From assembly GCA_947477885.1 (NCBI GenBank), contig CANJUD010000003.1, positions 1-64,000 on the forward strand: a stretch of 64,000 nt of DNA, written 5' to 3'. The DNA comes from Bacteroidota bacterium. Its GTDB lineage: Bacteria > Bacteroidota > Bacteroidia > UKL13-3. This document shows, one piece after another, positions 1 to 64,000 of this stretch (position 1 is its first letter; each line of letters opens with the position of its first letter). The notes under the pieces were generated by a model, which was given only the letters and a program-made list of their open reading frames with translations, ran no database searches and had not been told where the DNA came from. A program made the translations under genes and the position numbers.

Positions 1-81
1 ATAACAATCGAAACAACTTGGGTTACTTTTTTGCAAAATAACTATCATATATCCATTCCATTAATCTTTTAATCTTTATTG

Positions 82-241
82 TCACCTCTTCGGCCCAGCA
101 GCAATGACATCGCTATTCTTGCCCGGCATCGGCATCAATTGCACATAACTTGTATATAGGGGAAGGTTTTTATCTAAAAACTTCTCCAATCTAACAGGAT
201 GCGAATATAGTAGGAAGTTTTTAATTGCAAGTTGTTTCCCA
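82..241 (-). pseudogene. C-terminal fragment of an unidentified protein
   Basis: An open stretch of about 52 codons on the minus strand ends at a TGA (82-84) and begins directly after an in-frame stop, with no start codon. Its translation contains YSHPVRLEKFLDK and ends VIAAGPKR. It looks protein-like rather than random, but I do not recognise the family. It lies just downstream of the recombinase remnant on the same strand, so both may be debris of one rearrangement. It may also be a chance open frame. Confidence 0.25.
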
Positions 242-436
242 TTATTTTATTTCTAATTGGTCCAATGGGCTCGCAATTTTTTGAAGTGATTTTAAACTCA
301 CGTGGGTATAAATTTCAGTAGTACGGCTACTTTTATGTCCTAGTAATTCTTGGATATATCTGAGGTCTGTGCCCGTTTCAAGCAAGTGCGTGGCGTAGCT
401 ATGACGAAGCATGTGTAAATTTACCGGCTTTTTTAT
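242..436 (-). pseudogene. Tyrosine recombinase/integrase, C-terminal remnant
   Basis: Minus-strand codons read [19 protein letters not shown], then [21 protein letters not shown] and THVSLKSLQ, and stop at 242-244. This is the end of the catalytic domain of a XerC/XerD- or phage-type tyrosine recombinase: the HxLRH box, the LLGH histidine and the EIYTHV tyrosine nucleophile are all present. An in-frame TAA at 437-439 lies immediately before the fragment and there is no start codon, so about 64 codons remain of a protein that is usually about 300 residues. A heptamer array begins about 25 bp beyond the break. The fragment cannot be active by itself. Confidence 0.8.
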
Positions 437-460
437 TTACAGAAAAATAGAACTAACGAA

Positions 461-509
461 TACTTACTCTTTACTGACTACTGACTACTGTTTACTGCCT
501 ACTGATTAT
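461..509. repeat. Heptamer array, TGACTAC-type
   Basis: Seven consecutive 7-bp units (TACTTAC, TCTTTAC, TGACTAC, TGACTAC, TGTTTAC, TGCCTAC, TGATTAT) lie between the recombinase remnant and the OmpA-like gene and run into the last codons of that gene. The words match the minus strand of the AGTAGTC/AGTAAAC arrays near 50-53 kb. No facing arm is obvious here. Confidence 0.7.
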
Positions 510-1545
510 CTATAATCTGCAACAGCTCATCAAGCTTAGGCGTCAATATAATTTCAGTCCTTCTATTTTTCTTTCTTGCTTCTGCCGTTTTGCTTGGGTC
601 AATTGGTAAATATTGACTGCGGCCAGCAGCCATAATGCGCTTAGGATCTATACTGCCATCTTTGGTTAGAATACGTACAATACTATTTGCACGCATTGCG
701 CTCAGTTCCCAATTGTCTTGAATCTTTTCGGTTTTAATGGGCACATCGTCGGTATGCCCTTCTACCAATATATTAATATCTTTTTGCTTGTCCAACACGG
801 TTGCTAGTTGCAATAATGCTTCACGCCCTTTTTTATCTACATCAGTTTTGCCCGATGCAAATAATAACTGCTCACTGAGCGATACATATACTTTCCCGTT
901 CTTAATATTTATTTCCAAGCCTGCATCTTTAAATCCTAAAAGTGCATTGCTTACCGATGCTTTTAAAGCTTTTACCGAAGAATCTTTGCTATGAAGAATT
1001 TGTTGCAACTCGGCAAGTTTTTGTTCTTTTTCTTGCAATGCTTTATCACGCTCTTGCAATGTGCTGCTAAGACTACCTTTTTCTGTTTGTAGCTTTTGTT
1101 CCTCATCTTTCATTTGACTAAGTTTAGCTTCTTTTTCTGCCAACTCTTTCGATCGTTCATTATACTTAGCCTCCAACTCTTTCAACTGGTCCATTTTACG
1201 CTGGGCTTCCATGCTGCCAAATTTGATTTCCTTTTCATAGGTTTCGTTTAGCTCTTTATAAAGCTCCCTTTGTTTGGCAAGTATGGTATTGGTCTCTAAG
1301 CTATCCTCCTTCAATTTCTGGATGAGTCTCTTTGATGCTGCTACCTGTGCCTCGTGAGCCGAGTCCTGCTCATGAAGTTTTGAATACATTTCCAAACAAC
1401 TCTTATTTGCAGAGTCGGAGGCAAGTTTGGCGGCTTGCAAATCTTCAAATTTTCTCATCGGTACGCATGAGCTAAATGAAATGATAAGACCACTGAAAAT
1501 AGCTAGGGTTGTTTTTTGAATCAAAGTATGGGTTTTAATAATCAT
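499..1545 (-). CDS. OmpA-family lipoprotein with long coiled coil
   Basis: Predicted peptidoglycan-binding outer-membrane lipoprotein. The ATG at 1545 is preferred over an upstream TTG at 1554. It is followed by a hydrophobic signal ending in the lipobox FSSC. Residues about 40-200 are rich in K, E and Q and form a long predicted coiled coil. The last about 120 residues are an OmpA/MotB-type domain: VEGHTDDVPI, NWELSAMRA and KKNRRTEI are the usual peptidoglycan-contact motifs. Total about 348 residues. The gene is monocistronic and faces away from exbB. A TATATTTG -7 box lies at 1603-1610. The role (anchoring the outer membrane to the wall) is inferred from the family. Confidence 0.85.
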   Translation of the reverse strand: MIIKTHTLIQKTTLAIFSGLIISFSSCVPMRKFEDLQAAKLASDSANKSCLEMYSKLHEQDSAHEAQVAASKRLIQKLKEDSLETNTILAKQRELYKELNETYEKEIKFGSMEAQRKMDQLKELEAKYNERSKELAEKEAKLSQMKDEEQKLQTEKGSLSSTLQERDKALQEKEQKLAELQQILHSKDSSVKALKASVSNALLGFKDAGLEINIKNGKVYVSLSEQLLFASGKTDVDKKGREALLQLATVLDKQKDINILVEGHTDDVPIKTEKIQDNWELSAMRANSIVRILTKDGSIDPKRIMAAGRSQYLPIDPSKTAEARKKNRRTEIILTPKLDELLQIIDNQ

Positions 1546-1602
1546 GGCTTTCAAATGTTTGTGATTTGATTTAAGGGAAGTGACAATCTTTTGACTGAAC
1601 TA

Positions 1603-1610
1603 CAAATATA
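1603..1610 (-). promoter_or_regulatory. Putative -7 box of the OmpA-like gene
   Basis: The minus strand reads TATATTTG, matching the Bacteroidota -7 consensus TAnnTTTG, about 58 bp before the ATG. No TTG is found at the expected -33 distance, so this is a half match. Confidence 0.4.
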
Positions 1611-1708
1611 CGAATGCAACCAAACACGATTAGTTGCGTTATTACCCACAAAATAGACGGAGATGTCCAAATTTTTATAATAAAAAAAAGATTTAACAAA
1701 AACAACAC

Positions 1709-1738
1709 TTGTTTAAATCAAAACAAAATCTATTTTTG
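1709..1738 (+). promoter_or_regulatory. Promoter of the exbB-exbD-exbD-tonB cluster
   Basis: TTG at 1709-1711, a 19-bp spacer, then TATTTTTG at 1731-1738. Both boxes and the spacing fit the Bacteroidota housekeeping promoter. Transcription would start near 1745, about 35 bases before the exbB ATG. Confidence 0.7.
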
Positions 1739-1779
1739 CACTCCTAAAAAAAATTAATAAACTAGTAAGAAACAGAATC

Positions 1780-2595
1780 ATGAAAAAAGAAGAATCAACC
1801 TCAGGCTTTGCAGCCATGTTTGCATTTATTGTTGTGCCGGTAGCATTTGTAGTAGGTATACTTACCTTTATGTATGTATTGGGCAATGAAGATAATTTTA
1901 TGGATGGCGATCCACTTAAAGAGCCTGTAAAAGATGGCATTGAACATTGGTTTGGTGTTATTCACAAAGGTGGTGTTATTGTTCCTATTCTATTGGGATT
2001 ATTGCTTACCGTTATCATTTTTGTGGTGGAACGTTTCGTTACCATCATCAAAGCAAGTGGTACACAAAATATCAATATTTTTTCTCGCACAATCAAAAAC
2101 AAATTAGATAGTGGCGATGTACAAGCTGCCTTACTTGCTTGCGACAAACAAAAAGGCAGTGTGGCCAATGTAGCCCGCGCTGGTTTGTTAAAATATAAGG
2201 AGATGAGCGAAAATCATGATTTGCCCAAAGACCAAAAAATATTGGCTATTCAAAAAGAATTTGAAGAAGCCACCTCTTTGGAATTACCTATGCTCGAAAA
2301 GAACCTGGTGGTACTCTCAACCATATCATCTGTAGCCACACTTTTAGGATTGTTAGGAACGGTATTGGGTATGATTAAAGCGTTCTCAGCTATGGCTAAT
2401 GCCGGTGCACCAGATGCTTCTGCTTTGTCTACTGGTATTTCTGAGGCTTTGATTAATACTGCTTTCGGTATCGGTACTTCTATTTTGGCTATCATATTCT
2501 ATAATATGTTCACCACACGTATTGATAAACTAACTTATGGTATAGACGAGAGTGGTTATAGTATCACACAAACTTTTGCAGCCAAACATAGTTAA
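1780..2595 (+). CDS. exbB: ExbB/TolQ/MotA-family proton channel
   Basis: Inner-membrane proton channel that, with ExbD and TonB, carries proton-motive force to outer-membrane receptors. The 271-residue protein has hydrophobic segments at about 10-33, 66-84, 176-197 and 221-243. The last two, LLGLLGTVLGMIKAF and the segment from EALINTAFGIG, are the MotA/TolQ/ExbB signature that lines the channel. It has an extra N-terminal membrane segment compared with the three-helix E. coli protein, which is common in this phylum. The ATG at 1780 follows the promoter closely. The gap to exbD is 27 bp. A TolQ role cannot be excluded, but the TonB neighbour favours ExbB. Confidence 0.93.
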   Translation: MKKEESTSGFAAMFAFIVVPVAFVVGILTFMYVLGNEDNFMDGDPLKEPVKDGIEHWFGVIHKGGVIVPILLGLLLTVIIFVVERFVTIIKASGTQNINIFSRTIKNKLDSGDVQAALLACDKQKGSVANVARAGLLKYKEMSENHDLPKDQKILAIQKEFEEATSLELPMLEKNLVVLSTISSVATLLGLLGTVLGMIKAFSAMANAGAPDASALSTGISEALINTAFGIGTSILAIIFYNMFTTRIDKLTYGIDESGYSITQTFAAKHS

Positions 2596-2622
2596 TCTTT
2601 TAGCAGCTAAAAAATATAAGCA

Positions 2623-3261
2623 ATGCCAAAAGTAAAAATCCCCCGCAAAAGTACGTTTATCGATATGACAGCCATGGTCGACATGGGTTTCCTATTGGTT
2701 ACGTTCTTTATGCTGGCCACCAAATTTAGACCCGATGAACCGGTGCAAGTAATACTGCCATCATCATCACTTACCACACCTATCCCTGATAAAGATTTAA
2801 TTACCATCACGGTAAGTAAAGACGGACGTATCTTTTTGGGTATGGACAATCCCAAAAATATGGAAGATATGTTGGACGGTTTTATTAAAGACTTTGCACC
2901 CGACATAAAACTTACCGATGAAGAAAGAAAAAAATTCTCTCTTCAAAGCAGTTTTGGAGTTCCCGCCAAAGAACTTGCAGAGTGGATTAAACTTGAACCC
3001 GACGAAATGCGTAAAAAACAAGCAGGAATTAAATGGGACAGCATACCTGAAAAGAATGAACTATTTTTTTGGATGTGGAACGCCCGTAAAGCAAGTCCCC
3101 GCTCCCAAATTGCACTTAAAGCCGATGGCGAAACCAATTACCCAATTATTAAAGAAGTAATACAAGTACTAACTAACAAAACTATTCAAGGTCACCGCTT
3201 CCAAATGATTACCAGTCAAGAAGAAAACCGAATGGCCAGCAGTGGAAAACAAAAAAAATAA
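2623..3261 (+). CDS. exbD: ExbD-family protein, first copy
   Basis: Partner of ExbB. A short basic N-terminus is followed by one membrane segment at about 16-36. Asp20 in the context DMTAMVDMGFLLV corresponds to the conserved proton-carrying aspartate of ExbD/TolR. At 212 residues it is much longer than E. coli ExbD (141); the extra length is a soluble insert between about residues 75 and 160. It lies between exbB and a second exbD, and a heptamer repeat separates the two exbD genes. Two different ExbD subunits in one cluster is a known Bacteroidota arrangement. Confidence 0.9.
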   Translation: MPKVKIPRKSTFIDMTAMVDMGFLLVTFFMLATKFRPDEPVQVILPSSSLTTPIPDKDLITITVSKDGRIFLGMDNPKNMEDMLDGFIKDFAPDIKLTDEERKKFSLQSSFGVPAKELAEWIKLEPDEMRKKQAGIKWDSIPEKNELFFWMWNARKASPRSQIALKADGETNYPIIKEVIQVLTNKTIQGHRFQMITSQEENRMASSGKQKK

Positions 3262-3263
3262 AC

Positions 3264-3357
3264 CTGTTAACTGTTATCTGCCGCATGGCCAAACGACTAA
3301 CGACTAACGACTAACGATTAATCACTAACGACTGACTACTAACTACTAACTACTAAT
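3264..3357. repeat. Heptamer array pair inside the exb-tonB cluster
   Basis: The gap between the two exbD genes is filled by 7-bp units. On the left are CTGTTAA and CTGTTAT, followed by a core CCGCATGGCC. On the right, nine units run from 3295 (GACTAAC x3, GATTAAT, CACTAAC, GACTGAC, TACTAAC x2, TACTAAT) straight into the ATG at 3356. Left and right words are largely complementary, so the transcript could fold here. The array replaces the usual ribosome-binding region of the second exbD. Confidence 0.7.
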
Positions 3358-3907
3358 GGCAGATATAGAAAGCTCCGGAGGCGGAGGCAAGCATAAAGGA
3401 AAGAAAAAAGGGAAGAAACTCTCAACCCGAATCGACATGACACCCATGGTTGATTTGGCGTTCCTGTTAGTTACCTTTTTTATGTTGGCTACTACTATGG
3501 CCAAGCCCAGTGCATTGGAAGTAACCATGCCCACTGATGAAAAACCTGTTGAAGATCTTACCATCCCCGAATCTAAATCAATGACCCTGATTTTAGGTAA
3601 AGACGATCAGATATTTTGGTATATGGGTATGCTAAAAAAAGACCCTGATATTTCAAAGACCACTTTTGGCCCTGAGAAGATTAGAAAAGTATTAAAAGCA
3701 AAGCAAATTGAAGTAAGAAATATCATTTTACCCAAACTAAAAAGTCAGGAAATAGTGATATTGATTAAGCCCATGAAAGATAGCAAATACCGCAATCTGG
3801 TAGATATATTGGACGAGTTCGAGATTTGTGGAGTCAAACAATTTGCGGTTGTCGATTTTCAAACCGACGACCAAGTTAACCTCAAGAAAAAAGGTTTTGT
3901 AGAATAA
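3356..3907 (+). CDS. exbD: ExbD-family protein, second copy
   Basis: Second ExbD/TolR-type subunit, 183 residues. A Gly- and Lys-rich N-terminus comes first, then RIDMTPMVDLAFLLVTFFML with Asp33 as the conserved membrane aspartate and a membrane segment at about 30-48. The remainder is periplasmic. It differs strongly from the first copy outside the membrane segment, so this is not a recent duplication. The ATG at 3356 sits at the edge of a heptamer array. tonB follows after 55 bp. Confidence 0.9.
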   Translation: MADIESSGGGGKHKGKKKGKKLSTRIDMTPMVDLAFLLVTFFMLATTMAKPSALEVTMPTDEKPVEDLTIPESKSMTLILGKDDQIFWYMGMLKKDPDISKTTFGPEKIRKVLKAKQIEVRNIILPKLKSQEIVILIKPMKDSKYRNLVDILDEFEICGVKQFAVVDFQTDDQVNLKKKGFVE

Positions 3908-3962
3908 TCGTTTACTAATACAGCATAAACAAAATCAAACCCAACAAAAACACAACGCGATT

Positions 3963-4751
3963 ATGAACATGTTCAGAAACGACATACTCGAAATTATTTT
4001 TGAGCGTAAAAATAAAAAATATGGTGCATATGACCTACGCATATTCTACCCCCAGGTAGTTACGCGTTCAGGTGTTATTTCTATCTTAGCTTTTATATTA
4101 TTGATGAGTGCACCAATGATTGCGAAGTATTTTAAAGAGGACATGGAAAAAAGCAAAGTAGAAAAAAAGAAAAAAACAAGAGTGGAACTGATGGCACCTC
4201 CGCCACAAGATATGGAGAAACCACCCCCACCAGTTATTCCGCCGCCACCAAAATTAAAGATGCAACAATTCACGCCTCCCAAAATAGTAGAGGATGAAAA
4301 GATTGACGAAAAGCATCAGATAGAAAAAAATGAAGATTTAACACATGCCGATACGAAAACCCAAGATGGAGATGAGAATAGAAAGATTGATGACAATGTA
4401 GAATTTAAAAAGCAAGATCCTGTAGAGCCAGATTTTTATAACCCCAATGAGGTAGATGAAATGGCTGAATTTTCTAAATTGCATCAATACTTAGAAGGAG
4501 AATTGGAATACCCCGAATACGAAAAAAGTGCTGGTATTGAAGGTATAGTATATGTGAGCTTTTTTGTCGAGCTCGATGGAAGCCTTTCAAGTATATATAT
4601 ATCTAAAGGAGTTAGCAAAGGCATGGATGAAGAAGCCCTGAGGGTAATGAAAAAAATAAGCGGCCGTGGTAAATGGGTACCTGCCAAAAGGAAAGGAAAA
4701 GCTGTAAGACAGAAGTACTCGTTGCCAGTAAATTACAAGATAGAAGAATAA
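3963..4751 (+). CDS. tonB: TonB energy transducer
   Basis: Spans the periplasm and pulls on outer-membrane receptors using ExbB/ExbD energy. The N-terminus has the Bacteroidota-type motif IIFERKNKKYGAYDLR. A membrane anchor at about 36-55, a basic stretch, a Pro-rich segment at about 79-107 (EKPPPPVIPPPPK) and an acidic/Lys spacer follow. A TonB C-terminal domain fills about 170-262, with GIEGIVYVSFFVELDGSL near its start. ATG codons occur at residues 1 and 3. It is the last gene of the cluster and is followed by an intrinsic terminator. The TonB-dependent receptor at 14-16 kb is a plausible client. Confidence 0.92.
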   Translation: MNMFRNDILEIIFERKNKKYGAYDLRIFYPQVVTRSGVISILAFILLMSAPMIAKYFKEDMEKSKVEKKKKTRVELMAPPPQDMEKPPPPVIPPPPKLKMQQFTPPKIVEDEKIDEKHQIEKNEDLTHADTKTQDGDENRKIDDNVEFKKQDPVEPDFYNPNEVDEMAEFSKLHQYLEGELEYPEYEKSAGIEGIVYVSFFVELDGSLSSIYISKGVSKGMDEEALRVMKKISGRGKWVPAKRKGKAVRQKYSLPVNYKIEE

Positions 4752-4777
4752 CTTTTTATATCAACAATTCCCTAAGT

Positions 4778-4807
4778 CCGTTTCTAATTATAGAAATGGG
4801 TTTTTTT
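4778..4807 (+). terminator. Rho-independent terminator after tonB
   Basis: Stem CCGTTTCTA / TAGAAATGG (one G-U pair) with loop ATTA, followed by G and seven T. It begins 27 bp after the tonB stop. Confidence 0.8.
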
Positions 4808-4915
4808 GTGACCTTTATTGCACCTCCATTTTATTTTAGACATTGCAAGTAGAATCACAAATACAGGGTTAAGGGACATTTGTGCTGGTAAAATTCGATA
4901 TATCCCTTTGTGGAC

Positions 4916-4961
4916 TCAGGTTTGCGTATTCGACCCCCTGTGGTCGAATACGCAAACCTGA
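4916..4961. repeat. Perfect 20-bp inverted repeat
   Basis: Arms 4916-4935 and 4942-4961 are perfect reverse complements around a 6-base loop (CCCTGT). The arm contains TTTGCGTATTCGACC. It lies between the convergent tonB and threonine aldolase genes. There is no T-run on either side, so it is not a standard terminator. A GGCGTCA core of the dispersed repeat family follows at 4968-4974. Confidence 0.85.
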
Positions 4962-5012
4962 TAATCAGGCGTCAGCAATCTCGAGCGCTATTTGGACGTG
5001 CATCGTAAATCA

Positions 5013-6029
5013 TCACATCCCCTTCAGTACCTTCACCAAGTCGCCCAACATCTCATCAGTAAAATCCAAATGTGTTACAAAACGAATGGTTTGGTTAGAT
5101 GTAGATAGGGCTTTAATATGATGCTGGGCTAATTTACCCAAGAAGTCCTTATTGGAGAGTGATCTGTTCAATTCAAAAATGATAATATTCGTATCAACGG
5201 GTAGCACATTCTCTATATAAGTTAGTTCTTTCAAAGTAGCTTCAATTTGCTTGGCTCTTTTGTGATCTTCCTTAAGCCTTTCAATATTATTATCTAATGC
5301 ATAAAGTGCCGCCGCAGCCATAAACCCTGCCTGACGCATGCCACCACCAAATACTTTCCGAATCCTTCTCGCTTTATTAATATTCTCTTTCGATGATAGT
5401 AATACAGAACCCACAGGTGCACCCAAACCTTTAGAAAAACATACAGATATGGTATCAAATAATTTCCCTACATCCTCAGGGCTATCCCCAGTTTCAGCCA
5501 GTGCATTAAATATGCGAGCTCCATCCAAATGCAATTTTAAATCGTTATTTCTAACTAGCTCATTAATCTCCTTCATCTGGTATAAGGTATAATAACTACC
5601 GCCACCTCTGTTGCTCGTATTCTCTAAAGCCACCAACGATGTGGGGGCGAAATGAACATTTTCTGCATTGATATGATTCAAAATATCTTGCGGCGAAAGC
5701 CGTCCTCTATCACCATCTATCAGGCGGGCGGTAACACCTGAATTAAATGCCATGCCTCCTGTTTCATATTTATATATATGAGCTTGCACATCACAAATAA
5801 CTTCTTGCAAGGGCTGGGTTAAAATTTTAATGGCTGTCTGATTAGTCATGGTTCCTGATGGGCAGTATAATCCCGCTTCCATCCCAAAGGTATCAGCAGT
5901 TTTCTGTTCTAGCTTATTAACTGTAGGGTCTTCCCCAAAAACATCATCACCCACTTCAGCAGCCCACATGGCTTCTAGCATTCCTTTACTGGGTTTGGTA
6001 AATGTGTCACTTCTTAAATCGGTAGTCAT
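5013..6029 (-). CDS. ltaE: L-threonine aldolase (PLP-dependent)
   Basis: Cleaves threonine or allo-threonine to glycine and acetaldehyde. The enzyme belongs to the beta-eliminating lyase family. The frame is open further upstream, but the protein proper begins MTTDLRSDTFTKPS, so the ATG at 6029 (or 6035) gives 338-340 residues, the normal size. Motifs: LHLDGARIFNA with the aspartate that binds the PLP ring nitrogen, and SVCFSKGLGAPVG with the PLP lysine. The gene is single, convergent with tonB and divergent from a small broken exported gene. Substrate stereochemistry cannot be read from the sequence. Confidence 0.9.
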   Translation of the reverse strand: MTTDLRSDTFTKPSKGMLEAMWAAEVGDDVFGEDPTVNKLEQKTADTFGMEAGLYCPSGTMTNQTAIKILTQPLQEVICDVQAHIYKYETGGMAFNSGVTARLIDGDRGRLSPQDILNHINAENVHFAPTSLVALENTSNRGGGSYYTLYQMKEINELVRNNDLKLHLDGARIFNALAETGDSPEDVGKLFDTISVCFSKGLGAPVGSVLLSSKENINKARRIRKVFGGGMRQAGFMAAAALYALDNNIERLKEDHKRAKQIEATLKELTYIENVLPVDTNIIIFELNRSLSNKDFLGKLAQHHIKALSTSNQTIRFVTHLDFTDEMLGDLVKVLKGM

Positions 6030-6078
6030 ATTCATTATTTGTATTTGAAGGTATGCAAAAGTACCACAAATTACAATT

Positions 6079-6350
6079 ATGAAAACTCTTTTACTTGCCA
6101 TTACAGCATTATTTATATCTACCATAAATTCAGAGGCTGCTTCAACATTATTGTAGTGTCTAAATTGAACATAAAGCTAATAGGCTTAGATGGTCAAACA
6201 ATATATACCGAACAAAATGTTTCGGTGCAATATGGTCAAACATTAACTATTGAAAACTTGGGTCACTTGCCTACAGGCATGGACATCTTATATATAGACA
6301 CAAATGATGGAAACACCTCAAGCTATAAGCTTTTGAAAAATAGTTTATAA
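6079..6350 (+). pseudogene. Tiny exported protein: signal peptide plus T9SS-like sorting domain, frameshifted
   Basis: An ATG at 6079 opens a signal peptide (MKTLLLAITALFISTINSEA) that hits a stop near 6150. One base back, another frame continues: KLIGLDGQTIY, LPTGMDILYIDTN and SSYKLLKNSL, which resembles a type A T9SS C-terminal sorting domain. Restoring the frame would give about 90 residues with almost nothing between the signal and the sorting domain. It may be the relic of a larger cargo gene after internal deletion, a real mini-cargo, or one sequencing error. A weak terminator follows. I do not recognise a named family. Confidence 0.5.
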
Positions 6351-6363
6351 ATAAAAAAAGTCT

Positions 6364-6403
6364 TAACCACACGAAAGTCGTTCTATTTGAGTGGTTTTTT
6401 TTG
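6364..6403 (+). terminator. Weak intrinsic terminator
   Basis: AACCAC at 6365-6370 pairs with GTGGTT at 6391-6396, followed by a T-run. The 20-base loop makes it a weak candidate. Confidence 0.4.
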
Positions 6404-6460
6404 TGCAGTGAACGCAACAATGTTCGATCCTTATAATGTCAAAAAATATGCATTAATAAT

Positions 6461-6539
6461 TAGGCGTCAGCTATCGCATCAAGAATCAGGCGTCAGATGT
6501 AATTCGTAATGCGTAATCAGGCGTCAGCCAAATAGTAAA
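6461..6539. repeat. Three GGCGTCAG cores of the dispersed repeat family
   Basis: GGCGTCA occurs at 6463, 6489 and 6519, each preceded by AATCA or AATTA. The last continues in 7-bp phase as GGCGTCA, GCCAAAT, AGTAAAT, the same layout as the loci at 37.35 and 49.39 kb. It abuts the 3' end of the MATE gene. Confidence 0.6.
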
Positions 6540-6545
6540 TCTACA

Positions 6546-7901
6546 TCACTTCATCCTCTTCACCAATCCAAAGAACCGCACATTCAAAGCAACCGCCGCG
6601 AAACAGAGTCCCGCACAGAGGGCCCACCAAATGCCCTGTCCACCATAGCCAAGTTTTTGACCTAGCAGCCAACCTAGCGGCAAGCCAATTACCCAATAAG
6701 CCACAAGCGTAATCCATGTAGGCACGCGTGTATCGCCTATGCCACGCAATATGCCTAGGCCTACGCATTGCAAGCCGTCAGCAAGTTGGAAAAAGCCTGC
6801 TATAATTAGTAGCCCAGGAGCATACTCCTGTAGTTTGGGGTCATGGTCGTGGTTGAAGAGTGCTGTAAGTTCTTGATTGAAAACAATAAAACAGAAACAG
6901 GTAAAGCCCATCCAAATAGTAACCATCACCAAACTGCGTTTACCTGCCAAAATAATTCCTTTTGTATCATTAACACCACGTGCATTGCCCGTAAGTATAC
7001 TGCCCGCCACTGAGAAACCTGTAGCGGCCATATAGGTGAGAGCAGCTAATTGTATAGCCACCACATGCGATGCACCTGCCACCACACCTATATTGCCCAT
7101 CATGGCTGCAGCACCGCCAAAGGCAGCAATCTCGAAAAAGAACTGCAAGCCGCTAGGCAGCCCAATACGTAAAAAGTCATTCAACTCTTTGCGGAAGGGG
7201 GTGGCAAATAGCCAGTCTTTAAAGGGGATGGCATGTCGCCAGACACTATATTTTTTGTCGCTGCGTAAATAAAACCAAATTGCCAAGGCCATGCAAATGC
7301 GTGTAACCAAGGTGGCCCAAGCCGAGCCTGTAAAACCCAAACCGAAGGTCCATATAAAAAGCGGGTTAAGGAGTGCATTAAATACAACCGCACACATTGA
7401 TATAATAAGGCCGGGCGTGGTATCCGCATGCCCATCGCTCATATTTTTTAATCCAATAAATATAGTAAGCGGCACTGCCGATAGGCCAATAATATTTAGG
7501 AACTGTGGAGCTATCTCATTCACTTCCGCCACTTGCATAAACCAACTAAAGTTGAATGAAAGTGCCACCAACACCAAGTTCATCAACAAGCCAGACATCA
7601 CTGCCGACCATACTACGCCGTGGTATATCCTTCCTATTCGTTGAGGGTCCTTATTGCCCAAAGCCTCAGCCACCACTGCTGAACCTGATACCATCATACC
7701 AATACCTATTACAATAGTGGTAAAGAATACGGAGTTTGCAATGCCCGATGCAGCAATTTCTGTAACCCCCAACTTCGATACAAAGAAAGTATCCGTTAGC
7801 CCCATCAGCACATTGCCCACTTGGCCTATAATGATGGGGAGGGCAAGTTTCAATATTTGCCCATAGCTATATTTATGACTATGCAGTAACGCGTCGCTCA
7901 A
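6546..7901 (-). CDS. MATE-family efflux transporter
   Basis: Inner-membrane multidrug/organic-cation antiporter (Na+ or H+ driven). The 451-residue protein has about twelve hydrophobic segments in two halves, with the family start LALPIIIGQVGNVLMG followed by LTDTFFVSKLG. The start is TTG at 7901, overlapping the tgt stop as TTGA, so the two genes are translationally coupled. Internal ATG codons lie too far inside the first helix. The substrate cannot be predicted. The link with tgt is positional only. Confidence 0.88.
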   Translation of the reverse strand: MSDALLHSHKYSYGQILKLALPIIIGQVGNVLMGLTDTFFVSKLGVTEIAASGIANSVFFTTIVIGIGMMVSGSAVVAEALGNKDPQRIGRIYHGVVWSAVMSGLLMNLVLVALSFNFSWFMQVAEVNEIAPQFLNIIGLSAVPLTIFIGLKNMSDGHADTTPGLIISMCAVVFNALLNPLFIWTFGLGFTGSAWATLVTRICMALAIWFYLRSDKKYSVWRHAIPFKDWLFATPFRKELNDFLRIGLPSGLQFFFEIAAFGGAAAMMGNIGVVAGASHVVAIQLAALTYMAATGFSVAGSILTGNARGVNDTKGIILAGKRSLVMVTIWMGFTCFCFIVFNQELTALFNHDHDPKLQEYAPGLLIIAGFFQLADGLQCVGLGILRGIGDTRVPTWITLVAYWVIGLPLGWLLGQKLGYGGQGIWWALCAGLCFAAVALNVRFFGLVKRMK

Positions 7902-9016
7902 AATCTTCGGGTCACAATAGGCAATATATGTTCTTTCCAGCGGGCAAAGTCACCGTCCAGTATATGCATTCGGGCTTCACTCACCAACCACAAATAAAAA
8001 GAAAGATTTTGAACCGATGCTATAATAAAACCCAAATATTCTGAACTCATCAGTAGATGCTTGGTATAGGCCATACTATATTCAGGCGTGAGCAATGGAT
8101 CAAGCGGGGTAAAATCGTTCTTCCACTTTTCGTTCTTAATATTTACAACCCCTTGTGTGGTGAATATATAGCCATGCCTTGCATTGCGAGTGGGCATCAC
8201 GCAGTCAAACATGTCAATACCACGTGCGATGCATTCAATAATGTTTTCGGGTTTACCTACGCCCATTAGGTATCGTGGCTTTGCCTTGGGCAGTATATCG
8301 CATACCAGCGAGGTCATGCTATACATATCTTCTGTAGGTTCGCCCACGCTAAGGCCACCAATGGCAATGCCGTCAGTATCTTTGGCTGCCATATACTCAG
8401 CCGATTGCACACGCAAATCAGGGAAAGTACCACCTTGCACTATGGGGAACAATGCTTGCTGGTGCCCGTACAATGGTTGGGTATTTGCCATTTGCACCAA
8501 GCACCTATCAAGCCACCTATGTGTTAAGTGCATACTGTTTTCTACATACTTTTTTTCGGCAGGGTAGGGTGGGCATTCGTCAAAGGCCATTATAATATCA
8601 GCACCAATAATGCGTTGCGTATCTACCACATTTTCCGGGGTGAACATAATCTTGCTCCCATCGATATGCGATTGAAAAGCAGCACCTTCTTCAGTTATCT
8701 TTCTACTGTTAGCCAGCGAGAATACTTGGTAACCGCCACTGTCAGTAAGCATAGCTCCAGGCCAGTTTATAAATCTGTGCAGGCCACCTGCTTGATGCAG
8801 GGTATCATTACCCGGTCTCAAAAACAAATGATAGGTATTGCCCAGAATAATTGGGGCTTTAATGCGGTTCCATAAATCGTGTTGTGTAACACTTTTCACA
8901 CTGCCCACTGTGCCTACAGGCATAAATATGGGAGTTTCAATAACGCCATGTGGCGTATGCAAAAGTCCAGCTCTTGCTTGGGTGGCGTTATCGGTGGCCA
9001 ACAAATCAAACTTCAC
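7898..9016 (-). CDS. tgt: Queuine/preQ1 tRNA-guanine transglycosylase, zinc site absent
   Basis: Exchanges G34 for preQ1 in tRNAs with GUN anticodons. Family motifs are intact: NTYHLFLRPG, LTDSGGYQVFSL with the catalytic-region aspartate, FDECPPY, GGLSVGEP, YLMGVGKPENI and FDCVMPTRNARHG. The start is GTG at 9016, and 372 residues is normal. The unusual point is the C-terminal segment: where the bacterial enzyme has a CxCxxC zinc site, this protein reads PLDPLLTPEYSMAYTKHL with no cysteine. I cannot say from memory whether this loss is general in the phylum. The MATE gene overlaps its 3' end. Confidence 0.93.
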   Translation of the reverse strand: MKFDLLATDNATQARAGLLHTPHGVIETPIFMPVGTVGSVKSVTQHDLWNRIKAPIILGNTYHLFLRPGNDTLHQAGGLHRFINWPGAMLTDSGGYQVFSLANSRKITEEGAAFQSHIDGSKIMFTPENVVDTQRIIGADIIMAFDECPPYPAEKKYVENSMHLTHRWLDRCLVQMANTQPLYGHQQALFPIVQGGTFPDLRVQSAEYMAAKDTDGIAIGGLSVGEPTEDMYSMTSLVCDILPKAKPRYLMGVGKPENIIECIARGIDMFDCVMPTRNARHGYIFTTQGVVNIKNEKWKNDFTPLDPLLTPEYSMAYTKHLLMSSEYLGFIIASVQNLSFYLWLVSEARMHILDGDFARWKEHILPIVTRRF

Positions 9017-9043
9017 GGTACACTTAATTAGGGGTTAGTTGCA

Positions 9044-9742
9044 CTATTCAATATAGATATTGAACTGCAATATTTTTGAAAACAAAGCACTGATATTATT
9101 GCTGTAAATTGAACCATCTCTCACCAACACGTTATTGATGCCATTAGTAAGCTTAATTTCAGGCGAGAACTTGAAATAAGGGAAGTAGAAATCGAATCCC
9201 AATCCAATCTGATAGCCTAAATTGTTAGTACCTACAGCAACAAATGCCTCACTCGGTTTGCGAGCCACAGTTTTGTTACTTGTGAAATCGAATGCATACA
9301 CAAATCCACCCAACACATAAAAACGTGTATTCTTAATCCTATCCGATTTGTATTTAAACACCAACGGAATCTCACCATAGGTCGATTCTATTTTAGCAAC
9401 AGCAATGGAACTGTCTCTAAAAGTAAATTCAATATTGCGTTGGGCAAAGTGCAGAGAAGGTATCAAGCGAATATCGAAATGATCGCCTAAATGCAAGTCG
9501 CCTAGAACTCCTAAGGTAAAACCGGCTTGGGGTTTACAAATAACAGAGGCTACTTGCTGGTTTGCAAAAAAAGCGGGGTCGTGGTTAAGCTTAAAGTTGG
9601 TGGAACTGAACCCAACTGTGAACCCATAATGCAGCAACTTATAATCGTACGAAGGCAAATTCTGTTGGGCTTTGCTGTTAAGTGCCGCACAAAGCATCAG
9701 TGCAATCAACAGTTTCAGTCGTTTCGTCTTGTTAAAAAGCAT
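9044..9742 (-). CDS. porT: PorT, T9SS-associated outer-membrane beta-barrel protein
   Basis: PorT (SprT in gliding species) is an outer-membrane protein needed for type IX secretion. The 232-residue protein has a signal peptide (to about residue 25, ending NSKAQ) and then alternating hydrophobic strands. YDYKLLHYGFTVGF, LGDHFDIRLIPSLHFAQR and the aromatic C-terminus resemble PorT/SprT proteins. It lies 27 bp downstream of tgt on the same strand with its own possible promoter. A general PorT-fold barrel of another function is the main alternative. Its relevance is raised by porX and several sorting-domain proteins in this window. Confidence 0.75.
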   Translation of the reverse strand: MLFNKTKRLKLLIALMLCAALNSKAQQNLPSYDYKLLHYGFTVGFSSTNFKLNHDPAFFANQQVASVICKPQAGFTLGVLGDLHLGDHFDIRLIPSLHFAQRNIEFTFRDSSIAVAKIESTYGEIPLVFKYKSDRIKNTRFYVLGGFVYAFDFTSNKTVARKPSEAFVAVGTNNLGYQIGLGFDFYFPYFKFSPEIKLTNGINNVLVRDGSIYSNNISALFSKILQFNIYIE

Positions 9743-9782
9743 GCTTGGGTTATAGTGGTAAAATGCTGCGTATATTCAATCT

Positions 9783-9815
9783 GCAAATCAACTACCTGTA
9801 AGCCATAACGCAAAA
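9783..9815 (-). promoter_or_regulatory. Possible porT promoter
   Basis: On the minus strand TTTTG (9815-9811) is followed after about 20 bp by TTGATTTG (9790-9783). The -7 box departs from TAnnTTTG at its second base. Confidence 0.35.
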
Positions 9816-9968
9816 TGTTAATTTTTATTGTTGGGATAATGTCTATTTCGATTTGCTATTTATGTTCACTATATCATTTCTTTGATACTTATTGTTAATC
9901 GTCAATTATTTACCTTTACGGTAGAAACTAGCATTCAATGAATAGAATAAATATAGATATTGGCTAAT

Positions 9969-10435
9969 TATTTTCAAGCAGAGCATACTATAGAACAGGC
10001 TTGACTTTTTCAAGCTATATAAATCCGGTGAACGGAACATTTGATGCATGTTTCTCTTGGAAAAAGAAATATCAATTTGTTGAAGTGCCGATTAAGTTAA
10101 AATGCTATATAGTCTAAAAAACGAAAATTAATTTTTATTTGATGGTAGTAGTTTCTCCCAATCTATACCTTAGAACATGGGAAGAAATAGGTGTTTATTC
10201 ATCAACGGGCGGCCGAATAAAAGGGATAGAATATACCCGTAAATCAAATGATTTTAGTAAGATTGCTATTAGTGGTTTGTTAGGATTTGGAATGGAATAT
10301 AAATTAAATAAAACATATAATATAGTTATACAGCCAGAGTACAGGCATTATCATACTTTCGTGCCCGTTACACATGCAATTAAAAATTACATAGAAGCAG
10401 GTGGTTTGAATTGTGTAATAAGCTATAATTTTTGA
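9969..10435 (+). pseudogene. PorT-like beta-barrel gene, 5' truncated with in-frame stop
   Basis: Plus-strand codons read YYRTGLTFSSYINPVNG, then KKYQFVEVPIKLKCYIV, a TAA at 10115-10117, and continue in the same frame to SPNLYLRTWEE, IISGLLGFGMEY-like strands and EAGGLNCVISYNF. This is the C-terminal part of an outer-membrane barrel of the PorT/OMP_b-brl_2 type. There is no start codon or signal peptide, and the 5' half is missing. It is dead in this form unless the stop is an error. It lies just upstream of porT on the opposite strand. Confidence 0.65.
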
Positions 10436-10444
10436 CGTAAGAAA

Positions 10445-10880
10445 TTATAATTTCCTACTTAAATAACAACGCGAATTTACCAAACTTGGAAATGGTATAC
10501 AGAAAGTATTCGAATCTATAATATCCATGCAACTATGTTCTTCCACTTTTTTCGATTCCATCAAGCACACTTGATCGTTCTTTATTTTATAGCCAACAGT
10601 GCCTTGAATAATAGACGTGTCTTTGGCACTATATTGATATAGCAATACCGCCAATTTACTATTGGGTAAAAAACTTAAGGTTAATCCAAAATCCTTTGGG
10701 GCATTGAGGTTCCACGTCGCATTCACTTTCTTAATGAAGTATTTCAATGGTAAAGAATCGACTTTATATATAAGAGAAATGGCTGAATAAGTTCCACTAT
10801 ATTGTGCTCGGCCTTGCAAAAATGCAACTACACAAATTACAAGAATAAATAGTTTTTTTTAACAAGATATTATATATCAT
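10445..10880 (-). pseudogene. Small exported protein, frameshifted in an A-tract
   Basis: The body of 124 codons (from 10819) has no good start. Upstream codons read KKLFILVICVVAFLQGRAQ, a clear signal peptide. An ATG at 10880 would give MIYNILLKKLF if the A8 run at 10853-10860 had seven As, so one extra base breaks the frame. The ATG would lie 5 bp after the metalloprotease stop, as the second gene of an operon. The mature part (about 120 residues, ending CYLSRKL) matches no family I know. Pseudogene, slippage-expressed gene and sequencing error are all possible. Confidence 0.55.
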
Positions 10881-10884
10881 AAGT

Positions 10885-13800
10885 CTATCGTTCCAGTATA
10901 AGTTTTGTATTGTAAGTGCTGTTATTGTTTTGCGTATTTACTATATAAACTCCATTAGGCAAATGTGATAAGTTTAAACTAGTAACATTATTGTTTGTAT
11001 AATACTGATTTAATTGTTTGCCCACAGCATTATATATAATAATCTGGCTATTGGCTATGGTGTTTAAAGTAATAAAACCATTACTGGGGTTGGGCCACAG
11101 CTGTATATCGCTGTTTGTTTCAATATGATTAATACCTACTGGCTGCTGCAGTTTAACAGTATAATCTTTGGTAGTGCCATCTTGTGCTTGTATAGTATAA
11201 GTAATGCTATTATTAAAATTATTTGCACTTGCTCCACTCGTTTGTTCAGCAGTGGATATATAAGCAGTGGCAAGTGGCGATATTTTAAAAGTAGGAGTGA
11301 TCCAACTTAAATCTAATCCCGATGGAACAGTTGCAGTAACATTGGTTCCTACAATACTTGTTGTAATTTGTGGTGAAGAGCCCAAGAATTTAAATTCAAG
11401 TAAATCTTTGTTACCACTTAATAATTTGCGACTGCCCTGAGCAATCCATACACCCCATTTTGCTGCTGATATAAACCCTGCTGCAGTGCCTGCTTTGGGC
11501 GTAATCTTGTCAGTGTTCATATCAATAGTTGCAAGCAATGTATCGCCATTTGAATTTGCAGAAGTGAAAAGTATTTTATTGTCGTTTTTAGAATAATTGG
11601 GATAAGAGAGCATGGTATTGCTATACACTGCACCTACTTTTTGTGTAATAAGATTGGAAGCAATTAATCCATATTGTGTAGTACTTGACGAATTATCTAT
11701 ATAATCAAAAGCTATAATATATGGTGAGTTTTTGCTGATAGCTGGATTGCCAATACTCACATCTGAGGGCAGGCTACTGAATACTTTTTGCACTGTACCA
11801 TCACCAACAGTGTTTTTTTTATTATCCCACACATGTATCATCCCAACGTCCCAGTAACTAATATCATTGCCACCGTTATTGGGTATTTTATTAAACGCAT
11901 CATATATGATATTTTCTCCTGTATAATCCCATTCCAAAGCACCTGCATATAATACACCGGTTGATGTTTGCCCTTTGCCCGTAGTTGGATTGTATAAATA
12001 AAAACGTGTCCAGTTAGTGCCATCATACACCCAGATACTGCTATCAATAGAAGTAGTAATGCCTGCTATTTTTTTACCGTCTTTCGATATGGCTACATTG
12101 TCCCATATCGCTTGGTTCTGTGCGTAGGTTTCAGTAAAACCATTGATGGTAATTTTGTGCATCATAGCATCCCATCCAATAAAATATCCGTTGCTTCCAT
12201 CGTCGGTAACTGATATGGGTTGTTTTGTTGCCGAGGTTGTCATTGCTGTGAAATTATTGGGCGTAATGGTCGACTTGAACCAACGGTTGTTTGTGCCACC
12301 ATAATTAACATCATAACTTATAATAAAATCATTCCCAGGATTTGTGGGAAGATCAACACCCGTTGTATTTCCGCTGCCGCCACTGCCAGCATTCGGGTCA
12401 TATATCTGTACTTTATCGAAAGCAGCCATTGCAGCATTTACTTCGGTGGTATTATATAAATCTTTGCAACATTGTACCACAGCATATCTCAAATCCAAAA
12501 ACTGAGAAGTGGAAGTAAGATACCTACTCAACGCTCTATAATATACTTGTTCAGCTTTTGCTTTTGTAATACTTGTAGCAAAAAGATAATAAGCTCGATT
12601 AGGAATTCCCGAGTTGATATGCACGCCCCCATTATCGCTACTGCCCGAAACATATTCTTGCATCACAGCAGGCTGCCAGCCATTGTCGTTACTATTGTTT
12701 CCGCCATTATGCGGGTTGCTCATGTCACGCAATGCACCTGTAGGAAAATAAGCTGTTCTCACTACATCTTCGCCTATTTTCCAATTGAGCCCTTCTATCA
12801 TACTTCCAAATATATCAGCCATCGATTCGTTCATTGCTCCACTCTGTGATTTATATTCAAGGTTCGCAGTTTTTTCTACCACGCCATGGGTCATTTCATG
12901 GCCTGCCACATCAATGGCTCCAGCCAGAGGTTTAAAAGCTACATCGCCATTGCCATAATACATTGCTTGCCCATTCCAATATGCATTATCCATTGCACTG
13001 CCATTGCTTTCACTCACGTTTATTACGCTGATAATATTACCGCCAGCACCATTTATACTGTTGCGACTATGTATATTCTTATAATAATCGTAACATACCT
13101 TGGCATTGTATTGTGCTGAAACTGTTTTAGTACTCCAAGAAGTATTGTTCGAAAACTTGATCTGAGCAATTCCTGAACCACTGGTATTCTTTGCATCCAA
13201 GGTCCAAATTACACCCTCTGGGCCATCGGGGAACTGCGATTGGCTGGCACTGAACATGGTTTCATTTGCATCTATCGGATAAAAAGAACCATTATATTCA
13301 TAGGTATTAATAGTGCGTGATTTACTATTAAGATCATTCATTGTGGATGTTCTTGGGCCATTTGCACTACAGGTATGATTATAATAGTCTATAGTTTTAC
13401 CTGTATTTGCATCAACAATTAATACATATCTTTCCATCAAATTGGGTCTGATTGTTATATGATAAGTAAGTGTTGGTTGTAATAATACATTATAATATAT
13501 TTCCAGTTTTACTTCAGGAATATTTTCTCCGAAAATATTTATTTGTTCAGGAGTGTAAGCTTGTATTGTTGTTATATCAGAAAGTTTTTTGTTGGCCATC
13601 AAAATTGCTTGCTCTTTTGAAAGTAATGGCACTGTAGCAACTCCCACAGGCGTAGGGTACATGCGACCCATTGATACTTCTATATAATTATTTCTTGTTA
13701 CCACTATCCAGTCGCTGCCATGCACGAGCACACCATTATATATTTGCGAAACTCTGTAAAATGTTTGATTGGTAGTATGGTCTTTTTCTGGATCTGATAT

Positions 13801-14139
13801 TTTAAATTCAGTAGCATTTTGTATTTGTATAGCAGATTTAATTCTGTCCAAATATTCAGCTATGGGTGTAATAGTATTTGAAGAAATGATATACTTTCCA
13901 TCAATCTTTATAGCCAAATGATTATTAGGATCATAACTTATATCAAAACCACGCATAGGATTTGTAACAGAACCTATATCATTGATTATAGCTTGCGGAT
14001 GCTGCTCACTAGCCAATCTCCCATCAACAGTTTGGTATTGGAAAGCAGGAAGTTGGTTACCTGTTTTAGCCTTATGCAACTGTGCAAATGCAGGACTGAT
14101 AAACAGAAGCAGTGCAATAATATATATAACTTTTTTCAT
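10885..14139 (-). CDS. Secreted M4 (thermolysin-like) metalloprotease with T9SS sorting domain
   Basis: Secreted zinc endopeptidase. The ATG at 14139 starts the signal peptide MKKVIYIIALLLFISPAFAQ; the frame extends 14 codons further upstream without need. Order: FTP-type propeptide, M4 catalytic domain with HEMTH (about residue 413) and a downstream NESMADIFGS glutamate, and the GGVHINSGIPNRAYY catalytic histidine region. A long WD/beta-propeller-like segment follows from about 590, then a hydrophobic Ig-like stretch, then a type A T9SS domain (LWPNPSNGFITL, LPNGVYIV, KLILER). About 1084 residues, far longer than thermolysin precursors because of the added C-terminal part. A TATATTTG -7 box is at 14160-14167. 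Confidence 0.92.
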   Translation of the reverse strand: MKKVIYIIALLLFISPAFAQLHKAKTGNQLPAFQYQTVDGRLASEQHPQAIINDIGSVTNPMRGFDISYDPNNHLAIKIDGKYIISSNTITPIAEYLDRIKSAIQIQNATEFKISDPEKDHTTNQTFYRVSQIYNGVLVHGSDWIVVTRNNYIEVSMGRMYPTPVGVATVPLLSKEQAILMANKKLSDITTIQAYTPEQINIFGENIPEVKLEIYYNVLLQPTLTYHITIRPNLMERYVLIVDANTGKTIDYYNHTCSANGPRTSTMNDLNSKSRTINTYEYNGSFYPIDANETMFSASQSQFPDGPEGVIWTLDAKNTSGSGIAQIKFSNNTSWSTKTVSAQYNAKVCYDYYKNIHSRNSINGAGGNIISVINVSESNGSAMDNAYWNGQAMYYGNGDVAFKPLAGAIDVAGHEMTHGVVEKTANLEYKSQSGAMNESMADIFGSMIEGLNWKIGEDVVRTAYFPTGALRDMSNPHNGGNNSNDNGWQPAVMQEYVSGSSDNGGVHINSGIPNRAYYLFATSITKAKAEQVYYRALSRYLTSTSQFLDLRYAVVQCCKDLYNTTEVNAAMAAFDKVQIYDPNAGSGGSGNTTGVDLPTNPGNDFIISYDVNYGGTNNRWFKSTITPNNFTAMTTSATKQPISVTDDGSNGYFIGWDAMMHKITINGFTETYAQNQAIWDNVAISKDGKKIAGITTSIDSSIWVYDGTNWTRFYLYNPTTGKGQTSTGVLYAGALEWDYTGENIIYDAFNKIPNNGGNDISYWDVGMIHVWDNKKNTVGDGTVQKVFSSLPSDVSIGNPAISKNSPYIIAFDYIDNSSSTTQYGLIASNLITQKVGAVYSNTMLSYPNYSKNDNKILFTSANSNGDTLLATIDMNTDKITPKAGTAAGFISAAKWGVWIAQGSRKLLSGNKDLLEFKFLGSSPQITTSIVGTNVTATVPSGLDLSWITPTFKISPLATAYISTAEQTSGASANNFNNSITYTIQAQDGTTKDYTVKLQQPVGINHIETNSDIQLWPNPSNGFITLNTIANSQIIIYNAVGKQLNQYYTNNNVTSLNLSHLPNGVYIVNTQNNNSTYNTKLILER

Positions 14140-14159
14140 GACTTTGAATTTTTGCCCTG

Positions 14160-14167
14160 CAAATATA
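14160..14167 (-). promoter_or_regulatory. Putative -7 box of the metalloprotease gene
   Basis: Minus strand TATATTTG, about 21 bp before the ATG. No matching -33 TTG was found. Confidence 0.4.
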
Positions 14168-14220
14168 AGTATAGCAGCCATAAAGACCCCCTCTTTTTGA
14201 GCACTGCTATCTATCTATTG

Positions 14221-14240
14221 CCCTGCCTTTTAAGGCAGGG
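14221..14240. terminator. Palindromic hairpin after the TonB-dependent receptor gene
   Basis: CCCTGCCTT, TT, AAGGCAGGG forms a near-perfect palindrome 4 bp downstream of the receptor stop (minus strand). No T-run follows, so termination is only likely, not shown. Confidence 0.45.
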
Positions 14241-14243
14241 ATT

Positions 14244-16505
14244 CTAGATCTTAATCAAATACTGCAAAGTGAAACTCCGCGGGGCACCAATATTGCCCAA
14301 ATAAAACATATATTCAGTATTTGTTAGGTTTTTAATTACAAATGAGAATTTATGTTTTTTGTAAGCATAACCTACCCTGAAGTCCCACAAACTATATCCA
14401 TTATTGTGTGCAAGTCTGTATTGCTTTGATCCGAAAACCAAACCCTCAAGGTAGTCATTTACACGCAACATATAGCTATTGAATTTATAGGTAACCCCAA
14501 CTGAAAAACCCTTGTATTCCAAATCAGCATTTACTTTCCAAGTATGACGGAATCTACTTTGAAGATATTTGTAATTCGGTTCAATTTTTTTTACCGAATC
14601 AGAGAACACAGAGTCAAGGTACACGGGTTCAATAAATGTATAGCCCGCCAAAATACTTAGCAATGTCTTTTTTATTTTACCCTCTCCACCAATGGAAGCA
14701 TCGAGCCCTGTAATTCTGGCTTTTTTAGCTGTGTTTTGAGTTTGAAATGCAAAATAAAGAGCTGTTGGGTCAGGAACATACATAAAATCAACCATATTAT
14801 TATATTGATTCCAAAATCCAGCCAAGTCTGCATAGCCCATCCATTTGCCTATTTTAACTCCTTGTTTAATTCCTATTTCACCACTCTGCCCAGTTTCACT
14901 TTTTATATTGGGATTGGGCAAAACTCGAATGGCGGAAGCAGATGTGTTTATATATCTTTCAGCCACCGATGGGAAACGATAGCCTGTTCCATAACTCGCT
15001 CTAATAAATGTATATTTTGCCAATGGATGACTCACACCAAAACGATATACAGGCAATCCCTCAGTTTTTCTATCATCTATTTTATTTTGTTCATAACGAA
15101 TACCAGCTGAGAGATTTAGTTTATGCCATTTCCCATCCGCTTGTAAATACGCTGCCGCATTATATCCTTTGTGGTCGTGGTATAAACTATCACTCTTAAT
15201 GTTATTAATAGTATATACCGCACCAGTTGTAAGAGTTAATTTAAAACGTTTTTCAATATTTGTATAATACTTTTGATATTGAAATTCATTATAAGCCAAA
15301 GTTGCTTTGGTATGCACCCCTATAGTATCATAAGTGTCGGCACTGTAGTTATTGTTATCGGTTACATAAATCCTGCTCCTTAATATAATTTTATAATTAT
15401 TAGGTTTTGCATATTCAACATAGGGGTCAATATTATATCTTTTATTTATCATACTGCTTGCAGTGTGAGGAAAAGCAAGGAAAGGAGAATCAGCCTGTTT
15501 CCAAAATAAAAAACTACCAACTTGTGCTGAAAAGAAAGAAGCATAAACGCCCACTTGCAATCCTTTAACTTTATCAAATTTTTGTTTCAAGCCAATGCTC
15601 AACCTCTTATTATTAGCAGCTTCATATTGTCGGTAGCCATCATCTCGCAAGCTATAGACTGCAAAGGTAATCCCCGTATTTTTTTCGGTTTGCGAATGGA
15701 ATACATTAATACCATTGGTGCTTTGCCTTTGTTTAAAAATTTTAAAATTTGGATTGGCGGGATTATCATATACCCCTGTAAAAACATTTATCTTAGTAAA
15801 GGGAACTATACTAGGTTCAGCAGTGCGAATATTAATAACCCCGCCCATTGCCCCCGATCCAAACAAAGCAGACGATGCACCTTTTACAATCTCTACTTGT
15901 TTAATATTTTCCACAGGCATTGCATCCCATTTGATATCAGCAGCATCGGCACTTAGCATGGGCATATCGTCCAGCATCAGCAGCACACGACTGCCTGTGC
16001 CATAGCTAAATCCGCTACCTCCACGAATATTCGCTTGGCCGAATATGATATTAACCCCAGGTATATTTTCTACAGCGGCATCCATTTTTATGGAGTTTGT
16101 ATTCTCAATAAGTTTTGGTTTTAAAATAGCAATTGATACGGTAACATCAGTGATTTTCTGTGAAGTTTTTCCTGACGTTACCACCACATCATTTAGTGTA
16201 TAGGTATTTTCTTCAAGTACAATATATATATATTCTTTATCTACCATTCGCTCAAGAGGCTTGTATCCATAATGGTTAACATTAAGTGTGGCGGGCGTAT
16301 CAATATTCTCAAATTTGTAATAGCCTGTATCGTTTGAGAACGTGGATAGTTCTTTCCCGTTCGATTTGCAAATAATCTTTACGTTTTTAATCCCTTCAGC
16401 TGTCGTTGCTAGAATTACCCTGCCTTCTATGGTTAGTGTATTTTGAGAAAATGAACTTTGTACAAAAAATATAAATGCTGCAAAAAGAAATAGATATTTA
16501 TTCAT
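14244..16505 (-). CDS. TonB-dependent outer-membrane receptor
   Basis: Outer-membrane gated channel for an iron complex, vitamin or similar ligand, powered by TonB. Signal peptide to about residue 20 (SSFSQ), then a carboxypeptidase-regulatory-like domain at about 24-95 (GRVILATTAEGIKNV, GYYKFENI). The plug domain follows at about 105-230, with VENIPGVNI, IRGGSGFSYGTG and VEIVKGASSALFGSGAMGGV. The barrel runs to the C-terminal strand LQYLIKI. 753 residues is typical. The layout recalls BtuB/CirA-type receptors, but the ligand cannot be read. A TATATTTG box at 16525-16532 lies just before the start. Confidence 0.93.
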   Translation of the reverse strand: MNKYLFLFAAFIFFVQSSFSQNTLTIEGRVILATTAEGIKNVKIICKSNGKELSTFSNDTGYYKFENIDTPATLNVNHYGYKPLERMVDKEYIYIVLEENTYTLNDVVVTSGKTSQKITDVTVSIAILKPKLIENTNSIKMDAAVENIPGVNIIFGQANIRGGSGFSYGTGSRVLLMLDDMPMLSADAADIKWDAMPVENIKQVEIVKGASSALFGSGAMGGVINIRTAEPSIVPFTKINVFTGVYDNPANPNFKIFKQRQSTNGINVFHSQTEKNTGITFAVYSLRDDGYRQYEAANNKRLSIGLKQKFDKVKGLQVGVYASFFSAQVGSFLFWKQADSPFLAFPHTASSMINKRYNIDPYVEYAKPNNYKIILRSRIYVTDNNNYSADTYDTIGVHTKATLAYNEFQYQKYYTNIEKRFKLTLTTGAVYTINNIKSDSLYHDHKGYNAAAYLQADGKWHKLNLSAGIRYEQNKIDDRKTEGLPVYRFGVSHPLAKYTFIRASYGTGYRFPSVAERYINTSASAIRVLPNPNIKSETGQSGEIGIKQGVKIGKWMGYADLAGFWNQYNNMVDFMYVPDPTALYFAFQTQNTAKKARITGLDASIGGEGKIKKTLLSILAGYTFIEPVYLDSVFSDSVKKIEPNYKYLQSRFRHTWKVNADLEYKGFSVGVTYKFNSYMLRVNDYLEGLVFGSKQYRLAHNNGYSLWDFRVGYAYKKHKFSFVIKNLTNTEYMFYLGNIGAPRSFTLQYLIKI

Positions 16506-16523
16506 GGGGTTGTTATTTCAACG

Positions 16524-16794
16524 TCAAATATATGATTGTTTACTTATATCATGTGTTGTGCAAACTTTAAAAGGTGCTGAAACGCTAACTTTAGCATCAG
16601 CTGTTAGGTAATTTGCACTCATAGTTATTGCTTGAGAAGTAGAATTATTTCCAACAGATATTCCAAAAGGTACCAGATTGCCTGGATATCTGATTTTTGA
16701 AGTGCCCTCGTTATAGGCTGTTCCTGAAGCTGCTGCATTGATGCTGAGAGCTCCACCGCCAGATAATAATAAAGTTAGTAAATGTTTTTTTCAT
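16524..16794 (-). pseudogene. Exported protein fragment, frameshifted in the start-proximal A-tract
   Basis: The ATG at 16794 is followed by A7. With A6 the product reads MKKHLLTLLLLSGGGALSIN, a good signal peptide, and then continues as GTAYNEGTSKIRYPGNL, MSANYLTADAKVSVSAP and a stop at 16524-16526, about 90 residues in all. The last part resembles the start of the LTxDxxVxAP domains found repeatedly in Bacteroidota T9SS proteins, so the gene also looks cut at its 3' end. It lies directly upstream of the receptor on the same strand. Frameshift and truncation together suggest decay. Confidence 0.55.
16525..16532 (-). promoter_or_regulatory. Putative -7 box of the TonB-dependent receptor
   Basis: Minus strand TATATTTG about 20 bp before the receptor ATG, lying in the last codons of the broken exported gene. 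No -33 TTG at the right distance. Confidence 0.4.
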
Positions 16795-16963
16795 GATCTA
16801 GCTTGTTTAATTATTTAATAAGTTGAAATTACTAACAAACGGATTTATATATTTATCGAAAAAAAACTGCTCAAAATATAAAATATTGCAAATTAATACT
16901 TTATAGTAGGATTTTTTTTTACATATGAATTTGAATTATTATCAAGTGGCGTTTATATTATAA

Positions 16964-16994
16964 TTGCCCTGTATACCTGTGCCCCTTAACTTTG
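16964..16994 (+). promoter_or_regulatory. Promoter of the phosphohexomutase gene
   Basis: TTG at 16964-16966, a 20-bp spacer, and TAACTTTG at 16987-16994: a full Bacteroidota promoter. Transcription should start near 17000, which rules out the longest possible reading frame and supports the TTG start at 17012. Confidence 0.75.
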
Positions 16995-17011
16995 CAGCCC
17001 AATTTAAAATT

Positions 17012-18400
17012 TTGAGCTTAATTAAATCTATTTCTGGAATTCGTGGCACTATAGGTGGCCCTGCAGGCGAAGGCCTTACCCCCATTGATATTGTAAAATT
17101 CACTTCGGCTTTTGCTACTTTAATTGCAAGGGGGTCAGAAAACCGTACCTTAGTTATTGGTCGAGATGCCCGCTTGAGCGGGGAAATGCTCAATAATTTG
17201 GTAATAGGAACTCTCACTGGGATGGGTTTCGATGTGGTAGATTTGGGCTTGTCAACTACTCCTACAGTCGAGATGGCTGTAACACATGAGCAAGCTGCAG
17301 GTGGAATTATCCTCACGGCCAGTCACAATCCCAAGCAGTGGAATGCTTTAAAGCTTCTCAATGCAGCAGGTGAGTTTATTTCAGCCGAAGAAGGCGAGGA
17401 ATTACTGAAAATTGCTGAAGCAGGTAATTTCGAGTATGCCCAAGTTGATAAGTTAGGAAAAGTCTCGCACAAAAACTCTTATATACAATATCATATAGAC
17501 CAAATTCTCGCATTGGAGTTGGTAGATGTGAAGGCTATCAAAAGCAGAAATTATAAAATAGTTGTTGATGCCGTGAACAGTACGGGTGGTTTTGCAGTTC
17601 CTATGCTACTTAATGCATTGGGCGTGGATGAAATAATTGAAATAAATTGTGAGCCTACAGGTAAGTTTGCCCATAACCCCGAACCGCTTCCCGAAAACCT
17701 TGTTACAACTGCAAGCGAAGTAAAATTTCATAAAGCACACTTGGGTATTGCAGTTGATCCAGATGTAGATAGATTGGCACTGATTTGTGAAGATGGCAGT
17801 TTCTTTGGTGAGGAGTATACATTGGTGGCTGTTTCTGATTACATTCTCAATAATAAAAAAGGGTGCACTGTATCCAATTTGTCGAGCACTCGTGCCCTTA
17901 AAGATATTACAGAAAAACACGGAGGGGTTCATTATGCCACTGCTGTGGGCGAGGTAAATGTGGTGAAGATGATGAAAGATGTAAATGCAGTAATTGGGGG
18001 CGAGGGTAATGGAGGGATCATTTATCCAGAGTTGCATTATGGCCGTGATGCATTGGTTGGTATTGCTCTATTTCTTTCACATATGGCCAAAACAAAATCT
18101 ATAGCCTCTATATTACGTAAAGCTTACCCAAATTATTTTATTTCGAAAAACAAGATAGAGCTTACTCCCGATATTGATATTGACCACTTGCTGCTTCAGT
18201 TAAAAAATAAATATGTAAAACAGCCAATAAACACTATTGATGGTTTGAAAATAGAATTTGATAAAGAATGGGTGCATTTGCGTAAATCAAATACAGAGCC
18301 TATTATCCGTATTTATGCAGAAAGTGAAAATGAAAGCACGGCTCAGCACCTTGCTCAAAAAATAATTTCTGATATTAAAACAGTAATAAAAGGCAGGTAA
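17012..18400 (+). CDS. glmM: Phosphoglucosamine mutase / phosphomannomutase family
   Basis: Alpha-D-phosphohexomutase; in this phylum these proteins usually serve as GlmM, making glucosamine-1-phosphate for peptidoglycan and LPS. With the TTG start at 17012 the protein begins SLIKSISGIRGTIGG and has 462 residues. Motifs: TASHNP (phosphoserine about Ser104), the metal loop DPDVDRLAL, the sugar loop GGEGNGG and the phosphate-binding RKSNTEPIIRIYAES. The promoter at 16964-16994 overlaps the upstream part of the frame, so the shorter start is preferred. GlmM and ManB activities cannot be separated by eye. Confidence 0.88.
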   Translation: MSLIKSISGIRGTIGGPAGEGLTPIDIVKFTSAFATLIARGSENRTLVIGRDARLSGEMLNNLVIGTLTGMGFDVVDLGLSTTPTVEMAVTHEQAAGGIILTASHNPKQWNALKLLNAAGEFISAEEGEELLKIAEAGNFEYAQVDKLGKVSHKNSYIQYHIDQILALELVDVKAIKSRNYKIVVDAVNSTGGFAVPMLLNALGVDEIIEINCEPTGKFAHNPEPLPENLVTTASEVKFHKAHLGIAVDPDVDRLALICEDGSFFGEEYTLVAVSDYILNNKKGCTVSNLSSTRALKDITEKHGGVHYATAVGEVNVVKMMKDVNAVIGGEGNGGIIYPELHYGRDALVGIALFLSHMAKTKSIASILRKAYPNYFISKNKIELTPDIDIDHLLLQLKNKYVKQPINTIDGLKIEFDKEWVHLRKSNTEPIIRIYAESENESTAQHLAQKIISDIKTVIKGR

Positions 18401-18410
18401 TCTAAATAGA

Positions 18411-18809
18411 CTATATCATAGTCTCGCACAATTCAATCAAAACACCATTGGTACTTTTGGGATGAAGGAAACAAATACGTTTACCATCTGCACCTTGTTT
18501 AGGGATTTTATTCACAAATTGAAATCCTTCCGATTTTAACCTTTCAATTTCTTGTTCAATGTTAGTTACTTCAAATGCCAAATGATGTATTCCTTCACTG
18601 CGTTTTTCTATATGCTTATATATGGCACTTTCATTTTTATTGGCTTGCAATAATTCTATTTTTGAATCACCAGTTTTATAAAAAACTGTTGTCACTTCTT
18701 CGCTTTCAACAATTTCGGTTTTATAGCTTTGATAGCCAAACAAACTGTCAAATATTTTTTTGGAATGGTTGAGGTCTTTTACGGCAATACCCACATGTTC
18801 TAATTTCAT
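18411..18809 (-). CDS. mce: Methylmalonyl-CoA epimerase
   Basis: Interconverts (R)- and (S)-methylmalonyl-CoA in the propionyl-CoA/succinyl-CoA route. It is a single vicinal-oxygen-chelate (glyoxalase) domain of 132 residues. Expected metal ligands are visible: His5 (LEHVGIAV), Glu52 (SKIELLQ), a His of GIHHLAFEV and Glu126 (GVLIELCE). HHLAF, LIELCE and the size fit the epimerase better than glyoxalase I. The gene ends 11 bp from the convergent mutase gene and is followed upstream by a T9SS cargo gene on the same strand. No mutase or carboxylase genes for the pathway are in the window. Confidence 0.88.
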   Translation of the reverse strand: MKLEHVGIAVKDLNHSKKIFDSLFGYQSYKTEIVESEEVTTVFYKTGDSKIELLQANKNESAIYKHIEKRSEGIHHLAFEVTNIEQEIERLKSEGFQFVNKIPKQGADGKRICFLHPKSTNGVLIELCETMI

Positions 18810-18847
18810 CTTTCAAACTTCGGGTGCAGTGATACTAATACCCAAAT

Positions 18848-20830
18848 TTATTTTTTAATTAGTGGAATGTTTTTGATGAAACCATCCTTGCCAGTAATCA
18901 TGCACCAATACATACCTTGTGGCAGATTGCCAATATCCATTGTGTGAAACTCTTTGTTAATAGTTTCTTGCCTTTTTACTTGGCGACCTAACGCATCAAT
19001 CATCACAATTTGCAAATCGCTTTGTTCTATTAAACTCAAGTTTGCATGAATAGTCAATTGGTCAATAGCCGGAACAGGAAATAAACTTATGTCAGAAACA
19101 GGAGAAAGGGTTTGAATAATTGAGGTGCTAATATTATCGTAATGATAAACATTGAAGCCGTCAATTTTGAAATATACTGTAGCTTTTATGGGAGCATGTT
19201 TTATAAAACTCACGATCTGACCAGACGGCACTTTACCAACAACATCAAATTTTAAATAATAAATACCTGTGGAGGGTAGATTGTCAAATTTTATTTTCCC
19301 TTGCCAATCTGTTAAACCAGTTTGAAGCGGTTTCTCCGCTACATCATGCAGCGTAGCACATTGATTTTGTAAACAATGTTTTTCTGTAATAGATTTATCA
19401 ATTGTTAAAATAGCTTCAATAGAATTTGAACCGATTGTGGCGGTTGTTTTTTGAGTAAGTTCTATCGATTGCAATATATCTTGGGTTAATAAAAAGTATT
19501 GGGCATTTCCCCAATTCCTATGGTTGCCAATATATATGGGAAAATATTTTTTATAATAAGCAGATGAATTACTAATTACTACTTTTAAAGTGTACCTGCC
19601 AGGTTTTTTATCCTTGAAAAAATACTGTCCTGAATCAGCTGCATTTATATATACCGTATCAACCACATGGGGGATATTACTGGTACTACTATCGTTTTCT
19701 ATTAATAATACAAATGCCTCGTCAATAGGACTACCATTGTCCAATTGCACTTTACCCGCCAAGTTATGTGGCAAGGTATCCTTAGCTACAACTATAGTAA
19801 ATTTCTTGATAACAGGCAAGGTGGATATTGGTGTATCTATAACACTAAGTTCAATATCATAACTGCCATATGCACCATAAGTATGGTCTACCAAATTGCC
19901 CCTGCCTGTGGTACCATCACCAAATTTCCAATTATAAACAAATTCTTTTTGCTGATTGAATTTAGCAGCAGCCTCAAATGAAACAGTTTGTTGGCTTATA
20001 TTATATGAATAGCTAAGTTTAAATGCCGGAAGTGTAGTAACAGCTAAGTAACTGCTCCACGCTTGCTTACAACTAGATATGGTGTCTTCCATTGTAAGGG
20101 TTACTTTGTAGTTTCCATTATATTCATATATATGTATAGGCCGCAGTCCAATAGTAGTGGCATTGTCTCCAAAATTCCAAAAATATATAGCATTGGGGTT
20201 ATAGTTTTTGGTAACAAATGTTGTAGTATCTGCACTAGTTGAAGTTTCAAAAGTAGCATCGCAGGAATATTTGGGCTTTATATATATATCGTTTTCAAGA
20301 GAATCAATACAGTTTAAACTTTCAATTAATAGTTTGACAGATCTAGTTCCAGTTTTTGTATATTCCCAAATAGGGTTTTCATCACTTGAGAATATGTGAT
20401 TCTCGAAATGCCAGGTATAGGTAGTCGAACTGTCAGTACCTGTGGAGAGGTTGGTGCATTTAATAGAATCCCCTTTTACTTCAACTATATAATTAGTTTT
20501 ACATCCAGGACTTTGTGCTACAATTACAACAGTGTCCAAAAAAATGTCTTTACAATTATTAGCAGCATCTTCTACTTTTAGAAACACTAAATATTTTCCA
20601 GGGTTTGTATAGGCATGCTCAGGGTTGTCAGCTAGCGAATAATTCCCATCACCTAGGTTCCAATAGCTTTTATAAATACCAGAAGTTGATGTAGAAGTAT
20701 TTTTAAAAGTAACTATATACCCAGCAGTATCATATTCATAACTTGCAGCACAGTTTTGAGCTTGGGTGCTGCTTACACAAAATGAGAATGCAACAAATAA
20801 AACTAAGAATATTTTATTTTTCAATATCAA
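18848..20830 (-). CDS. Secreted PKD-domain protein with T9SS sorting domain
   Basis: A signal peptide ending STQAQ is followed by four or more PKD-like domains: YWNLGDGNYSLADNPEHAY, TYTWHFENHIFSSDENPIW, FWNFGDNAT and YNWKFGDGTTG. A carboxypeptidase-like Ig segment (AGKVQLDNGSPIDEAFVLL) comes next, and a type A T9SS domain closes it (LFPVPAIDQLTI, LPQGMYWCMI, PLIKK). The start is a TTG (20830 or 20824); the first overlaps the stop of the upstream barrel gene. About 660 residues. It is the third gene of the sigma-factor operon, so it may be a surface output or input of that regulator. No enzymatic domain is visible. Confidence 0.85.
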   Translation of the reverse strand: MILKNKIFLVLFVAFSFCVSSTQAQNCAASYEYDTAGYIVTFKNTSTSTSGIYKSYWNLGDGNYSLADNPEHAYTNPGKYLVFLKVEDAANNCKDIFLDTVVIVAQSPGCKTNYIVEVKGDSIKCTNLSTGTDSSTTYTWHFENHIFSSDENPIWEYTKTGTRSVKLLIESLNCIDSLENDIYIKPKYSCDATFETSTSADTTTFVTKNYNPNAIYFWNFGDNATTIGLRPIHIYEYNGNYKVTLTMEDTISSCKQAWSSYLAVTTLPAFKLSYSYNISQQTVSFEAAAKFNQQKEFVYNWKFGDGTTGRGNLVDHTYGAYGSYDIELSVIDTPISTLPVIKKFTIVVAKDTLPHNLAGKVQLDNGSPIDEAFVLLIENDSSTSNIPHVVDTVYINAADSGQYFFKDKKPGRYTLKVVISNSSAYYKKYFPIYIGNHRNWGNAQYFLLTQDILQSIELTQKTTATIGSNSIEAILTIDKSITEKHCLQNQCATLHDVAEKPLQTGLTDWQGKIKFDNLPSTGIYYLKFDVVGKVPSGQIVSFIKHAPIKATVYFKIDGFNVYHYDNISTSIIQTLSPVSDISLFPVPAIDQLTIHANLSLIEQSDLQIVMIDALGRQVKRQETINKEFHTMDIGNLPQGMYWCMITGKDGFIKNIPLIKK

Positions 20831-22245
20831 AATTTATAAGAGAGGCTTAAGTTAACACCTTTGGCTGTGAGTTTTTGTCCGCCCAATGGTGATGTTGCTT
20901 CTTGTTTGTTTATTTGGCTGCTCATATATGGTTCAACACCCAATTTAATATGAGTGCAAAGTTTGAAATTAACTTTTAAAGCAATCGCACTGCTAATCAT
21001 CATGCGTTGGTTAAGTGAAAGTGAATTGGCTTCAACCATTTTTGTATACTCGGTAGGTTTCCCCGCATTTAATTTAGGACCTAGGTCGCTCAATAAGTAC
21101 CCTGCACTAACTCCAATCGTTGGTATTATAGAAATCCTTTTTGAAGCATTGATCACATAACCCATAGACGTATTTAAAGAAATAAATTTATAGGTGGTTA
21201 GGACATTTTTATTTTTATTATGATTCACCGTATCAAAATAGTCTTCTTGTATAAAGGCCTTTGGATTATTGGTGCTGAAATAAGGATGGATATTAACGAT
21301 ATCTTTTGTTTGGAATACATAGGTACCAGTATAATGATATTGTGAAACAGTCAATCCATTTGTAAAAGACAGCTTGTTTTTAATGATATTAAATTTGATT
21401 CCCCATTGACTTCCATTAGATGCTTTTTCAGATTCTTTACGAATTGAAGCAACATTGGCATCCAGTTTACGGTCTACATTACGGAATGTATTAGCCACGC
21501 CTCCAAATATTTCTATATTGATTTCAATATTACTAGGTTTCTTATAGCGAGGGGCTTTGTAATTAAAATTGTTCTGAGGGAAATTAGGAATTCCTGGAGC
21601 AAGTATTGGAACAGTAGCACTGGCAAAAATAGATTCTAAACTTGATATCTCAGGCGCTTGTATATCCATAACTTCTGGAGCAATAACCGGTACTTCATTA
21701 TTGAGTAAAATACTGTTATTGTTCAATGAAACATTTTCCAATACAGGTAGCATTACATTTGAAGTAATTATATTTTTAATAGTGGGTTGGGTTTGATTAT
21801 ATGATATATAATTCTTTGGATAGGGATGAGAAACTAAATTGCTGTGGTTTATAATTTGCTGTTGTGCAATAACAGGTTTGATGGGTCTTGTTTTTACAAT
21901 AACATTATCGTCTTTTTCAAAAGAGAACAAAGAATCTATGGTATTGCTTGCTGCAAATTGGCTAGCTATTAACCCACCAAGTGTAATGAAAAATAAAGAA
22001 GCTGCTGCTATGCGTTTATATAATTTTATACGTTGACGGCCTTTTAATATATTGCTAAGGCTTGCCCAAACCCATGCTGGTGGCTGTGGTTGGTGTTTGT
22101 CGAATTTGTTGTATAATGTTTCTTCGCCATTGCTATTTCCCAATCCACTCTTCACACGGCTCCACACATTGCCCGGAGGCGTAGGTTCGTAGTCCTCGAA
22201 ATGATTCTTAAAAATATCGTCAATATGTTCTTTATCGCTGCTCAT
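20827..22245 (-). CDS. Membrane-anchored protein with C-terminal outer-membrane barrel (putative anti-sigma partner)
   Basis: Unnamed 472-residue protein with an unusual order. Residues 1-78 are cytoplasmic-like with two related motifs, PTPPGNVWSRV at 22-32 and PQPPAWVWASL at 53-63. A single membrane segment follows at about 79-98, then a low-complexity spacer, then from about 240 a C-terminal region of alternating strands typical of an outer-membrane beta-barrel (ending LSLSYKF). It overlaps the ECF sigma gene by 14 bp and the PKD gene by 4 bp. The position and N-terminal motif suggest control of the sigma factor across the envelope; that is inference. Confidence 0.65.
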   Translation of the reverse strand: MSSDKEHIDDIFKNHFEDYEPTPPGNVWSRVKSGLGNSNGEETLYNKFDKHQPQPPAWVWASLSNILKGRQRIKLYKRIAAASLFFITLGGLIASQFAASNTIDSLFSFEKDDNVIVKTRPIKPVIAQQQIINHSNLVSHPYPKNYISYNQTQPTIKNIITSNVMLPVLENVSLNNNSILLNNEVPVIAPEVMDIQAPEISSLESIFASATVPILAPGIPNFPQNNFNYKAPRYKKPSNIEINIEIFGGVANTFRNVDRKLDANVASIRKESEKASNGSQWGIKFNIIKNKLSFTNGLTVSQYHYTGTYVFQTKDIVNIHPYFSTNNPKAFIQEDYFDTVNHNKNKNVLTTYKFISLNTSMGYVINASKRISIIPTIGVSAGYLLSDLGPKLNAGKPTEYTKMVEANSLSLNQRMMISSAIALKVNFKLCTHIKLGVEPYMSSQINKQEATSPLGGQKLTAKGVNLSLSYKF

Positions 22246-22798
22246 ATTCGTTGTCGTATTGTTTGTTTAGCATGGCTTGCAGCAACACTCTTGCTCTTGC
22301 CATTTGTGATTTTGAAGTACCTTCAGATATACCAAGTACTTCTCCTATTTCCCTATGGTTGTAGCCTTCTATAGCGTATAAGTTAAATATATTCCGATAA
22401 CCTGGGGCTAGTTTTTGAACCAATTTGATTAGGTCGTCAGTTTGCATTTTTTGTAATGGAGAAAAATCATTCTCATTGGCTGATTCGCTCATTACATCTG
22501 CATTGAAGTCCATCATTTGATATAAACGTTCACGTTTGTATTTTTTCAGTGCGGTGTTTATCATGATGCGTCTTACCCATCCTTCAAAAGCTCCTCTTGC
22601 TTCAAATCGTTCCAAAGTTTCAAATACTGCCATAAATCCCTCGTGCAAAGTATCTTCTGCTTCCATCCTGCTGCTGCTGTATCGCAAGCAAATACCAAAC
22701 ATCTTGGCTGCATACTTGCTGTACAAAGCCTCTTGTGCCCTATGATTACCTATGAGGCAACCATCAATAAGTTCTTGTTCTTCATTGAAGTTAGACAT
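22232..22798 (-). CDS. ECF-type RNA polymerase sigma factor
   Basis: Sigma-70 family, extracytoplasmic-function group, 188 residues. Region 2 is at about 25-90 (YSKYAAKMFGICLRYSS, AEDTLHEGFMAVFETL, FEGWVRRIMINTAL) and region 4 at about 130-185 (YRNIFNLYAIEGYNHREIGEVLGISEGTSKSQ is represented by GYNHREIGEVLGISEG). It is first in an operon with a membrane-anchored barrel protein and a T9SS cargo. In Porphyromonas, a sigma of this type (SigP) works with PorX on T9SS genes; the presence of porX here makes a similar role possible but unproven. Confidence 0.9.
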   Translation of the reverse strand: MSNFNEEQELIDGCLIGNHRAQEALYSKYAAKMFGICLRYSSSRMEAEDTLHEGFMAVFETLERFEARGAFEGWVRRIMINTALKKYKRERLYQMMDFNADVMSESANENDFSPLQKMQTDDLIKLVQKLAPGYRNIFNLYAIEGYNHREIGEVLGISEGTSKSQMARARVLLQAMLNKQYDNEYEQR

Positions 22799-22863
22799 TT
22801 TTAATTTACAGATTAGTGTAAATGTGTTACATGGGTTTTTGCTTATTTATAACTAGTAGAGTA

Positions 22864-22893
22864 CAAAAATAGCAAAAGGGTTGCATCCTTTTG
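22864..22893 (-). promoter_or_regulatory. -7 box and inverted repeat before the sigma-factor operon
   Basis: Minus strand TATTTTTG at 22871-22864 matches the -7 consensus. Just upstream, CAAAAGG / CCTTTTG (22873-22879 and 22887-22893) forms a 7-bp inverted repeat in the position of an operator. Confidence 0.4.
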
Positions 22894-22964
22894 TGAAAAA
22901 TGTGATTTATTTTTTCTGAGCAGCAGAAAAAGTGAGAAGTCTACTAGACATAAATGCAACAAAA

Positions 22965-25370
22965 CTATATCATAGAAGGGAATTCACCTGGTGCATATTC
23001 ATGCATCATATTATATAATACTTCAAATACATCATTCACTTGCGGTTTTGAGAAGAAATCACCATCGGTACCATAGGCTGGGCGGTGTGCTTGTGCAGTA
23101 ATAGTGCGCGGAGGTGCATCGAGGTGTTGGTAACCACCTTGCTTTTCGAGGACTTGTTGCATCATGAAAGCTGTTGCTCCGCCTGGTACATCTTCGTCAA
23201 AAAAAATTATTTGCCCAGTCTTTTTCAGTGATTCTACAATACTATTTTTAGTATCGAAAGGGAGCAAACTTTGCACGTCAATTATTTCAATGCCGATACC
23301 GAAATTTTCAAGTTTCTGAGCTGCCTCCATCGCAACTCGGCAGCATGAGCCATAGGTTACCAATGTGATATCGGTTCCTTGTTTTAATACTTCGGGTATT
23401 CCGGGCTTCAGCGTTATCTCGCCAATATTTTCGGGCATTTTTTCTTTTAAACGATATCCGTTCAAGCATTCTACAACCAAAGCTGGCTCATCGGCCAAAA
23501 GTAAAGTATTATAATAAGCTGCTGCTTGCGTCATATTGCGCGGTACCAATATATGCATGCCTCTAAGTGAGTTAACAATCATGCCCATAGGTGAGCCCGA
23601 GTGCCATATACCTTCTAGTCTGTGCCCACGGGTACGCACAATGAGTGGGCATTTTTGGCCACCTTTGGTACGATACTGCAAAGTTGCAACGTCATCACTC
23701 AATATTTGTAAAGCGTATAAAAAATAATCTAGGTATTGTATTTCAATAATTGGTCTTAAGCCACGCATTGCTGCTCCAATTCCTTGCCCCGCAATAGTCC
23801 ATTCGCGAATTCCAGTATCGGTTACACGCAGTTCGCCATATTTTTCTTGCATGCCCGCAAGGCCTTGGTTCACATCCCCAATTTTTCCTACATCTTCCCC
23901 TATTGCAAAAAGTTCTGGAATTCTTTCAAAGGCTTTATCGAAACAGGCATTTAAGACTTCACGCCCATCTATATTTTTACTATCTTCAGTATATATAGGT
24001 TCTACTTGCTCAATGTTTGAAAGCGCCTTTGCTGAATGGCTATAAAGGAACGAGTTGTAGCGATCGGTATTAATCTCTTTGTAATTATTCAACAGATTAA
24101 CCAGTTGATTTCGCTCAGCAGTAAGGTCTCCAATAGTTAATTGCAGCGTATTATATATTGCTTCATAAACATCACGTCGAGTGGGTTCAGTAATAGACAA
24201 CAATATATTTGCTATATCATTTACTGATTGATTTTTTTCTGAAATATTTGCAAATGATTGCAGGCAAGCAATGGTTTCAGTTACATCAGTTTTTATTTTT
24301 GATAAATAAGATTGCCAAGCAGCTTTTTGTTCATCTTTTACTTGTTGTATTGCTAAAGTTTCAAGTTCATCAAGTTCTTGAGGCGATGAAATATTATTAG
24401 TCAATACCCATTCACGCATTTTTTTAATACAATCAAAATCTTGCTCCCATTGTAGGCGTTCTTTCGATTTGTAACGTTCGTGAGAACCTGATGTAGAGTG
24501 GCCCTGTGGCTGTGTCATCTCTTCCACGTGGATAATTGAAGGAATATGTTTTTCACGTGCAAGCTTAGCCGCATCTTCATAAACTCTGCAAAGTTCAGCA
24601 TAGTCCCAACCTTTTACGCGATATATATTATAACCTTCATTTTGGTCATCTCTTTGAAATCCTTTTAATATTTCGCTGATGCTTTCTTTGGTAGTTTGAT
24701 ATTTTGCAGGAACAGAAATTCCATAACCATCGTCCCAAACTGAGACTACAACAGGAACTTGTAATACGCCCATGGCATTGATGGCTTCAAAAAACCCGCC
24801 CTCGCTGGTGCTTGCATTGCCAATGGTTGCAAACGCTACTTCATTTCCTTTGTCAGAAAACTGAGTTAGATGATGCAAGTTTGAATTATTGCGAAACAAT
24901 TTGGAAGCATATCCCAATCCCACCACACGGCTCATTTGCGACGCTGTGGGTGAAATATCAGAAGTAGAATTTTTTAGCTGAGTTAAGTTTTTCCAGTTTC
25001 CTTTATCATCTAAAAAACGTGTACCGAAATGACCATTCATACTTCTTCCAGCACTTGACGGTTCTGCATCAACTGATGGTTCTGCATATAATTGGGCGAA
25101 GAATTCTTGTATTGTCAGTTCGTTTATGGCGAACATAAAAGTTTGGTCTCTATAATATCCTGAACGAAAATCACCATTTTTAAAAACACGTGACATAGCT
25201 AGTTGAGCTACTTCTTTTCCATCACCAAAAATACCAAACTTGGCTTTACCAGTTAATACTTCTTTGCGACCAATTAAACTGGCTTGCCTACTTTTAAAAG
25301 CTGTTGCATAGTCGGTTAGAACTTCTTGTTTGAAGGTGTCGAAAGTGATGGCAGTTTCTTTTTCTTGCAT
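22965..25370 (-). CDS. 2-oxoacid (branched-chain type) dehydrogenase E1, alpha and beta fused
   Basis: Thiamine-diphosphate-dependent decarboxylating E1 of a 2-oxoacid dehydrogenase complex. Residues about 1-440 are the alpha subunit (YYRDQTFMFAI, SMNGHFGTRF, GNASTSEGGFFEAINAM as the cofactor motif, DDGYGISVP, GHSTSGSHERYKSKERL). About 460-801 is the beta subunit (NIDGREVLNACFDKAF, IGEDVGKIG, IEIQYLDYF, TYGSCCRVAMEAA, FFDEDVPGG). A single-chain alpha-beta fusion is common in this phylum and is usually annotated as 2-oxoisovalerate dehydrogenase. The gene stands alone; E2 and E3 are not in the window. Substrate preference (branched-chain or pyruvate) is not settled by sequence. Confidence 0.88.
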   Translation of the reverse strand: MQEKETAITFDTFKQEVLTDYATAFKSRQASLIGRKEVLTGKAKFGIFGDGKEVAQLAMSRVFKNGDFRSGYYRDQTFMFAINELTIQEFFAQLYAEPSVDAEPSSAGRSMNGHFGTRFLDDKGNWKNLTQLKNSTSDISPTASQMSRVVGLGYASKLFRNNSNLHHLTQFSDKGNEVAFATIGNASTSEGGFFEAINAMGVLQVPVVVSVWDDGYGISVPAKYQTTKESISEILKGFQRDDQNEGYNIYRVKGWDYAELCRVYEDAAKLAREKHIPSIIHVEEMTQPQGHSTSGSHERYKSKERLQWEQDFDCIKKMREWVLTNNISSPQELDELETLAIQQVKDEQKAAWQSYLSKIKTDVTETIACLQSFANISEKNQSVNDIANILLSITEPTRRDVYEAIYNTLQLTIGDLTAERNQLVNLLNNYKEINTDRYNSFLYSHSAKALSNIEQVEPIYTEDSKNIDGREVLNACFDKAFERIPELFAIGEDVGKIGDVNQGLAGMQEKYGELRVTDTGIREWTIAGQGIGAAMRGLRPIIEIQYLDYFLYALQILSDDVATLQYRTKGGQKCPLIVRTRGHRLEGIWHSGSPMGMIVNSLRGMHILVPRNMTQAAAYYNTLLLADEPALVVECLNGYRLKEKMPENIGEITLKPGIPEVLKQGTDITLVTYGSCCRVAMEAAQKLENFGIGIEIIDVQSLLPFDTKNSIVESLKKTGQIIFFDEDVPGGATAFMMQQVLEKQGGYQHLDAPPRTITAQAHRPAYGTDGDFFSKPQVNDVFEVLYNMMHEYAPGEFPSMI

Positions 25371-25534
25371 AATATAGGGAACACTTATAGCCTACGAAGG
25401 TACGAAGAGATGGTGTTATTTAGCAAAAGTTGAAGGCATTTTTTGCGGGTGCAAAACTCGCATCATAAATTCTACGTTTCGGCTTATCTTTTTATATCGG
25501 GAAATACCTACAAAGCAATTTTGCAAATATTACA

Positions 25535-25900
25535 ATGATTCGAGCAATAACACTTTCAAATAAATTTAAGCGAGCACATATTCGTATTCTTGCTATCGGA
25601 ATAGTTTTAATCCTTATTTCATCCGCATTAAGTCTATATACATCTGAAGAAATATTTGCGATGTTTGTAAAAGATAGGTATCAATTAATTGTAGTTCATG
25701 TGCTAATTAATTTACTAATTTCAATTTTGCTTATTATAATAACTTGGCAAATAAATAGACGCGTACTTGGCGATGCTTTTGACAGGCTGAATATCCTAAA
25801 TCAACTGTGGTTTGCCATGCGATATTTCTGGGTTTTCGGATTGGTGTCCATTTTTGCCCCGCTAGTGTTTTGGCTGCATACGGTTGTAGGAGAAGTATAG
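25535..25900 (+). CDS. Small membrane protein of unknown function
   Basis: 121 residues with three hydrophobic segments at about 18-36, 50-70 and 92-117; the loop between the second and third carries basic residues (QINRRVLGDAF). No conserved motif I recognise. The ATG at 25535 is the first in the frame. It lies alone between the E1 gene (divergent) and the AAA ATPase gene (convergent, 15 bp away). Confidence 0.6.
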   Translation: MIRAITLSNKFKRAHIRILAIGIVLILISSALSLYTSEEIFAMFVKDRYQLIVVHVLINLLISILLIIITWQINRRVLGDAFDRLNILNQLWFAMRYFWVFGLVSIFAPLVFWLHTVVGEV

Positions 25901-25915
25901 CAGATTACAAAATTT

Positions 25916-27043
25916 TTATTCGCCGATCCAATCTAAATAGTTTTCTTGGTTAATAGTTTGGAACAATGCTTTTGGGTATGATTTAGAGAATGCAGTAGGT
26001 ACTTTTATTTTCGTATCTTTCCATTTACATTCGAAGGCAGAAAGTTTTTTATTTTTCAATTCTATTAAATCAATTTCTTGCCCATCGTAGGTTCTCCAAA
26101 AATAACTTTCAACTATGAATTGTTTATACTCGTTGAGTTTTATTCTTTCGCCCAATATATATTGTTCCCACAAAATACCAATATCGCTTCGCAATGCTAC
26201 GGGCCTGAAATCATTGATGATGGCATTGCGTACACCATTATCCACAAAATACCATTTTTTGCTTTTCACGATTTCTTTTCTTAGATTATTGTTATATCCA
26301 CTTCGGCTATATATTACAAAAGCTTTCGACAATAAATCTAAATATCGGGATACGGTATTTTTGCTCAAGCCCAATTGTTTTCCCAATTCATCCAATGATA
26401 CTTCTGAGCCTACTTGATAGGCAATTAATTTGAGCAAATCTCTTAACTTTTGTGAGCTTTTGAGATGTTCAAATATTAATATATCTTTTAATAAATAGGT
26501 ATTTACCAATTCTTTTAAATATATAGCCTTATCGTCATCATTATTCATACTGCTTAATTCAGGGTAGCTGCCATATATCAATCGGTCTTCTAAGTTTTGT
26601 TTTGTTTGGAGCAGGTTTTCATTTTGTTTCCATTCCATTTGAGCTAAAGGATATAGATGATATGATATACTTCTGCCCACCAATGGTTCTCCCATCTGCA
26701 CCAAATCGAATGCAGAAGAACCAGTAAGAATAACATGTAAAGGTTTAATGGTATCTATCATTAGCTTTACTTTCCTTGAAATATCTTTTATATATTGGGC
26801 TTCATCTACAATTAAAAGTTTATATCCTTTCAGTAGTTTCCGATAATTTGCTTCACTGCGCCTCTCTAATAATACTTCAGTATCTCTGTCTTCTCCATTT
26901 AGCCAAAGTGTAGTTTCCTTCCTAGCTTCATATATCGTTTGTAAAATCTCAGTTTTGCCCACTCTTCTAGCCCCTAAAACTAAGGATACTTTTTGTTTAG
27001 ACAGGTTTTTTTCTATTACTTTTTGAAGACTTCTGTTATACAT
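25916..27043 (-). CDS. AAA ATPase with DUF4143 domain
   Basis: Predicted ATPase of the AAA_14/DUF4143 group, whose cellular role is unknown. Walker A GARRVGKT at about 24-31, Walker B LLIVDEAQY near 80, sensor-like LTGSSAFDL, and the linker YGSYPEL. A winged-helix segment (LGLSKNTVSRYLDLL) comes next and the C-terminal nuclease-like fold has QEIDLIE and AFECKWK, matching a PD-(D/E)xK core. The ATG at 27043, preceded by GAGG, is preferred to a GTG one codon earlier. A 32-bp direct-repeat array and a 16-bp inverted repeat lie just upstream of its -7 box and may be its operator. Such genes are often mobile and accessory. Confidence 0.85.
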   Translation of the reverse strand: MYNRSLQKVIEKNLSKQKVSLVLGARRVGKTEILQTIYEARKETTLWLNGEDRDTEVLLERRSEANYRKLLKGYKLLIVDEAQYIKDISRKVKLMIDTIKPLHVILTGSSAFDLVQMGEPLVGRSISYHLYPLAQMEWKQNENLLQTKQNLEDRLIYGSYPELSSMNNDDDKAIYLKELVNTYLLKDILIFEHLKSSQKLRDLLKLIAYQVGSEVSLDELGKQLGLSKNTVSRYLDLLSKAFVIYSRSGYNNNLRKEIVKSKKWYFVDNGVRNAIINDFRPVALRSDIGILWEQYILGERIKLNEYKQFIVESYFWRTYDGQEIDLIELKNKKLSAFECKWKDTKIKVPTAFSKSYPKALFQTINQENYLDWIGE

Positions 27044-27062
27044 CACCTCATCATTAACCCCG

Positions 27063-27070
27063 CAAATATA
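27063..27070 (-). promoter_or_regulatory. Putative -7 box of the ATPase gene
   Basis: Minus strand TATATTTG, 20 bp before the ATG. The -33 position falls inside the repeat array. Confidence 0.5.
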
Positions 27071-27085
27071 ACACAGAAAACATTA

Positions 27086-27180
27086 ATTCAGTCAGTCAAT
27101 TGACCAAATTAATGTTAATTCAGTCAGTCAATTGACCAAATTAATGTTAATTCAGTCAGTCAATTGACTGAATTAACATT
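27086..27180. repeat. 32-bp direct repeats ending in a 16-bp perfect inverted repeat
   Basis: Two identical 32-bp copies (27086-27117 and 27118-27149; each starts ATTCAGTCAGTCAATTGACC) are followed by a third copy whose end changes to TGACTGAATTAACATT. Because of that change, 27143-27158 and 27165-27180 are perfect 16-bp reverse complements around GTCAAT. The array sits between the ATPase -7 box and the valS stop. Confidence 0.9.
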
Positions 27181-27221
27181 TTAAAATCATAAAATACTTA
27201 TAATTAGTTTAATACATATTA

Positions 27222-29825
27222 TTAAACTAACATGCCTAATTGTTCCTTCAAAGTAGCCAATTTATTCTCAGCATCGGCTTTCTTTTGAAGCTCTTTTTCT
27301 ATGACATCGGGTTTGGCATTGGCCATAAATCGTTCATTGCTTAATTTAGTTTCTACGCTTTTAAGGAAACCTTCCAGATAATTTATTTCTTCAGCTATAC
27401 GTTTCGATTCCGCATCTTTATCAAGTTCTACTGGAATAAATGCTTCATCGGTATTTATTAAAAAGCTATAAGCACCTTGTACTTTTTCTGCGGTGAAATG
27501 TAATGCAGATACATTTGCTAATTTTATAATTAATCCTTCAAAGTTTTTATAATCATTTTCATGCTGAGATATTATATATAATTCCACAGATTCTTTGGGA
27601 GATAATCCTTTACTGTTGCGAAATGCACGAACTTCTGTAATAAGCAGTAAAGCTTTATCTGCATCTACTTTGGGAGAATTAAAAGTTGTCGGCCATTCGG
27701 CTATACATATACTATCTCCATCTTTTCTTGGTTGTAATTCTTGCCAAAGTTCTTCAGTAATAAATGGCATAATAGGATGTAACAATCTTAAGATACTATC
27801 AAATATGATAATAGTAGCTTCATATAATTCTTTGGCGACGGGTTGACCATATACAGGTTTCACCATCTCTAGATACCATGAGCAGAAATCGTCCCATACC
27901 AATTTGTATATTTTCATCAATCCTTCGCTTAAACGGAATTTGTCGAAGTCGTCATTTACTTCTGTTATTACTTCGTCAAATCGATTATGAAACCAATCAA
28001 TATATAGTTTTTGATTTTGAGATTCAGGATTGGGGTTCTCGTCAACTTCCCAACTCTTGATTAATCGGAAGGCATTCCAAAGTTTGTTACTAAAATTTCT
28101 ACCTTGTTCAACTTGACTCTCATCAAATAATATATCATTGCCAGCAGGTGAGCATAATAACATTCCCAGTCTCACACCATCAGCACCATATTGTGCGATT
28201 AGGTCCAGCGGGTCAGGGCTATTGCCAAGGCTTTTCGACATTTTACGGCGTTGTTTGTCGCGAACAATTCCTGTTAAGTATACATTGTTAAAAGGCTTTT
28301 GTCCTCGGTATTCGTAGCCAGCCATTATCATACGGGCAACCCAAAAGAATAAAATTTCAGGAGCAGTTACAAGATCGTTTGTGGGGTAATAATAATTTAT
28401 TTCTGGGTTGTCAGGATTTTCAATTCCATCGAATAAACTGATGGGCCAAAGCCATGATGATGCCCAAGTGTCTAAACAATCTTCATCTTGCTTTAAAGTA
28501 TTATATGATATATTCTGAATTTTACATTGCTCCTCAGCTTCTGTCAAAGTAGAAGCAACTACAAATTGTCCATCTTCATTATACCATGCCGGTATGCGAT
28601 GCCCCCACCAAAGTTGACGACTCAAACACCAGTCCTTCACATTTTCCATCCAATGTTTATAGGTATTGATAAATTTGTTTGGTATTAAATTTACCTCACC
28701 GTTTATAACAGCATCATAAGCTGGCTTACTAAATTCTTTCATCTTCAAAAACCACTGCATACTAAGCTTTGGTTCTATTGCTGCATCAGTTCTTTCACTA
28801 TAACCAACATTGTTTGTATAGTCTTCTATTTTTTCTAATAACCCCTGAGCTTCTAATTCTTTGATGGCTTGTTTGCGTGCAACAAATCTATCAAGCCCCA
28901 CAAATGCTCCAGCAATTTCAGCAATGGTTCCATCATCGTTTATACAATCAATAACTGGCAGTCCATGGCGTTGGCCGATTTCGTAATCCACAATATCATG
29001 GGCAGGAGTTACCTTTAAGCAACCAGTTCCAAATTCTATATCAATGGCATCATCAAATATGATAGGAACTGCACGGTTTACAAATGGAACAATAACTTTT
29101 TTGCCTTGCAAATGTTTGTATCTTTCATCTGCAGGATTCACGGCAATTGCCACATCTCCCATAATAGTTTCTGGGCGAACAGTTGCTACAGTTAAATATC
29201 CTGAGCCATCTTGATACATATATTTCACATAACACATTTTGCTATGCGTAGCTCTGGGTATTACTTCTTCATCACTTACGGTGGTTTTTGCGGTGGGGTC
29301 CCAATTCACCATTCTAATGCCACGATATATATATCCTTTATTATATAAATCTATAAATACATTTACTACATCGCGTGAGTATCCTTCATCCATGGTGAAA
29401 GCAGTACGGTCCCAATCGCAAGATGCTCCTAGTTTTTTGAGCTGGGCAAGTATAATCCCACCATATTTATCTTTCCATTCGAAGGCATGTTTCAAAAACT
29501 CTTCTCTGCTGATATCTGCTTTTTTGATTCCTTTTTCTTCCAGCATTTTTACCACTTTGGCTTCTGTGGCTATGCTTGCATGGTCGGTTCCTGGAACCCA
29601 GAGAGCATTTTTACCAAGCATCCTAGCACGGCGTATCAACATGTCTTGTATGGTATTGTTCAGCATATGCCCCATGTGCAGCACACCTGTCACATTAGGC
29701 GGGGGAATCACGATAGTGTATGGCTCACGCTCATCGGGAACCGAACGGAATAATTTTTTATCGAGCCAATACTTATACCATTTATCTTCAACGGCAGCGG
29801 GGTTATACTTAGTGTCTAAACTCAT
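27222..29825 (-). CDS. valS: Valyl-tRNA synthetase
   Basis: Class I aminoacyl-tRNA synthetase charging tRNA-Val. 867 residues. HIGH-type motif in [17 protein letters not shown] near residue 45, editing (CP1) domain at about 180-350, [10 protein letters not shown], and [14 protein letters not shown] near 535. The anticodon-binding domain follows, and a C-terminal coiled coil (about 800-867) ends KEQLGMLV. All are as expected for ValS. The ATG at 29825 has a TATTTTTG -7 box at 29847-29854. Confidence 0.97.
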
Positions 29826-29846
29826 ATACTATTATAATAATGGCTG

Positions 29847-29854
29847 CAAAAATA
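29847..29854 (-). promoter_or_regulatory. Putative -7 box of valS
   Basis: Minus strand TATTTTTG, 22 bp before the ATG; no clear -33 TTG. The rest of the roughly 330-bp gap between valS and hpf (to 30153) holds nothing else I can identify. Confidence 0.4.
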
Positions 29855-30153
29855 GATATATAGTTTTTATAATCCCCCTTAAAATATGGGGATGAGAAAA
29901 AAAATGTGGAATTATCAATAGTTGTGGATATGAAAAAATAATGAAGTGATTCATAACATTATGCAAAGTAATAATGAATAAATGGCTAAAAAATTTGGAA
30001 TTATCAATGCTATGTTCTTATTTCGAAGATGCATTGCAGCCCGGTCCGCTAAAAGCCTTTAGAACCAAGAGACCAAACCAAATACTGCTACTTGGGTTTA
30101 TTAACCCTCACACTTTAGTTTTCACACTTTTTTTTAATTTAACTACCAAAAAC

Positions 30154-30453
30154 ATGAAAATTGACATCCAATCTATCCATTTCGACGCTGACAAAAAGTT
30201 AATTGATTTTATCAATGCAAAAGTTGAAAAACTTCGTACTTTTTACGATGGACACTTAGATTTAAAGGTATTCCTCCGCCTACAAAAAGTTGAGGTAAAG
30301 CACAACAAACTAGTAGAAATGAAATTAATGGTGAACGGACAGGTTCTATTTGTAGAACACGAACACCAATCATTTGAAGCAGCAGTCGATTTGGCACTCG
30401 ATTCATTAGTGACCCAATTGAAACGTTTCAAAGAAAAAATGAAAGGACTTTAA
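30154..30453 (+). CDS. hpf: Ribosome hibernation-promoting factor, short form
   Basis: HPF/RaiA family protein that binds the 30S decoding region in stationary phase. The frame is open for 60 codons further upstream, but the family begins at MKIDIQSIHFDADKKLI (ATG 30154), giving 99 residues, the short type without the dimerisation tail. VEHEHQSFEAAVDLALDSL and the basic end KRFKEKMKGL are typical. It is followed by a strong terminator shared with the convergent porX. Confidence 0.9.
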   Translation: MKIDIQSIHFDADKKLIDFINAKVEKLRTFYDGHLDLKVFLRLQKVEVKHNKLVEMKLMVNGQVLFVEHEHQSFEAAVDLALDSLVTQLKRFKEKMKGL

Positions 30454-30474
30454 TCCAATCCATTCTCTAAACAT

Positions 30475-30510
30475 AAAAAAAACCGAACAAGTAATTGTCC
30501 GGTTTTTTTT
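30475..30510. terminator. Bidirectional terminator between hpf and porX
   Basis: A8, CCGAACAA, loop GTAA, TTGTCCGG, T8: a stem with one mismatch, flanked by A- and T-runs, between two converging genes. Confidence 0.85.
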
Positions 30511-30522
30511 ATGTTTATATTA

Positions 30523-32076
30523 TTATTTACTACTAAGCACCGCAATCGGAATCAACATTTCTTCTAATGAAATGCCCCCGTGCTGGAAAGTATCCCTATA
30601 CATATTTACGAAATAATTATAATTGTTTGGGTAAGCAAAGAAATTATCTTCATAACAAAAAGCGAAGGTGCTGCTTACATGTGGGCAAGGCAAACTAGCT
30701 TCTTTGGGGTTGCGTATTTCAAATACTTCACGCTTATCATAGTTTAGGTTTTTGCCTTGTTTATAGCGAAGGTTTGATGTTGTATTACGGTCGCCAATAA
30801 TTTTTACGGGGTTCTTTACCCTGATGGAACCATGGTCGGTAGTGATAATGATTTTAACTTTTTTCTGGGCAATTTTTTTGATGGCTTCAAATAAGGGAGA
30901 ATGCTCGAACCAGCTGCGGGTTAGCGAGCGGTATGCTGCTTCATCTTCCGATAGCTCTTTTATCATCCCCATCTCAGTGCGGGCATGGCTAAGCATATCT
31001 ACAAAATTATATACAATTACGTTCAATTTGTTTTGGAACATATTGCTCACATTGTCAACCATCGCTTTACCTTGATCTAGATTTACAACTTTGGTATAGC
31101 TCATTTTGATATCATGGCCATTGCGTTTCAAATTTTCGGCAAGGAATTCTTCTTCATGTAAATTTTTTCCGCCTTCTTCTTCATCGTTGCTCCATAAGGT
31201 TGTAAACTTGCGTTCTATCTCGCCAGGAGGTAATCCGGCAAATAAAGCATTCCTGCAATAATGGGTGGTGGTAGGAAGAATGCTCATATATAAATCGTCC
31301 TGTTCTACTCGGCAATGGTTGGCTAGGTAAGGTTGTATCATTTTCCATTGGTCGTAACGCAGATTGTCTATTAATATAAAAAACACGGGATCGGGTTGCT
31401 CCAATAAGGGAAATACTTTATTCTTCATTAATTGGTGCGACATGATTAAGCCCCCTTCGCCAGGGTTCTTCATCATTTTCATGTAATTGCTATTTATATA
31501 CTTTGCCCAACTGCGATTTGCCTCTTGTTTCTGCATCGCTATAATTTCGCCCATCTGATTGTCTTCAACAGAATCCAATTCCAATTCCCAATATATAATT
31601 TTGCGGTACACTGCTAGCCACTCTTCAAAATTCAGATTATCATTCAGCATCATACCAATATTTCGAAAATCTTGCTGGTATGATTGGTTAGTTTTTTCGC
31701 TGGTTAATCGTGCGTTCTCAGTAAGTTTTTTTATGGAGTGAAGAATTTGGTTTGGATTAACTGGCTTGATAAGATAATCGGCGATTTTAGATCCGATGGC
31801 ATCTTCCATTATATATTCTTCTTCACTTTTGGTAATCATTACACAGGGCACATCCCTAAGTGCTTTTATTTGTGTAAGTGCTTCCATGCCGCTAATCCCG
31901 GGCATATTTTCATCGAGGAAAACCAAATCGAAAGCACGTTTTTTTATTTCTTCAACAGCATCAACACCGCTGGCTACAGGTGTTACATCATATCCTTTAT
32001 TTGTAAGAAATAAAATATGAGGTTTAAGTAGGTCAATTTCGTCGTCGGCCCAAAGAATGGAAATTTTAGTTGGCAT
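30523..32076 (-). CDS. porX: PorX, response regulator with PglZ domain (T9SS regulator)
   Basis: In Porphyromonas and gliding bacteria PorX, with the kinase PorY, controls type IX secretion genes. Residues 1-125 are a receiver domain: acidic pair Asp11-Asp12, phosphoacceptor Asp55 in LVFLDENMPG, and the lysine of IKPVNP. The rest is a PglZ/alkaline-phosphatase-like domain: FILIDNLRYDQW, SILPTTTHYCRNALFAG, IITTDHGSI and PHVSSTFAFCYE hold the usual metal ligands. 517 residues matches PorX. No porY neighbour is seen. Together with porT and the sorting-domain cargos it supports a functional T9SS. Confidence 0.93.
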   Translation of the reverse strand: MPTKISILWADDEIDLLKPHILFLTNKGYDVTPVASGVDAVEEIKKRAFDLVFLDENMPGISGMEALTQIKALRDVPCVMITKSEEEYIMEDAIGSKIADYLIKPVNPNQILHSIKKLTENARLTSEKTNQSYQQDFRNIGMMLNDNLNFEEWLAVYRKIIYWELELDSVEDNQMGEIIAMQKQEANRSWAKYINSNYMKMMKNPGEGGLIMSHQLMKNKVFPLLEQPDPVFFILIDNLRYDQWKMIQPYLANHCRVEQDDLYMSILPTTTHYCRNALFAGLPPGEIERKFTTLWSNDEEEGGKNLHEEEFLAENLKRNGHDIKMSYTKVVNLDQGKAMVDNVSNMFQNKLNVIVYNFVDMLSHARTEMGMIKELSEDEAAYRSLTRSWFEHSPLFEAIKKIAQKKVKIIITTDHGSIRVKNPVKIIGDRNTTSNLRYKQGKNLNYDKREVFEIRNPKEASLPCPHVSSTFAFCYEDNFFAYPNNYNYFVNMYRDTFQHGGISLEEMLIPIAVLSSK

Positions 32077-32174
32077 TTTTGTTAATTAAATTGGTTGAGT
32101 AAATCTGCTTCAAATGTAACGACTTTGTGTGAAGTTACCTAAACGTACGAAAGGGATGCATTTGTTACAAGGGA

Positions 32175-32409
32175 ATTTACGATTTACGATTTACGATTGG
32201 CTGACGCCAGAATATTTACGATGTAAGATATACGACATACGATGTGGCTGACGCCTGATTATATACAATGCTGCAAGGCTGAGCGGAGTCCTAGCATGAT
32301 TTAAGAACAAGGATTAACGAATGTTGATTTATGAAGTTTGCTTACGCCTGATTTTTGCGTCGTTAAATGCAATCGTAAATCGTAAATCGTAAATCCCAAA
32401 TCGTACATT
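32175..32409. repeat. Heptamer hairpin element, TTTACGA / TCGTAAA type with TGACGCC cores
   Basis: This element fills the 330-bp gap between porX and the glycosyltransferase. Left: three ATTTACG units from 32175, then GGCTGACGCC at 32199-32208. Next come degenerate units (ATATACG, ACATACG, ATGTGGC) and a second core at 32246-32255. Right: a half core (CTTACGCCTGATT) near 32341 and three AATCGTA-type units from 32371 that complement the left array. Confidence 0.75.
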
Positions 32410-33828
32410 TTACTTCTTTCTATATAATACATTTTTATAATCGTATCCATTCAAAACCTTGAAGGGAACATCAGGATATACTTCCAATACTTTTTCAAAA
32501 TCTGGGCGGTGCTTGTCGTAGAAATCGGTATCAGTGCTGCACTCGTTGGGGCCAAAATGCGTTTCGTATTGTATAATACTTCCGGGTTTCATACTGTCTA
32601 AAACATTCTTTTTTACGGTAAAGCAATCTCCACTTTTTTCATAATCGTAAGGGTCTAAATCGGCAAGAAAAGCAAAATAGGTACTGTTGAATTTTATTTG
32701 AGGAGCCTTGTCTAAGTATGGTTTGCTAAGTTCGTATAATTTGGATACGACCGTATGTTCTTGATCTAAAAGAATAGGAAAATGATTGATAGTAAAACAA
32801 AAATATATGGAGCCTGCAGCAATAAATATATATAAATATGCTTGTAAATTTCTCATATATTTTTCAAACTGATTGAAAAACCAAACAGCAATAATTCCTG
32901 CCAAGGGTATTACAGATGCCATTACGCGGGTAAGCCCCAGTGAAGCTCCTTGGCCTTTCCACCACAGATAGGAGTGCAGTAATAAAAAGCCAAAATAACA
33001 TCCCATTATTACAATAATAAATATACGTTGACGATTAAATAAATATTTCAATTTTAATAATGCAACAACCAATGCCAATGGAAGTATGATAGTAAGAATA
33101 GGGCCATTATAACCTTTACTTCCTTTCACAAAATCTACCAATTCCCCATGTCCATAAAGGCTACTTGCATCGCCATAATTTTTATGTAAAACCCACATGA
33201 TATCATCGTGATAAGAATATCCACTGATTGAGAATACGATAGTCCCTAATAGCAGTAAGGGCAATACTTTCCACTGTTTTTCAGTTATAAAATATACAAT
33301 AAAAACCAAAATCAATACAAATCCTTCAGATCTGATAAATGGTAAAAAAGATAATATAATAGCGGTCCAAATATATTTTTTATTATAAAGTAATAGGATG
33401 CAAAGAATTAGAAAAAAGCTGAACATAATTTCAGATAACACAGTGAGTGAAATGAGAAAATATATAGGGCTAAATAAAGTAATTAAAACTGCTAGCCAAG
33501 CATTTTTAAGTTCCATTTTATATATAATTTTCACCACCATCCAAGTTGATAGACAAGCCAATACTGCATTGGTAATTTGCATCGCTTTAAATCCAAGTTG
33601 CGATGGAATAGCCATTACCATGGCGAACAAAATTTTAATGGGTTCTCTAAAATATGCAATTGGATGGAATAAGCCGAATCGGCTGCGGGTATAGAGGCTC
33701 ATGTTGTCTTCACCGCCTGCACAATCTTGGTTTATTATAATACATACAAGCATGCACATAAATGACAATCCTAATAAAATGGGGATGGTGAGTTTGTGGT
33801 TGACTATACTGTTTATTTTGGTGTTCAT
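32410..33828 (-). CDS. Multi-pass membrane protein, GT-C glycosyltransferase-like
   Basis: Predicted inner-membrane sugar transferase of the mannosyltransferase/ArnT-like type. The ATG at 33828 starts MNTKINSIVNHKLTIP, which leads into the first membrane helix; the frame runs 48 codons further upstream into polA but that part is not needed. 472 residues with about ten hydrophobic segments. The first large loop (NQDCAGGEDNMSLYTRSRF) holds acidic residues where GT-C enzymes have the catalytic Asp/Glu. The C-terminal 110 residues are soluble. Acceptor and donor are unknown. It follows polA after a gap that contains an inverted-repeat element. Confidence 0.6.
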   Translation of the reverse strand: MNTKINSIVNHKLTIPILLGLSFMCMLVCIIINQDCAGGEDNMSLYTRSRFGLFHPIAYFREPIKILFAMVMAIPSQLGFKAMQITNAVLACLSTWMVVKIIYKMELKNAWLAVLITLFSPIYFLISLTVLSEIMFSFFLILCILLLYNKKYIWTAIILSFLPFIRSEGFVLILVFIVYFITEKQWKVLPLLLLGTIVFSISGYSYHDDIMWVLHKNYGDASSLYGHGELVDFVKGSKGYNGPILTIILPLALVVALLKLKYLFNRQRIFIIVIMGCYFGFLLLHSYLWWKGQGASLGLTRVMASVIPLAGIIAVWFFNQFEKYMRNLQAYLYIFIAAGSIYFCFTINHFPILLDQEHTVVSKLYELSKPYLDKAPQIKFNSTYFAFLADLDPYDYEKSGDCFTVKKNVLDSMKPGSIIQYETHFGPNECSTDTDFYDKHRPDFEKVLEVYPDVPFKVLNGYDYKNVLYRKK

Positions 33829-33831
33829 TGC

Positions 33832-33918
33832 TGTCAGTCTGAGTTTAACGAAGGCGGTAATGGAGTATAATATATAATTGGTGTAGTTTTGTTTGTCTTC
33901 GATAAACTCAGGATGACA
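33832..33918. repeat. Inverted-repeat element, CCTGAGTTTATCGAAG type, copy 1
   Basis: Arms 33832-33853 and 33897-33918 are imperfect reverse complements (right arm CTTCGATAAACTCAGG). The same arms occur at 63493-63570. Elements of this sequence type are known as intergenic repeats in Bacteroidota genomes. Confidence 0.7.
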
Positions 33919-33928
33919 AAAAAGTATC

Positions 33929-36757
33929 TTAGTGTGCTTCCAGCCAATTGTTTCCAGTACCTGCTTCCGCATCTATAGGAATACTCATTGGTATTGCTTT
34001 ACTCATTTCTTCTATAATAATTTTCTTTGCAGTTTCTATTTCATCGAGTGGCACATCAAATAAAAGTTCGTCATGCACTTGTAGTATCATTTTGGTTTTT
34101 AGGTTCTCTGCTTTTATACGGTGGTGTAGTTTTATCATGGCAATCTTTATCATATCAGCAGCACTTCCTTGTATGGGTGCATTAATAGCGTTACGCTCCG
34201 CAAAGCCACGTTGCACCGCATTTGCCGAGTTTATATCACGCAAATATCGGCGGCGACCTAATATAGTTTCTACAAATCCATTTTCTTTTGCAAATTGTAT
34301 TGTTGTATTCATATAGTCTTTTATTCCAGGATAAGTTTTGAAATAATTTTCAATAATTTCTGCCGCTTCTTTTCTGGGTATTCCTAAATTATTTGCCAAG
34401 CCAAAAGCTGAGATTCCATATACAATTCCAAAGTTTACTGATTTTGCATTTCTTCGTTGGTCTTTGGTAACTTCTTCCAAAGGTATATTATATATTTTTG
34501 CAGCAGTTGCAGTATGAATATCAAGTCCACTCATAAAAGCTTCTTTCATATTTTCATCATTGCTTATATGAGCGATAATTCTTAGTTCTATTTGCGAATA
34601 ATCCGCACTTAATAAAACATGGTTTTCATCACGTTTGATAAATGCTTTACGAACTTCTTTTCCCAAATCGGTTCTTATAGGTATATTTTGCAAATTAGGA
34701 TTGGTTGAACTAAGCCTACCCGTAGCTGCTACCGCTTGATTGAATGAAGTATGCACACGCCCAGTTTTTGGATTTACCATCAGTGGAAGTGCATCCACAT
34801 AAGTAGATTTTAATTTACTCAACTGACGAAAATCCAATATATGTTTTACAATCTCGTGCTGACTCAAACTTTGTAATACATCCTCATCAGTTTTATATTG
34901 ACCTGTTGCAGTTTTTTTAGGTTTGTCACTTAGCTTCATGTGCTCAAACAACACTTTTCCTAGCTGTTGCGGCGATGCAGTGTTAAAAGTCATACCCGCA
35001 CATCTATATATTTCTTGCTCGGCATATTTTATTTGTTCGAGCAATTCGCCACTATAATTATTTAAAAAAGGGACATCAATTTTTATTCCTTCAAATTCCA
35101 TTTCGGCTAAAACAGGAATTAGTGGTTGCTCCAAATCATATAATAGTGAACGAATATTTCTTTCGTCTAATTTGGGTTCTAAAAAATTACGAAGTTGTAA
35201 AGTAATATCAGCGTCTTCTGCGGCGTAATCTTTTGCTATATTAATTTCTACATTTCTGAAGCTGGATTGCAGTCCGCTTTTTTTGCCAATAAGTTCGCTA
35301 ATAGAAACAGGTTTGTAATTTAAATACGCCATGGCAAGTGCATCCATATTGTGTCGCATATCAGGCTCCATGAGGTAATGGGCGAGCATAGTATCGAATA
35401 ATTTCCCTTTCAGTTCTATATTATAATGTTTCAGTATGATATAATCGTATTTGATATTTTGACCTGTTTTTTCTATATGTTCATTTTCAAATATTTCTTT
35501 AAATTTAGCCAATATATTTTTTGCTTCTTCATAGTTTTCTGGCATTGGTATATAATATGCTTCGGCATCAGCAAAACTAAAACTCATACCTACAATTTCT
35601 GCTTTTACAGGTTCAACCGAAGTAGTTTCTGTATCGAAACATATATTCTCTTGATCACCCATTTTATATATTAACTCTTTCCTGAGTTCAGGCGTATCAA
35701 CTAGTATATAATTGTGCTTTCTGGTAGCAATAGTTTCCATTTGTTCACCTGTGCTTTCAGGCTCCAGTGGCTTCACTTCAATGGTTTCAACTGCCGCACC
35801 AAACATATCCATTTGGTTAGTTTCTGCTTTTGGTTTTGCTATTTTTTTAGGAGCAACTGGTGTAGTTTCTGAGGGTTCAAAATCACTACCCAAAACTCTT
35901 TTTATCAGTGTGCGAAATTCCAATTCATTGAACAAAGATTCTGTTTTTTCTTTGTCGATGGGCTCCATAATCAAATTAAAATCTTCTAATTTTAGTGGAA
36001 CATTTATATTAATAGTTGCAAGGCGTTTTGATAATAAAGCTTGGTCTTTAAAATTTTCGAAATTTTCTTTTTGTTTGCCTTTTAGTTTATCGGTATTCGC
36101 CAATATGTTTTCCATGCTACCGTACTGAGCTATAAGGAGTTTGGAAGTTTTTTCACCTACACCGGGAACACCAGGAATATTATCAGATGCATCGCCCCAT
36201 AAACCTAATATATCTATTACCTGTTTTACTTCAGCGATTTCCCATTTTTTCAGCACTTCGTCTACCCCCATTATTTCTATTCCATTGCCTAATCGAGCAG
36301 GTTTATATATAAATATATTGGGTGCAACTAGTTGTGCAAAATCTTTATCTGGTGTCATCATATATGTGGTGAAGCCTTCCTTTGATGCTTGTGTGGCAAG
36401 TGTTCCAATAATATCATCAGCTTCATAGCCATCCATTTTTATTACAGGAATATTAAAAGCTTCCACCAATCGAAATATATAAGGAATGGCTTTCGATAAA
36501 TCCTCAGGCATTGCTTCACGTTGTGCTTTATATAGGGGATATTCTATATGCCTTTCAGTAGGTGCAGCAGTATCGAAAACTGCAGCTAAATAATGTGGTT
36601 TTTCTTTTTTGATTAAATCGAGTAGGGTATTGCAAAAACCAAATACTGCAGAGGTATTCAAGCCATAACTTGTAATACGTGGGCTATTGATAAATGCGAA
36701 GTGGGCACGGTAAATAAGGGCCATACCGTCAAGTAAAAATAATTTTTTGGAGTCCAT
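33929..36757 (-). CDS. polA: DNA polymerase I
   Basis: Replication and repair polymerase, 942 residues. The 5'-3' exonuclease domain covers about 1-290 (LLDGMALIYRAHFAF, DGYEADDIIGTLA, GDASDNIPGVPGVGEKT). The 3'-5' exonuclease covers about 350-530 with its acidic residues present (CFDTETTSVE, NIKYDYIIL, YAAEDADIT), so proofreading is probably active. The polymerase follows with motif A LLSADYSQIELRI, motif B RRNAKSVNFGIVYG and motif C QVHDELLFDV. A TATCTTTG -7 box is at 36778-36785. Confidence 0.97.
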   Translation of the reverse strand: MDSKKLFLLDGMALIYRAHFAFINSPRITSYGLNTSAVFGFCNTLLDLIKKEKPHYLAAVFDTAAPTERHIEYPLYKAQREAMPEDLSKAIPYIFRLVEAFNIPVIKMDGYEADDIIGTLATQASKEGFTTYMMTPDKDFAQLVAPNIFIYKPARLGNGIEIMGVDEVLKKWEIAEVKQVIDILGLWGDASDNIPGVPGVGEKTSKLLIAQYGSMENILANTDKLKGKQKENFENFKDQALLSKRLATININVPLKLEDFNLIMEPIDKEKTESLFNELEFRTLIKRVLGSDFEPSETTPVAPKKIAKPKAETNQMDMFGAAVETIEVKPLEPESTGEQMETIATRKHNYILVDTPELRKELIYKMGDQENICFDTETTSVEPVKAEIVGMSFSFADAEAYYIPMPENYEEAKNILAKFKEIFENEHIEKTGQNIKYDYIILKHYNIELKGKLFDTMLAHYLMEPDMRHNMDALAMAYLNYKPVSISELIGKKSGLQSSFRNVEINIAKDYAAEDADITLQLRNFLEPKLDERNIRSLLYDLEQPLIPVLAEMEFEGIKIDVPFLNNYSGELLEQIKYAEQEIYRCAGMTFNTASPQQLGKVLFEHMKLSDKPKKTATGQYKTDEDVLQSLSQHEIVKHILDFRQLSKLKSTYVDALPLMVNPKTGRVHTSFNQAVAATGRLSSTNPNLQNIPIRTDLGKEVRKAFIKRDENHVLLSADYSQIELRIIAHISNDENMKEAFMSGLDIHTATAAKIYNIPLEEVTKDQRRNAKSVNFGIVYGISAFGLANNLGIPRKEAAEIIENYFKTYPGIKDYMNTTIQFAKENGFVETILGRRRYLRDINSANAVQRGFAERNAINAPIQGSAADMIKIAMIKLHHRIKAENLKTKMILQVHDELLFDVPLDEIETAKKIIIEEMSKAIPMSIPIDAEAGTGNNWLEAH

Positions 36758-36777
36758 AAATATGATAGAGTAGTTGG

Positions 36778-36785
36778 CAAAGATA
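36778..36785 (-). promoter_or_regulatory. Putative -7 box of polA
   Basis: Minus strand TATCTTTG, 21 bp before the ATG. The -33 position abuts a heptamer array, and no TTG is present there. Confidence 0.45.
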
Positions 36786-36794
36786 ACGGAATTT

Positions 36795-36832
36795 ATTTAC
36801 GATTTAGGATTTACGATTTTGCTGACGCCAGA
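36795..36832. repeat. Heptamer array, left flank of the four-helix-bundle gene
   Basis: ATTTACG, ATTTAGG, ATTTACG, ATTTTGC, TGACGCC in unbroken 7-bp phase (36795-36829). It is the inverted counterpart of the array at 37351-37392. Confidence 0.75.
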
Positions 36833-36908
36833 TAGCAAAAAATATTTGTCAGGGATTAGAATCGTAAACTGAAAATCAGTATGTTTGCGTTTTTAATTAT
36901 ATGGATTT

Positions 36909-37268
36909 ATGAAAGAGGAAATAAAATTGAGAACTAAAAAGATTGGATTGCATATTATAATGTTAATAGATGGGTTGCCCAGTAAGGCGTCATCGTGGGT
37001 AATTGCAAAAGAAATTGTGAGGAGTGCTACTTCTATAGGAGCTAATTATAGAGCAGCTTGCAGGGCAAAATCGGATGCAGATTTTATTAACAAACTAAAA
37101 ATAGTTGAAGAAGAAACTGATGAAACCATTTACTGGCTTGAACTTATAGCAGAAATTAAAATGTTACCAAAAGAAAGTATTCAAGTTGTTAAACAAGAAA
37201 CCAATGAGATATTATCTATAGTTGTCGCATCTATAAAAACAGTAAGAAATAAAATAAACAAAACATAG
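36909..37268 (+). CDS. Four-helix-bundle protein (23S rRNA intervening-sequence/S23 family)
   Basis: 119 residues, entirely helical, of the S23/IVP family first seen as ORFs inside 23S rRNA intervening sequences and common as lone genes in Bacteroidota; molecular role not established. Motifs: IVRSATSIGANYRAACRAKS and KLKIVEEETDETIYWLEL, the central conserved helices. The ATG at 36909 precedes MKEEIKLRTKK. The gene is bracketed by inverted heptamer arrays, which suggests that it and its flanks moved or were captured together. It lies divergent from polA. Confidence 0.85.
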   Translation: MKEEIKLRTKKIGLHIIMLIDGLPSKASSWVIAKEIVRSATSIGANYRAACRAKSDADFINKLKIVEEETDETIYWLELIAEIKMLPKESIQVVKQETNEILSIVVASIKTVRNKINKT

Positions 37269-37278
37269 GAAAAGGGGA

Positions 37279-37392
37279 ATTTACGATTTACGATTGCGTA
37301 TAAAGAAGCAATCATATCGGCAAAAAAAATCCAGCGTCAGCAAGTAATCAGGCGTCAGCCAAATCGTAAATCGTAAATCGTAAATCGTAAAT
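37279..37392. repeat. Heptamer arrays, right flank of the four-helix-bundle gene
   Basis: Two TTTACGA units at 37280-37293, a variant core CCAGCGTCAGC near 37331, then GGCGTCA, GCCAAAT and four CGTAAAT units in exact 7-bp phase from 37351 to 37392, ending 7 bp before the next ATG. Confidence 0.8.
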
Positions 37393-37398
37393 ATATTT

Positions 37399-37935
37399 AT
37401 GGAACTAGAATACTACAATACATCAGAACAGCCCTTAAAGCTAAGGAAGCGTATTCGTTTGCAAAAGCAGGTGGCAATTGCTTGTTTAACTGCTTATGTA
37501 TTTTTGGTATTAAATTTTCTGCTAGGCGTTTTTTCGGAACCGGTAATTGCCCAATTTCAATATTGCCCAAATAATTATGCAGGGAGCTATAGAAACAGGC
37601 AGGTAACGGATTTAGAAATATATACGGACAAAGGAAATTTTAGGTGTACCCAAAAAGTGCCCGATGAATTTGAAGAGGGAATGCAATTGAAATTATGGCA
37701 AACGCCATTTTATAGCACTACCTTAAAGTATCAATTGCAAAAGCCCGATGAAGATATATATTTTAGCATGGTAAATATATATATTGTATTCAGTTTTTTT
37801 CCTCTACTGGGCCTGCTGGGAGCTATATTATGTTTGGTTGCAAAAAACGAGATGGCCGAGCGGTATGGTTTTCAACTGTCCATATTTTCGGCAATATTTT
37901 TGGTGTTTACCTGTTTGATTATGGGGTTGATGTGA
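37399..37935 (+). CDS. Membrane protein of unknown function
   Basis: 178 residues. Basic N-terminus, membrane segment at about 25-45, an extracytoplasmic region of about 75 residues with two cysteines (FQYCPNNY, NFRCTQK), then two more membrane segments at about 122-146 and 155-177. No known family recognised. The ATG at 37399 lies 7 bp after a heptamer array, so the array forms its leader. No operon partner. Confidence 0.6.
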   Translation: MELEYYNTSEQPLKLRKRIRLQKQVAIACLTAYVFLVLNFLLGVFSEPVIAQFQYCPNNYAGSYRNRQVTDLEIYTDKGNFRCTQKVPDEFEEGMQLKLWQTPFYSTTLKYQLQKPDEDIYFSMVNIYIVFSFFPLLGLLGAILCLVAKNEMAERYGFQLSIFSAIFLVFTCLIMGLM

Positions 37936-38090
37936 GGTTATTCATCTATTAGCTATAAAATAGATTAAGGATTTATGTGTTAATTTTTTTCTCATTATAA
38001 TAATAATTATTTGCAGAAACAATCGATTTTATTTAAAAAATGTAATTTGCATGCGGCTAGCAATTATATTTGTCAATTAATTTTAACACC

Positions 38091-40856
38091 ATGAAAACAA
38101 TAAAGTTATCGTTAGCAGCTGCATTATTTATCATTTTTTCAATCAGTGCTTTTTCTCAAAATATCAAGTGGACCAAGATTCAGGGAAGTTCTGCGGACGA
38201 GGTAACTTGGGATTTGTCTCTAGATTCCAACGGGAATTGCTATGCTGTTGGTCTGTTTAATGGCTCCATGAAGATTGGCACCAAGACTTATAATACCAAA
38301 GGCGGGAGAGATCACTTTTTAGCAAAATATGATTGCGGAGGCACAGCTCAGTGGGTTCAAACTATTGGTAGCAATGGTGATGAATATCCGTATCAGTTGA
38401 GAATGAGTCAAGATATGCAGGGTAATATATATATTACTAATGCCTTTTCGGGAACCTGCACATTTGGCGGGGCAAATAATACAAGTAAATCAGCAAGCTC
38501 AAACGGTGGATATGATATATATGTAGCCAAGTATGATAATGCAGGAAACTTAAAATGGCTAAAAACATTTGGCGGTTCGTCCGACGATGTTGGATACGGT
38601 ATAGATTGCGATGATAGTAATAATGTTTACGTGACAGGTAAATTCAAAAATACTGTGTCCTTTGGGTCAACATCATTAAGCAGTTCAGGCGATTTTGACG
38701 CATTTGTATTTAAGTTAGATAACACTGGGGCGGTGCAATGGGCGGTGCAAGGTTCTAGCTCTGCAGAAGATATGGGGATTGGAATTAAAGTTGATTCTAA
38801 ACATAATGTTATTGTGTCCGGCGACACATGGGCGGCTATAACCTATGGCGGCTATACAAGTAATTCAAGTACTTATAATACAGGTTATGTTGCTAAATTG
38901 GATATAAATGGAGATTGTCTGTGGTTAGAGTCCATGTACAGCACATGGGGGGATAGTTGGCATGATGTGGCAATTGATAAAAATGATAATATATATTTGG
39001 GAGGTACTCATGGCACTTCGGTTACAGTTACTTCCGAAGATGGTAATACCTATTCAGGCAGTTCTTTTTCGGCACAAAATCATATGTGTGTCACAAAATT
39101 CGATAGTTCGGGCAATTTAATTTGGTTTGTTTCCGAAGGGCCAAGTTCTTCAGGACAAAAGGCTGATGTGTTTGGTCTTTGTTTTAATAAGAATACCGAT
39201 GTATTATATGTTTCAGCCAATACCTCGGGGTCTATGAATTTAGGGAACTATTCATATAGTTATAAAGGAAATATGGATATATTTGTTGCTGCCATAGATA
39301 CAGCTGGTAATTTTACTTGGGCAGAGTTTGGGGGAAGCAGCGGAGCCGATGCAGGTGCCGGTGTGGGACTTGACAAATATGATAATGTTTATACTTGCGG
39401 ACAGTTTGCAAACTCATGTTCTATAAATGGTCAGACCTTAAATAGTGCTGGCGGTCAAGATGGATATATATTCAAATATTGTAATAGTACCAGTGCTATT
39501 GACTCTACAATTACTACTACCGGTTCCACGACCTTATGTGGCAACGATTCAGTGTTGTTCTCAGTAAAATATGATCCCAATTATATATATGCATGGAAGC
39601 TAAATGGTTCATCTATCACGGGTGCAAATTCTAACAGCTATTATGCAGTAAAGCAGGGAAGTTATAGTGTTTTAATTTCGCTAGGGGGGTGTTGCAGCCA
39701 ATCTCAATCTCAATCCATTCAAGTTCAGAACTTATCATTTAGTAAGATATTAGGAAACGATACAACCATTTGCGGAACAAGTTATCAGCTAAGTGCCACC
39801 GCACCTCAAGGAACAAGTTTTCTGTGGAATACTGGAGACACAAGCCGAGCAATAACACTGAATAATTCGGGAACCTATTCTATCATCATATCTTATAATG
39901 GTTGTGTTGCTTATGATACCGTTCAAATTGGATTAAAGAATATAACAGTATCTTTAGGCAATGATACCGTAGTTTGCGGTAATAGTTTGATTTTAGATGC
40001 TCAAAATTCGGGGATGACTTATAAATGGAGCGATGGGTCTACAAACCAAACCCTCAAAGTAAATAAAACAGGTAGCTATACTGTTGCTGTAAGCGATGCA
40101 CAATGCTCGGTAAGTGATAATATATTTGTTACTATTGATGTAGTATCTCTCAATTTAGGTAAAGATATTAGTACCTGTAGTAATAAAACATTTGATTTAG
40201 ATGCTGGAACAGCCTCCAAATATCTATGGAATACTGGAGATACTATTAGAAAAATAACTGCAGCTTCAAAGGGAGATTATATATGCACCGTAACTGATGT
40301 ATTGGGATGCAAAGCTACAGATACTATTAATATTAACTATTTTCAAAATGCAGTTGCGAAATTTCAGGAATCATACGTAGGAAATCAAACATATAAATTT
40401 ACTCCTGATTCAAATCAGTATGCTTCATACACCTGGGAATTTCAAGATTCGACCACTAGTACTTTAGTTAGCCCAGTCCATTATTTCTTTTATGCAGGTA
40501 ATATGAAAATAAAGCTGAAGGTTGTTACTAAAGATGGATGCATTGATTCATTTGAGAAAACTATTGCAGTTATGAAGCTGAGCGGAATAGATTACAAAGA
40601 TTATGCTGTAAATGTATTCCCTAATCCTAACTATGGATTATTTAATATTGATTTTAATACCTATAAAAAATCAGATGTACTTATTCAATCATTTGATATG
40701 AGTGGGCGTAAAGTGTATGAAAATAAATTAAACGTTTCTGGAGCAGGTGAGCAGCATGTGCAAATTAATATGCAGAATGTGGTACCTTCAATCTATCATA
40801 TCAAGATTATGATTGATGGTGTGGACACAGTTCATAAGTTAGTACATATATATTAA
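38091..40856 (+). CDS. Large secreted repeat protein (SBBP-type propeller, Ig/PKD) with T9SS sorting domain
   Basis: The ATG at 38091 starts the signal peptide MKTIKLSLAAALFIIFSISA; a TTG seven codons upstream is unlikely. Residues about 25-470 contain repeated units of about 50-60 residues with D-x-x-G-N-x-Y-V-x-G (SNNVYVTGKF, KDNIYLGGTH, YDNVYTCGQF), an SBBP-like beta-propeller. Three or four Cys-containing Ig-like domains follow (GNDTTICGTSYQL, GNDTVVCGNSLIL). A PKD-like domain (YTWEFQDSTTST) and a type A T9SS domain (VFPNPNYGLFNIDF) close it. 921 residues. A TATATTTG box is at 38065-38072. It overlaps the convergent methyltransferase gene by 4 bp. Probably a surface adhesin-like protein; no enzyme domain is visible. 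Confidence 0.85.
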   Translation: MKTIKLSLAAALFIIFSISAFSQNIKWTKIQGSSADEVTWDLSLDSNGNCYAVGLFNGSMKIGTKTYNTKGGRDHFLAKYDCGGTAQWVQTIGSNGDEYPYQLRMSQDMQGNIYITNAFSGTCTFGGANNTSKSASSNGGYDIYVAKYDNAGNLKWLKTFGGSSDDVGYGIDCDDSNNVYVTGKFKNTVSFGSTSLSSSGDFDAFVFKLDNTGAVQWAVQGSSSAEDMGIGIKVDSKHNVIVSGDTWAAITYGGYTSNSSTYNTGYVAKLDINGDCLWLESMYSTWGDSWHDVAIDKNDNIYLGGTHGTSVTVTSEDGNTYSGSSFSAQNHMCVTKFDSSGNLIWFVSEGPSSSGQKADVFGLCFNKNTDVLYVSANTSGSMNLGNYSYSYKGNMDIFVAAIDTAGNFTWAEFGGSSGADAGAGVGLDKYDNVYTCGQFANSCSINGQTLNSAGGQDGYIFKYCNSTSAIDSTITTTGSTTLCGNDSVLFSVKYDPNYIYAWKLNGSSITGANSNSYYAVKQGSYSVLISLGGCCSQSQSQSIQVQNLSFSKILGNDTTICGTSYQLSATAPQGTSFLWNTGDTSRAITLNNSGTYSIIISYNGCVAYDTVQIGLKNITVSLGNDTVVCGNSLILDAQNSGMTYKWSDGSTNQTLKVNKTGSYTVAVSDAQCSVSDNIFVTIDVVSLNLGKDISTCSNKTFDLDAGTASKYLWNTGDTIRKITAASKGDYICTVTDVLGCKATDTININYFQNAVAKFQESYVGNQTYKFTPDSNQYASYTWEFQDSTTSTLVSPVHYFFYAGNMKIKLKVVTKDGCIDSFEKTIAVMKLSGIDYKDYAVNVFPNPNYGLFNIDFNTYKKSDVLIQSFDMSGRKVYENKLNVSGAGEQHVQINMQNVVPSIYHIKIMIDGVDTVHKLVHIY

Positions 40857-41641
40857 TTAACCTTTTCGGAATTTGTATACTTCTGCGATAGTTCAAGATG
40901 GTCAGTATAATATTTTGTTTTGAAAAATTTCTTCAATAGAGTAGGTAATCCTATTTTTGATAACTTAAGTATAAAGCTAAAATGCGAAAGTTTATTTTTG
41001 GATAATGTGTGAAATCCTTTTCCATCGGTATATAATTTCGCATCAAAATAGTGAGCTATATATTCTAAAGATTTTCTAGAATAAAGTGCTATATGCTGCC
41101 CGTGCTCAAGTCCGTAATACCACCAATTGCTGGCTGCTGGGGGCGTATCAGAAATAATTTCAGTTGAAAATATAATAGTATCAGCTAATTTAAACATTTT
41201 TTCAATCTCCTCAATTGGATCTGTTAAATGCTCAAATACTTCAAAGGTAGAGATTGCATTATACTTGGTATTTGGGTCATACTCAAACCCTCTAGCACAT
41301 AAATTGGCAGCATAGATGTCCTGCCAATAATAGTCAAGTCCTGCGTCACGCATAGTTCTTACGAAAATGCCATAACCGCCTCCATAATCCACATATTTGC
41401 CGTGCTTCCCAAAATTAGAAACTAATATAGAAAATGTTTTTTCAAATAGTTTTTTATTTCTATATAGTATACCGGTGTCGCTTACATTCAGAGCACTAGT
41501 ATATGCTTCTTCAAGCCAGTATTCTTGCTCTGTTTGCACAAAAAAACAATGTGGGCAGCGATAGTACTGCACTTCGTATTTATGCATCACTTTTGCTTTG
41601 AATAGGGGAGAAGAAGGGTTCTTACAAATTTTGCAATCCAT
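40853..41641 (-). CDS. Class I SAM-dependent methyltransferase with N-terminal zinc ribbon
   Basis: 262 residues from the ATG at 41641 (MDCKICKNPSSPLF). Two CxxC pairs (CKIC, CPHC) suggest a zinc ribbon at about 3-40. The Methyltransf_23-type domain follows with the SAM loop VDYGGGYGIFVRTM and STFEVFEHLTDP. WWYYGLEHGQHIALYSRKSL is shared with sugar- or surface-polymer-modifying methyltransferases of this shape. It lies 10 bp downstream of a glycosyltransferase gene on the same strand, which suggests a polysaccharide or glycan substrate. Confidence 0.75.
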   Translation of the reverse strand: MDCKICKNPSSPLFKAKVMHKYEVQYYRCPHCFFVQTEQEYWLEEAYTSALNVSDTGILYRNKKLFEKTFSILVSNFGKHGKYVDYGGGYGIFVRTMRDAGLDYYWQDIYAANLCARGFEYDPNTKYNAISTFEVFEHLTDPIEEIEKMFKLADTIIFSTEIISDTPPAASNWWYYGLEHGQHIALYSRKSLEYIAHYFDAKLYTDGKGFHTLSKNKLSHFSFILKLSKIGLPTLLKKFFKTKYYTDHLELSQKYTNSEKVN

Positions 41642-41651
41642 TATAGTAGTG

Positions 41652-42572
41652 TTAGAATAGTTTAATATATAATTTATATAGGCTGGGAAAATATTTTGCA
41701 AATAGTCTTTTATACAGAGCAGGTTCTATAGCAAAATTTTCGTAGTAACGGTCAGCTTTTATATTTATATTTTTATTGGGTGAATGTATAATAGGGAATG
41801 ACATTTGGGAAATTTCCATTTTACTCGCATGAAAGTCTGCACCCGTAGTATGTGTAGCATTACTTCCAAATCCTATGTTGAAGCACATATTATTTTCCGG
41901 GGTAATACAACGCCCTTGGTTTTTCCAAATTGTATAATTCCATTGAAAGTCCCAAGTATCTAATTTTCCTGATATGATATCGCAGAATATCTGATCTAAT
42001 TTATTTACTACAGTTGTGTTTGAGATAAACCGTGATAAGGTTTTCTTGTTATAGTCCTTCAAGGAAACTTCATATTTTTGCCATGCCTTTCGCCAGGTGC
42101 CCCACCCCCACACCAATGCATAATTGGAGATATAGTATGATTCTGCTGAGCGACGTTTGGGTTGGAAATTAACAGCGTTGATGCACATAATTTCCGCATC
42201 ATCCTTATAATATTCCAACATCTCTGCGGCAAATGAAAAAAATGTAGGATCTAATATGATATCATCTTCTATAATAATACCTCGCTCTACGTGTTCAAAA
42301 AACCAAGTTATAGCTGAGCTTACACCTATTTTGCAACCAAGATTTTTATCGCGGAAAAGTGTATGTACTTCGCATTCCCAATCTATGTTAATGAATATAT
42401 CTTTTACCCGTTTACATTTCTCAACTTCGTCAGGTTTGTTTGCACGAGGGCCATCAACAGCAATATATAAATACTTTGGTTTTAGTTTTCTGATTTGCTC
42501 AAATACTTGCATCGTTGTATCATAGCGGTTGAAAGCTATTATAAGAATCGGGGTATTATATAGTTCTGGCAT
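41652..42572 (-). CDS. Glycosyltransferase, GT-A/GNT-I-like
   Basis: 306 residues from the ATG at 42572 (MPELYNTPILIIAFNRYD). Nucleotide-sugar fold: TPILIIAFNRYD at the N-terminus, LYIAVDGPR, and an acidic metal-binding motif IIIEDDIILDPTFF. WGWGTWRKAWQ, seen in this family of Bacteroidota transferases, lies in the middle. Sugar and acceptor are unknown. It is probably co-transcribed with the methyltransferase. The stretch upstream is a heptamer element, so the leader carries repeats. Confidence 0.75.
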   Translation of the reverse strand: MPELYNTPILIIAFNRYDTTMQVFEQIRKLKPKYLYIAVDGPRANKPDEVEKCKRVKDIFINIDWECEVHTLFRDKNLGCKIGVSSAITWFFEHVERGIIIEDDIILDPTFFSFAAEMLEYYKDDAEIMCINAVNFQPKRRSAESYYISNYALVWGWGTWRKAWQKYEVSLKDYNKKTLSRFISNTTVVNKLDQIFCDIISGKLDTWDFQWNYTIWKNQGRCITPENNMCFNIGFGSNATHTTGADFHASKMEISQMSFPIIHSPNKNINIKADRYYENFAIEPALYKRLFAKYFPSLYKLYIKLF

Positions 42573-42577
42573 AATAA

Positions 42578-42761
42578 ATTTACGATATACGATGTACGAT
42601 GTACGATGTGGCTGACGCAAATATATTTATGATATAGCTGACGCCAGATTTATTTTGTAGATCATATATATAATCAATTTGTTTTAACGAAGAGATTTTT
42701 CGCTCTCCACTTTTCTCCCCTTCTATAATCGTAAATCCTAAATCGTACATCGTAAATATTT
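42578..42761. repeat. Heptamer hairpin element between menB and the glycosyltransferase
   Basis: Left: ATTTACG, ATATACG, ATGTACG x2, ATGTGGC, TGACGCA from 42578, then a second core GCTGACGCC near 42638. Right: AATCGTA, AATCCTA, AATCGTA, CATCGTA from 42727 to 42754, complementary to the left side. Confidence 0.75.
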
Positions 42762-43585
42762 TAAGGGAATTTAGGAAATTTATCAAAGTCCGGTTTGCGT
42801 TTTTCCAAGAAAGCATTTTTTCCTTCTTTGGCTTCTTCGCTCAAATAGTATAATAGTGTAGCATTACCTGCAAGCTCTTGTATTCCCGCCTGTCCGTCTA
42901 GTTCAGCATTAAATGCGGATTTGAGCATTCGCAATGCAATAGGACTTTTCTCTAATATTTTATTACACCATTCAATAGTTGTTTCTTCAAGTTTATCAAG
43001 AGGTACTACTTTATTTACGAGTCCCATTTGTAAAGCTTCTTCGGCATTATATTGGTCGCAAAGGAACCAAATTTCGCGGGCCTTTTTTTGGCCTACAATG
43101 CGGGCAAGGTACGATGCACCAAAACCTCCATCGAAACTTCCAACTTTAGGTCCTGTCTGCCCAAAACGTGCATTCTCAGCCGCTATGCTTAGGTCGCATA
43201 CTACGTGTAGTACATGTCCGCCACCAATTGCCCAGCCGGCCACCATGGCTATCACGGGTTTGTGTATACGGCGTATTTGCATTTGCAAGTCAAGCACATT
43301 GAGACGAGGTACTCCATCGCTACCCACATAGCCTCCATGCCCACGAACACTTTGGTCGCCACCGCTACAAAAAGCTTTGCCACCTTCGCCTGTGAGTATA
43401 ATAACACCCACATCTGTCATCTGCCTTGCGAGCTCCATAGCTTCAATCATCTCGTCAACTGTAAGTGGTGTAAAGGCATTGTGAACCTGTGGCCTGTTGA
43501 TACTGATTTTGGCAATTTGCCCCAATTGTTGGAATAAGATTTCTTTAAATTCTTTTATATTTTGCCATTTGTATTTGCTTTGCAT
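42761..43585 (-). CDS. menB: 1,4-dihydroxy-2-naphthoyl-CoA synthase
   Basis: Ring-closing enzyme of menaquinone synthesis, crotonase fold, 274 residues. [16 protein letters not shown] is represented by [35 protein letters not shown] forms the oxyanion hole region; [20 protein letters not shown] and the C-terminal [13 protein letters not shown] are MenB hallmarks that separate it from other crotonases. The start fits the family. A TAATTTTG -7 box at 43591-43598 lies only 5 bp before the ATG, so the message may be almost leaderless. No other men genes are in the window. Confidence 0.95.
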
Positions 43586-43590
43586 GGGTG

Positions 43591-43598
43591 CAAAATTA
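43591..43598 (-). promoter_or_regulatory. Putative -7 box of menB
   Basis: Minus strand TAATTTTG ending 5 bp before the start codon. No TTG at -33; that position lies in a heptamer array. Confidence 0.4.
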
Positions 43599-43604
43599 AG
43601 TGAT

Positions 43605-43745
43605 ATTTACGATTTACGATGTACGATTTAAGATTTGGCTGACGCCTGATTTATTTACAATGTACGAATTAGGAATAAGGGTTCGGATTTTGGGTGCTGA
43701 CGCCTGATTTTTTTAATCGTACATCGCACATCGTAAATCGTACAT
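43605..43745. repeat. Heptamer hairpin element between menB and the next gene
   Basis: Left, in exact phase: ATTTACG x2, ATGTACG, ATTTAAG, ATTTGGC, TGACGCC (43605-43646), then TGATT. A second GCTGACGCCTGATT starts near 43695. Right: AATCGTA, CATCGCA, CATCGTA, AATCGTA (43715-43742), complementary to the left. It is the clearest example of the family. Confidence 0.85.
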
Positions 43746-43751
43746 TCTTCC

Positions 43752-43759
43752 TATATTTG
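43752..43759 (+). promoter_or_regulatory. Putative -7 box
   Basis: TATATTTG 25 bp before the GTG start at 43785; the -33 position lies inside a heptamer array and has no TTG. Confidence 0.4.
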
Positions 43760-43784
43760 CAAAATATAAATTAAAACTAACCCA

Positions 43785-45455
43785 GTGAAAAAAATTATTA
43801 CTTTATTATTTATTTTATCAATAGTCATCGTTAGCAATGATGTTCAGGCACAAAAAAAGAAAAGCAAAAAAAATGGTGACAAGGCACAAGTTATTGATGA
43901 AGATCAAAGTCGTGTGCAGTTTGATATTGGTGCCAATCCCCAGCAAGTATCAATGATAAATCTGGATACCAATGGTATATTGTTAGTATACACTTTATAT
44001 AGTGATCAAACGGTTTATATAAATAAGTATGATAAAAATCTTAATAAAATATATTCGACCACACTTGCAATTGCCGACAAATCAAAGATTGCTTCCATAA
44101 AAGATTATAAACAAAATTTATATTTATTAGTGATAGATGACAACTATTATGCATCTTCATCTTCATTCACGATGAATTATAAAGTAATTGAATTTAATCA
44201 TATATCTAAGAAAAGTTCAGAAGTAGTGGGTGTATTTGAAAAAAAGAGAATGGTGCAAGATATGATACCTTGCGATGGCGGAGCATTTTTACTTACACTT
44301 GATTGTTATACGAATAGTAAAATGGGGAACCGCAGCATGTTCAATTGTTGCTTACTTGGTATTCCATCATTATTTGGATTTACAAAATTTCCATTTAATC
44401 CTTATTTGGTAAGTATAAATTTTAAGAACAAAAAAACAGAGGAACAATTACTTGAGTATGTTAACCAATCTGCTATTTTAGCGGGAGATTTGGATGAGGA
44501 AAAACAAGAGTTGAATCTTTCGATTAAAAACAAAGTAAAGAAAAAAGAAAATAGAATATATGTTGCCAATTATAAATTAGCAGGAACAGGTAAAGCTACC
44601 AAAGTAAAAGAAACAGAAGTAGATCTTCCTGAGAAAAAAGATTTTTATAGTGCTAAAATTAATACTTTAAACAGTGATGAAAAACTAGTTTTTGGAACTT
44701 ACGGTCCCGAAACTAATTATTTAACACAATCAGGAGGTGTAGCTAATGGCCTTTATTTGAGTAAAGTAGTAAAAGGAAAATGTGCTTTTACTACCGTAGT
44801 TCGTTTCGATGAATTGGAAAGTTATATGACCAAGAATCAAAAAAAGAAAAAAGATGCAGGTGCTGCTTCTTCTAAAAAAGAGAAGTCATATAGTGGAGGC
44901 GTATTATTCCATGATATTATAGAAGACGAAAACCAATTTATACTTACAGCAGAAAATTATTACCCTACATATCATACAGAATCCTATTATAATTATCAAA
45001 CAAAAAGTTATACAACTAGGCAAGTATTTGATGGTTATGTATATGATAAATTAATCATTCTAGGTTTTACTAAAGACGGTAAAAAGAAATGGGAGCAAAA
45101 TATAAAACTTCCTTATTATAGAACATTTTCGCCAGGTGCATTATTAGTTCGCAATGAAATCGTTGAAGCCGATTTATATTTTACAATGGCTTTAAGCGAT
45201 GGTGCCATTAAATTTGTAAAACTTACCAAAGATAATACGGTAAGCCAACTCACTAGCCTAGAAGAAATTGAAAATATTGAGGGTGAAGAAGTAATTGAAC
45301 GCAATTTTATTAATGGCGGTGTATTATATGAAAATAATTATATAGTATATGGTTGGGAAAAAATCGTGAAAGAAAAGGATGGCAAGAAAAACAAAAGCAC
45401 CAAGGATGCTAAAACAGTAATGTTTATTAATAAGATTGCTGTATATCCGGAATAA
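43785..45455 (+). CDS. Exported protein of unknown function
   Basis: 556 residues with a GTG start and a signal peptide (KKIITLLFILSIVIVSNDVQAQ), followed by a Lys-rich stretch (KKKSKKNGDK). The mature part is rich in short beta-strand-like repeats (VYINKYDKNLNKIYST, NQFILTAENYYPTY, YVYDKLIILGF), which may form a propeller. Its lysine-rich linkers are unusual. No sorting domain is seen at the C-terminus (MFINKIAVYPE). I do not recognise a family. Its stop codon overlaps a heptamer array. Confidence 0.65.
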   Translation: MKKIITLLFILSIVIVSNDVQAQKKKSKKNGDKAQVIDEDQSRVQFDIGANPQQVSMINLDTNGILLVYTLYSDQTVYINKYDKNLNKIYSTTLAIADKSKIASIKDYKQNLYLLVIDDNYYASSSSFTMNYKVIEFNHISKKSSEVVGVFEKKRMVQDMIPCDGGAFLLTLDCYTNSKMGNRSMFNCCLLGIPSLFGFTKFPFNPYLVSINFKNKKTEEQLLEYVNQSAILAGDLDEEKQELNLSIKNKVKKKENRIYVANYKLAGTGKATKVKETEVDLPEKKDFYSAKINTLNSDEKLVFGTYGPETNYLTQSGGVANGLYLSKVVKGKCAFTTVVRFDELESYMTKNQKKKKDAGAASSKKEKSYSGGVLFHDIIEDENQFILTAENYYPTYHTESYYNYQTKSYTTRQVFDGYVYDKLIILGFTKDGKKKWEQNIKLPYYRTFSPGALLVRNEIVEADLYFTMALSDGAIKFVKLTKDNTVSQLTSLEEIENIEGEEVIERNFINGGVLYENNYIVYGWEKIVKEKDGKKNKSTKDAKTVMFINKIAVYPE

Positions 45456-45545
45456 GGAGTAAGGAGCAAGGAGTAAGGGGGCGATGCCCGCTGGTATTTT
45501 TTAAAATACTATATGTGCCCGTATGGCTCCTTATCCCTTATTCCT
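45454..45545. repeat. Heptamer hairpin element, AAGGAGT type
   Basis: AAGGAGT, AAGGAGC, AAGGAGT, AAGGGGG from 45454 in exact phase, facing GGCTCCT, TATCCCT, TATTCCT at 45525-45545. The two sides are complementary, so the 3' end of the upstream transcript can form a long hairpin. Confidence 0.75.
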
Positions 45546-45567
45546 CTCTACCTTTTATATATCTTAT

Positions 45568-45672
45568 TCAATGCCTCGGTGCGTTGATGGAGCCGGCGGG
45601 TATGCTAAAGCTAAGGCCATGCAGGGCATGGTGGGTGGTGTAATCGTAAGTGAGATTTCCTACTTGTAACAT
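45568..45672 (-). pseudogene. ABC transporter ATPase, N-terminal fragment
   Basis: An ATG at 45672 opens 34 codons: MLQVGNLTYDYTTHHALHGL then SFSIPAGSINAPRH and a stop. This matches the first strands of an ABC-transporter ATPase (xVxNLTxDYGxxxALxxLSFxIPAGSI) up to just before the Walker A loop, where the sequence departs. In another frame the next codons read LHQRTEALNKIYKR before a stop, which may be the C-terminus of the same or another gene joined by deletion. It lies in a 490-bp gap otherwise holding a heptamer element and a small palindrome. Confidence 0.55.
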
Positions 45673-45853
45673 AATGAAGTATTTGAGTGGCAATTATACA
45701 ATACTTTTGGTATTGATGTCGTTTTTGGAATTAATTATTTGTTGCCTCAGTTCAATTATTTTAATTTTTACCACCACAAAGTATTTAATTTGTGTTCAAA
45801 TAACTGTAATCTTGTGAGAAGATTTTTGTCTTAAATTATGCCGCCCTGCGATA

Positions 45854-45872
45854 TCCCGAAACTTATTCGGGA
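45854..45872. repeat. TCCCGAA-N5-TTCGGGA palindrome, copy 1
   Basis: A 7-bp perfect inverted repeat with a 5-base loop (ACTTA). A second copy with loop TCTTA is at 57881-57899. Confidence 0.7.
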
Positions 45873-45943
45873 AAGGATGATAAGTTTGGAAGAGAAAAAT
45901 GTAAAATTTAAAAATGTACAATATAAAATAATCATATTATCCT

Positions 45944-46705
45944 TTGTCAAATAATTATACAAAATACGTAAAGTGGCTCGGCGGCGGACTCGGCTTCGCT
46001 CTAGGCGGCCCGATGGGAGCATTGCTAGGCTTCGTTCTTGGTTCTGCGTTCGATAATTCGGAAGCAATGAACCAGTTCGATGGGAATAACCCCAATTCCA
46101 AGCAGCAATATGGGCGGCAAACATTAAACGCAGATTTTACTGCAAGCCTTATGGTGCTTTGTGCCGCGGTGATGAAAGCTGATGGAAAAGTAACGGTGGG
46201 CGAACTTGATTACGTGAAGGAATTTTTCAAACGCCAATTTGGCAAAGAGCACACGCAAGAGCAAATGCATTTGCTCAAAGATTTGATGGCGAAAGAAATT
46301 CCAGTACGTGATGTTTGTCAGCAAATAAGACAGTATACGGATCATCCGAGCCGAGTACAAATGGTTCATCTATTATTTGGAGTAGCCAATTCTGATGGTC
46401 ATGTGCATAGTACCGAATTGGAAATGATAAAAAATATTTCTTCATGGCTTGGTGTAATGGAACCTGATTTCGAAAGCCTGAAAGCAATGTTTGTAAAAGA
46501 TACAGCATCAGCATATAAAATATTAGAAACAACCGCAGAAGCAAGTGGTGATGAACTTAAAAAAGCATATAGAAAAATGGCATTGAAATATCATCCAGAT
46601 AAGGTTGCACATTTGGGAGAAGAGTATCAGAAAGATGCAAATGAAAAATTCAAATCGGTGCAAGGGGCGTGGGAGCAGGTGAAGAAGGAGAGAGGGATTG
46701 TATAA
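45944..46705 (+). CDS. TerB-domain / DnaJ-domain protein (DjlA-like)
   Basis: 253 residues. A glycine-rich N-terminal hydrophobic segment (LGGGLGFALGGPMGALLGFVLG) may anchor it in the membrane. A TerB-like metal-binding helical domain spans about 60-170 (MVLCAAVMKADGKVTVGELDYV, FGVANSDGHVHSTELEMI, two EF-like acidic helices). A C-terminal J domain follows at about 190-253 with the HPD motif in YRKMALKYHPDKVAHLG. The order matches DjlA-type DnaK co-chaperones. The start appears to be TTG at 45944; an in-frame stop just upstream excludes longer forms. Confidence 0.85.
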   Translation: MSNNYTKYVKWLGGGLGFALGGPMGALLGFVLGSAFDNSEAMNQFDGNNPNSKQQYGRQTLNADFTASLMVLCAAVMKADGKVTVGELDYVKEFFKRQFGKEHTQEQMHLLKDLMAKEIPVRDVCQQIRQYTDHPSRVQMVHLLFGVANSDGHVHSTELEMIKNISSWLGVMEPDFESLKAMFVKDTASAYKILETTAEASGDELKKAYRKMALKYHPDKVAHLGEEYQKDANEKFKSVQGAWEQVKKERGIV

Positions 46706-46710
46706 TGATG

Positions 46711-46738
46711 AATTGTTAAGTGTTAATGGGCTGACGCC
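46711..46738. repeat. Heptamer array with TGACGCC core
   Basis: AATTGTT, AAGTGTT, AATGGGC, TGACGCC in exact 7-bp phase, 5 bp after the DnaJ-gene stop. One arm only. Confidence 0.65.
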
Positions 46739-46809
46739 AAATTTATATAGTGCCTGTGGTTGTGTCTTTTGACCAACCAAAATAGTGACAAATTTATTAT
46801 TATATATAT

Positions 46810-47577
46810 ATGCTATTAATTTTTAGAACATACGGAAACCAGGGGCCGCCATTAGTTATTATACATGGTTTTTTGGGTATGGGCGATAATTGGCATTTAT
46901 TGGCACAGCAGTTTGGGAAAGATTTCAGTGTTTATGTAATGGATATGCGTAATCATGGAAAATCAGGGCATAGTGATGAATTTAGTTTGCCTTTGATGGT
47001 GGATGATATTATAGAAACTTTGGATAAAGAAGGTATTAGTAAAGTTAATATAATAGGTCACTCGATGGGTGGAAAAGTGGGGATGTTGATGGCACTGGAA
47101 AACCCTTCACTAGTTGAAAAATTGGTAGTAGCTGATATCGCCCCAAAGGCTTACCCTCCCGGGCATGAGGATGTACTCCGTGCATTTCATAGAATAGATT
47201 TGAAAACATTACAAACACGCAACGAAGCCGATAGTTTAATGGCACAAGATTTACCCGATTTCTCTACCCGACAATTCTTATTAAAGAATTTAACCCGCGA
47301 TGACAACGGTAATTTTATATGGAAAATGAATTTTCCAGTTTTGGAAAAGTATTATAATAATATGAGTATACAAATAGAGGGAAGTCCATATTATAATCCC
47401 ACGCTTTTTATTAGGGGAGGCAAATCAAAATATATAAAAGATACAGATTTGGATATGATAGAAAAACTATTCCCAAACTATATATTAGAAACCATCGCTG
47501 ATGCAGGCCACTGGCTCCACGCCGATAAACCACAGGAGTTTTACGACCTGGTGCGTGGGTTTATTTTTGCAAGTTAG
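46810..47577 (+). CDS. Alpha/beta hydrolase, YbfF-like esterase
   Basis: 255-residue alpha/beta hydrolase. PLVIIHGFLGMGDNW holds the oxyanion-hole HG, VMDMRNHGKSGHS the next conserved turn, IGHSMGGKVGM the nucleophile elbow (Ser), and DAGHWLHADKP the catalytic histidine. The DMRNHGKS motif and the size match the YbfF/acyl-CoA esterase group. Substrate unknown. The 3' end overlaps the convergent sterol-desaturase gene by 17 bp. Confidence 0.85.
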   Translation: MLLIFRTYGNQGPPLVIIHGFLGMGDNWHLLAQQFGKDFSVYVMDMRNHGKSGHSDEFSLPLMVDDIIETLDKEGISKVNIIGHSMGGKVGMLMALENPSLVEKLVVADIAPKAYPPGHEDVLRAFHRIDLKTLQTRNEADSLMAQDLPDFSTRQFLLKNLTRDDNGNFIWKMNFPVLEKYYNNMSIQIEGSPYYNPTLFIRGGKSKYIKDTDLDMIEKLFPNYILETIADAGHWLHADKPQEFYDLVRGFIFAS

Positions 47578-48460
47578 TTGCATTCCCGCTTCGTGTATTA
47601 TTATACAGCTCTTCGGCCCTATCCGGTTTGTTAAACAAAATAGTTCGTCTGTATTTGCGTGATTTTATGCTACGAAGATTTTTGATGAGTTTGCCATAGG
47701 GCGTTGTGATATTTCCTAAAATCGTATTATGTTCCGTGCGATTGGTTAATCCATATTTTACGGTTTCCTGTTCCCTTTCAAATGTATTAAATATCATATC
47801 CCATATAATGAAACATTTCCCGTAATTCTTATCGATATACTGTGCGTTACTTCCATGGTGCACGCGGTGTGCTGAGGGCGTGATGAATATATATTCTAAT
47901 ATGCCTAGCTTGCCTATTAGTTCAGTATGTACGAGTAATTGATAGATGCCTTGTATAAAAATGATCATTACTATCATATTAGGACTAAAACCCAATATTG
48001 GGAATAATAAATAAAAGAATATATTAAATAAGGGGACAAAAAATGAAGTTCTTAAACCCACACTTAAATTAAAAAATTCGCTCTGGTGGTGCACTACATG
48101 TGCAGCCCATAATAAATTGACTTGGTGGCTTAGTCTGTGAAAACAATACTCTATGAAGTCTATTAATATAAATAAGATGCAAAATGTAAGGATAGAGTCT
48201 GGATTTATTTCTATCAGTTTAATATGATTAAATAGATACCAAAGCACAGGCAGTGTTATAATAGTAAATAAGAAGTCGATGATAAATGATAAAAACCCAA
48301 TGACAAAATTGGCAATGGTTTCTTTTAAATGGTGAATTTTTGTTTTTGTAACTTTAGCAATGAGATATTCACTCACCAGTGAAATGATATAAATGGAAAT
48401 AAGAATTTCTTCTATAGGGCGTGCCTGCATATACAGCATTGCCGATTTAATAATTGACAT
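47561..48460 (-). CDS. Sterol desaturase / fatty-acid hydroxylase superfamily protein
   Basis: Integral membrane di-iron oxygenase, 299 residues. Histidine boxes that ligate the two irons are present: HRLSH, HVVHHQSEFFN and HRVHHGSN, plus a single His in VHTELIG. Four to five hydrophobic segments. The family hydroxylates or desaturates lipids; the exact lipid is unknown. A long leader of about 210 nt precedes it, with pairing next to the start codon (see 48461-48672). It lies downstream of pyrR on the same strand but with its own promoter. Confidence 0.85.
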   Translation of the reverse strand: MSIIKSAMLYMQARPIEEILISIYIISLVSEYLIAKVTKTKIHHLKETIANFVIGFLSFIIDFLFTIITLPVLWYLFNHIKLIEINPDSILTFCILFILIDFIEYCFHRLSHQVNLLWAAHVVHHQSEFFNLSVGLRTSFFVPLFNIFFYLLFPILGFSPNMIVMIIFIQGIYQLLVHTELIGKLGILEYIFITPSAHRVHHGSNAQYIDKNYGKCFIIWDMIFNTFEREQETVKYGLTNRTEHNTILGNITTPYGKLIKNLRSIKSRKYRRTILFNKPDRAEELYNNTRSGNATNLQK

Positions 48461-48672
48461 AAAAAGGTTGATTAAAAAGTGTAAAAATTAAAAATGGAAA
48501 AACACGTCCGACTCAATTTCAGCAGGACTTTGGATTGCCTCATGAAGCAATCACTTATATAATCAACCTAACGATGGGTAACTGGTAATGGAAAAGATGG
48601 TATTGCGAATGCAATGAGCAGGGCAGAGATCGTTTCTGCCGTTTTTACAATGATATGTATATATTGATTCCA
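48461..48672 (-). ncRNA. Candidate structured leader RNA of the sterol-desaturase-like gene
   Basis: From the predicted transcription start near 48672 the leader runs about 210 nt. TAATCAACCT (minus strand, 48474-48465) lies 4 nt before the ATG and is perfectly complementary to AGGTTGATTA at 48569-48560. Two local hairpins precede it: GGCAGA/TCTGCC (48640-48622) and GATTGC/GCAATC (about 48550-48530). The layout would allow the ribosome-binding area to be hidden. I match it to no known riboswitch. Part of the same hairpin followed by GTTTTT on the plus strand could instead be a plus-strand terminator. Confidence 0.4.
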
Positions 48673-48678
48673 ATGGGA

Positions 48679-48710
48679 CAAAGATAGATACTAATTTTAA
48701 TGATTGACAA
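48679..48710 (-). promoter_or_regulatory. Promoter of the sterol-desaturase-like gene
   Basis: Minus strand TTG at 48710-48708, 21-bp spacer, TATCTTTG at 48686-48679. Both boxes fit the Bacteroidota consensus. Confidence 0.65.
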
Positions 48711-48727
48711 AGAAATATGATTTAGGT

Positions 48728-49264
48728 TTAGTTGCTTTCCTTACTCAATAGCCAAATTTTTCCTTCACCCTTATCATCCCATTCCACCTTCACTTTATCA
48801 TCGGCACGCGAGTCCACATCATAGCCCACATAATCGGGTTGTATAGGAAGTTGGCGGCTGTAGCGGCGATCGATCAATATCATCAGTTCCACTTTGGCAG
48901 GTCGACCAAAGTCATTCAAGGCATCCAAGGCAGCTCTCACCGATCGGCCAGTGTATAATACATCATCCACCAACACCACATGCTGCGCTTCCATGCTAAA
49001 GCTGATATTCATGCTGCTGGCTTTGTGTATCTCGTTGCCGCGTCGAAAATCATCTCGGTAAAAGGTAGTATCCAAATCGCCATAATATAGTTTTTGACCT
49101 GTTATTTTTTCTAAATTTTGATGCACTTTTCTGGCGAATAATACACCTCGTGGTTGTAAACCCACAATGGCCAAGGTGCCAAGATTTGATGGACTCTCCA
49201 ACAACTGATAGCACAATCTGTTGGTGATAATTTCTATTTGTTTATGTTCGAGTAAAAGTCTCAT
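48728..49264 (-). CDS. pyrR: PyrR-type bifunctional regulator / uracil phosphoribosyltransferase
   Basis: 178 residues with a type I phosphoribosyltransferase fold. PRPP motif VVLVDDVLYTGRSVRAALDAL at about 96-116 (shown as VLVDDVLYTGRSVRA), LVGLQPRGV-like IVGLQPRGVLFA near 35, and the C-terminal hood VEWDDKGEGKIWLL. In Firmicutes PyrR binds pyr mRNA; outside them the protein often acts only as a phosphoribosyltransferase. No pyr attenuator or pyr genes are seen nearby, so regulation is not implied here. Confidence 0.9.
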   Translation of the reverse strand: MRLLLEHKQIEIITNRLCYQLLESPSNLGTLAIVGLQPRGVLFARKVHQNLEKITGQKLYYGDLDTTFYRDDFRRGNEIHKASSMNISFSMEAQHVVLVDDVLYTGRSVRAALDALNDFGRPAKVELMILIDRRYSRQLPIQPDYVGYDVDSRADDKVKVEWDDKGEGKIWLLSKESN

Positions 49265-49267
49265 ATT

Positions 49268-49427
49268 AGTAGTTAGTAATTAGTAATCAGTAGTTAGTGC
49301 CATTCGGATGTTTAGCCCCTCTATTCGCCGCGGCGAATCCCCTGAGGGGAGACTTAAGTTGTGGATTTATTTTTAATTCAATATACAATCAGGCGTCAGC
49401 CCATTAACCATTAACCATTAACAATTC
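49268..49427. repeat. Heptamer element between the EVE gene and pyrR
   Basis: Left: AGTAGTT, AGTAATT, AGTAATC, AGTAGTT, AGTGCCA, TTCGG from 49268. Right: GGCGTCA, GCCCATT, AACCATT x2, AACAATT from 49392. The left arm carries the GTGCCATTCGG core and the right the TGACGCC core, so the two core types occur in one element. Between them is a GC-rich stretch with TTCGCCGCGGCGAA. Confidence 0.8.
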
Positions 49428-49431
49428 ATCA

Positions 49432-49842
49432 TTATTTTGTCCCACTTAACTCCAAAACTTTATCAAATTGTTCAGGGGTTACTGGCATCACGCTTAATCG
49501 ACCTTGCCGTATTAATCCCATTGAAGAAAGTATATCATTATTACGACACATTTCCAAGGTTATCGGTTTTTTTAATGCTTTAAAGGGGCCTAATTCTACT
49601 GCAACCCATCGCGGATCGTCTATCGTTGGATCGGGAAATTGTTCTTTAAGTACTTTTGCAATTCCAACAATCGCCAATCCTTCGTTACTGTGGTAATATA
49701 ACACTAGATCGCCTTTTTTCATGGCTTGCAAGGTATTGCGAGCTTGATAGTTTCTAACACCATCCCACACCGTTTTTTTATCTTGGACTAACTTTTCCCA
49801 AGGGTATTTAATAGGTTCTGATTTTACGAGCCAGTAGTTCAT
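49432..49842 (-). CDS. EVE-domain protein
   Basis: 136 residues, one EVE domain, related to PUA and YTH folds that bind modified bases. MNYWLVKSEPIKYPWE, TVWDGVRNYQARNTL, MKKGDLVLYYHSNEG and IRQGRLSVMPVT are the family's conserved blocks. In bacteria such proteins have been suggested to recognise modified DNA or RNA; the ligand here is unknown. It is flanked on both sides by heptamer elements. Confidence 0.9.
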   Translation of the reverse strand: MNYWLVKSEPIKYPWEKLVQDKKTVWDGVRNYQARNTLQAMKKGDLVLYYHSNEGLAIVGIAKVLKEQFPDPTIDDPRWVAVELGPFKALKKPITLEMCRNNDILSSMGLIRQGRLSVMPVTPEQFDKVLELSGTK

Positions 49843-49861
49843 TTTTATATTTTTTATTTTT

Positions 49862-49951
49862 AGTAGACAGTAAACAGTAGTCAGTAATCAGTTGCTGACG
49901 CCGTTCGCTGAGGCGAAGCAACTGATTGATGGTTGTTTACTATCTACTGAT
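49862..49951. repeat. Heptamer hairpin element upstream of the EVE gene
   Basis: AGTAGAC, AGTAAAC, AGTAGTC, AGTAATC, AGTTGCT, then GACGCC (49862-49902) face CAACTGATT, GTTTACT and ATCTACT to about 49951. The inner stem GTTGC/GCAAC is perfect. Confidence 0.8.
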
Positions 49952-49974
49952 TTTGGTACAATAATAATGAAAAT

Positions 49975-50772
49975 TTATTTAGGTTTCTCGATATTTACTT
50001 TTTCGAAATATTCGCCAGTGAATTTATAATGGATAAATTTGTTAGTTACTTTGCCGTCTGCCAACACTATAGGGATATTGATAGTTTGAGTTAAGTTATC
50101 ATAAGTAATTAATTTCAAGGGTCTTTCGGGTTTGTCAACCACACTAAAAAAATCATAGTTGAAGCTCAAACTATTTCTCATTCCTGTTTTGGCTTTGATA
50201 ATTTTGACATCTATTAAATTGCCATCTTCAATATAAGAAATTTCTATTCTTTGCTTACAGTCCTTATTAGAATAGGTATTATTTGATATAGCTAAATAAT
50301 AAGTCGTATCATTATTTTTCAAACTAAATATATCTGAATATAAAGAACCTTGGGGGTACTTATTCAAACTATCTGCTAATTCCAGTATCATATATAATGC
50401 ATGAACTTTTCCTTTATTTATATATTGGTATATATTTTCATACATATGCCATGTGCCGCCACGCCAGGTATTCCAACTATATATTCTAAACAAACTATCA
50501 GTTGAAGAAGCAATAGAAATTCTAGCACTATCTTGTAGTTTTCTAAAAGGATAAGTTAATGTTTCAGGAAAATATTTTGTATAAAACTTAAGCCTTTCAA
50601 AGAATTCATCATTTTGAATAAGGAGAGAATCTTGTTCATTTTTATCAGCGTAATATAAAATTTTAGAATATGATTTAATTAATAAATTCTCCATCTCCTC
50701 ACAAGACAAAGTCTGTGCACTCGAAAACTTTGCAATAAAAAATATGAATATATATAATATAATGTGTTTCAT
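49975..50772 (-). CDS. Exported protein of unknown function
   Basis: 265 residues with a signal peptide (MKHIILYIFIFFIAKFSSAQ) and a soluble, mostly beta mature part (IYSWNTWRGGTWHMYENI, DTTYYLAISNNTYSNKDC, TYDNLTQTINIPIVL). No family recognised. It starts 8 bp from a heptamer element and ends near another, so it stands isolated between repeats. Confidence 0.6.
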   Translation of the reverse strand: MKHIILYIFIFFIAKFSSAQTLSCEEMENLLIKSYSKILYYADKNEQDSLLIQNDEFFERLKFYTKYFPETLTYPFRKLQDSARISIASSTDSLFRIYSWNTWRGGTWHMYENIYQYINKGKVHALYMILELADSLNKYPQGSLYSDIFSLKNNDTTYYLAISNNTYSNKDCKQRIEISYIEDGNLIDVKIIKAKTGMRNSLSFNYDFFSVVDKPERPLKLITYDNLTQTINIPIVLADGKVTNKFIHYKFTGEYFEKVNIEKPK

Positions 50773-50780
50773 TTTTTTTT

Positions 50781-50913
50781 AGTGGTCAGTAGTCAGTGGT
50801 CAGTAAACAGTGGTCAGTAAACAGTGCCATTCGGCGGCAATTAGTAGTCAGTAGTCAGTAAACAGTGGTCAGTGGTCAGCAACTGATTACTGACCACTGT
50901 TTACTGTTTTACT
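50781..50913. repeat. Heptamer element, AGTGGTC/AGTAAAC type
   Basis: The longest array: AGTGGTC, AGTAGTC, AGTGGTC, AGTAAAC, AGTGGTC, AGTAAAC, AGTGCCA, TTCGG from 50781. A second run (AGTAGTC x2, AGTAAAC, AGTGGTC x2) follows from 50843, and the complementary arm TGATTAC, TGACCAC, TGTTTAC, TGTTTTA ends near 50913 inside the DUF4296 gene's 3' end. Confidence 0.85.
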
Positions 50914-51253
50914 TTTTATACAATTCCAAATTTTTCTTACTCAATCTATCTATCACTTGTTCATGAATTTGTTGCATCAGTTTGGGATGCATGCTATAAT
51001 AGTCGAATGATTTGCGAAAAACTGTCGAATCCACTTTATGTTTTTTGTATACCACACTATAATAGTCGATCGCCATTTGGCGTTCGGCGGCTCGGTCTTG
51101 ACTGCCGCTGTTGGCCACGATTCCTTCACTTAGATAAATGTCTTCTAGTACTTCGGTCATTTTTTCGGGTTGCAGCAAATCTGAGGGCACACTTTTTTCA
51201 CTGTCGCACGATGCAAAAATGAGAATGATGAATAAAATTATTTCAAGTTTCAT
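50909..51253 (-). CDS. DUF4296 lipoprotein
   Basis: 114 residues. Lipobox FASC after a short hydrophobic signal (MKLEIILFIILIFASC). Mature part: PEKMTEVLEDIYLSEGIV and YKKHKVDSTVFRKSFDYYSMHP, the pattern of DUF4296, a Bacteroidota family of unknown function. Divergent from msrC; its last codons meet a heptamer array. Confidence 0.8.
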   Translation of the reverse strand: MKLEIILFIILIFASCDSEKSVPSDLLQPEKMTEVLEDIYLSEGIVANSGSQDRAAERQMAIDYYSVVYKKHKVDSTVFRKSFDYYSMHPKLMQQIHEQVIDRLSKKNLELYKK

Positions 51254-51271
51254 TGGTGTGCAAATTTCGTT

Positions 51272-51279
51272 TAGTTTTG
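51272..51279 (+). promoter_or_regulatory. Putative -7 box of msrC
   Basis: TAGTTTTG 19 bp before the ATG at 51299; no TTG at the usual -33 distance. Confidence 0.4.
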
Positions 51280-51298
51280 AACTATTATTTCAAATTTG

Positions 51299-51796
51299 AT
51301 GGAAGAAATTATTATTGATGCAAACATAAGCAAAGAAAAACGCTACGAAAGCCTTTTGCCACAATTATCTTCATTGATTGAGGGAGAGAACAATATTGTG
51401 GCGAACATGGCCAATATCTCTGCGGCTCTGCACCAAACATTTGGTTGGTGGTGGGTTGGTTTTTATTTGGTGGATAAGGAAAAAAACGAATTGGTTCTTG
51501 GTCCATTTCAAGGTCCTATCGCCTGCACCCGCATCAGCAAAGGCAAGGGTGTATGCGGCACAGCATTTCAGCAAGCACATACCATCATAGTGCCCGATGT
51601 GGACGCATTCCCCGGACATATAGCCTGTTCGGCCGCAAGTAAAAGCGAGATTGTGTTGCCCATTGTTTTTGAAACTGAAGTGCTTGCAGTTCTTGATGTT
51701 GACAGCGAGCACCTAAATTATTTTGACGACACCGATAGCAAATGGCTGCAAAAGGTTGTTGATTTGCTGACAAAAAACCAGCCCTGGAAATTATGA
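51299..51796 (+). CDS. msrC: Free methionine-(R)-sulfoxide reductase (GAF domain)
   Basis: Reduces free methionine-R-sulfoxide. GAF-fold protein of 165 residues (ATG 51299, one codon after a TTG). The three active-site cysteines are spaced as in E. coli fRMsr (Cys84, 94, 118): here at CTRISKGKGVC (10 apart) and IACSAASKS (24 further). FGWWWVGFYLVD and VLDVDSEHL also fit. Its stop overlaps the start of the MFS gene by 4 bp, so they are co-transcribed. Confidence 0.93.
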   Translation: MEEIIIDANISKEKRYESLLPQLSSLIEGENNIVANMANISAALHQTFGWWWVGFYLVDKEKNELVLGPFQGPIACTRISKGKGVCGTAFQQAHTIIVPDVDAFPGHIACSAASKSEIVLPIVFETEVLAVLDVDSEHLNYFDDTDSKWLQKVVDLLTKNQPWKL

Positions 51797-53040
51797 GCAA
51801 AAAAGTTTGGTGGATTATTATTATAGCTTCTCTAGGATATTTCGTAGATATATACGACCTTATCCTTTTTCAAATAGTAAAGAAAGACAGTCTTAAAGCA
51901 CTGGGTGTTACAGGCGAAACAGCATTGTTTCAATGGGAAACTTATCTCTTCAATTTCCAAATGACAGGTATGTTGATTGGTGGTTTGCTCTGGGGAATTT
52001 TGGGCGATAAAAAAGGACGCATCAAAGTTTTGTTTGGTTCCATTGTGGTGTACTCGCTGGCAAATATTTGCAATGCATTTGTAACCAATGTTGAGACTTA
52101 TGCATTTTTTAGATTGCTTGCAGGTATAGGATTGGCGGGCGAGTTGGGTGCAGGTATTACACTTGTGGTTGAGACGATGCACAAAGACAAACGCGGTTAT
52201 GGTACGATGATTATCGTAACTTTCGGAGCTTTGGGTGCAGTGGTCGCTTCATTAGTAGGGAAAGAAGGTGAGCATATTGCCCAAGCTTTTAATTTGAGTT
52301 TGCAAGGATGGCAAGTAACATATATAGTAGGTGGCGTAATGGGATTATTATTATTGGCCTTGCGTGCAGGAGCCTATGAATCGGGGATGTACAAGGATAT
52401 GGAGGGTGGGAAAAACAAACGCGGAAGTTTTGCGATATTATTCACCAAACAAAATTTCCCAAAATATTTACGATGTATTCTTATAGGCTTGCCTATATGG
52501 TTTGTGGTGGGAATACTGATAGCTTTTAGTGAAAAATTTGCAGCTTATGTGGGTGTTACAGATGGAACAGTTACTGTAGGAAAATCTGTCATGTTTAGTT
52601 ATATCGGTTTGTCGGTGGGCGATTTGTTTAGTGGATTGTTTAGTCAGTTTTTTAAGAGCAGAGTGAAAGTTGTTACAGGATATATTATATGTTTGGCATT
52701 GGCATTTATATATTATATACACATGAGACAGGTAACCGTAGATATGTTTTATTTTATGTGTTTTTTGCTAGGGGCTTCTACTGGTTTCTGGGCATTGTTT
52801 GTTACCATTGCCAGCGAACAATTTGGTACCAATATTCGTAGCACAGTTAGCAACACAGTTCCCAATTTTGTGCGTGGTGCCACAGTCCCCATGACGATGG
52901 GTTTTCGCAAACTCACAGAAGAATTTGGAATTTATCCCGCAGCAATTACTATTGGTGTGATAGCAATATCATTATCTTTATATGGAATTTTAAAAACGGA
53001 TGAAACTTTTAGTAAGGATTTGGATTATCTGGAAGAATAA
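51793..53040 (+). CDS. MFS transporter
   Basis: 415 residues, twelve predicted helices. YFVDIYDLILFQIV near the start, GLLWGILGDKKGRIKVLFGS as the loop 2-3 MFS signature, and RLLAGIGLAGELGAGITLVVE typical of metabolite/sugar-acid-type carriers. Substrate unknown. Start overlaps msrC (ATGA-type coupling). The gene is followed by a heptamer element before lptE. Confidence 0.85.
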   Translation: MSKKVWWIIIIASLGYFVDIYDLILFQIVKKDSLKALGVTGETALFQWETYLFNFQMTGMLIGGLLWGILGDKKGRIKVLFGSIVVYSLANICNAFVTNVETYAFFRLLAGIGLAGELGAGITLVVETMHKDKRGYGTMIIVTFGALGAVVASLVGKEGEHIAQAFNLSLQGWQVTYIVGGVMGLLLLALRAGAYESGMYKDMEGGKNKRGSFAILFTKQNFPKYLRCILIGLPIWFVVGILIAFSEKFAAYVGVTDGTVTVGKSVMFSYIGLSVGDLFSGLFSQFFKSRVKVVTGYIICLALAFIYYIHMRQVTVDMFYFMCFLLGASTGFWALFVTIASEQFGTNIRSTVSNTVPNFVRGATVPMTMGFRKLTEEFGIYPAAITIGVIAISLSLYGILKTDETFSKDLDYLEE

Positions 53041-53045
53041 AAAAT

Positions 53046-53120
53046 AGTAGACAGTAGTCAGTAGTCAGTGCCATTCGGAAACTGGCGTAAGCTACTGACC
53101 ACTGTTTACTGACCACTAAA
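53046..53120. repeat. Heptamer hairpin element before lptE
   Basis: AGTAGAC, AGTAGTC x2, AGTGCCA, TTCGG (53046-53078) facing TACTGAC, CACTGTT, TACTGAC, CACTAAA (53093-53120). It ends 2 bp before the lptE ATG and so forms its leader. Confidence 0.8.
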
Positions 53121-53122
53121 AA

Positions 53123-53617
53123 ATGAAAAAAATTATAATAATATACACCCTCCTCTTAAGCAGTTGTTGCTATCATATAAAGCCGCCTGCCAATGTGGGG
53201 AAATTGAAAACTGCTACGGTGGATTATATAGAAAATAAAGCCCCACAGGTTGCACCAACTTTGAGTAATGTAATAACAGAAAAACTGAAAAATAAAATTG
53301 CGAATGAAACTTCTCTCAAGATTGTAAACGAAAAAGGTGATTTACATTTTATAGGAAAAATAACAGAATATAAAACAAGTAATGCAGCTATGAGTGGCGG
53401 CGCCACACAGCAAGTAGCGCAGCAGCGTTTGACTATTAGTATACAAATGAAATGTGATAATAGTTTAGATCCCAAACAAAATTTCGATCAAACCTTTACC
53501 CAGTTTGCTGATTTTCCATCTACTCAAAGTCTCTCATCCGCAGAAGCAAAACTTATTGCTGATATCACAGATTTATTGGCTCAGGAGATATTTAATAAGG
53601 CTTTGGTGAGTTGGTAA
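53123..53617 (+). CDS. lptE: LptE-like LPS-assembly lipoprotein
   Basis: Predicted outer-membrane lipoprotein partner of LptD in LPS export. Signal with lipobox LLLSSC at residues 10-15, then the pattern of Bacteroidota LptE: NKAPQVAPTLSNVITEKL, LHFIGKITEYKTS, LDPKQNFDQTFTQFADF, SAEAKLIADITDLLAQEIFNKAL. 164 residues is normal. In many relatives lptE neighbours a sigma-54 regulator or secG; neither is present here. Confidence 0.85.
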   Translation: MKKIIIIYTLLLSSCCYHIKPPANVGKLKTATVDYIENKAPQVAPTLSNVITEKLKNKIANETSLKIVNEKGDLHFIGKITEYKTSNAAMSGGATQQVAQQRLTISIQMKCDNSLDPKQNFDQTFTQFADFPSTQSLSSAEAKLIADITDLLAQEIFNKALVSW

Positions 53618-53622
53618 TTTTT

Positions 53623-53690
53623 AATGATGAATTATAAATGATGAATGATGAATGATGATTGGTTGTTTTCAAATTCGTAATTTGTAATTC
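53623..53690. repeat. Heptamer array, AATGATG type
   Basis: AATGATG, AATTATA, AATGATG x3, ATTGGTT, GTTTTCA, AATTCGT, AATTTGT in exact 7-bp phase, between the converging lptE and nucleoid-protein genes. Confidence 0.7.
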
Positions 53691-53692
53691 CC

Positions 53693-54733
53693 CTAAGCTT
53701 CATTCTCATAATAAATCTTATAATACTTCCGCCCATCTTTTTCCACGCCTTGTTCTATCATTTCTTTGTTGCCATGGATATAGATATGAAAATTTTTGTC
53801 GAGCTTTAATACGCTTTTAAAAATACGGGTTTGCTTTTTTACTGCGGGGGCCGATATGTCAAAAATATCGGGCACATTGAGTTCGTGATTTTCTCTGTAG
53901 GCTTCATCATAAGTTCTGAAAGATTCTATAATACTTTTATGTTGGAATACTTCTTTTTCAAATTCTTTTTTGTCGAACTTCTCGTGGTTTTGGAAATATT
54001 CTACTGAGCGGTTTAGTAAATCAATTTGGTCGGCTTTGGTTACTTCAAATTCTTCGGGCACTTGCTTGGTAACATAGCTTTTAGCGATGCTTAAAAATTG
54101 ATTTGTTTGGTGGAAATCATTGCTCACTTGGGTCAATCCCAAAAATGTTTCTCGCCAATAGAGTGCTTCTTCGCCGCGGTTTTGGTTATCGATAATTTGC
54201 ACTACAAATCCTCCTTTTTCATTGGTATCATATATAATACATCCCTTCTCAAATTTATTGATATCAATCCCTTCTTTATATGCAATATAGAATTCGTTTT
54301 TTTGTTGGTTCACTTCAAAAAAACCGCTCTTCATTTCTGTTTTAAAAATACCGATGGCGTTTACTACTTTATTATCAATCTCACAATTCTCGAAATGGCA
54401 AACATATAATTCTCCCGGTTTTACTTTCGGGTGAATAGAACTCTCAAATAAATGTTTGGCAATATGTTCTGAAGTGAGATGGAAATCAGGGCCATTGGCA
54501 AAATATTCTGAAACATAATTATATACTTCATTATACTTTAAATCGCTGGCATGGGTAAAACAATATTTATCATATACTGCATTAAATCTACCCAAGAAAT
54601 ATTCCTTCAATCGGGCAGATAAATCAATACCTAGTTCCATTTCCTTTTTAGAGAGAACCATTTCATCGCCCTGGTTTTTGTTGCCTATAAAATGAACAGA
54701 TAGATTTTTTAAAGTGTTGGTAATTAAATTCAT
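53693..54733 (-). CDS. Nucleoid-associated protein, NdpA/YejK family
   Basis: 346 residues of the 37-kDa nucleoid-associated family. SSIHPKVKPGELYVCHF, VNAIGIFKTEMKSGFF, INKFEKGCIIYD and RTYDEAYRENHELNVPDIFDIS fit the family in order. Function is known only as DNA association in E. coli. Bacteroidota members are common. The gene is single; its 3' end abuts a heptamer array. Confidence 0.8.
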   Translation of the reverse strand: MNLITNTLKNLSVHFIGNKNQGDEMVLSKKEMELGIDLSARLKEYFLGRFNAVYDKYCFTHASDLKYNEVYNYVSEYFANGPDFHLTSEHIAKHLFESSIHPKVKPGELYVCHFENCEIDNKVVNAIGIFKTEMKSGFFEVNQQKNEFYIAYKEGIDINKFEKGCIIYDTNEKGGFVVQIIDNQNRGEEALYWRETFLGLTQVSNDFHQTNQFLSIAKSYVTKQVPEEFEVTKADQIDLLNRSVEYFQNHEKFDKKEFEKEVFQHKSIIESFRTYDEAYRENHELNVPDIFDISAPAVKKQTRIFKSVLKLDKNFHIYIHGNKEMIEQGVEKDGRKYYKIYYENEA

Positions 54734-54861
54734 TGGGAGTATGATGCTGTAAAATGTAGGGCAAAAATAAGGAGATGGAGTTTTATTGAGAGATAAATTT
54801 TCTGCAAATCTAACCGATGTGCTGCCCTGACTGGCATTGCGTCCGCCACGGCGGATTGAAT

Positions 54862-54890
54862 TTGAATTTTGCGAAATTGGGCTATATTTG
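54862..54890 (+). promoter_or_regulatory. Promoter of the secreted esterase gene
   Basis: TTG at 54862-54864, 18-bp spacer, TATATTTG at 54883-54890; the spacer is one base shorter than usual. Start of transcription near 54897, about 60 bases before the ATG at 54959. Confidence 0.5.
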
Positions 54891-54958
54891 CTCTAAAATT
54901 GAGGAACTGCAAATTTGCCATCATTAAAAATCTGAAATCGTATATCGCAAATAATTTT

Positions 54959-57838
54959 ATGCATTTATATAAAAAATCCCTAAGTATTATACTACTATTT
55001 TTTGCACTGAATACTGCCCATTCACAAATTGCAAATACGATCAATTGTTTCCCAACCCGTTTACAATTTTTCGCACGAGAAACAAATGATTCGGCAAGGC
55101 TGTGTGTGTCTGGAAGTATTGATAGTGCTGGGTTTGATAGTATTGAATGTAAAATCATTAGAAGTGGTAAAACCTTTCAATTGGTGAGAAGTGTATTGAC
55201 TTATAATAATGGCTCAGCCTTGTTTAATTTGTCACCTTCCATCTATGCAGGATTGTATGAATATCATATTCGCTTATACATTTACAAAACTGGAGTTGCA
55301 ACTTTAATAAAAAGTGCCGATAGTGTGGTATGTGGTGATGTATATATGATTAACGGACAATCTAATTCTCACCCGTCTAATTATTATGCAAATTATTCTA
55401 ATGAATATTGTCGCTCGTTTGGAATACAGACTGATAATACAAACTATAATAGTTATAATTCGAAAGATACATTTTGGGGATTTGCTGATGGAACAGGTTC
55501 TAGTAATTTTTATAGCGGCCCCTACATGGTAGGTGTTTGGGGCTTAAAATTAATGCAATTACTCAAAGAAAAATATAAAATGCCCATTTGTATTATGAAT
55601 GGAGGCAGCGGTGGTTCTAGCATCGAATATAATTTGGAACCTGCAAATAAGTTAGATTTAAATTATACGTATGGCAGATTGTTATATCGTTTCACCAAAG
55701 CAGGTTTGGCAGATAAAGTAAAAGCAATTTTTTGGCATCAAGGTGAGTCAAATTCATACGGAACAGGGGCATCGTATGTTGCAAATTTTGATTCATTATA
55801 TCATTCTTGGAAACGCGATTATGCCAGTGCTAAAAAAATATATGTGTTTCAGATCCATCATGGATGTGGAGGAGCCACACAACAGGATATTCGAGAAGTT
55901 CAGCGTACTTTTAAATATACTTATAATGATGTGGAGGTAATGAGCACTGTGGGCATTCACGAACATGATGGTTGTCATTATTATTTGGATGGTTATTATG
56001 AAATGGCCTATAATATTAGCAGACTTGTAGCACGCGATTTTTATAAATATGCAGATACTTTAGATATCAAACCACCTAATATAGTAAAGGCATATTATAA
56101 CGCAAATCATATCGCAATTAATTTGATATTTGATAATACTGCTAACTTGGTTTGGCCTGCTGATACCTTGGGTGAAACCATGAAAGATTATTTTTATACC
56201 AATGATAGTATTGCTGATATAAAATCATATTCACTAAGTGGAAATACCTTGGTATTGAAATTAAATAAAGCAAGTTATGATACTGTTATTACATATTTAC
56301 CCAATTTATACTATAATAAAGTTGCGTATGTATATGAAGGGCCCTATATCCGGAATAAACGCGGGGTTGGAGCACTTTCATTTTATCATTTCCCAATCGA
56401 TTCTGCACCCCCTCCACTTGCCAATTTCGGGTTGAATAAGCAATCTATATGTTCAGGTGATTCTATTTTATTAAAAGATCAATCATTATATAAACCCACA
56501 AGTTGGGAATGGAGAATTATTGGAGCTAATCCTACATCTTCAAATCAGTCGAATGTTGTTGTTAAGTTTGATACATCTGGTATATATGCAATTACATTGA
56601 TTGCAACTAATTCAACAGGTGCAGATAGTATTACTAAAAATATAACCATTACGGTTAATCCTATTCCTACTATATATGCAGGAGCTGATACCTCATTATG
56701 TGCAGGCGATAAAGTGCAGTTAAATGTAACTGGCGGCACTAAATATCTTTGGATTCCATCTGCTGGATTGAGTTCCGATACTGCTGCAAATCCAATTGCA
56801 AACCCAGCAAGTAGCACTAATTATATAATATATGCAACTGATAAAAATGGTTGTGCGAGTTCAGATACTATAATAGTGAATGTACTTCAATCGCCCCAAG
56901 TGAATGCTGGTGCTGATATTAAATTATGTACCCAAGGTGGAATTATCTATTTGAGCGGAAGTCCGCAGGGAGGAAGTTGGGTGGGACAGGGAGTTACAGG
57001 TACACAATTTAATCCTGCAAATTCTGCAGTAGGGATTCATACCTTATCATATACTTACACCAACGCAAATCAGTGCACACAAACTGATACGATGATTACC
57101 ACAGTAATTAATAGTCCAGCTGTGAAGATAGATTCTATTATACCAATTTGCGAAGGTAAGCCATTCCAACTCAGTTCAAAATCATTAAATACAAATAGTA
57201 TTTTATGGTCAACAAACACAGGTGGAAATTTTACATCGGCAACAGATAGTAACACAATGTATAATCCTTCACAAACTGATATTGATAATGGATTTGTGCA
57301 GTTTGATATTGTTGCGAAGGGTGATAGTATCTGTGGCTATGCTTATCATAATAAAATAGCCAAAATTGAGCCTTTGCCTGCGGTACCAATTATATATACT
57401 CGGAATGATAGTTTGTTTACCAATGCTGCATACGCATGGCAGTGGATGCTAGATACTGCTAATGTTTCAGGTGCTGTGCAACAATTTTTAACACCTGCAA
57501 GTAATGGAACTTATCGAGTGCAAGTAACAAATAAATTTGGGTGTGTTCAAATATCAGTTCCATATATATATGTAAATACTGGGGTGTTAAATTTAGATTA
57601 TAATACATTCTCTGTTTATCCCAATCCAGCAAATTCTGAGGTAGTAATCGAGAACAATTTATTTGATGCAAATACAATATTGCAATTATATGATGGCACG
57701 GGAAGAATGGTTCACCAACAAAAATTGGTTGGAAATAGAAGTGTGATTAATATACAAAATTTCGCAAAGGGAATATATACAATCAGAATAATTTCAAACA
57801 ATCAATTGTATCAGAAGAAATTGCTGGTGGATAGGTAA
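54959..57838 (+). CDS. Secreted sialate-O-acetylesterase-like protein with PKD and T9SS domains
   Basis: Signal peptide from the ATG at 54959 (MHLYKKSLSIILLFFALNTA). The catalytic region at about 110-380 is of the SGNH/SASA esterase group: MINGQSNS with the Ser, GGSGGSSIEYN, IFWHQGESNS and GIHEHDGCHYYLDGY with the Asp-x-x-His-type end. A PKD-like domain follows (TSWEWRIIGANP, FDTSGIYAITLIATNS), then Cys-containing Ig-like repeats (GADTSLCAGDKVQL, GADIKLCTQGGII). A type A T9SS domain (VYPNPANSEVVI, FAKGIYTI, KLLVDR) closes it. 959 residues. It may deacetylate surface or environmental glycans; substrate is inferred from the family only. Confidence 0.85.
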   Translation: MHLYKKSLSIILLFFALNTAHSQIANTINCFPTRLQFFARETNDSARLCVSGSIDSAGFDSIECKIIRSGKTFQLVRSVLTYNNGSALFNLSPSIYAGLYEYHIRLYIYKTGVATLIKSADSVVCGDVYMINGQSNSHPSNYYANYSNEYCRSFGIQTDNTNYNSYNSKDTFWGFADGTGSSNFYSGPYMVGVWGLKLMQLLKEKYKMPICIMNGGSGGSSIEYNLEPANKLDLNYTYGRLLYRFTKAGLADKVKAIFWHQGESNSYGTGASYVANFDSLYHSWKRDYASAKKIYVFQIHHGCGGATQQDIREVQRTFKYTYNDVEVMSTVGIHEHDGCHYYLDGYYEMAYNISRLVARDFYKYADTLDIKPPNIVKAYYNANHIAINLIFDNTANLVWPADTLGETMKDYFYTNDSIADIKSYSLSGNTLVLKLNKASYDTVITYLPNLYYNKVAYVYEGPYIRNKRGVGALSFYHFPIDSAPPPLANFGLNKQSICSGDSILLKDQSLYKPTSWEWRIIGANPTSSNQSNVVVKFDTSGIYAITLIATNSTGADSITKNITITVNPIPTIYAGADTSLCAGDKVQLNVTGGTKYLWIPSAGLSSDTAANPIANPASSTNYIIYATDKNGCASSDTIIVNVLQSPQVNAGADIKLCTQGGIIYLSGSPQGGSWVGQGVTGTQFNPANSAVGIHTLSYTYTNANQCTQTDTMITTVINSPAVKIDSIIPICEGKPFQLSSKSLNTNSILWSTNTGGNFTSATDSNTMYNPSQTDIDNGFVQFDIVAKGDSICGYAYHNKIAKIEPLPAVPIIYTRNDSLFTNAAYAWQWMLDTANVSGAVQQFLTPASNGTYRVQVTNKFGCVQISVPYIYVNTGVLNLDYNTFSVYPNPANSEVVIENNLFDANTILQLYDGTGRMVHQQKLVGNRSVINIQNFAKGIYTIRIISNNQLYQKKLLVDR

Positions 57839-58160
57839 TCCCTTTACGCGTCATTGCGAGGGGCGTTGCGTAAGCCTGCGTCCCGAATCTTATTCGGGAG
57901 GGCGACGTGGCAAACTCCTTGTGTGTATGCTCGGGAATTTAATCTCGCCGAGTATATAGTTATTGGGATTACATATATTTTATAATGTCAGCCCTCGCAA
58001 GTTTAGCGAAGCGTAACTTGTGAGTCCCATACGGTCAGTCTCCCGACTGACGAATAGAGCATTATTATAATAGTACGATAGCAGTTTATTATATGTTCTG
58101 CCCACAAGTCAGAAGACTTGAAGTATATACTCACAATACAGAGCCTTGCGAGGGCTTTAG
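57839..58160. repeat. Palindrome-rich intergenic region
   Basis: This region fills the 334-bp gap before the biotin operon end. It begins with CGTCATTGCGAGG, a motif repeated in many bacterial genomes, and TCCCGAA-N5-TTCGGGA at 57881-57899. An outer inverted repeat AGCCCTCGCAAG (57990-58001) / CTTGCGAGGGCT (58145-58156) encloses CAAGTT/AACTTG (57999-58020), GTCAGTC-TCCC-GACTGAC (58034-58051) and CAAGTC-AGAA-GACTTG (58105-58120). No protein is coded. Confidence 0.75.
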
Positions 58161-58172
58161 TTTAAGAGAAAA

Positions 58173-58781
58173 TTAATTCCCCATAATCTCTTTCCCCAAT
58201 TCACTATACCAATCCATAAACAATTCCTTTTCCATGGCACAAGTATCGGCACACATCTGCTCCCAATCGGGCGAGAACACGCGGAGTTGGGCACGCATTT
58301 CAAGCAAATGATTCTCTTCCTCCGCTATAATACTTTTTACATTCACCGAGTTTTTACAAGCGGTCAATACATTTTGATAAATAGGATATAATTCATCAGC
58401 TCTCACTTCAATAGCATAAGTCACCAATAGATAAGCAGCATACTTTAGTTTATCATTTGTATATCCATATTTTGTTTTCAAATATTTGCAAACTTTCACA
58501 TCCAATACATCCAAATAATAATAACTAAATGCAGGAGCCAATAAATATTGTGACTCATAAGTTGGGCAAGCACCCACTTCTATTTTTTGTATCTGTTTCT
58601 TCAAGTAGTAAGCGTGACGGGCTTCTTCGGCAGCATGCTTTAATATAATTTCATTCACAAAAATAGGATGCTCACAATTTTTTATTTTGCGTGCACCTGA
58701 GTTTTCCATCATGGATAAAGTATTTAACCACTTGGCATGTGTGGCAGGATTATTTACTATTTGTGCTAATATATGTTCCAT
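58173..58781 (-). CDS. Ferritin-like di-iron protein of the biotin operon
   Basis: 202 residues, all helical, no named family that I recognise. Candidate di-iron ligands follow the ferritin-like order: Glu26 (SMMENSG), Glu53 and His56 (EEARH), Glu125 (YAIEVRADE), Glu155 and His158 (EEENH). Thus two ExxH pairs and two further carboxylates. It is the last gene of bioB-bioF-bioD-bioA, with a 1-bp overlap (TAATG) with bioA, so it is translationally coupled. Oxygen-activating chemistry is inferred. A role in forming the pimeloyl precursor is possible because no bioC, bioH or bioG is seen; a storage or repair role is the alternative. Confidence 0.7.
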   Translation of the reverse strand: MEHILAQIVNNPATHAKWLNTLSMMENSGARKIKNCEHPIFVNEIILKHAAEEARHAYYLKKQIQKIEVGACPTYESQYLLAPAFSYYYLDVLDVKVCKYLKTKYGYTNDKLKYAAYLLVTYAIEVRADELYPIYQNVLTACKNSVNVKSIIAEEENHLLEMRAQLRVFSPDWEQMCADTCAMEKELFMDWYSELGKEIMGN

Positions 58782-60097
58782 TAATCGGTAGCGTATTGTA
58801 GGTTATCGTTAATTAATTTTTCTTGGTGATGGGCTATCACTTCTTCAATAGTATTATATATAATTTCTAATTCAGTTTGTGTAATACAATAAGGCGGCAT
58901 AATATATATCACATTCCCTAGTGGACGTAAAAGTACACCTTTACTTAAACAAAAATCATATATACTATTTCGTATCGTGTTGAAATAAGATGAGCCTTCC
59001 GGGGTATTTAATTCTACAGCTATAATAGTTCCAGTTACCCGAACATCTTTCACTGATTTATTTCTTCTAATTCTATTACTAAATGCTAAATGAGAATTAT
59101 ATATATATTGTATTTGTTGTTGACAATTTTCAGAAACTAGTAATTCCATACTAGCCAGTGCAGCCGCACAACTCAAGGGGTTGGCGGTATAAGAGTGTCC
59201 GTGAAAAAATGCTTTGGATTGTTCATCATCATAGAATGCTTGATATATTTCTTCGGTACACACAGTTACTGCTAAGGGCATAAATCCACCTGTAATTCCT
59301 TTTGATAAACATATAATATCAGGTTGGGCTTGTATATGTTCGATGGCGAAATTTTTTCCTGTGCGACCAAAACCTGTCATTACTTCATCTGCTATGCAAA
59401 GTATATCATGTTTTTGTGCAATATTGATGAGTAAATCCAGTTCGTCAGGGTCATACATTTGCATACCTGCAGCTCCTTGTACCAAAGGTTCTATAATGAA
59501 TGCAGCCACATTGTTTTGTGAAGCCAGTTTGTGTAGTTTCTGTATACAGGTATCTATATTTTTTTCAGTAGGAACAGGTATATGATATACTTCAAATAAT
59601 AACGGGTCAAAAGGTGCATTAAATGTATTCCGTTCACCTACCGACATGGAACCAAATGTATCACCATGATAAGCATTTTCTAAGGCAATAATTTTTGTTT
59701 TTTGTTTCTCCCCTTTATTATACCAATACTGCAAAGCCATCTTCAGTGCTACTTCTACAGAGGTGGAGCCATTGTCAGAATAAAAAACTTTGGCGAAATG
59801 TGCGGGAAGAATTTGCAATAATTTTTCAGCTAATAGAATCGCAGGCGTATGGGTAAATCCAGCAAAAATTACATGCTCCAATTGTTTGCTCTGCTCATAT
59901 ATTTTTTCAGCAATATATGCATTTGCATGACCATGAATATTCACCCACCACGATGAAACCGCATCAATATATTTCTTTCCATCCGCCGTATATAAGTAAC
60001 AACCCTCACCTCGCTCGATATGGATAGGCGTAGCAGCTCCCTTCATCTGTGTGAACGGATGCCATATATATGCCTTGTCTTTTTCTTCCAGGTTCAT
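58781..60097 (-). CDS. bioA: Adenosylmethionine-8-amino-7-oxononanoate aminotransferase
   Basis: Converts KAPA to DAPA with S-adenosylmethionine as amino donor; PLP enzyme, class III aminotransferase, 438 residues. WHPFTQMK near the start, SSWWVNIHGHANAYIA, YSDNGSTSVEVALKMA, ADEVMTGFGRTG and LSKGITGGFMPL (PLP lysine near 265) are all present. The tryptophan pair and the motif order support BioA over other omega-aminotransferases. Start overlaps the bioD stop (ATGA). Confidence 0.95.
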   Translation of the reverse strand: MNLEEKDKAYIWHPFTQMKGAATPIHIERGEGCYLYTADGKKYIDAVSSWWVNIHGHANAYIAEKIYEQSKQLEHVIFAGFTHTPAILLAEKLLQILPAHFAKVFYSDNGSTSVEVALKMALQYWYNKGEKQKTKIIALENAYHGDTFGSMSVGERNTFNAPFDPLLFEVYHIPVPTEKNIDTCIQKLHKLASQNNVAAFIIEPLVQGAAGMQMYDPDELDLLINIAQKHDILCIADEVMTGFGRTGKNFAIEHIQAQPDIICLSKGITGGFMPLAVTVCTEEIYQAFYDDEQSKAFFHGHSYTANPLSCAAALASMELLVSENCQQQIQYIYNSHLAFSNRIRRNKSVKDVRVTGTIIAVELNTPEGSSYFNTIRNSIYDFCLSKGVLLRPLGNVIYIMPPYCITQTELEIIYNTIEEVIAHHQEKLINDNLQYATD

Positions 60098-60720
60098 GAT
60101 GCTAATTGCTGCAATTGTGGTATTATAGTTTTTGCAAAATTTGTCAAATTGCTTTTATCTATAGTGTCAAAATTGGGAATGGAAAACAGATGTTTTAATT
60201 TGGTATAATGTATTATATAATCTTGACTCGGTTTTACTTCTTCACCACAAAACACGATTCCCAATATTTGTATATTCTTATGCTGCAAAGCAGACACAGT
60301 AAGTAGTGTGTGGTTTATATTTCCCAAATAATTATTGGATACTAGTATCACAGGTAAATTAAAATTCAATATCAGGTCTAGATTCAAAAAATCATCGCCA
60401 AGCGGACTCATTACACCGCCAGCAGTTTCTATAATAAGTCCGTTTTTTGTTTCTGGAATTATAATATTTTCTTTTTGTATTGCAATACCATCATGCTGTG
60501 CAGCCCAGTGTGGTGAGGCTGCCAAGGATAAACGATAAGCTTCTGGATGTATAGTACAGTTTGTATTATATATATTTTTTTTTACAAATACAGAGTCTGA
60601 GTTTTCCAAATCACCGGCTTGTATAGGTTTCCAATAATCATATCCGAGTGCTTCTGCAAGTATAGCAGAACATATAGTTTTGCCAATTCCTGTATGTATA
60701 CCAGCTATAATAAATTTCAT
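60094..60720 (-). CDS. bioD: Dethiobiotin synthetase
   Basis: Adds CO2 to DAPA in an ATP-dependent ring closure. 208 residues: N-terminal P-loop GIHTGIGKT at 7-15, YWKPIQAG as the conserved substrate loop, and IETAGGVMSPL. Overlaps bioF by 4 bp upstream and bioA by 4 bp downstream. Confidence 0.93.
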   Translation of the reverse strand: MKFIIAGIHTGIGKTICSAILAEALGYDYWKPIQAGDLENSDSVFVKKNIYNTNCTIHPEAYRLSLAASPHWAAQHDGIAIQKENIIIPETKNGLIIETAGGVMSPLGDDFLNLDLILNFNLPVILVSNNYLGNINHTLLTVSALQHKNIQILGIVFCGEEVKPSQDYIIHYTKLKHLFSIPNFDTIDKSNLTNFAKTIIPQLQQLAS

Positions 60721-61835
60721 TTCAAAAAAACTTGTATTTCGTCCACCAGTTTGTATATTTCTTTCTCGGTATTAAAGCTATGCAAACATATACGCAAACG
60801 CTCTGTGCCCTTTGCAACAGTGGGTGAAAGGATAGCTTTGGTGAAGAATCCTTCCTGCTTTAAATGTTTTGCCAATTTCACCGCTTTGTTATTATCGCCC
60901 AACACAATTCCTTGAATAGGAGAAGGGCTATCAATAAACGAAGCCTGTTGTATATTTTTAATCGCATCTTTAAAAACTGCAATTAATGAAAATAATTTTT
61001 TTCTGTTTGCCTGTGGTAATAATTTATACGCTTCTTGTATTTGTATATAATAGTGTGGTGGCAAAGCGGTAGTATATATAAATGAACGTGCAAAGTTTAT
61101 CATATACTCTCTCAAGTTTGCACTGCCAAGTACTGCAGCACCATGCAATCCCAAAGCTTTTCCAAAAGTAACAATGCGGGCAAAAACTACTTTTTCCATG
61201 CCCAGTTCATTCACCAATCCTTTGCCATCTTTGCCAAATATTCCAATAGCATGTGCTTCATCAACTATTAAAGCCGCTTTATATTGTTTGCATAGTTTGG
61301 CAATATTAAGTAGTGGAGCAGCATCACCGTCCATCGAATAAATAGATTCAACCACAACATATATACTACCACTTGCAGCACGTAATTTTTGTTCTAAGTC
61401 GAGCAGACTATTGTGTTTGAACTTATATCTTTTTGCTAGACTTAATCGCATGCCATCTATTATACTTGCATGCACCAATTCATCATATATATAAGTATCA
61501 TCTTTCTCAGGCAAGCAAGCAAGCAAACCAACATTGGCCATATAGCCTGTATTGAAAATTAATGCAGCAGGTGTATCATGATATTTTGCAATAAGATCCT
61601 CGGTTTCTTCTGCTATAATAGAATTTCCAGAAATTAATCGAGAGCCTGTAGCACCTGATGCCATGGGCTTTTCAGAAGGTATATATAAATCGGGATGTTG
61701 AGAAAAACCTATATAATCATTCGAGCAAAAATCGACCAAATGATTATTCACCATCAAACTGCGAAGTAATCCCGCCTCTTTTCTTTTATTGATTCGTGCT
61801 GTTAAATCCTGCTCAAAATAACTATTTTCACTCAT
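60717..61835 (-). CDS. bioF: 8-amino-7-oxononanoate synthase
   Basis: Condenses pimeloyl thioester with alanine to KAPA; PLP-dependent alpha-oxoamine synthase, 372 residues. [42 protein letters not shown] and [16 protein letters not shown] (PLP lysine) are present. A KBL-type alternative is excluded by the operon. Overlaps the bioB 3' end by 8 bp. Confidence 0.92.
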
Positions 61836-62835
61836 TACTCATGGCATTGGTCGCTGCTGTAACAGTTTGTAGGTTTCTATCTTTAAAAGGTTTTCTTGGA
61901 GTCAATCCCAATAATCCGAACATGTGCATATCGGTATCGAAAGTTGGATTGGGTGTGGTCAATAATTTCTCGCCTGCGAAAATCGAATTTGCTCCCGCCA
62001 TAAAACAGAGTGCTTGTTCGGCTACACTCATTTCATTTCTTCCGGCTGATAAACGTACCACACTTTTGGGCATAATGATTCTTGCAGTGGCTATCATACG
62101 AAGCATCGCATCTATTTCAACACGTTTATTATGTTCTAATGGTGTACCTTCTACAGGAACTAAAGCATTTACAGGAACTGATTCTGGGTGTATTTCCATG
62201 GTTGCTAAGGTATGCAACATTTTAACTCTGTCTTCATCAGTTTCTCCAAGTCCTATAATACCACCACTGCAAACTGTCATTTTTGCTTTGCGAACATTCT
62301 TTATGGTATTCAATCTGTCATCATAAGTGCGGGTTGTGATAATCTTATCATAATGATCTGACGAAGTATCTATATTGTGATTATAGGCAAAACATCCTGC
62401 GTCCTTTAGGCGTTCGGCTTGCTCGTAGGTAAGCATGCCCAATGTGCAGCAAACTTCCAATCCCAAATCATTAACTTCTGTTACCATTTCCAAGATACGA
62501 TCGAAGTCACTATTGTCTCGCACTTCACGCCAGGCAGCACCCATGCAAAGGCGTGATGCACCATTGTCTTTGGCTTGTTGTGCCATTCCCATTACTTTCT
62601 CAAGTGACATTAAGGGATGCACATTAATGTCCGTATCGTAACGTGCGGCTTGCGGACAATAGGCACAATCTTCCTTGCATCCGCCAGTTTTTATGGATAT
62701 CAAACTACTTACTTGCACTTCACTATAGGCTTTGTTCTCGCGGTGCACGGTAGCTGCATCATATACCAAATCGAGCAGTGGTCGATTATATATGTCTTGT
62801 ATTTCAGATAATTTCCAGTCGTTTCTTACTATCAT
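61828..62835 (-). CDS. bioB: Biotin synthase
   Basis: Radical-SAM enzyme inserting sulfur into dethiobiotin. With the ATG at 62835 the cluster motif CKEDCAYC places Cys53, Cys57 and Cys60 as in E. coli, which supports this start over one 21 codons upstream. Other marks: [60 protein letters not shown] (arginine of the second cluster). The -7 box at 62859-62866 also fits this start. First gene of the operon. Confidence 0.96.
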
Positions 62836-62858
62836 TGTTCGGGTAAAATTTAAAGGTT

Positions 62859-62866
62859 CAAATTTA
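62859..62866 (-). promoter_or_regulatory. Putative -7 box of the biotin operon
   Basis: Minus strand TAAATTTG (TAnnTTTG), 23 bp before the ATG at 62835. No TTG at the -33 distance and no clear BirA-type operator palindrome seen. Confidence 0.5.
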
Positions 62867-62909
62867 CAACGGATATGGGGAAATTTTAATTTTTTCAATC
62901 CACAAGTGG

Positions 62910-62930
62910 AGTATAAAGTATAAAGTATAA
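62910..62930. repeat. Three AGTATAA heptamers
   Basis: AGTATAA x3 in tandem upstream of the biotin operon. It is short and may be chance, but the period is again 7 bp. Confidence 0.5.
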
Positions 62931-62989
62931 ATTATCAAGACTTTGGGGCTCCCGCAATTAAGTGGGATGTATGCTTCCTGTAGTTGGTT

Positions 62990-63486
62990 TATTTATACTA
63001 AAATTACTATTATTGCATTTCATAAAAAGAAGCAGATTCACATACAATACTGTCTGAAACTCCAACAGAATATTATTATAACAACTCAAATAAAATTTCT
63101 GCAAAGATTATACCTTGGGAAAATAAGAAAAGGAAATTATATTATATGATTTGCATGGAAATATTACTTTTGAAACGGAAGACAATGTGAGCTTTAAGAA
63201 CTCTCAACTCTCAGCAAGACCAATTACTAATTTCCAATCAAATGGAAGCATTGCAGAAATTACTACAAAACATTATGGTACATTCGCTGTGAATCCTAGG
63301 TATGAAGATTGGTTCACTTCTGAAAACATTACCTATTTCGATACTAACAATATACCCCAATGGAGAAAATATACTCAAAATCGAAATAAAATGTATGAAG
63401 ATAGTATAAAATATTATTGGGATAAAAATAACAAGAAATGGTTGGGACGAGAAATAATTAAAGAGCAGAAAGTTCCGCGGAATTGA
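62990..63486 (+). pseudogene. Decayed gene fragment, unknown product
   Basis: The last 112 codons (from a TTG at 63151) read ITFETEDNVSFKNSQLSAR, KHYGTFAVNPRYEDWFTSE and end KEQKVPRN. In the preceding 130 bp a different frame reads HTILSETPTEYYYNNSNK and ISAKIIPWENKK, which looks like the same protein interrupted by a frameshift near 63130. No signal peptide or good start is found. Repeated YYY/NN and DLHGN suggest a secreted beta-rich protein, possibly a remnant. A hypothetical short ORF cannot be excluded. Confidence 0.35.
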
Positions 63487-63492
63487 AAAGTT

Positions 63493-63570
63493 TGTCATCC
63501 TGAGTTTATCAAAGGGTGGGCAAACTGGAATGTGCTTCCAAACACCGTCTTCGATAAACTCAGACTGACA
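63493..63570. repeat. Inverted-repeat element, CCTGAGTTTATCGAAG type, copy 2
   Basis: Arms 63493-63514 and 63549-63570 are imperfect reverse complements, matching the arms at 33832-33918. Located between converging genes, where it may act as a transcript end. Confidence 0.7.
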
Positions 63571-63575
63571 GTCTA

Positions 63576-64000
63576 CTACTTCAAATTATCCTTTATATAA
63601 TTCGTAATCTTCACAATTAAGTGTGCACGGTCTTTACCCGTTACATTATGCAGGTGTTCGGGATATACAAAATAATCGAGTTGCTTGCCTTTTTCTACAC
63701 TTGCTTTTATGTATTTCAAACTATGTTCCCATAGCACTACATCATCGCTAGTGCCGTGTATCATCAATAGTTTCCCTCGTAGTTTATCGGCATAGTTTAA
63801 TAGGTTTGCATTCTTATATCCCTCAGGATTTTCGCTGGGCATATCCATATATCTTTCGGTATACATTATTTCATACATACTCCAATCAATTACAGGTCCA
63901 CCACATACACCTACTTTAAAAGTATTGGGAGATTTGGTCATAATAGTGGTTGTCATAAATCCACCAAAACTCCAACCGTGCACCGCCATTCTTGTGGAAT
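63576..64000 (-). CDS. S9 (prolyl-oligopeptidase/DPP-IV type) peptidase, C-terminal part
   Basis: The minus-strand frame runs past the right edge; the last 140 residues are present. Catalytic triad of the S9 hydrolase domain: Ser in HGWSFGGFM, Asp in GTSDDVVLWEH, His in PEHLHNVTGKDR. YMDMPSENPEGYKNA is typical of the DPP-IV/acylaminoacyl peptidase group. The N-terminal propeller and start lie outside the window, so exact specificity cannot be stated. Confidence 0.88.
   Translation of the reverse strand, partial: STRMAVHGWSFGGFMTTTIMTKSPNTFKVGVCGGPVIDWSMYEIMYTERYMDMPSENPEGYKNANLLNYADKLRGKLLMIHGTSDDVVLWEHSLKYIKASVEKGKQLDYFVYPEHLHNVTGKDRAHLIVKITNYIKDNLK

Follow-up and report, generated by a model that had tools for sequence, protein, structure and literature searches.

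S23-family genes are flanked by inverted heptamer arrays and may form with them a two-part, REPIN-RAYT-like genetic system

Results

An S23 gene between two hairpins upstream of polA

The window, by which we mean the whole 64-kb stretch of DNA analysed, carries an open reading frame of 119 amino acids that matches the S23 profiles PF05635 of Pfam (62.5 bits, cut-off 33.8) and TIGR02436 (86.6 bits, cut-off 24), in agreement with the family assignment made in a sequence-only reading of the same DNA. The gene and its flanks occupy the intergenic region between polA (start 36757, minus strand) and an open reading frame at 37399; the neighbours are polA and a membrane-protein gene, and the site is outside rRNA. 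The sequence-only reading had placed the gene between inverted heptamer arrays, and two arms of 39 nt (36795–36833 and 37347–37385) do pair across it with 92% complementarity, GCTGACGCC adjoining both. It had also described a 600-bp unit with long inverted ends, which holds in so far as the arms pair across the gene, but each side also forms a hairpin of its own. The RNA of the left side folds at −21 kcal/mol (z −3.8) and that of the right side at −28.2 kcal/mol (z −6.0), while the whole unit has a fold z of −5.3. Because each side is a complete hairpin, the unit is not simply one long pair of terminal repeats.

Table 1 The S23 gene and heptamer units in the window.
Feature	Position	Strand	Description
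S23-less unit, ATTTACG	32174–32405	.	array, GCTGACGCC cores, inverted array
Left heptamer unit	36795–36880	+	ATTTACG array 36795–36819, GCTGACGCC core 36821, imperfect inverted partner 36860–36877; hairpin
S23 / 23S_rRNA_IVP four-helix-bundle gene, 119 aa	36909–37268	+	profiles, AlphaFold model, Foldseek
Right heptamer unit	37279–37392	-	forward array 37279–37295; inverted ATTTACG array 37361–37392, 4.6 copies; hairpin
Right heptamer unit cores			GCGTCAGC at 37335, GGCGTCAGC at 37351
S23-less unit, TACGATG/ATTTACG heptamer	42578–42757	.	
S23-less unit, ATTTACG	43605–43745	.	hairpin z −6.6
S23-less unit, AGTAGTC	50781–50909	.	convergent arms, 8-bp gap
S23-less unit, AGTAGTC type	53041–53119	.	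convergent arms, 22-bp gap

Seventeen period-7 arrays were found in the 64-kb window, and none with a period of 5, 6 or 8–12. The ATTTACG hairpin recurs without S23 at three further sites (Table 1), and further heptamer words, among them AGTAGTC, TTAATGG, GGAGTAA and AGTATAA, are dispersed through the intergenic regions. The heptamer of the AGTAGTC unit with the 8-bp gap is that of another S23 gene of the same genome (L002). A 32-bp tandem repeat at 27083–27176 (2.9 copies, 96%) lies outside the heptamer system.

Other repeats were seen beside the heptamers outside the window. The lutA–ruvB gap of G000 (C3:243802–244080, L083) holds several copies of GTCCCATCGGGACGAAATATT, direct and inverted, that are unrelated to heptamers. 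The palindrome CCCGCCGCGGCGGGC, a second dispersed repeat of G002, occurs there inside or beside heptamer arrays (L032, L037, L039 and the lutA–ruvB gap, L089). At the start of contig C18 of G001 (1–820, L081) an N-terminal fragment of polA is repeated in inverted orientation with two heptamer hairpins between, which is either a real inverted duplication or the product of the assembly folding back at the hairpins.

The AlphaFold model of the window protein (pLDDT 95.9) was matched by Foldseek to the S23 structures 2RLD and 2GSC (TM 0.8–0.9) and also to Avd of diversity-generating retroelements (DGR; 4DWL/8UB7). The two solved S23 structures contain five chains each, and 2GSC is the S23 protein XCC0516 of Xanthomonas campestris. 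PMC4990558, citing Lin et al. 2006, describes XCC0516 as a homopentamer. By analogy with these solved relatives, the window protein is probably pentameric too. PF05635 was the sole profile matched by it, and no transposase or nuclease signature was found in S23 by profile and Foldseek searches.

Inverted heptamer arrays flank S23 genes across phyla

The source genome contains seven S23 genes, all of them between inverted heptamer arrays; its sequence was analysed as 400-kb samples together with the window. Their words are AGTATAA (or AAAGACA), AGTAGTC, AGGAATA, TTAATGG, TACGATG, ATTTACG and a TTCTAAA type. When the same fixed score was applied to S23 and control genes, an inverted-repeat score of at least 16 across the gene was reached by 7/7 of the former and 4/331 of the latter (Fisher p = 3.5e-12). 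Whether arrays accompany S23 genes more often than other genes had been put forward as a check on the sequence-only reading; they do, and the heptamer is usually a different one at each gene.

For a scan of GTDB genomes a tighter S23 alignment (A2) was used, the family-wide alignment (A1) being too diverse. It gave 80 S23 loci in Bacteroidota, KSB1, Clostridia, Planctomycetes, Acetothermia, Proteobacteria, Syntrophobacterales and a CPR lineage. At a score of 14, inverted repeats spanned the gene at 47/77 S23 loci versus 7/154 neighbouring controls (p = 3.5e-21). Flanking inverted arrays are present at roughly 60–80% of S23 loci across phyla, depending on the threshold, and about 20–35% of S23 genes have no clear period-7 array. 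When about 128 S23 loci were examined, the spacings between identical 4-mers in their flanks peaked only at 7, 14, 21 and 28; upstream, the rates at these spacings are 39, 42, 28 and 22 per thousand, whereas most other spacings lie at about 4–10 per thousand and controls reach about 11 at spacing 7. The sequence-only reading had staked its proposal on S23 genes elsewhere not lacking such arrays, and the association is real and well supported, the window being a single instance of something general.

The same arrangement was seen by eye at all six plasmid loci that were inspected (five cyanobacterial, one from Riemerella). On a Stanieria plasmid (L213) the S23 gene is next to a putative transposase gene, and on a Pseudanabaena plasmid (L215) it lies between cas6 and cas4, each flanked by heptamers of its own. 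In a minority of S23 genes (L125, L141, L150, L160 and L109), inverted arrays of a period of about 9 (for example TTAGACTTC TTAGATTTT) seem to replace period 7, and this second unit length may accompany certain S23 clades. No clear flanking array was seen at L041 (G002), L240, L245, L248, L249, L255 and L256; these S23 genes may be a functional group apart, for instance one adopted by the host.

The heptamer follows the protein clade

The two arms of one locus share their heptamer (4.67, versus 3.21 between loci). Among 99 loci across phyla, the more alike two S23 proteins are, the more alike their heptamers tend to be (Mantel r 0.22, reached in 0 of 1000 permutations). One S23 clade has RGCTNTT in Flavobacteriia, Bacteroidales and KSB1 alike, and other clades have RGCNNCT, AGTCCAT, AGAAGTT or AGTAGTC. 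It is well supported that heptamer type tracks the S23 protein clade rather than the host.

Mismatches within arrays cluster at certain heptamer positions (variance 3.27, versus 1.49 if they were even), as is expected of a recognised word. With [AG]G set at positions 1–2, conservation is highest at positions 2, 3, 6 and 7 and lowest at 4–5. Counted from three-unit seeds, arrays mostly have 3–6 units, with a mode of 4. Since variable positions are out of register between arms, the property shared by the arms is the word and not perfect complementarity. Exact arm pairing was accordingly rejected as a selected feature (register match 0.551, versus 0.535 for shuffled order), although hairpins do form. 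Seven of the 12 top pairs in protein–heptamer mutual information fall at residues 50–63 (end of helix 2, loop, start of helix 3), a hint only of covariation with the heptamer, as the analysis was exploratory and is confounded by phylogeny.

Arrays depend on S23 at the genome level

In four genomes of the family that lack S23, there are 0–0.6 arrays per 100 kb of non-coding DNA, which equals the shuffled background. Two family genomes with one S23 gene have 0.7–0.9 and the S23-rich ones 3–17 on the same scale, the source genome standing at about 17. Array density and S23 are correlated (Spearman 0.88, p = 3e-4), and at the genome level the arrays depend on S23, as seen in 11 sampled genomes of a single family. 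In two genomes of different genera, 65/75 and 27/35 of the arrays that are not at S23 genes carry a heptamer matching one found at the S23 genes of that same genome (p = 8e-11).

The distribution of ATNTACG was a prediction tested afterwards. Three-unit ATNTACG arrays are present in four of 58 family genomes, namely the three members of the genus and G033, from another genus. Outside the genus, G033 alone has an S23 protein at least 70% identical to that of the window (71%), and the gene has ATGTACG arrays on its flanks. The exception is G001, with many ATNTACG arrays and no S23 relative at or above 70% in an 87%-complete assembly.

Alleles, local moves and inversion of S23 units

The sequence-only reading had proposed a search for the empty site next to polA in relatives. 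S23-free alleles do exist upstream of polA in both congeners, but other heptamer hairpins are present there. Clean empty sites were found elsewhere, at iscS–iscU (empty in G000 and G001, with S23 in G002) and in Halpernia (L147, versus S23 at L123 of Chryseobacterium). In ten genomes of one other genus, the gap between sufB and sufC (names read from the flanking protein sequence) holds an S23 unit in four, a CTRGCNN hairpin in two and an ATAGWCC hairpin in four, always between the stop of the one gene and the start of the other. Neither of the two outcomes that the sequence-only reading had named as refuting it was obtained.

Near-identical S23 genes usually share one site, even between species or genera, and for this reason we regard their inheritance as mostly vertical and their mobility as low. 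Each clade has 1–2 copies, mostly a single one. Moves are nevertheless observed. The S23 genes L003 and L031 are 93% identical and at different sites, which is a relocation, and S23 has hopped to a neighbouring intergenic region in Pedobacter, in Chryseobacterium/Halpernia and in the window's genus. In Pedobacter both the vacated and the target site hold S23-less hairpins of the same word. L005 (G000) and L039 (G002) differ by an in-place inversion: the S23 cassette has turned round between its arms, as judged against the two neighbouring genes. No target-site duplication was definable, the flanks between relatives being too divergent. The small mobile element suggested by the sequence-only reading finds a partial match in the occupied and S23-free alleles and the local moves, but not in the missing transposase, the mostly shared sites and the mostly single-copy clades. 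Its other suggestion, a protein that acts on the hairpins, is the better of the two.

Discussion

A proposed two-part system

We consider it fairly likely that S23 genes and heptamer arrays together make up a single, two-part genetic system that follows a REPIN-RAYT-like logic. A presumably five-fold S23 ring would read a lineage-specific heptamer, repeated about 3–6 times per arm, on a single-stranded or hairpin nucleic acid, either RNA or single-stranded DNA. A full unit would consist of arm, S23 gene and inverted arm, and an S23-less unit, dispersed in intergenic regions, of arm, loop and inverted arm. To spread and persist, the S23-less units would rely in trans on a type-matched S23 resident in the genome. 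Elements with the gene and hairpins without it take each other's place at the same intergenic sites, and S23 occasionally moves to a neighbouring site or inverts between its arms. A ring seated on both arms might protect, pair or copy the unit with host enzymes, copying being ascribed to these since no catalytic domain is recognised in S23. In this way a gene of long residence and mostly vertical inheritance would sustain a population of non-autonomous hairpin repeats. Direct recognition of the heptamer by S23 is suggested by sequence comparison and the fit of pentamer to array by structural analogy, and the mode of spread of the repeats is likewise put forward conditionally. The match between heptamer and clade could instead reflect co-inherited linked DNA.

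The strongest alternative, which is compatible with the two-part system, is that S23 is a host post-transcriptional (or transcriptional) regulator, that the arrays, retained for their effect on gene regulation, serve it as operators within UTRs and intergenic DNA, and that the arms at S23 genes serve autoregulation. Stable inheritance of S23 genes at one site across genera would suit such a role, as would arrays that adjoin starts and stops and lie within operons such as sufB–sufC, and the structural nearness of S23 to Avd, part of a DGR ribonucleoprotein. TAACTGA arrays upstream of start codons were moreover proposed by MacGregor 2015 (PMC4679880) to be sites bound by a post-transcriptional regulator yet to be identified. 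Unlike conserved operators, however, orthologous sites in close relatives differ in heptamer type or have none, the arms are inverted pairs genome-wide, and entire sets of types change with the S23 repertoire, so that we rate the regulatory reading as unlikely.

An ordinary compact transposon, a 600-bp element bounded by inverted arrays in which S23 acts as the recombinase, would explain occupied and empty sites (iscS–iscU, L123/L147), the relocation between L003 and L031 and the local hops. It is improbable given that S23 has no transposase or nuclease signature, that no target duplication is defined and that near-identical copies are mostly orthologous, with 1–2 per clade; the classical terminal-inverted-repeat form was rejected, its ends moreover being hairpins themselves. 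We find it very improbable that another machine makes the hairpins, with S23 as a passenger. Y1_Tnp genes do occur in many of the genomes, and PMC4679880 cites Mrazek et al. for the proposal that heptamers arise by slippage. But G002 has 11 S23 genes and arrays with no Y1_Tnp, and G023 has 10 Y1_Tnp matches, no S23 and arrays not above background, a distribution on which RAYT was rejected as the driver. Reverse transcriptase, or a DGR, was rejected as well, RVT_1 being absent from the array-bearing genomes G000, G002, G022, G034 and G046, and neither uneven column conservation nor a clade code is expected from slippage. Arrays are frequent enough in the source genome for one to think of chance or an assembly artefact, with arrays as common intergenic filler around S23, but the matched controls, the replication across phyla and the arm–arm similarity within loci leave this explanation, refuted at p below 1e-11, next to no probability.

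The two-part system would have consequences beyond the window. To our knowledge, S23 proteins, with crystal structures since 2006, have no known function; several descriptions of heptamer repeats in bacteria exist with no cause given, and we know of no other REPIN-like repeat system with a transposase-free protein. If the proposal is true, the orphan function of S23 and the origin of heptamer repeats become linked, directly testable questions. A predicted binding word stands beside each S23 gene, and specificity, substrate and movement can therefore be assayed in ordinary laboratory strains; the genes would supply a natural set of protein–word pairs for reading the recognition code, and a REPIN-like repeat system would be carried by a protein that has no transposase domain. 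More tentatively, and with slightly less than even confidence, S23 proteins may be a large sequence-reading class with an evolvable heptamer code that makes and maintains the heptamers of Bacteroidota, Cyanobacteria, Xanthomonas and others, the intervening sequence (IVS) of 23S rRNA being one niche of the same transposase-free, REPIN-like element.

Comparison with known systems

In REPIN-RAYT, a resident low-copy gene, mostly vertically inherited, is flanked by its repeat; the abundance of the repeat depends on the gene, its type is particular to the gene lineage, and the dispersed non-autonomous intergenic units consist of two inverted repeats around a loop (PMC3116915, PMC8049555). The S23 system is alike in its dispersed inverted doublets that depend on a resident gene and in the long vertical inheritance of that gene, some pairs reaching across genera. 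It is unlike in that S23 has no Y1/HUH domain and array presence does not follow Y1_Tnp, in that each arm repeats a partly degenerate heptamer in direct orientation whereas a REPIN has one palindromic REP, and in that S23 is also found on plasmids.

In the 23S rRNA IVS, an S23 open reading frame is enclosed by inverted repeats that pair into a long stem; the IVS has been called a selfish element whose origin is unclear, and in Coxiella tandem GACAGAT heptamers stand just upstream of the S23 start codon (PMC4990558). The window gene likewise lies within stem-forming inverted repeats, but its unit is intergenic and not in a 23S rRNA helix, the heptamer of the S23 system varies by clade, and many units lack S23. 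Avd shares the four-helix-bundle fold with S23 and is part of a ribonucleoprotein; the S23 system differs in needing no associated reverse transcriptase.

Heptamer families have been reported, without an assigned function, as TAACTGA in Beggiatoaceae, Cyanobacteria and Bacteroidetes, with 'no mechanism evident' for transfer (PMC4679880), as GGGAATC in Xanthomonas, mostly in four units, partly degenerate (GGGANTN) and with some inverted pairs, and as GGGGAYT in Nostoc (PMC4692102). They resemble the present arrays in being of period 7, intergenic, partly degenerate, of about four units and sometimes in inverted pairs. Neither paper mentions S23, and the GGGAATC arrays are in the very species whose S23 protein is structure 2GSC. 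The puzzles of TAACTGA, GGGAATC and the Coxiella GACAGAT fit an S23–heptamer link, a connection not made in their papers, and among the open-access journal papers searched none was found that connects S23 with dispersed heptamer arrays. The S23 system is set apart from its nearest relatives because their defining features, a Y1 transposase, a reverse transcriptase and an rRNA site, fail here. What is new is the pairing of S23 with the heptamer, the parts of which are each known separately and which works like REPIN-RAYT.
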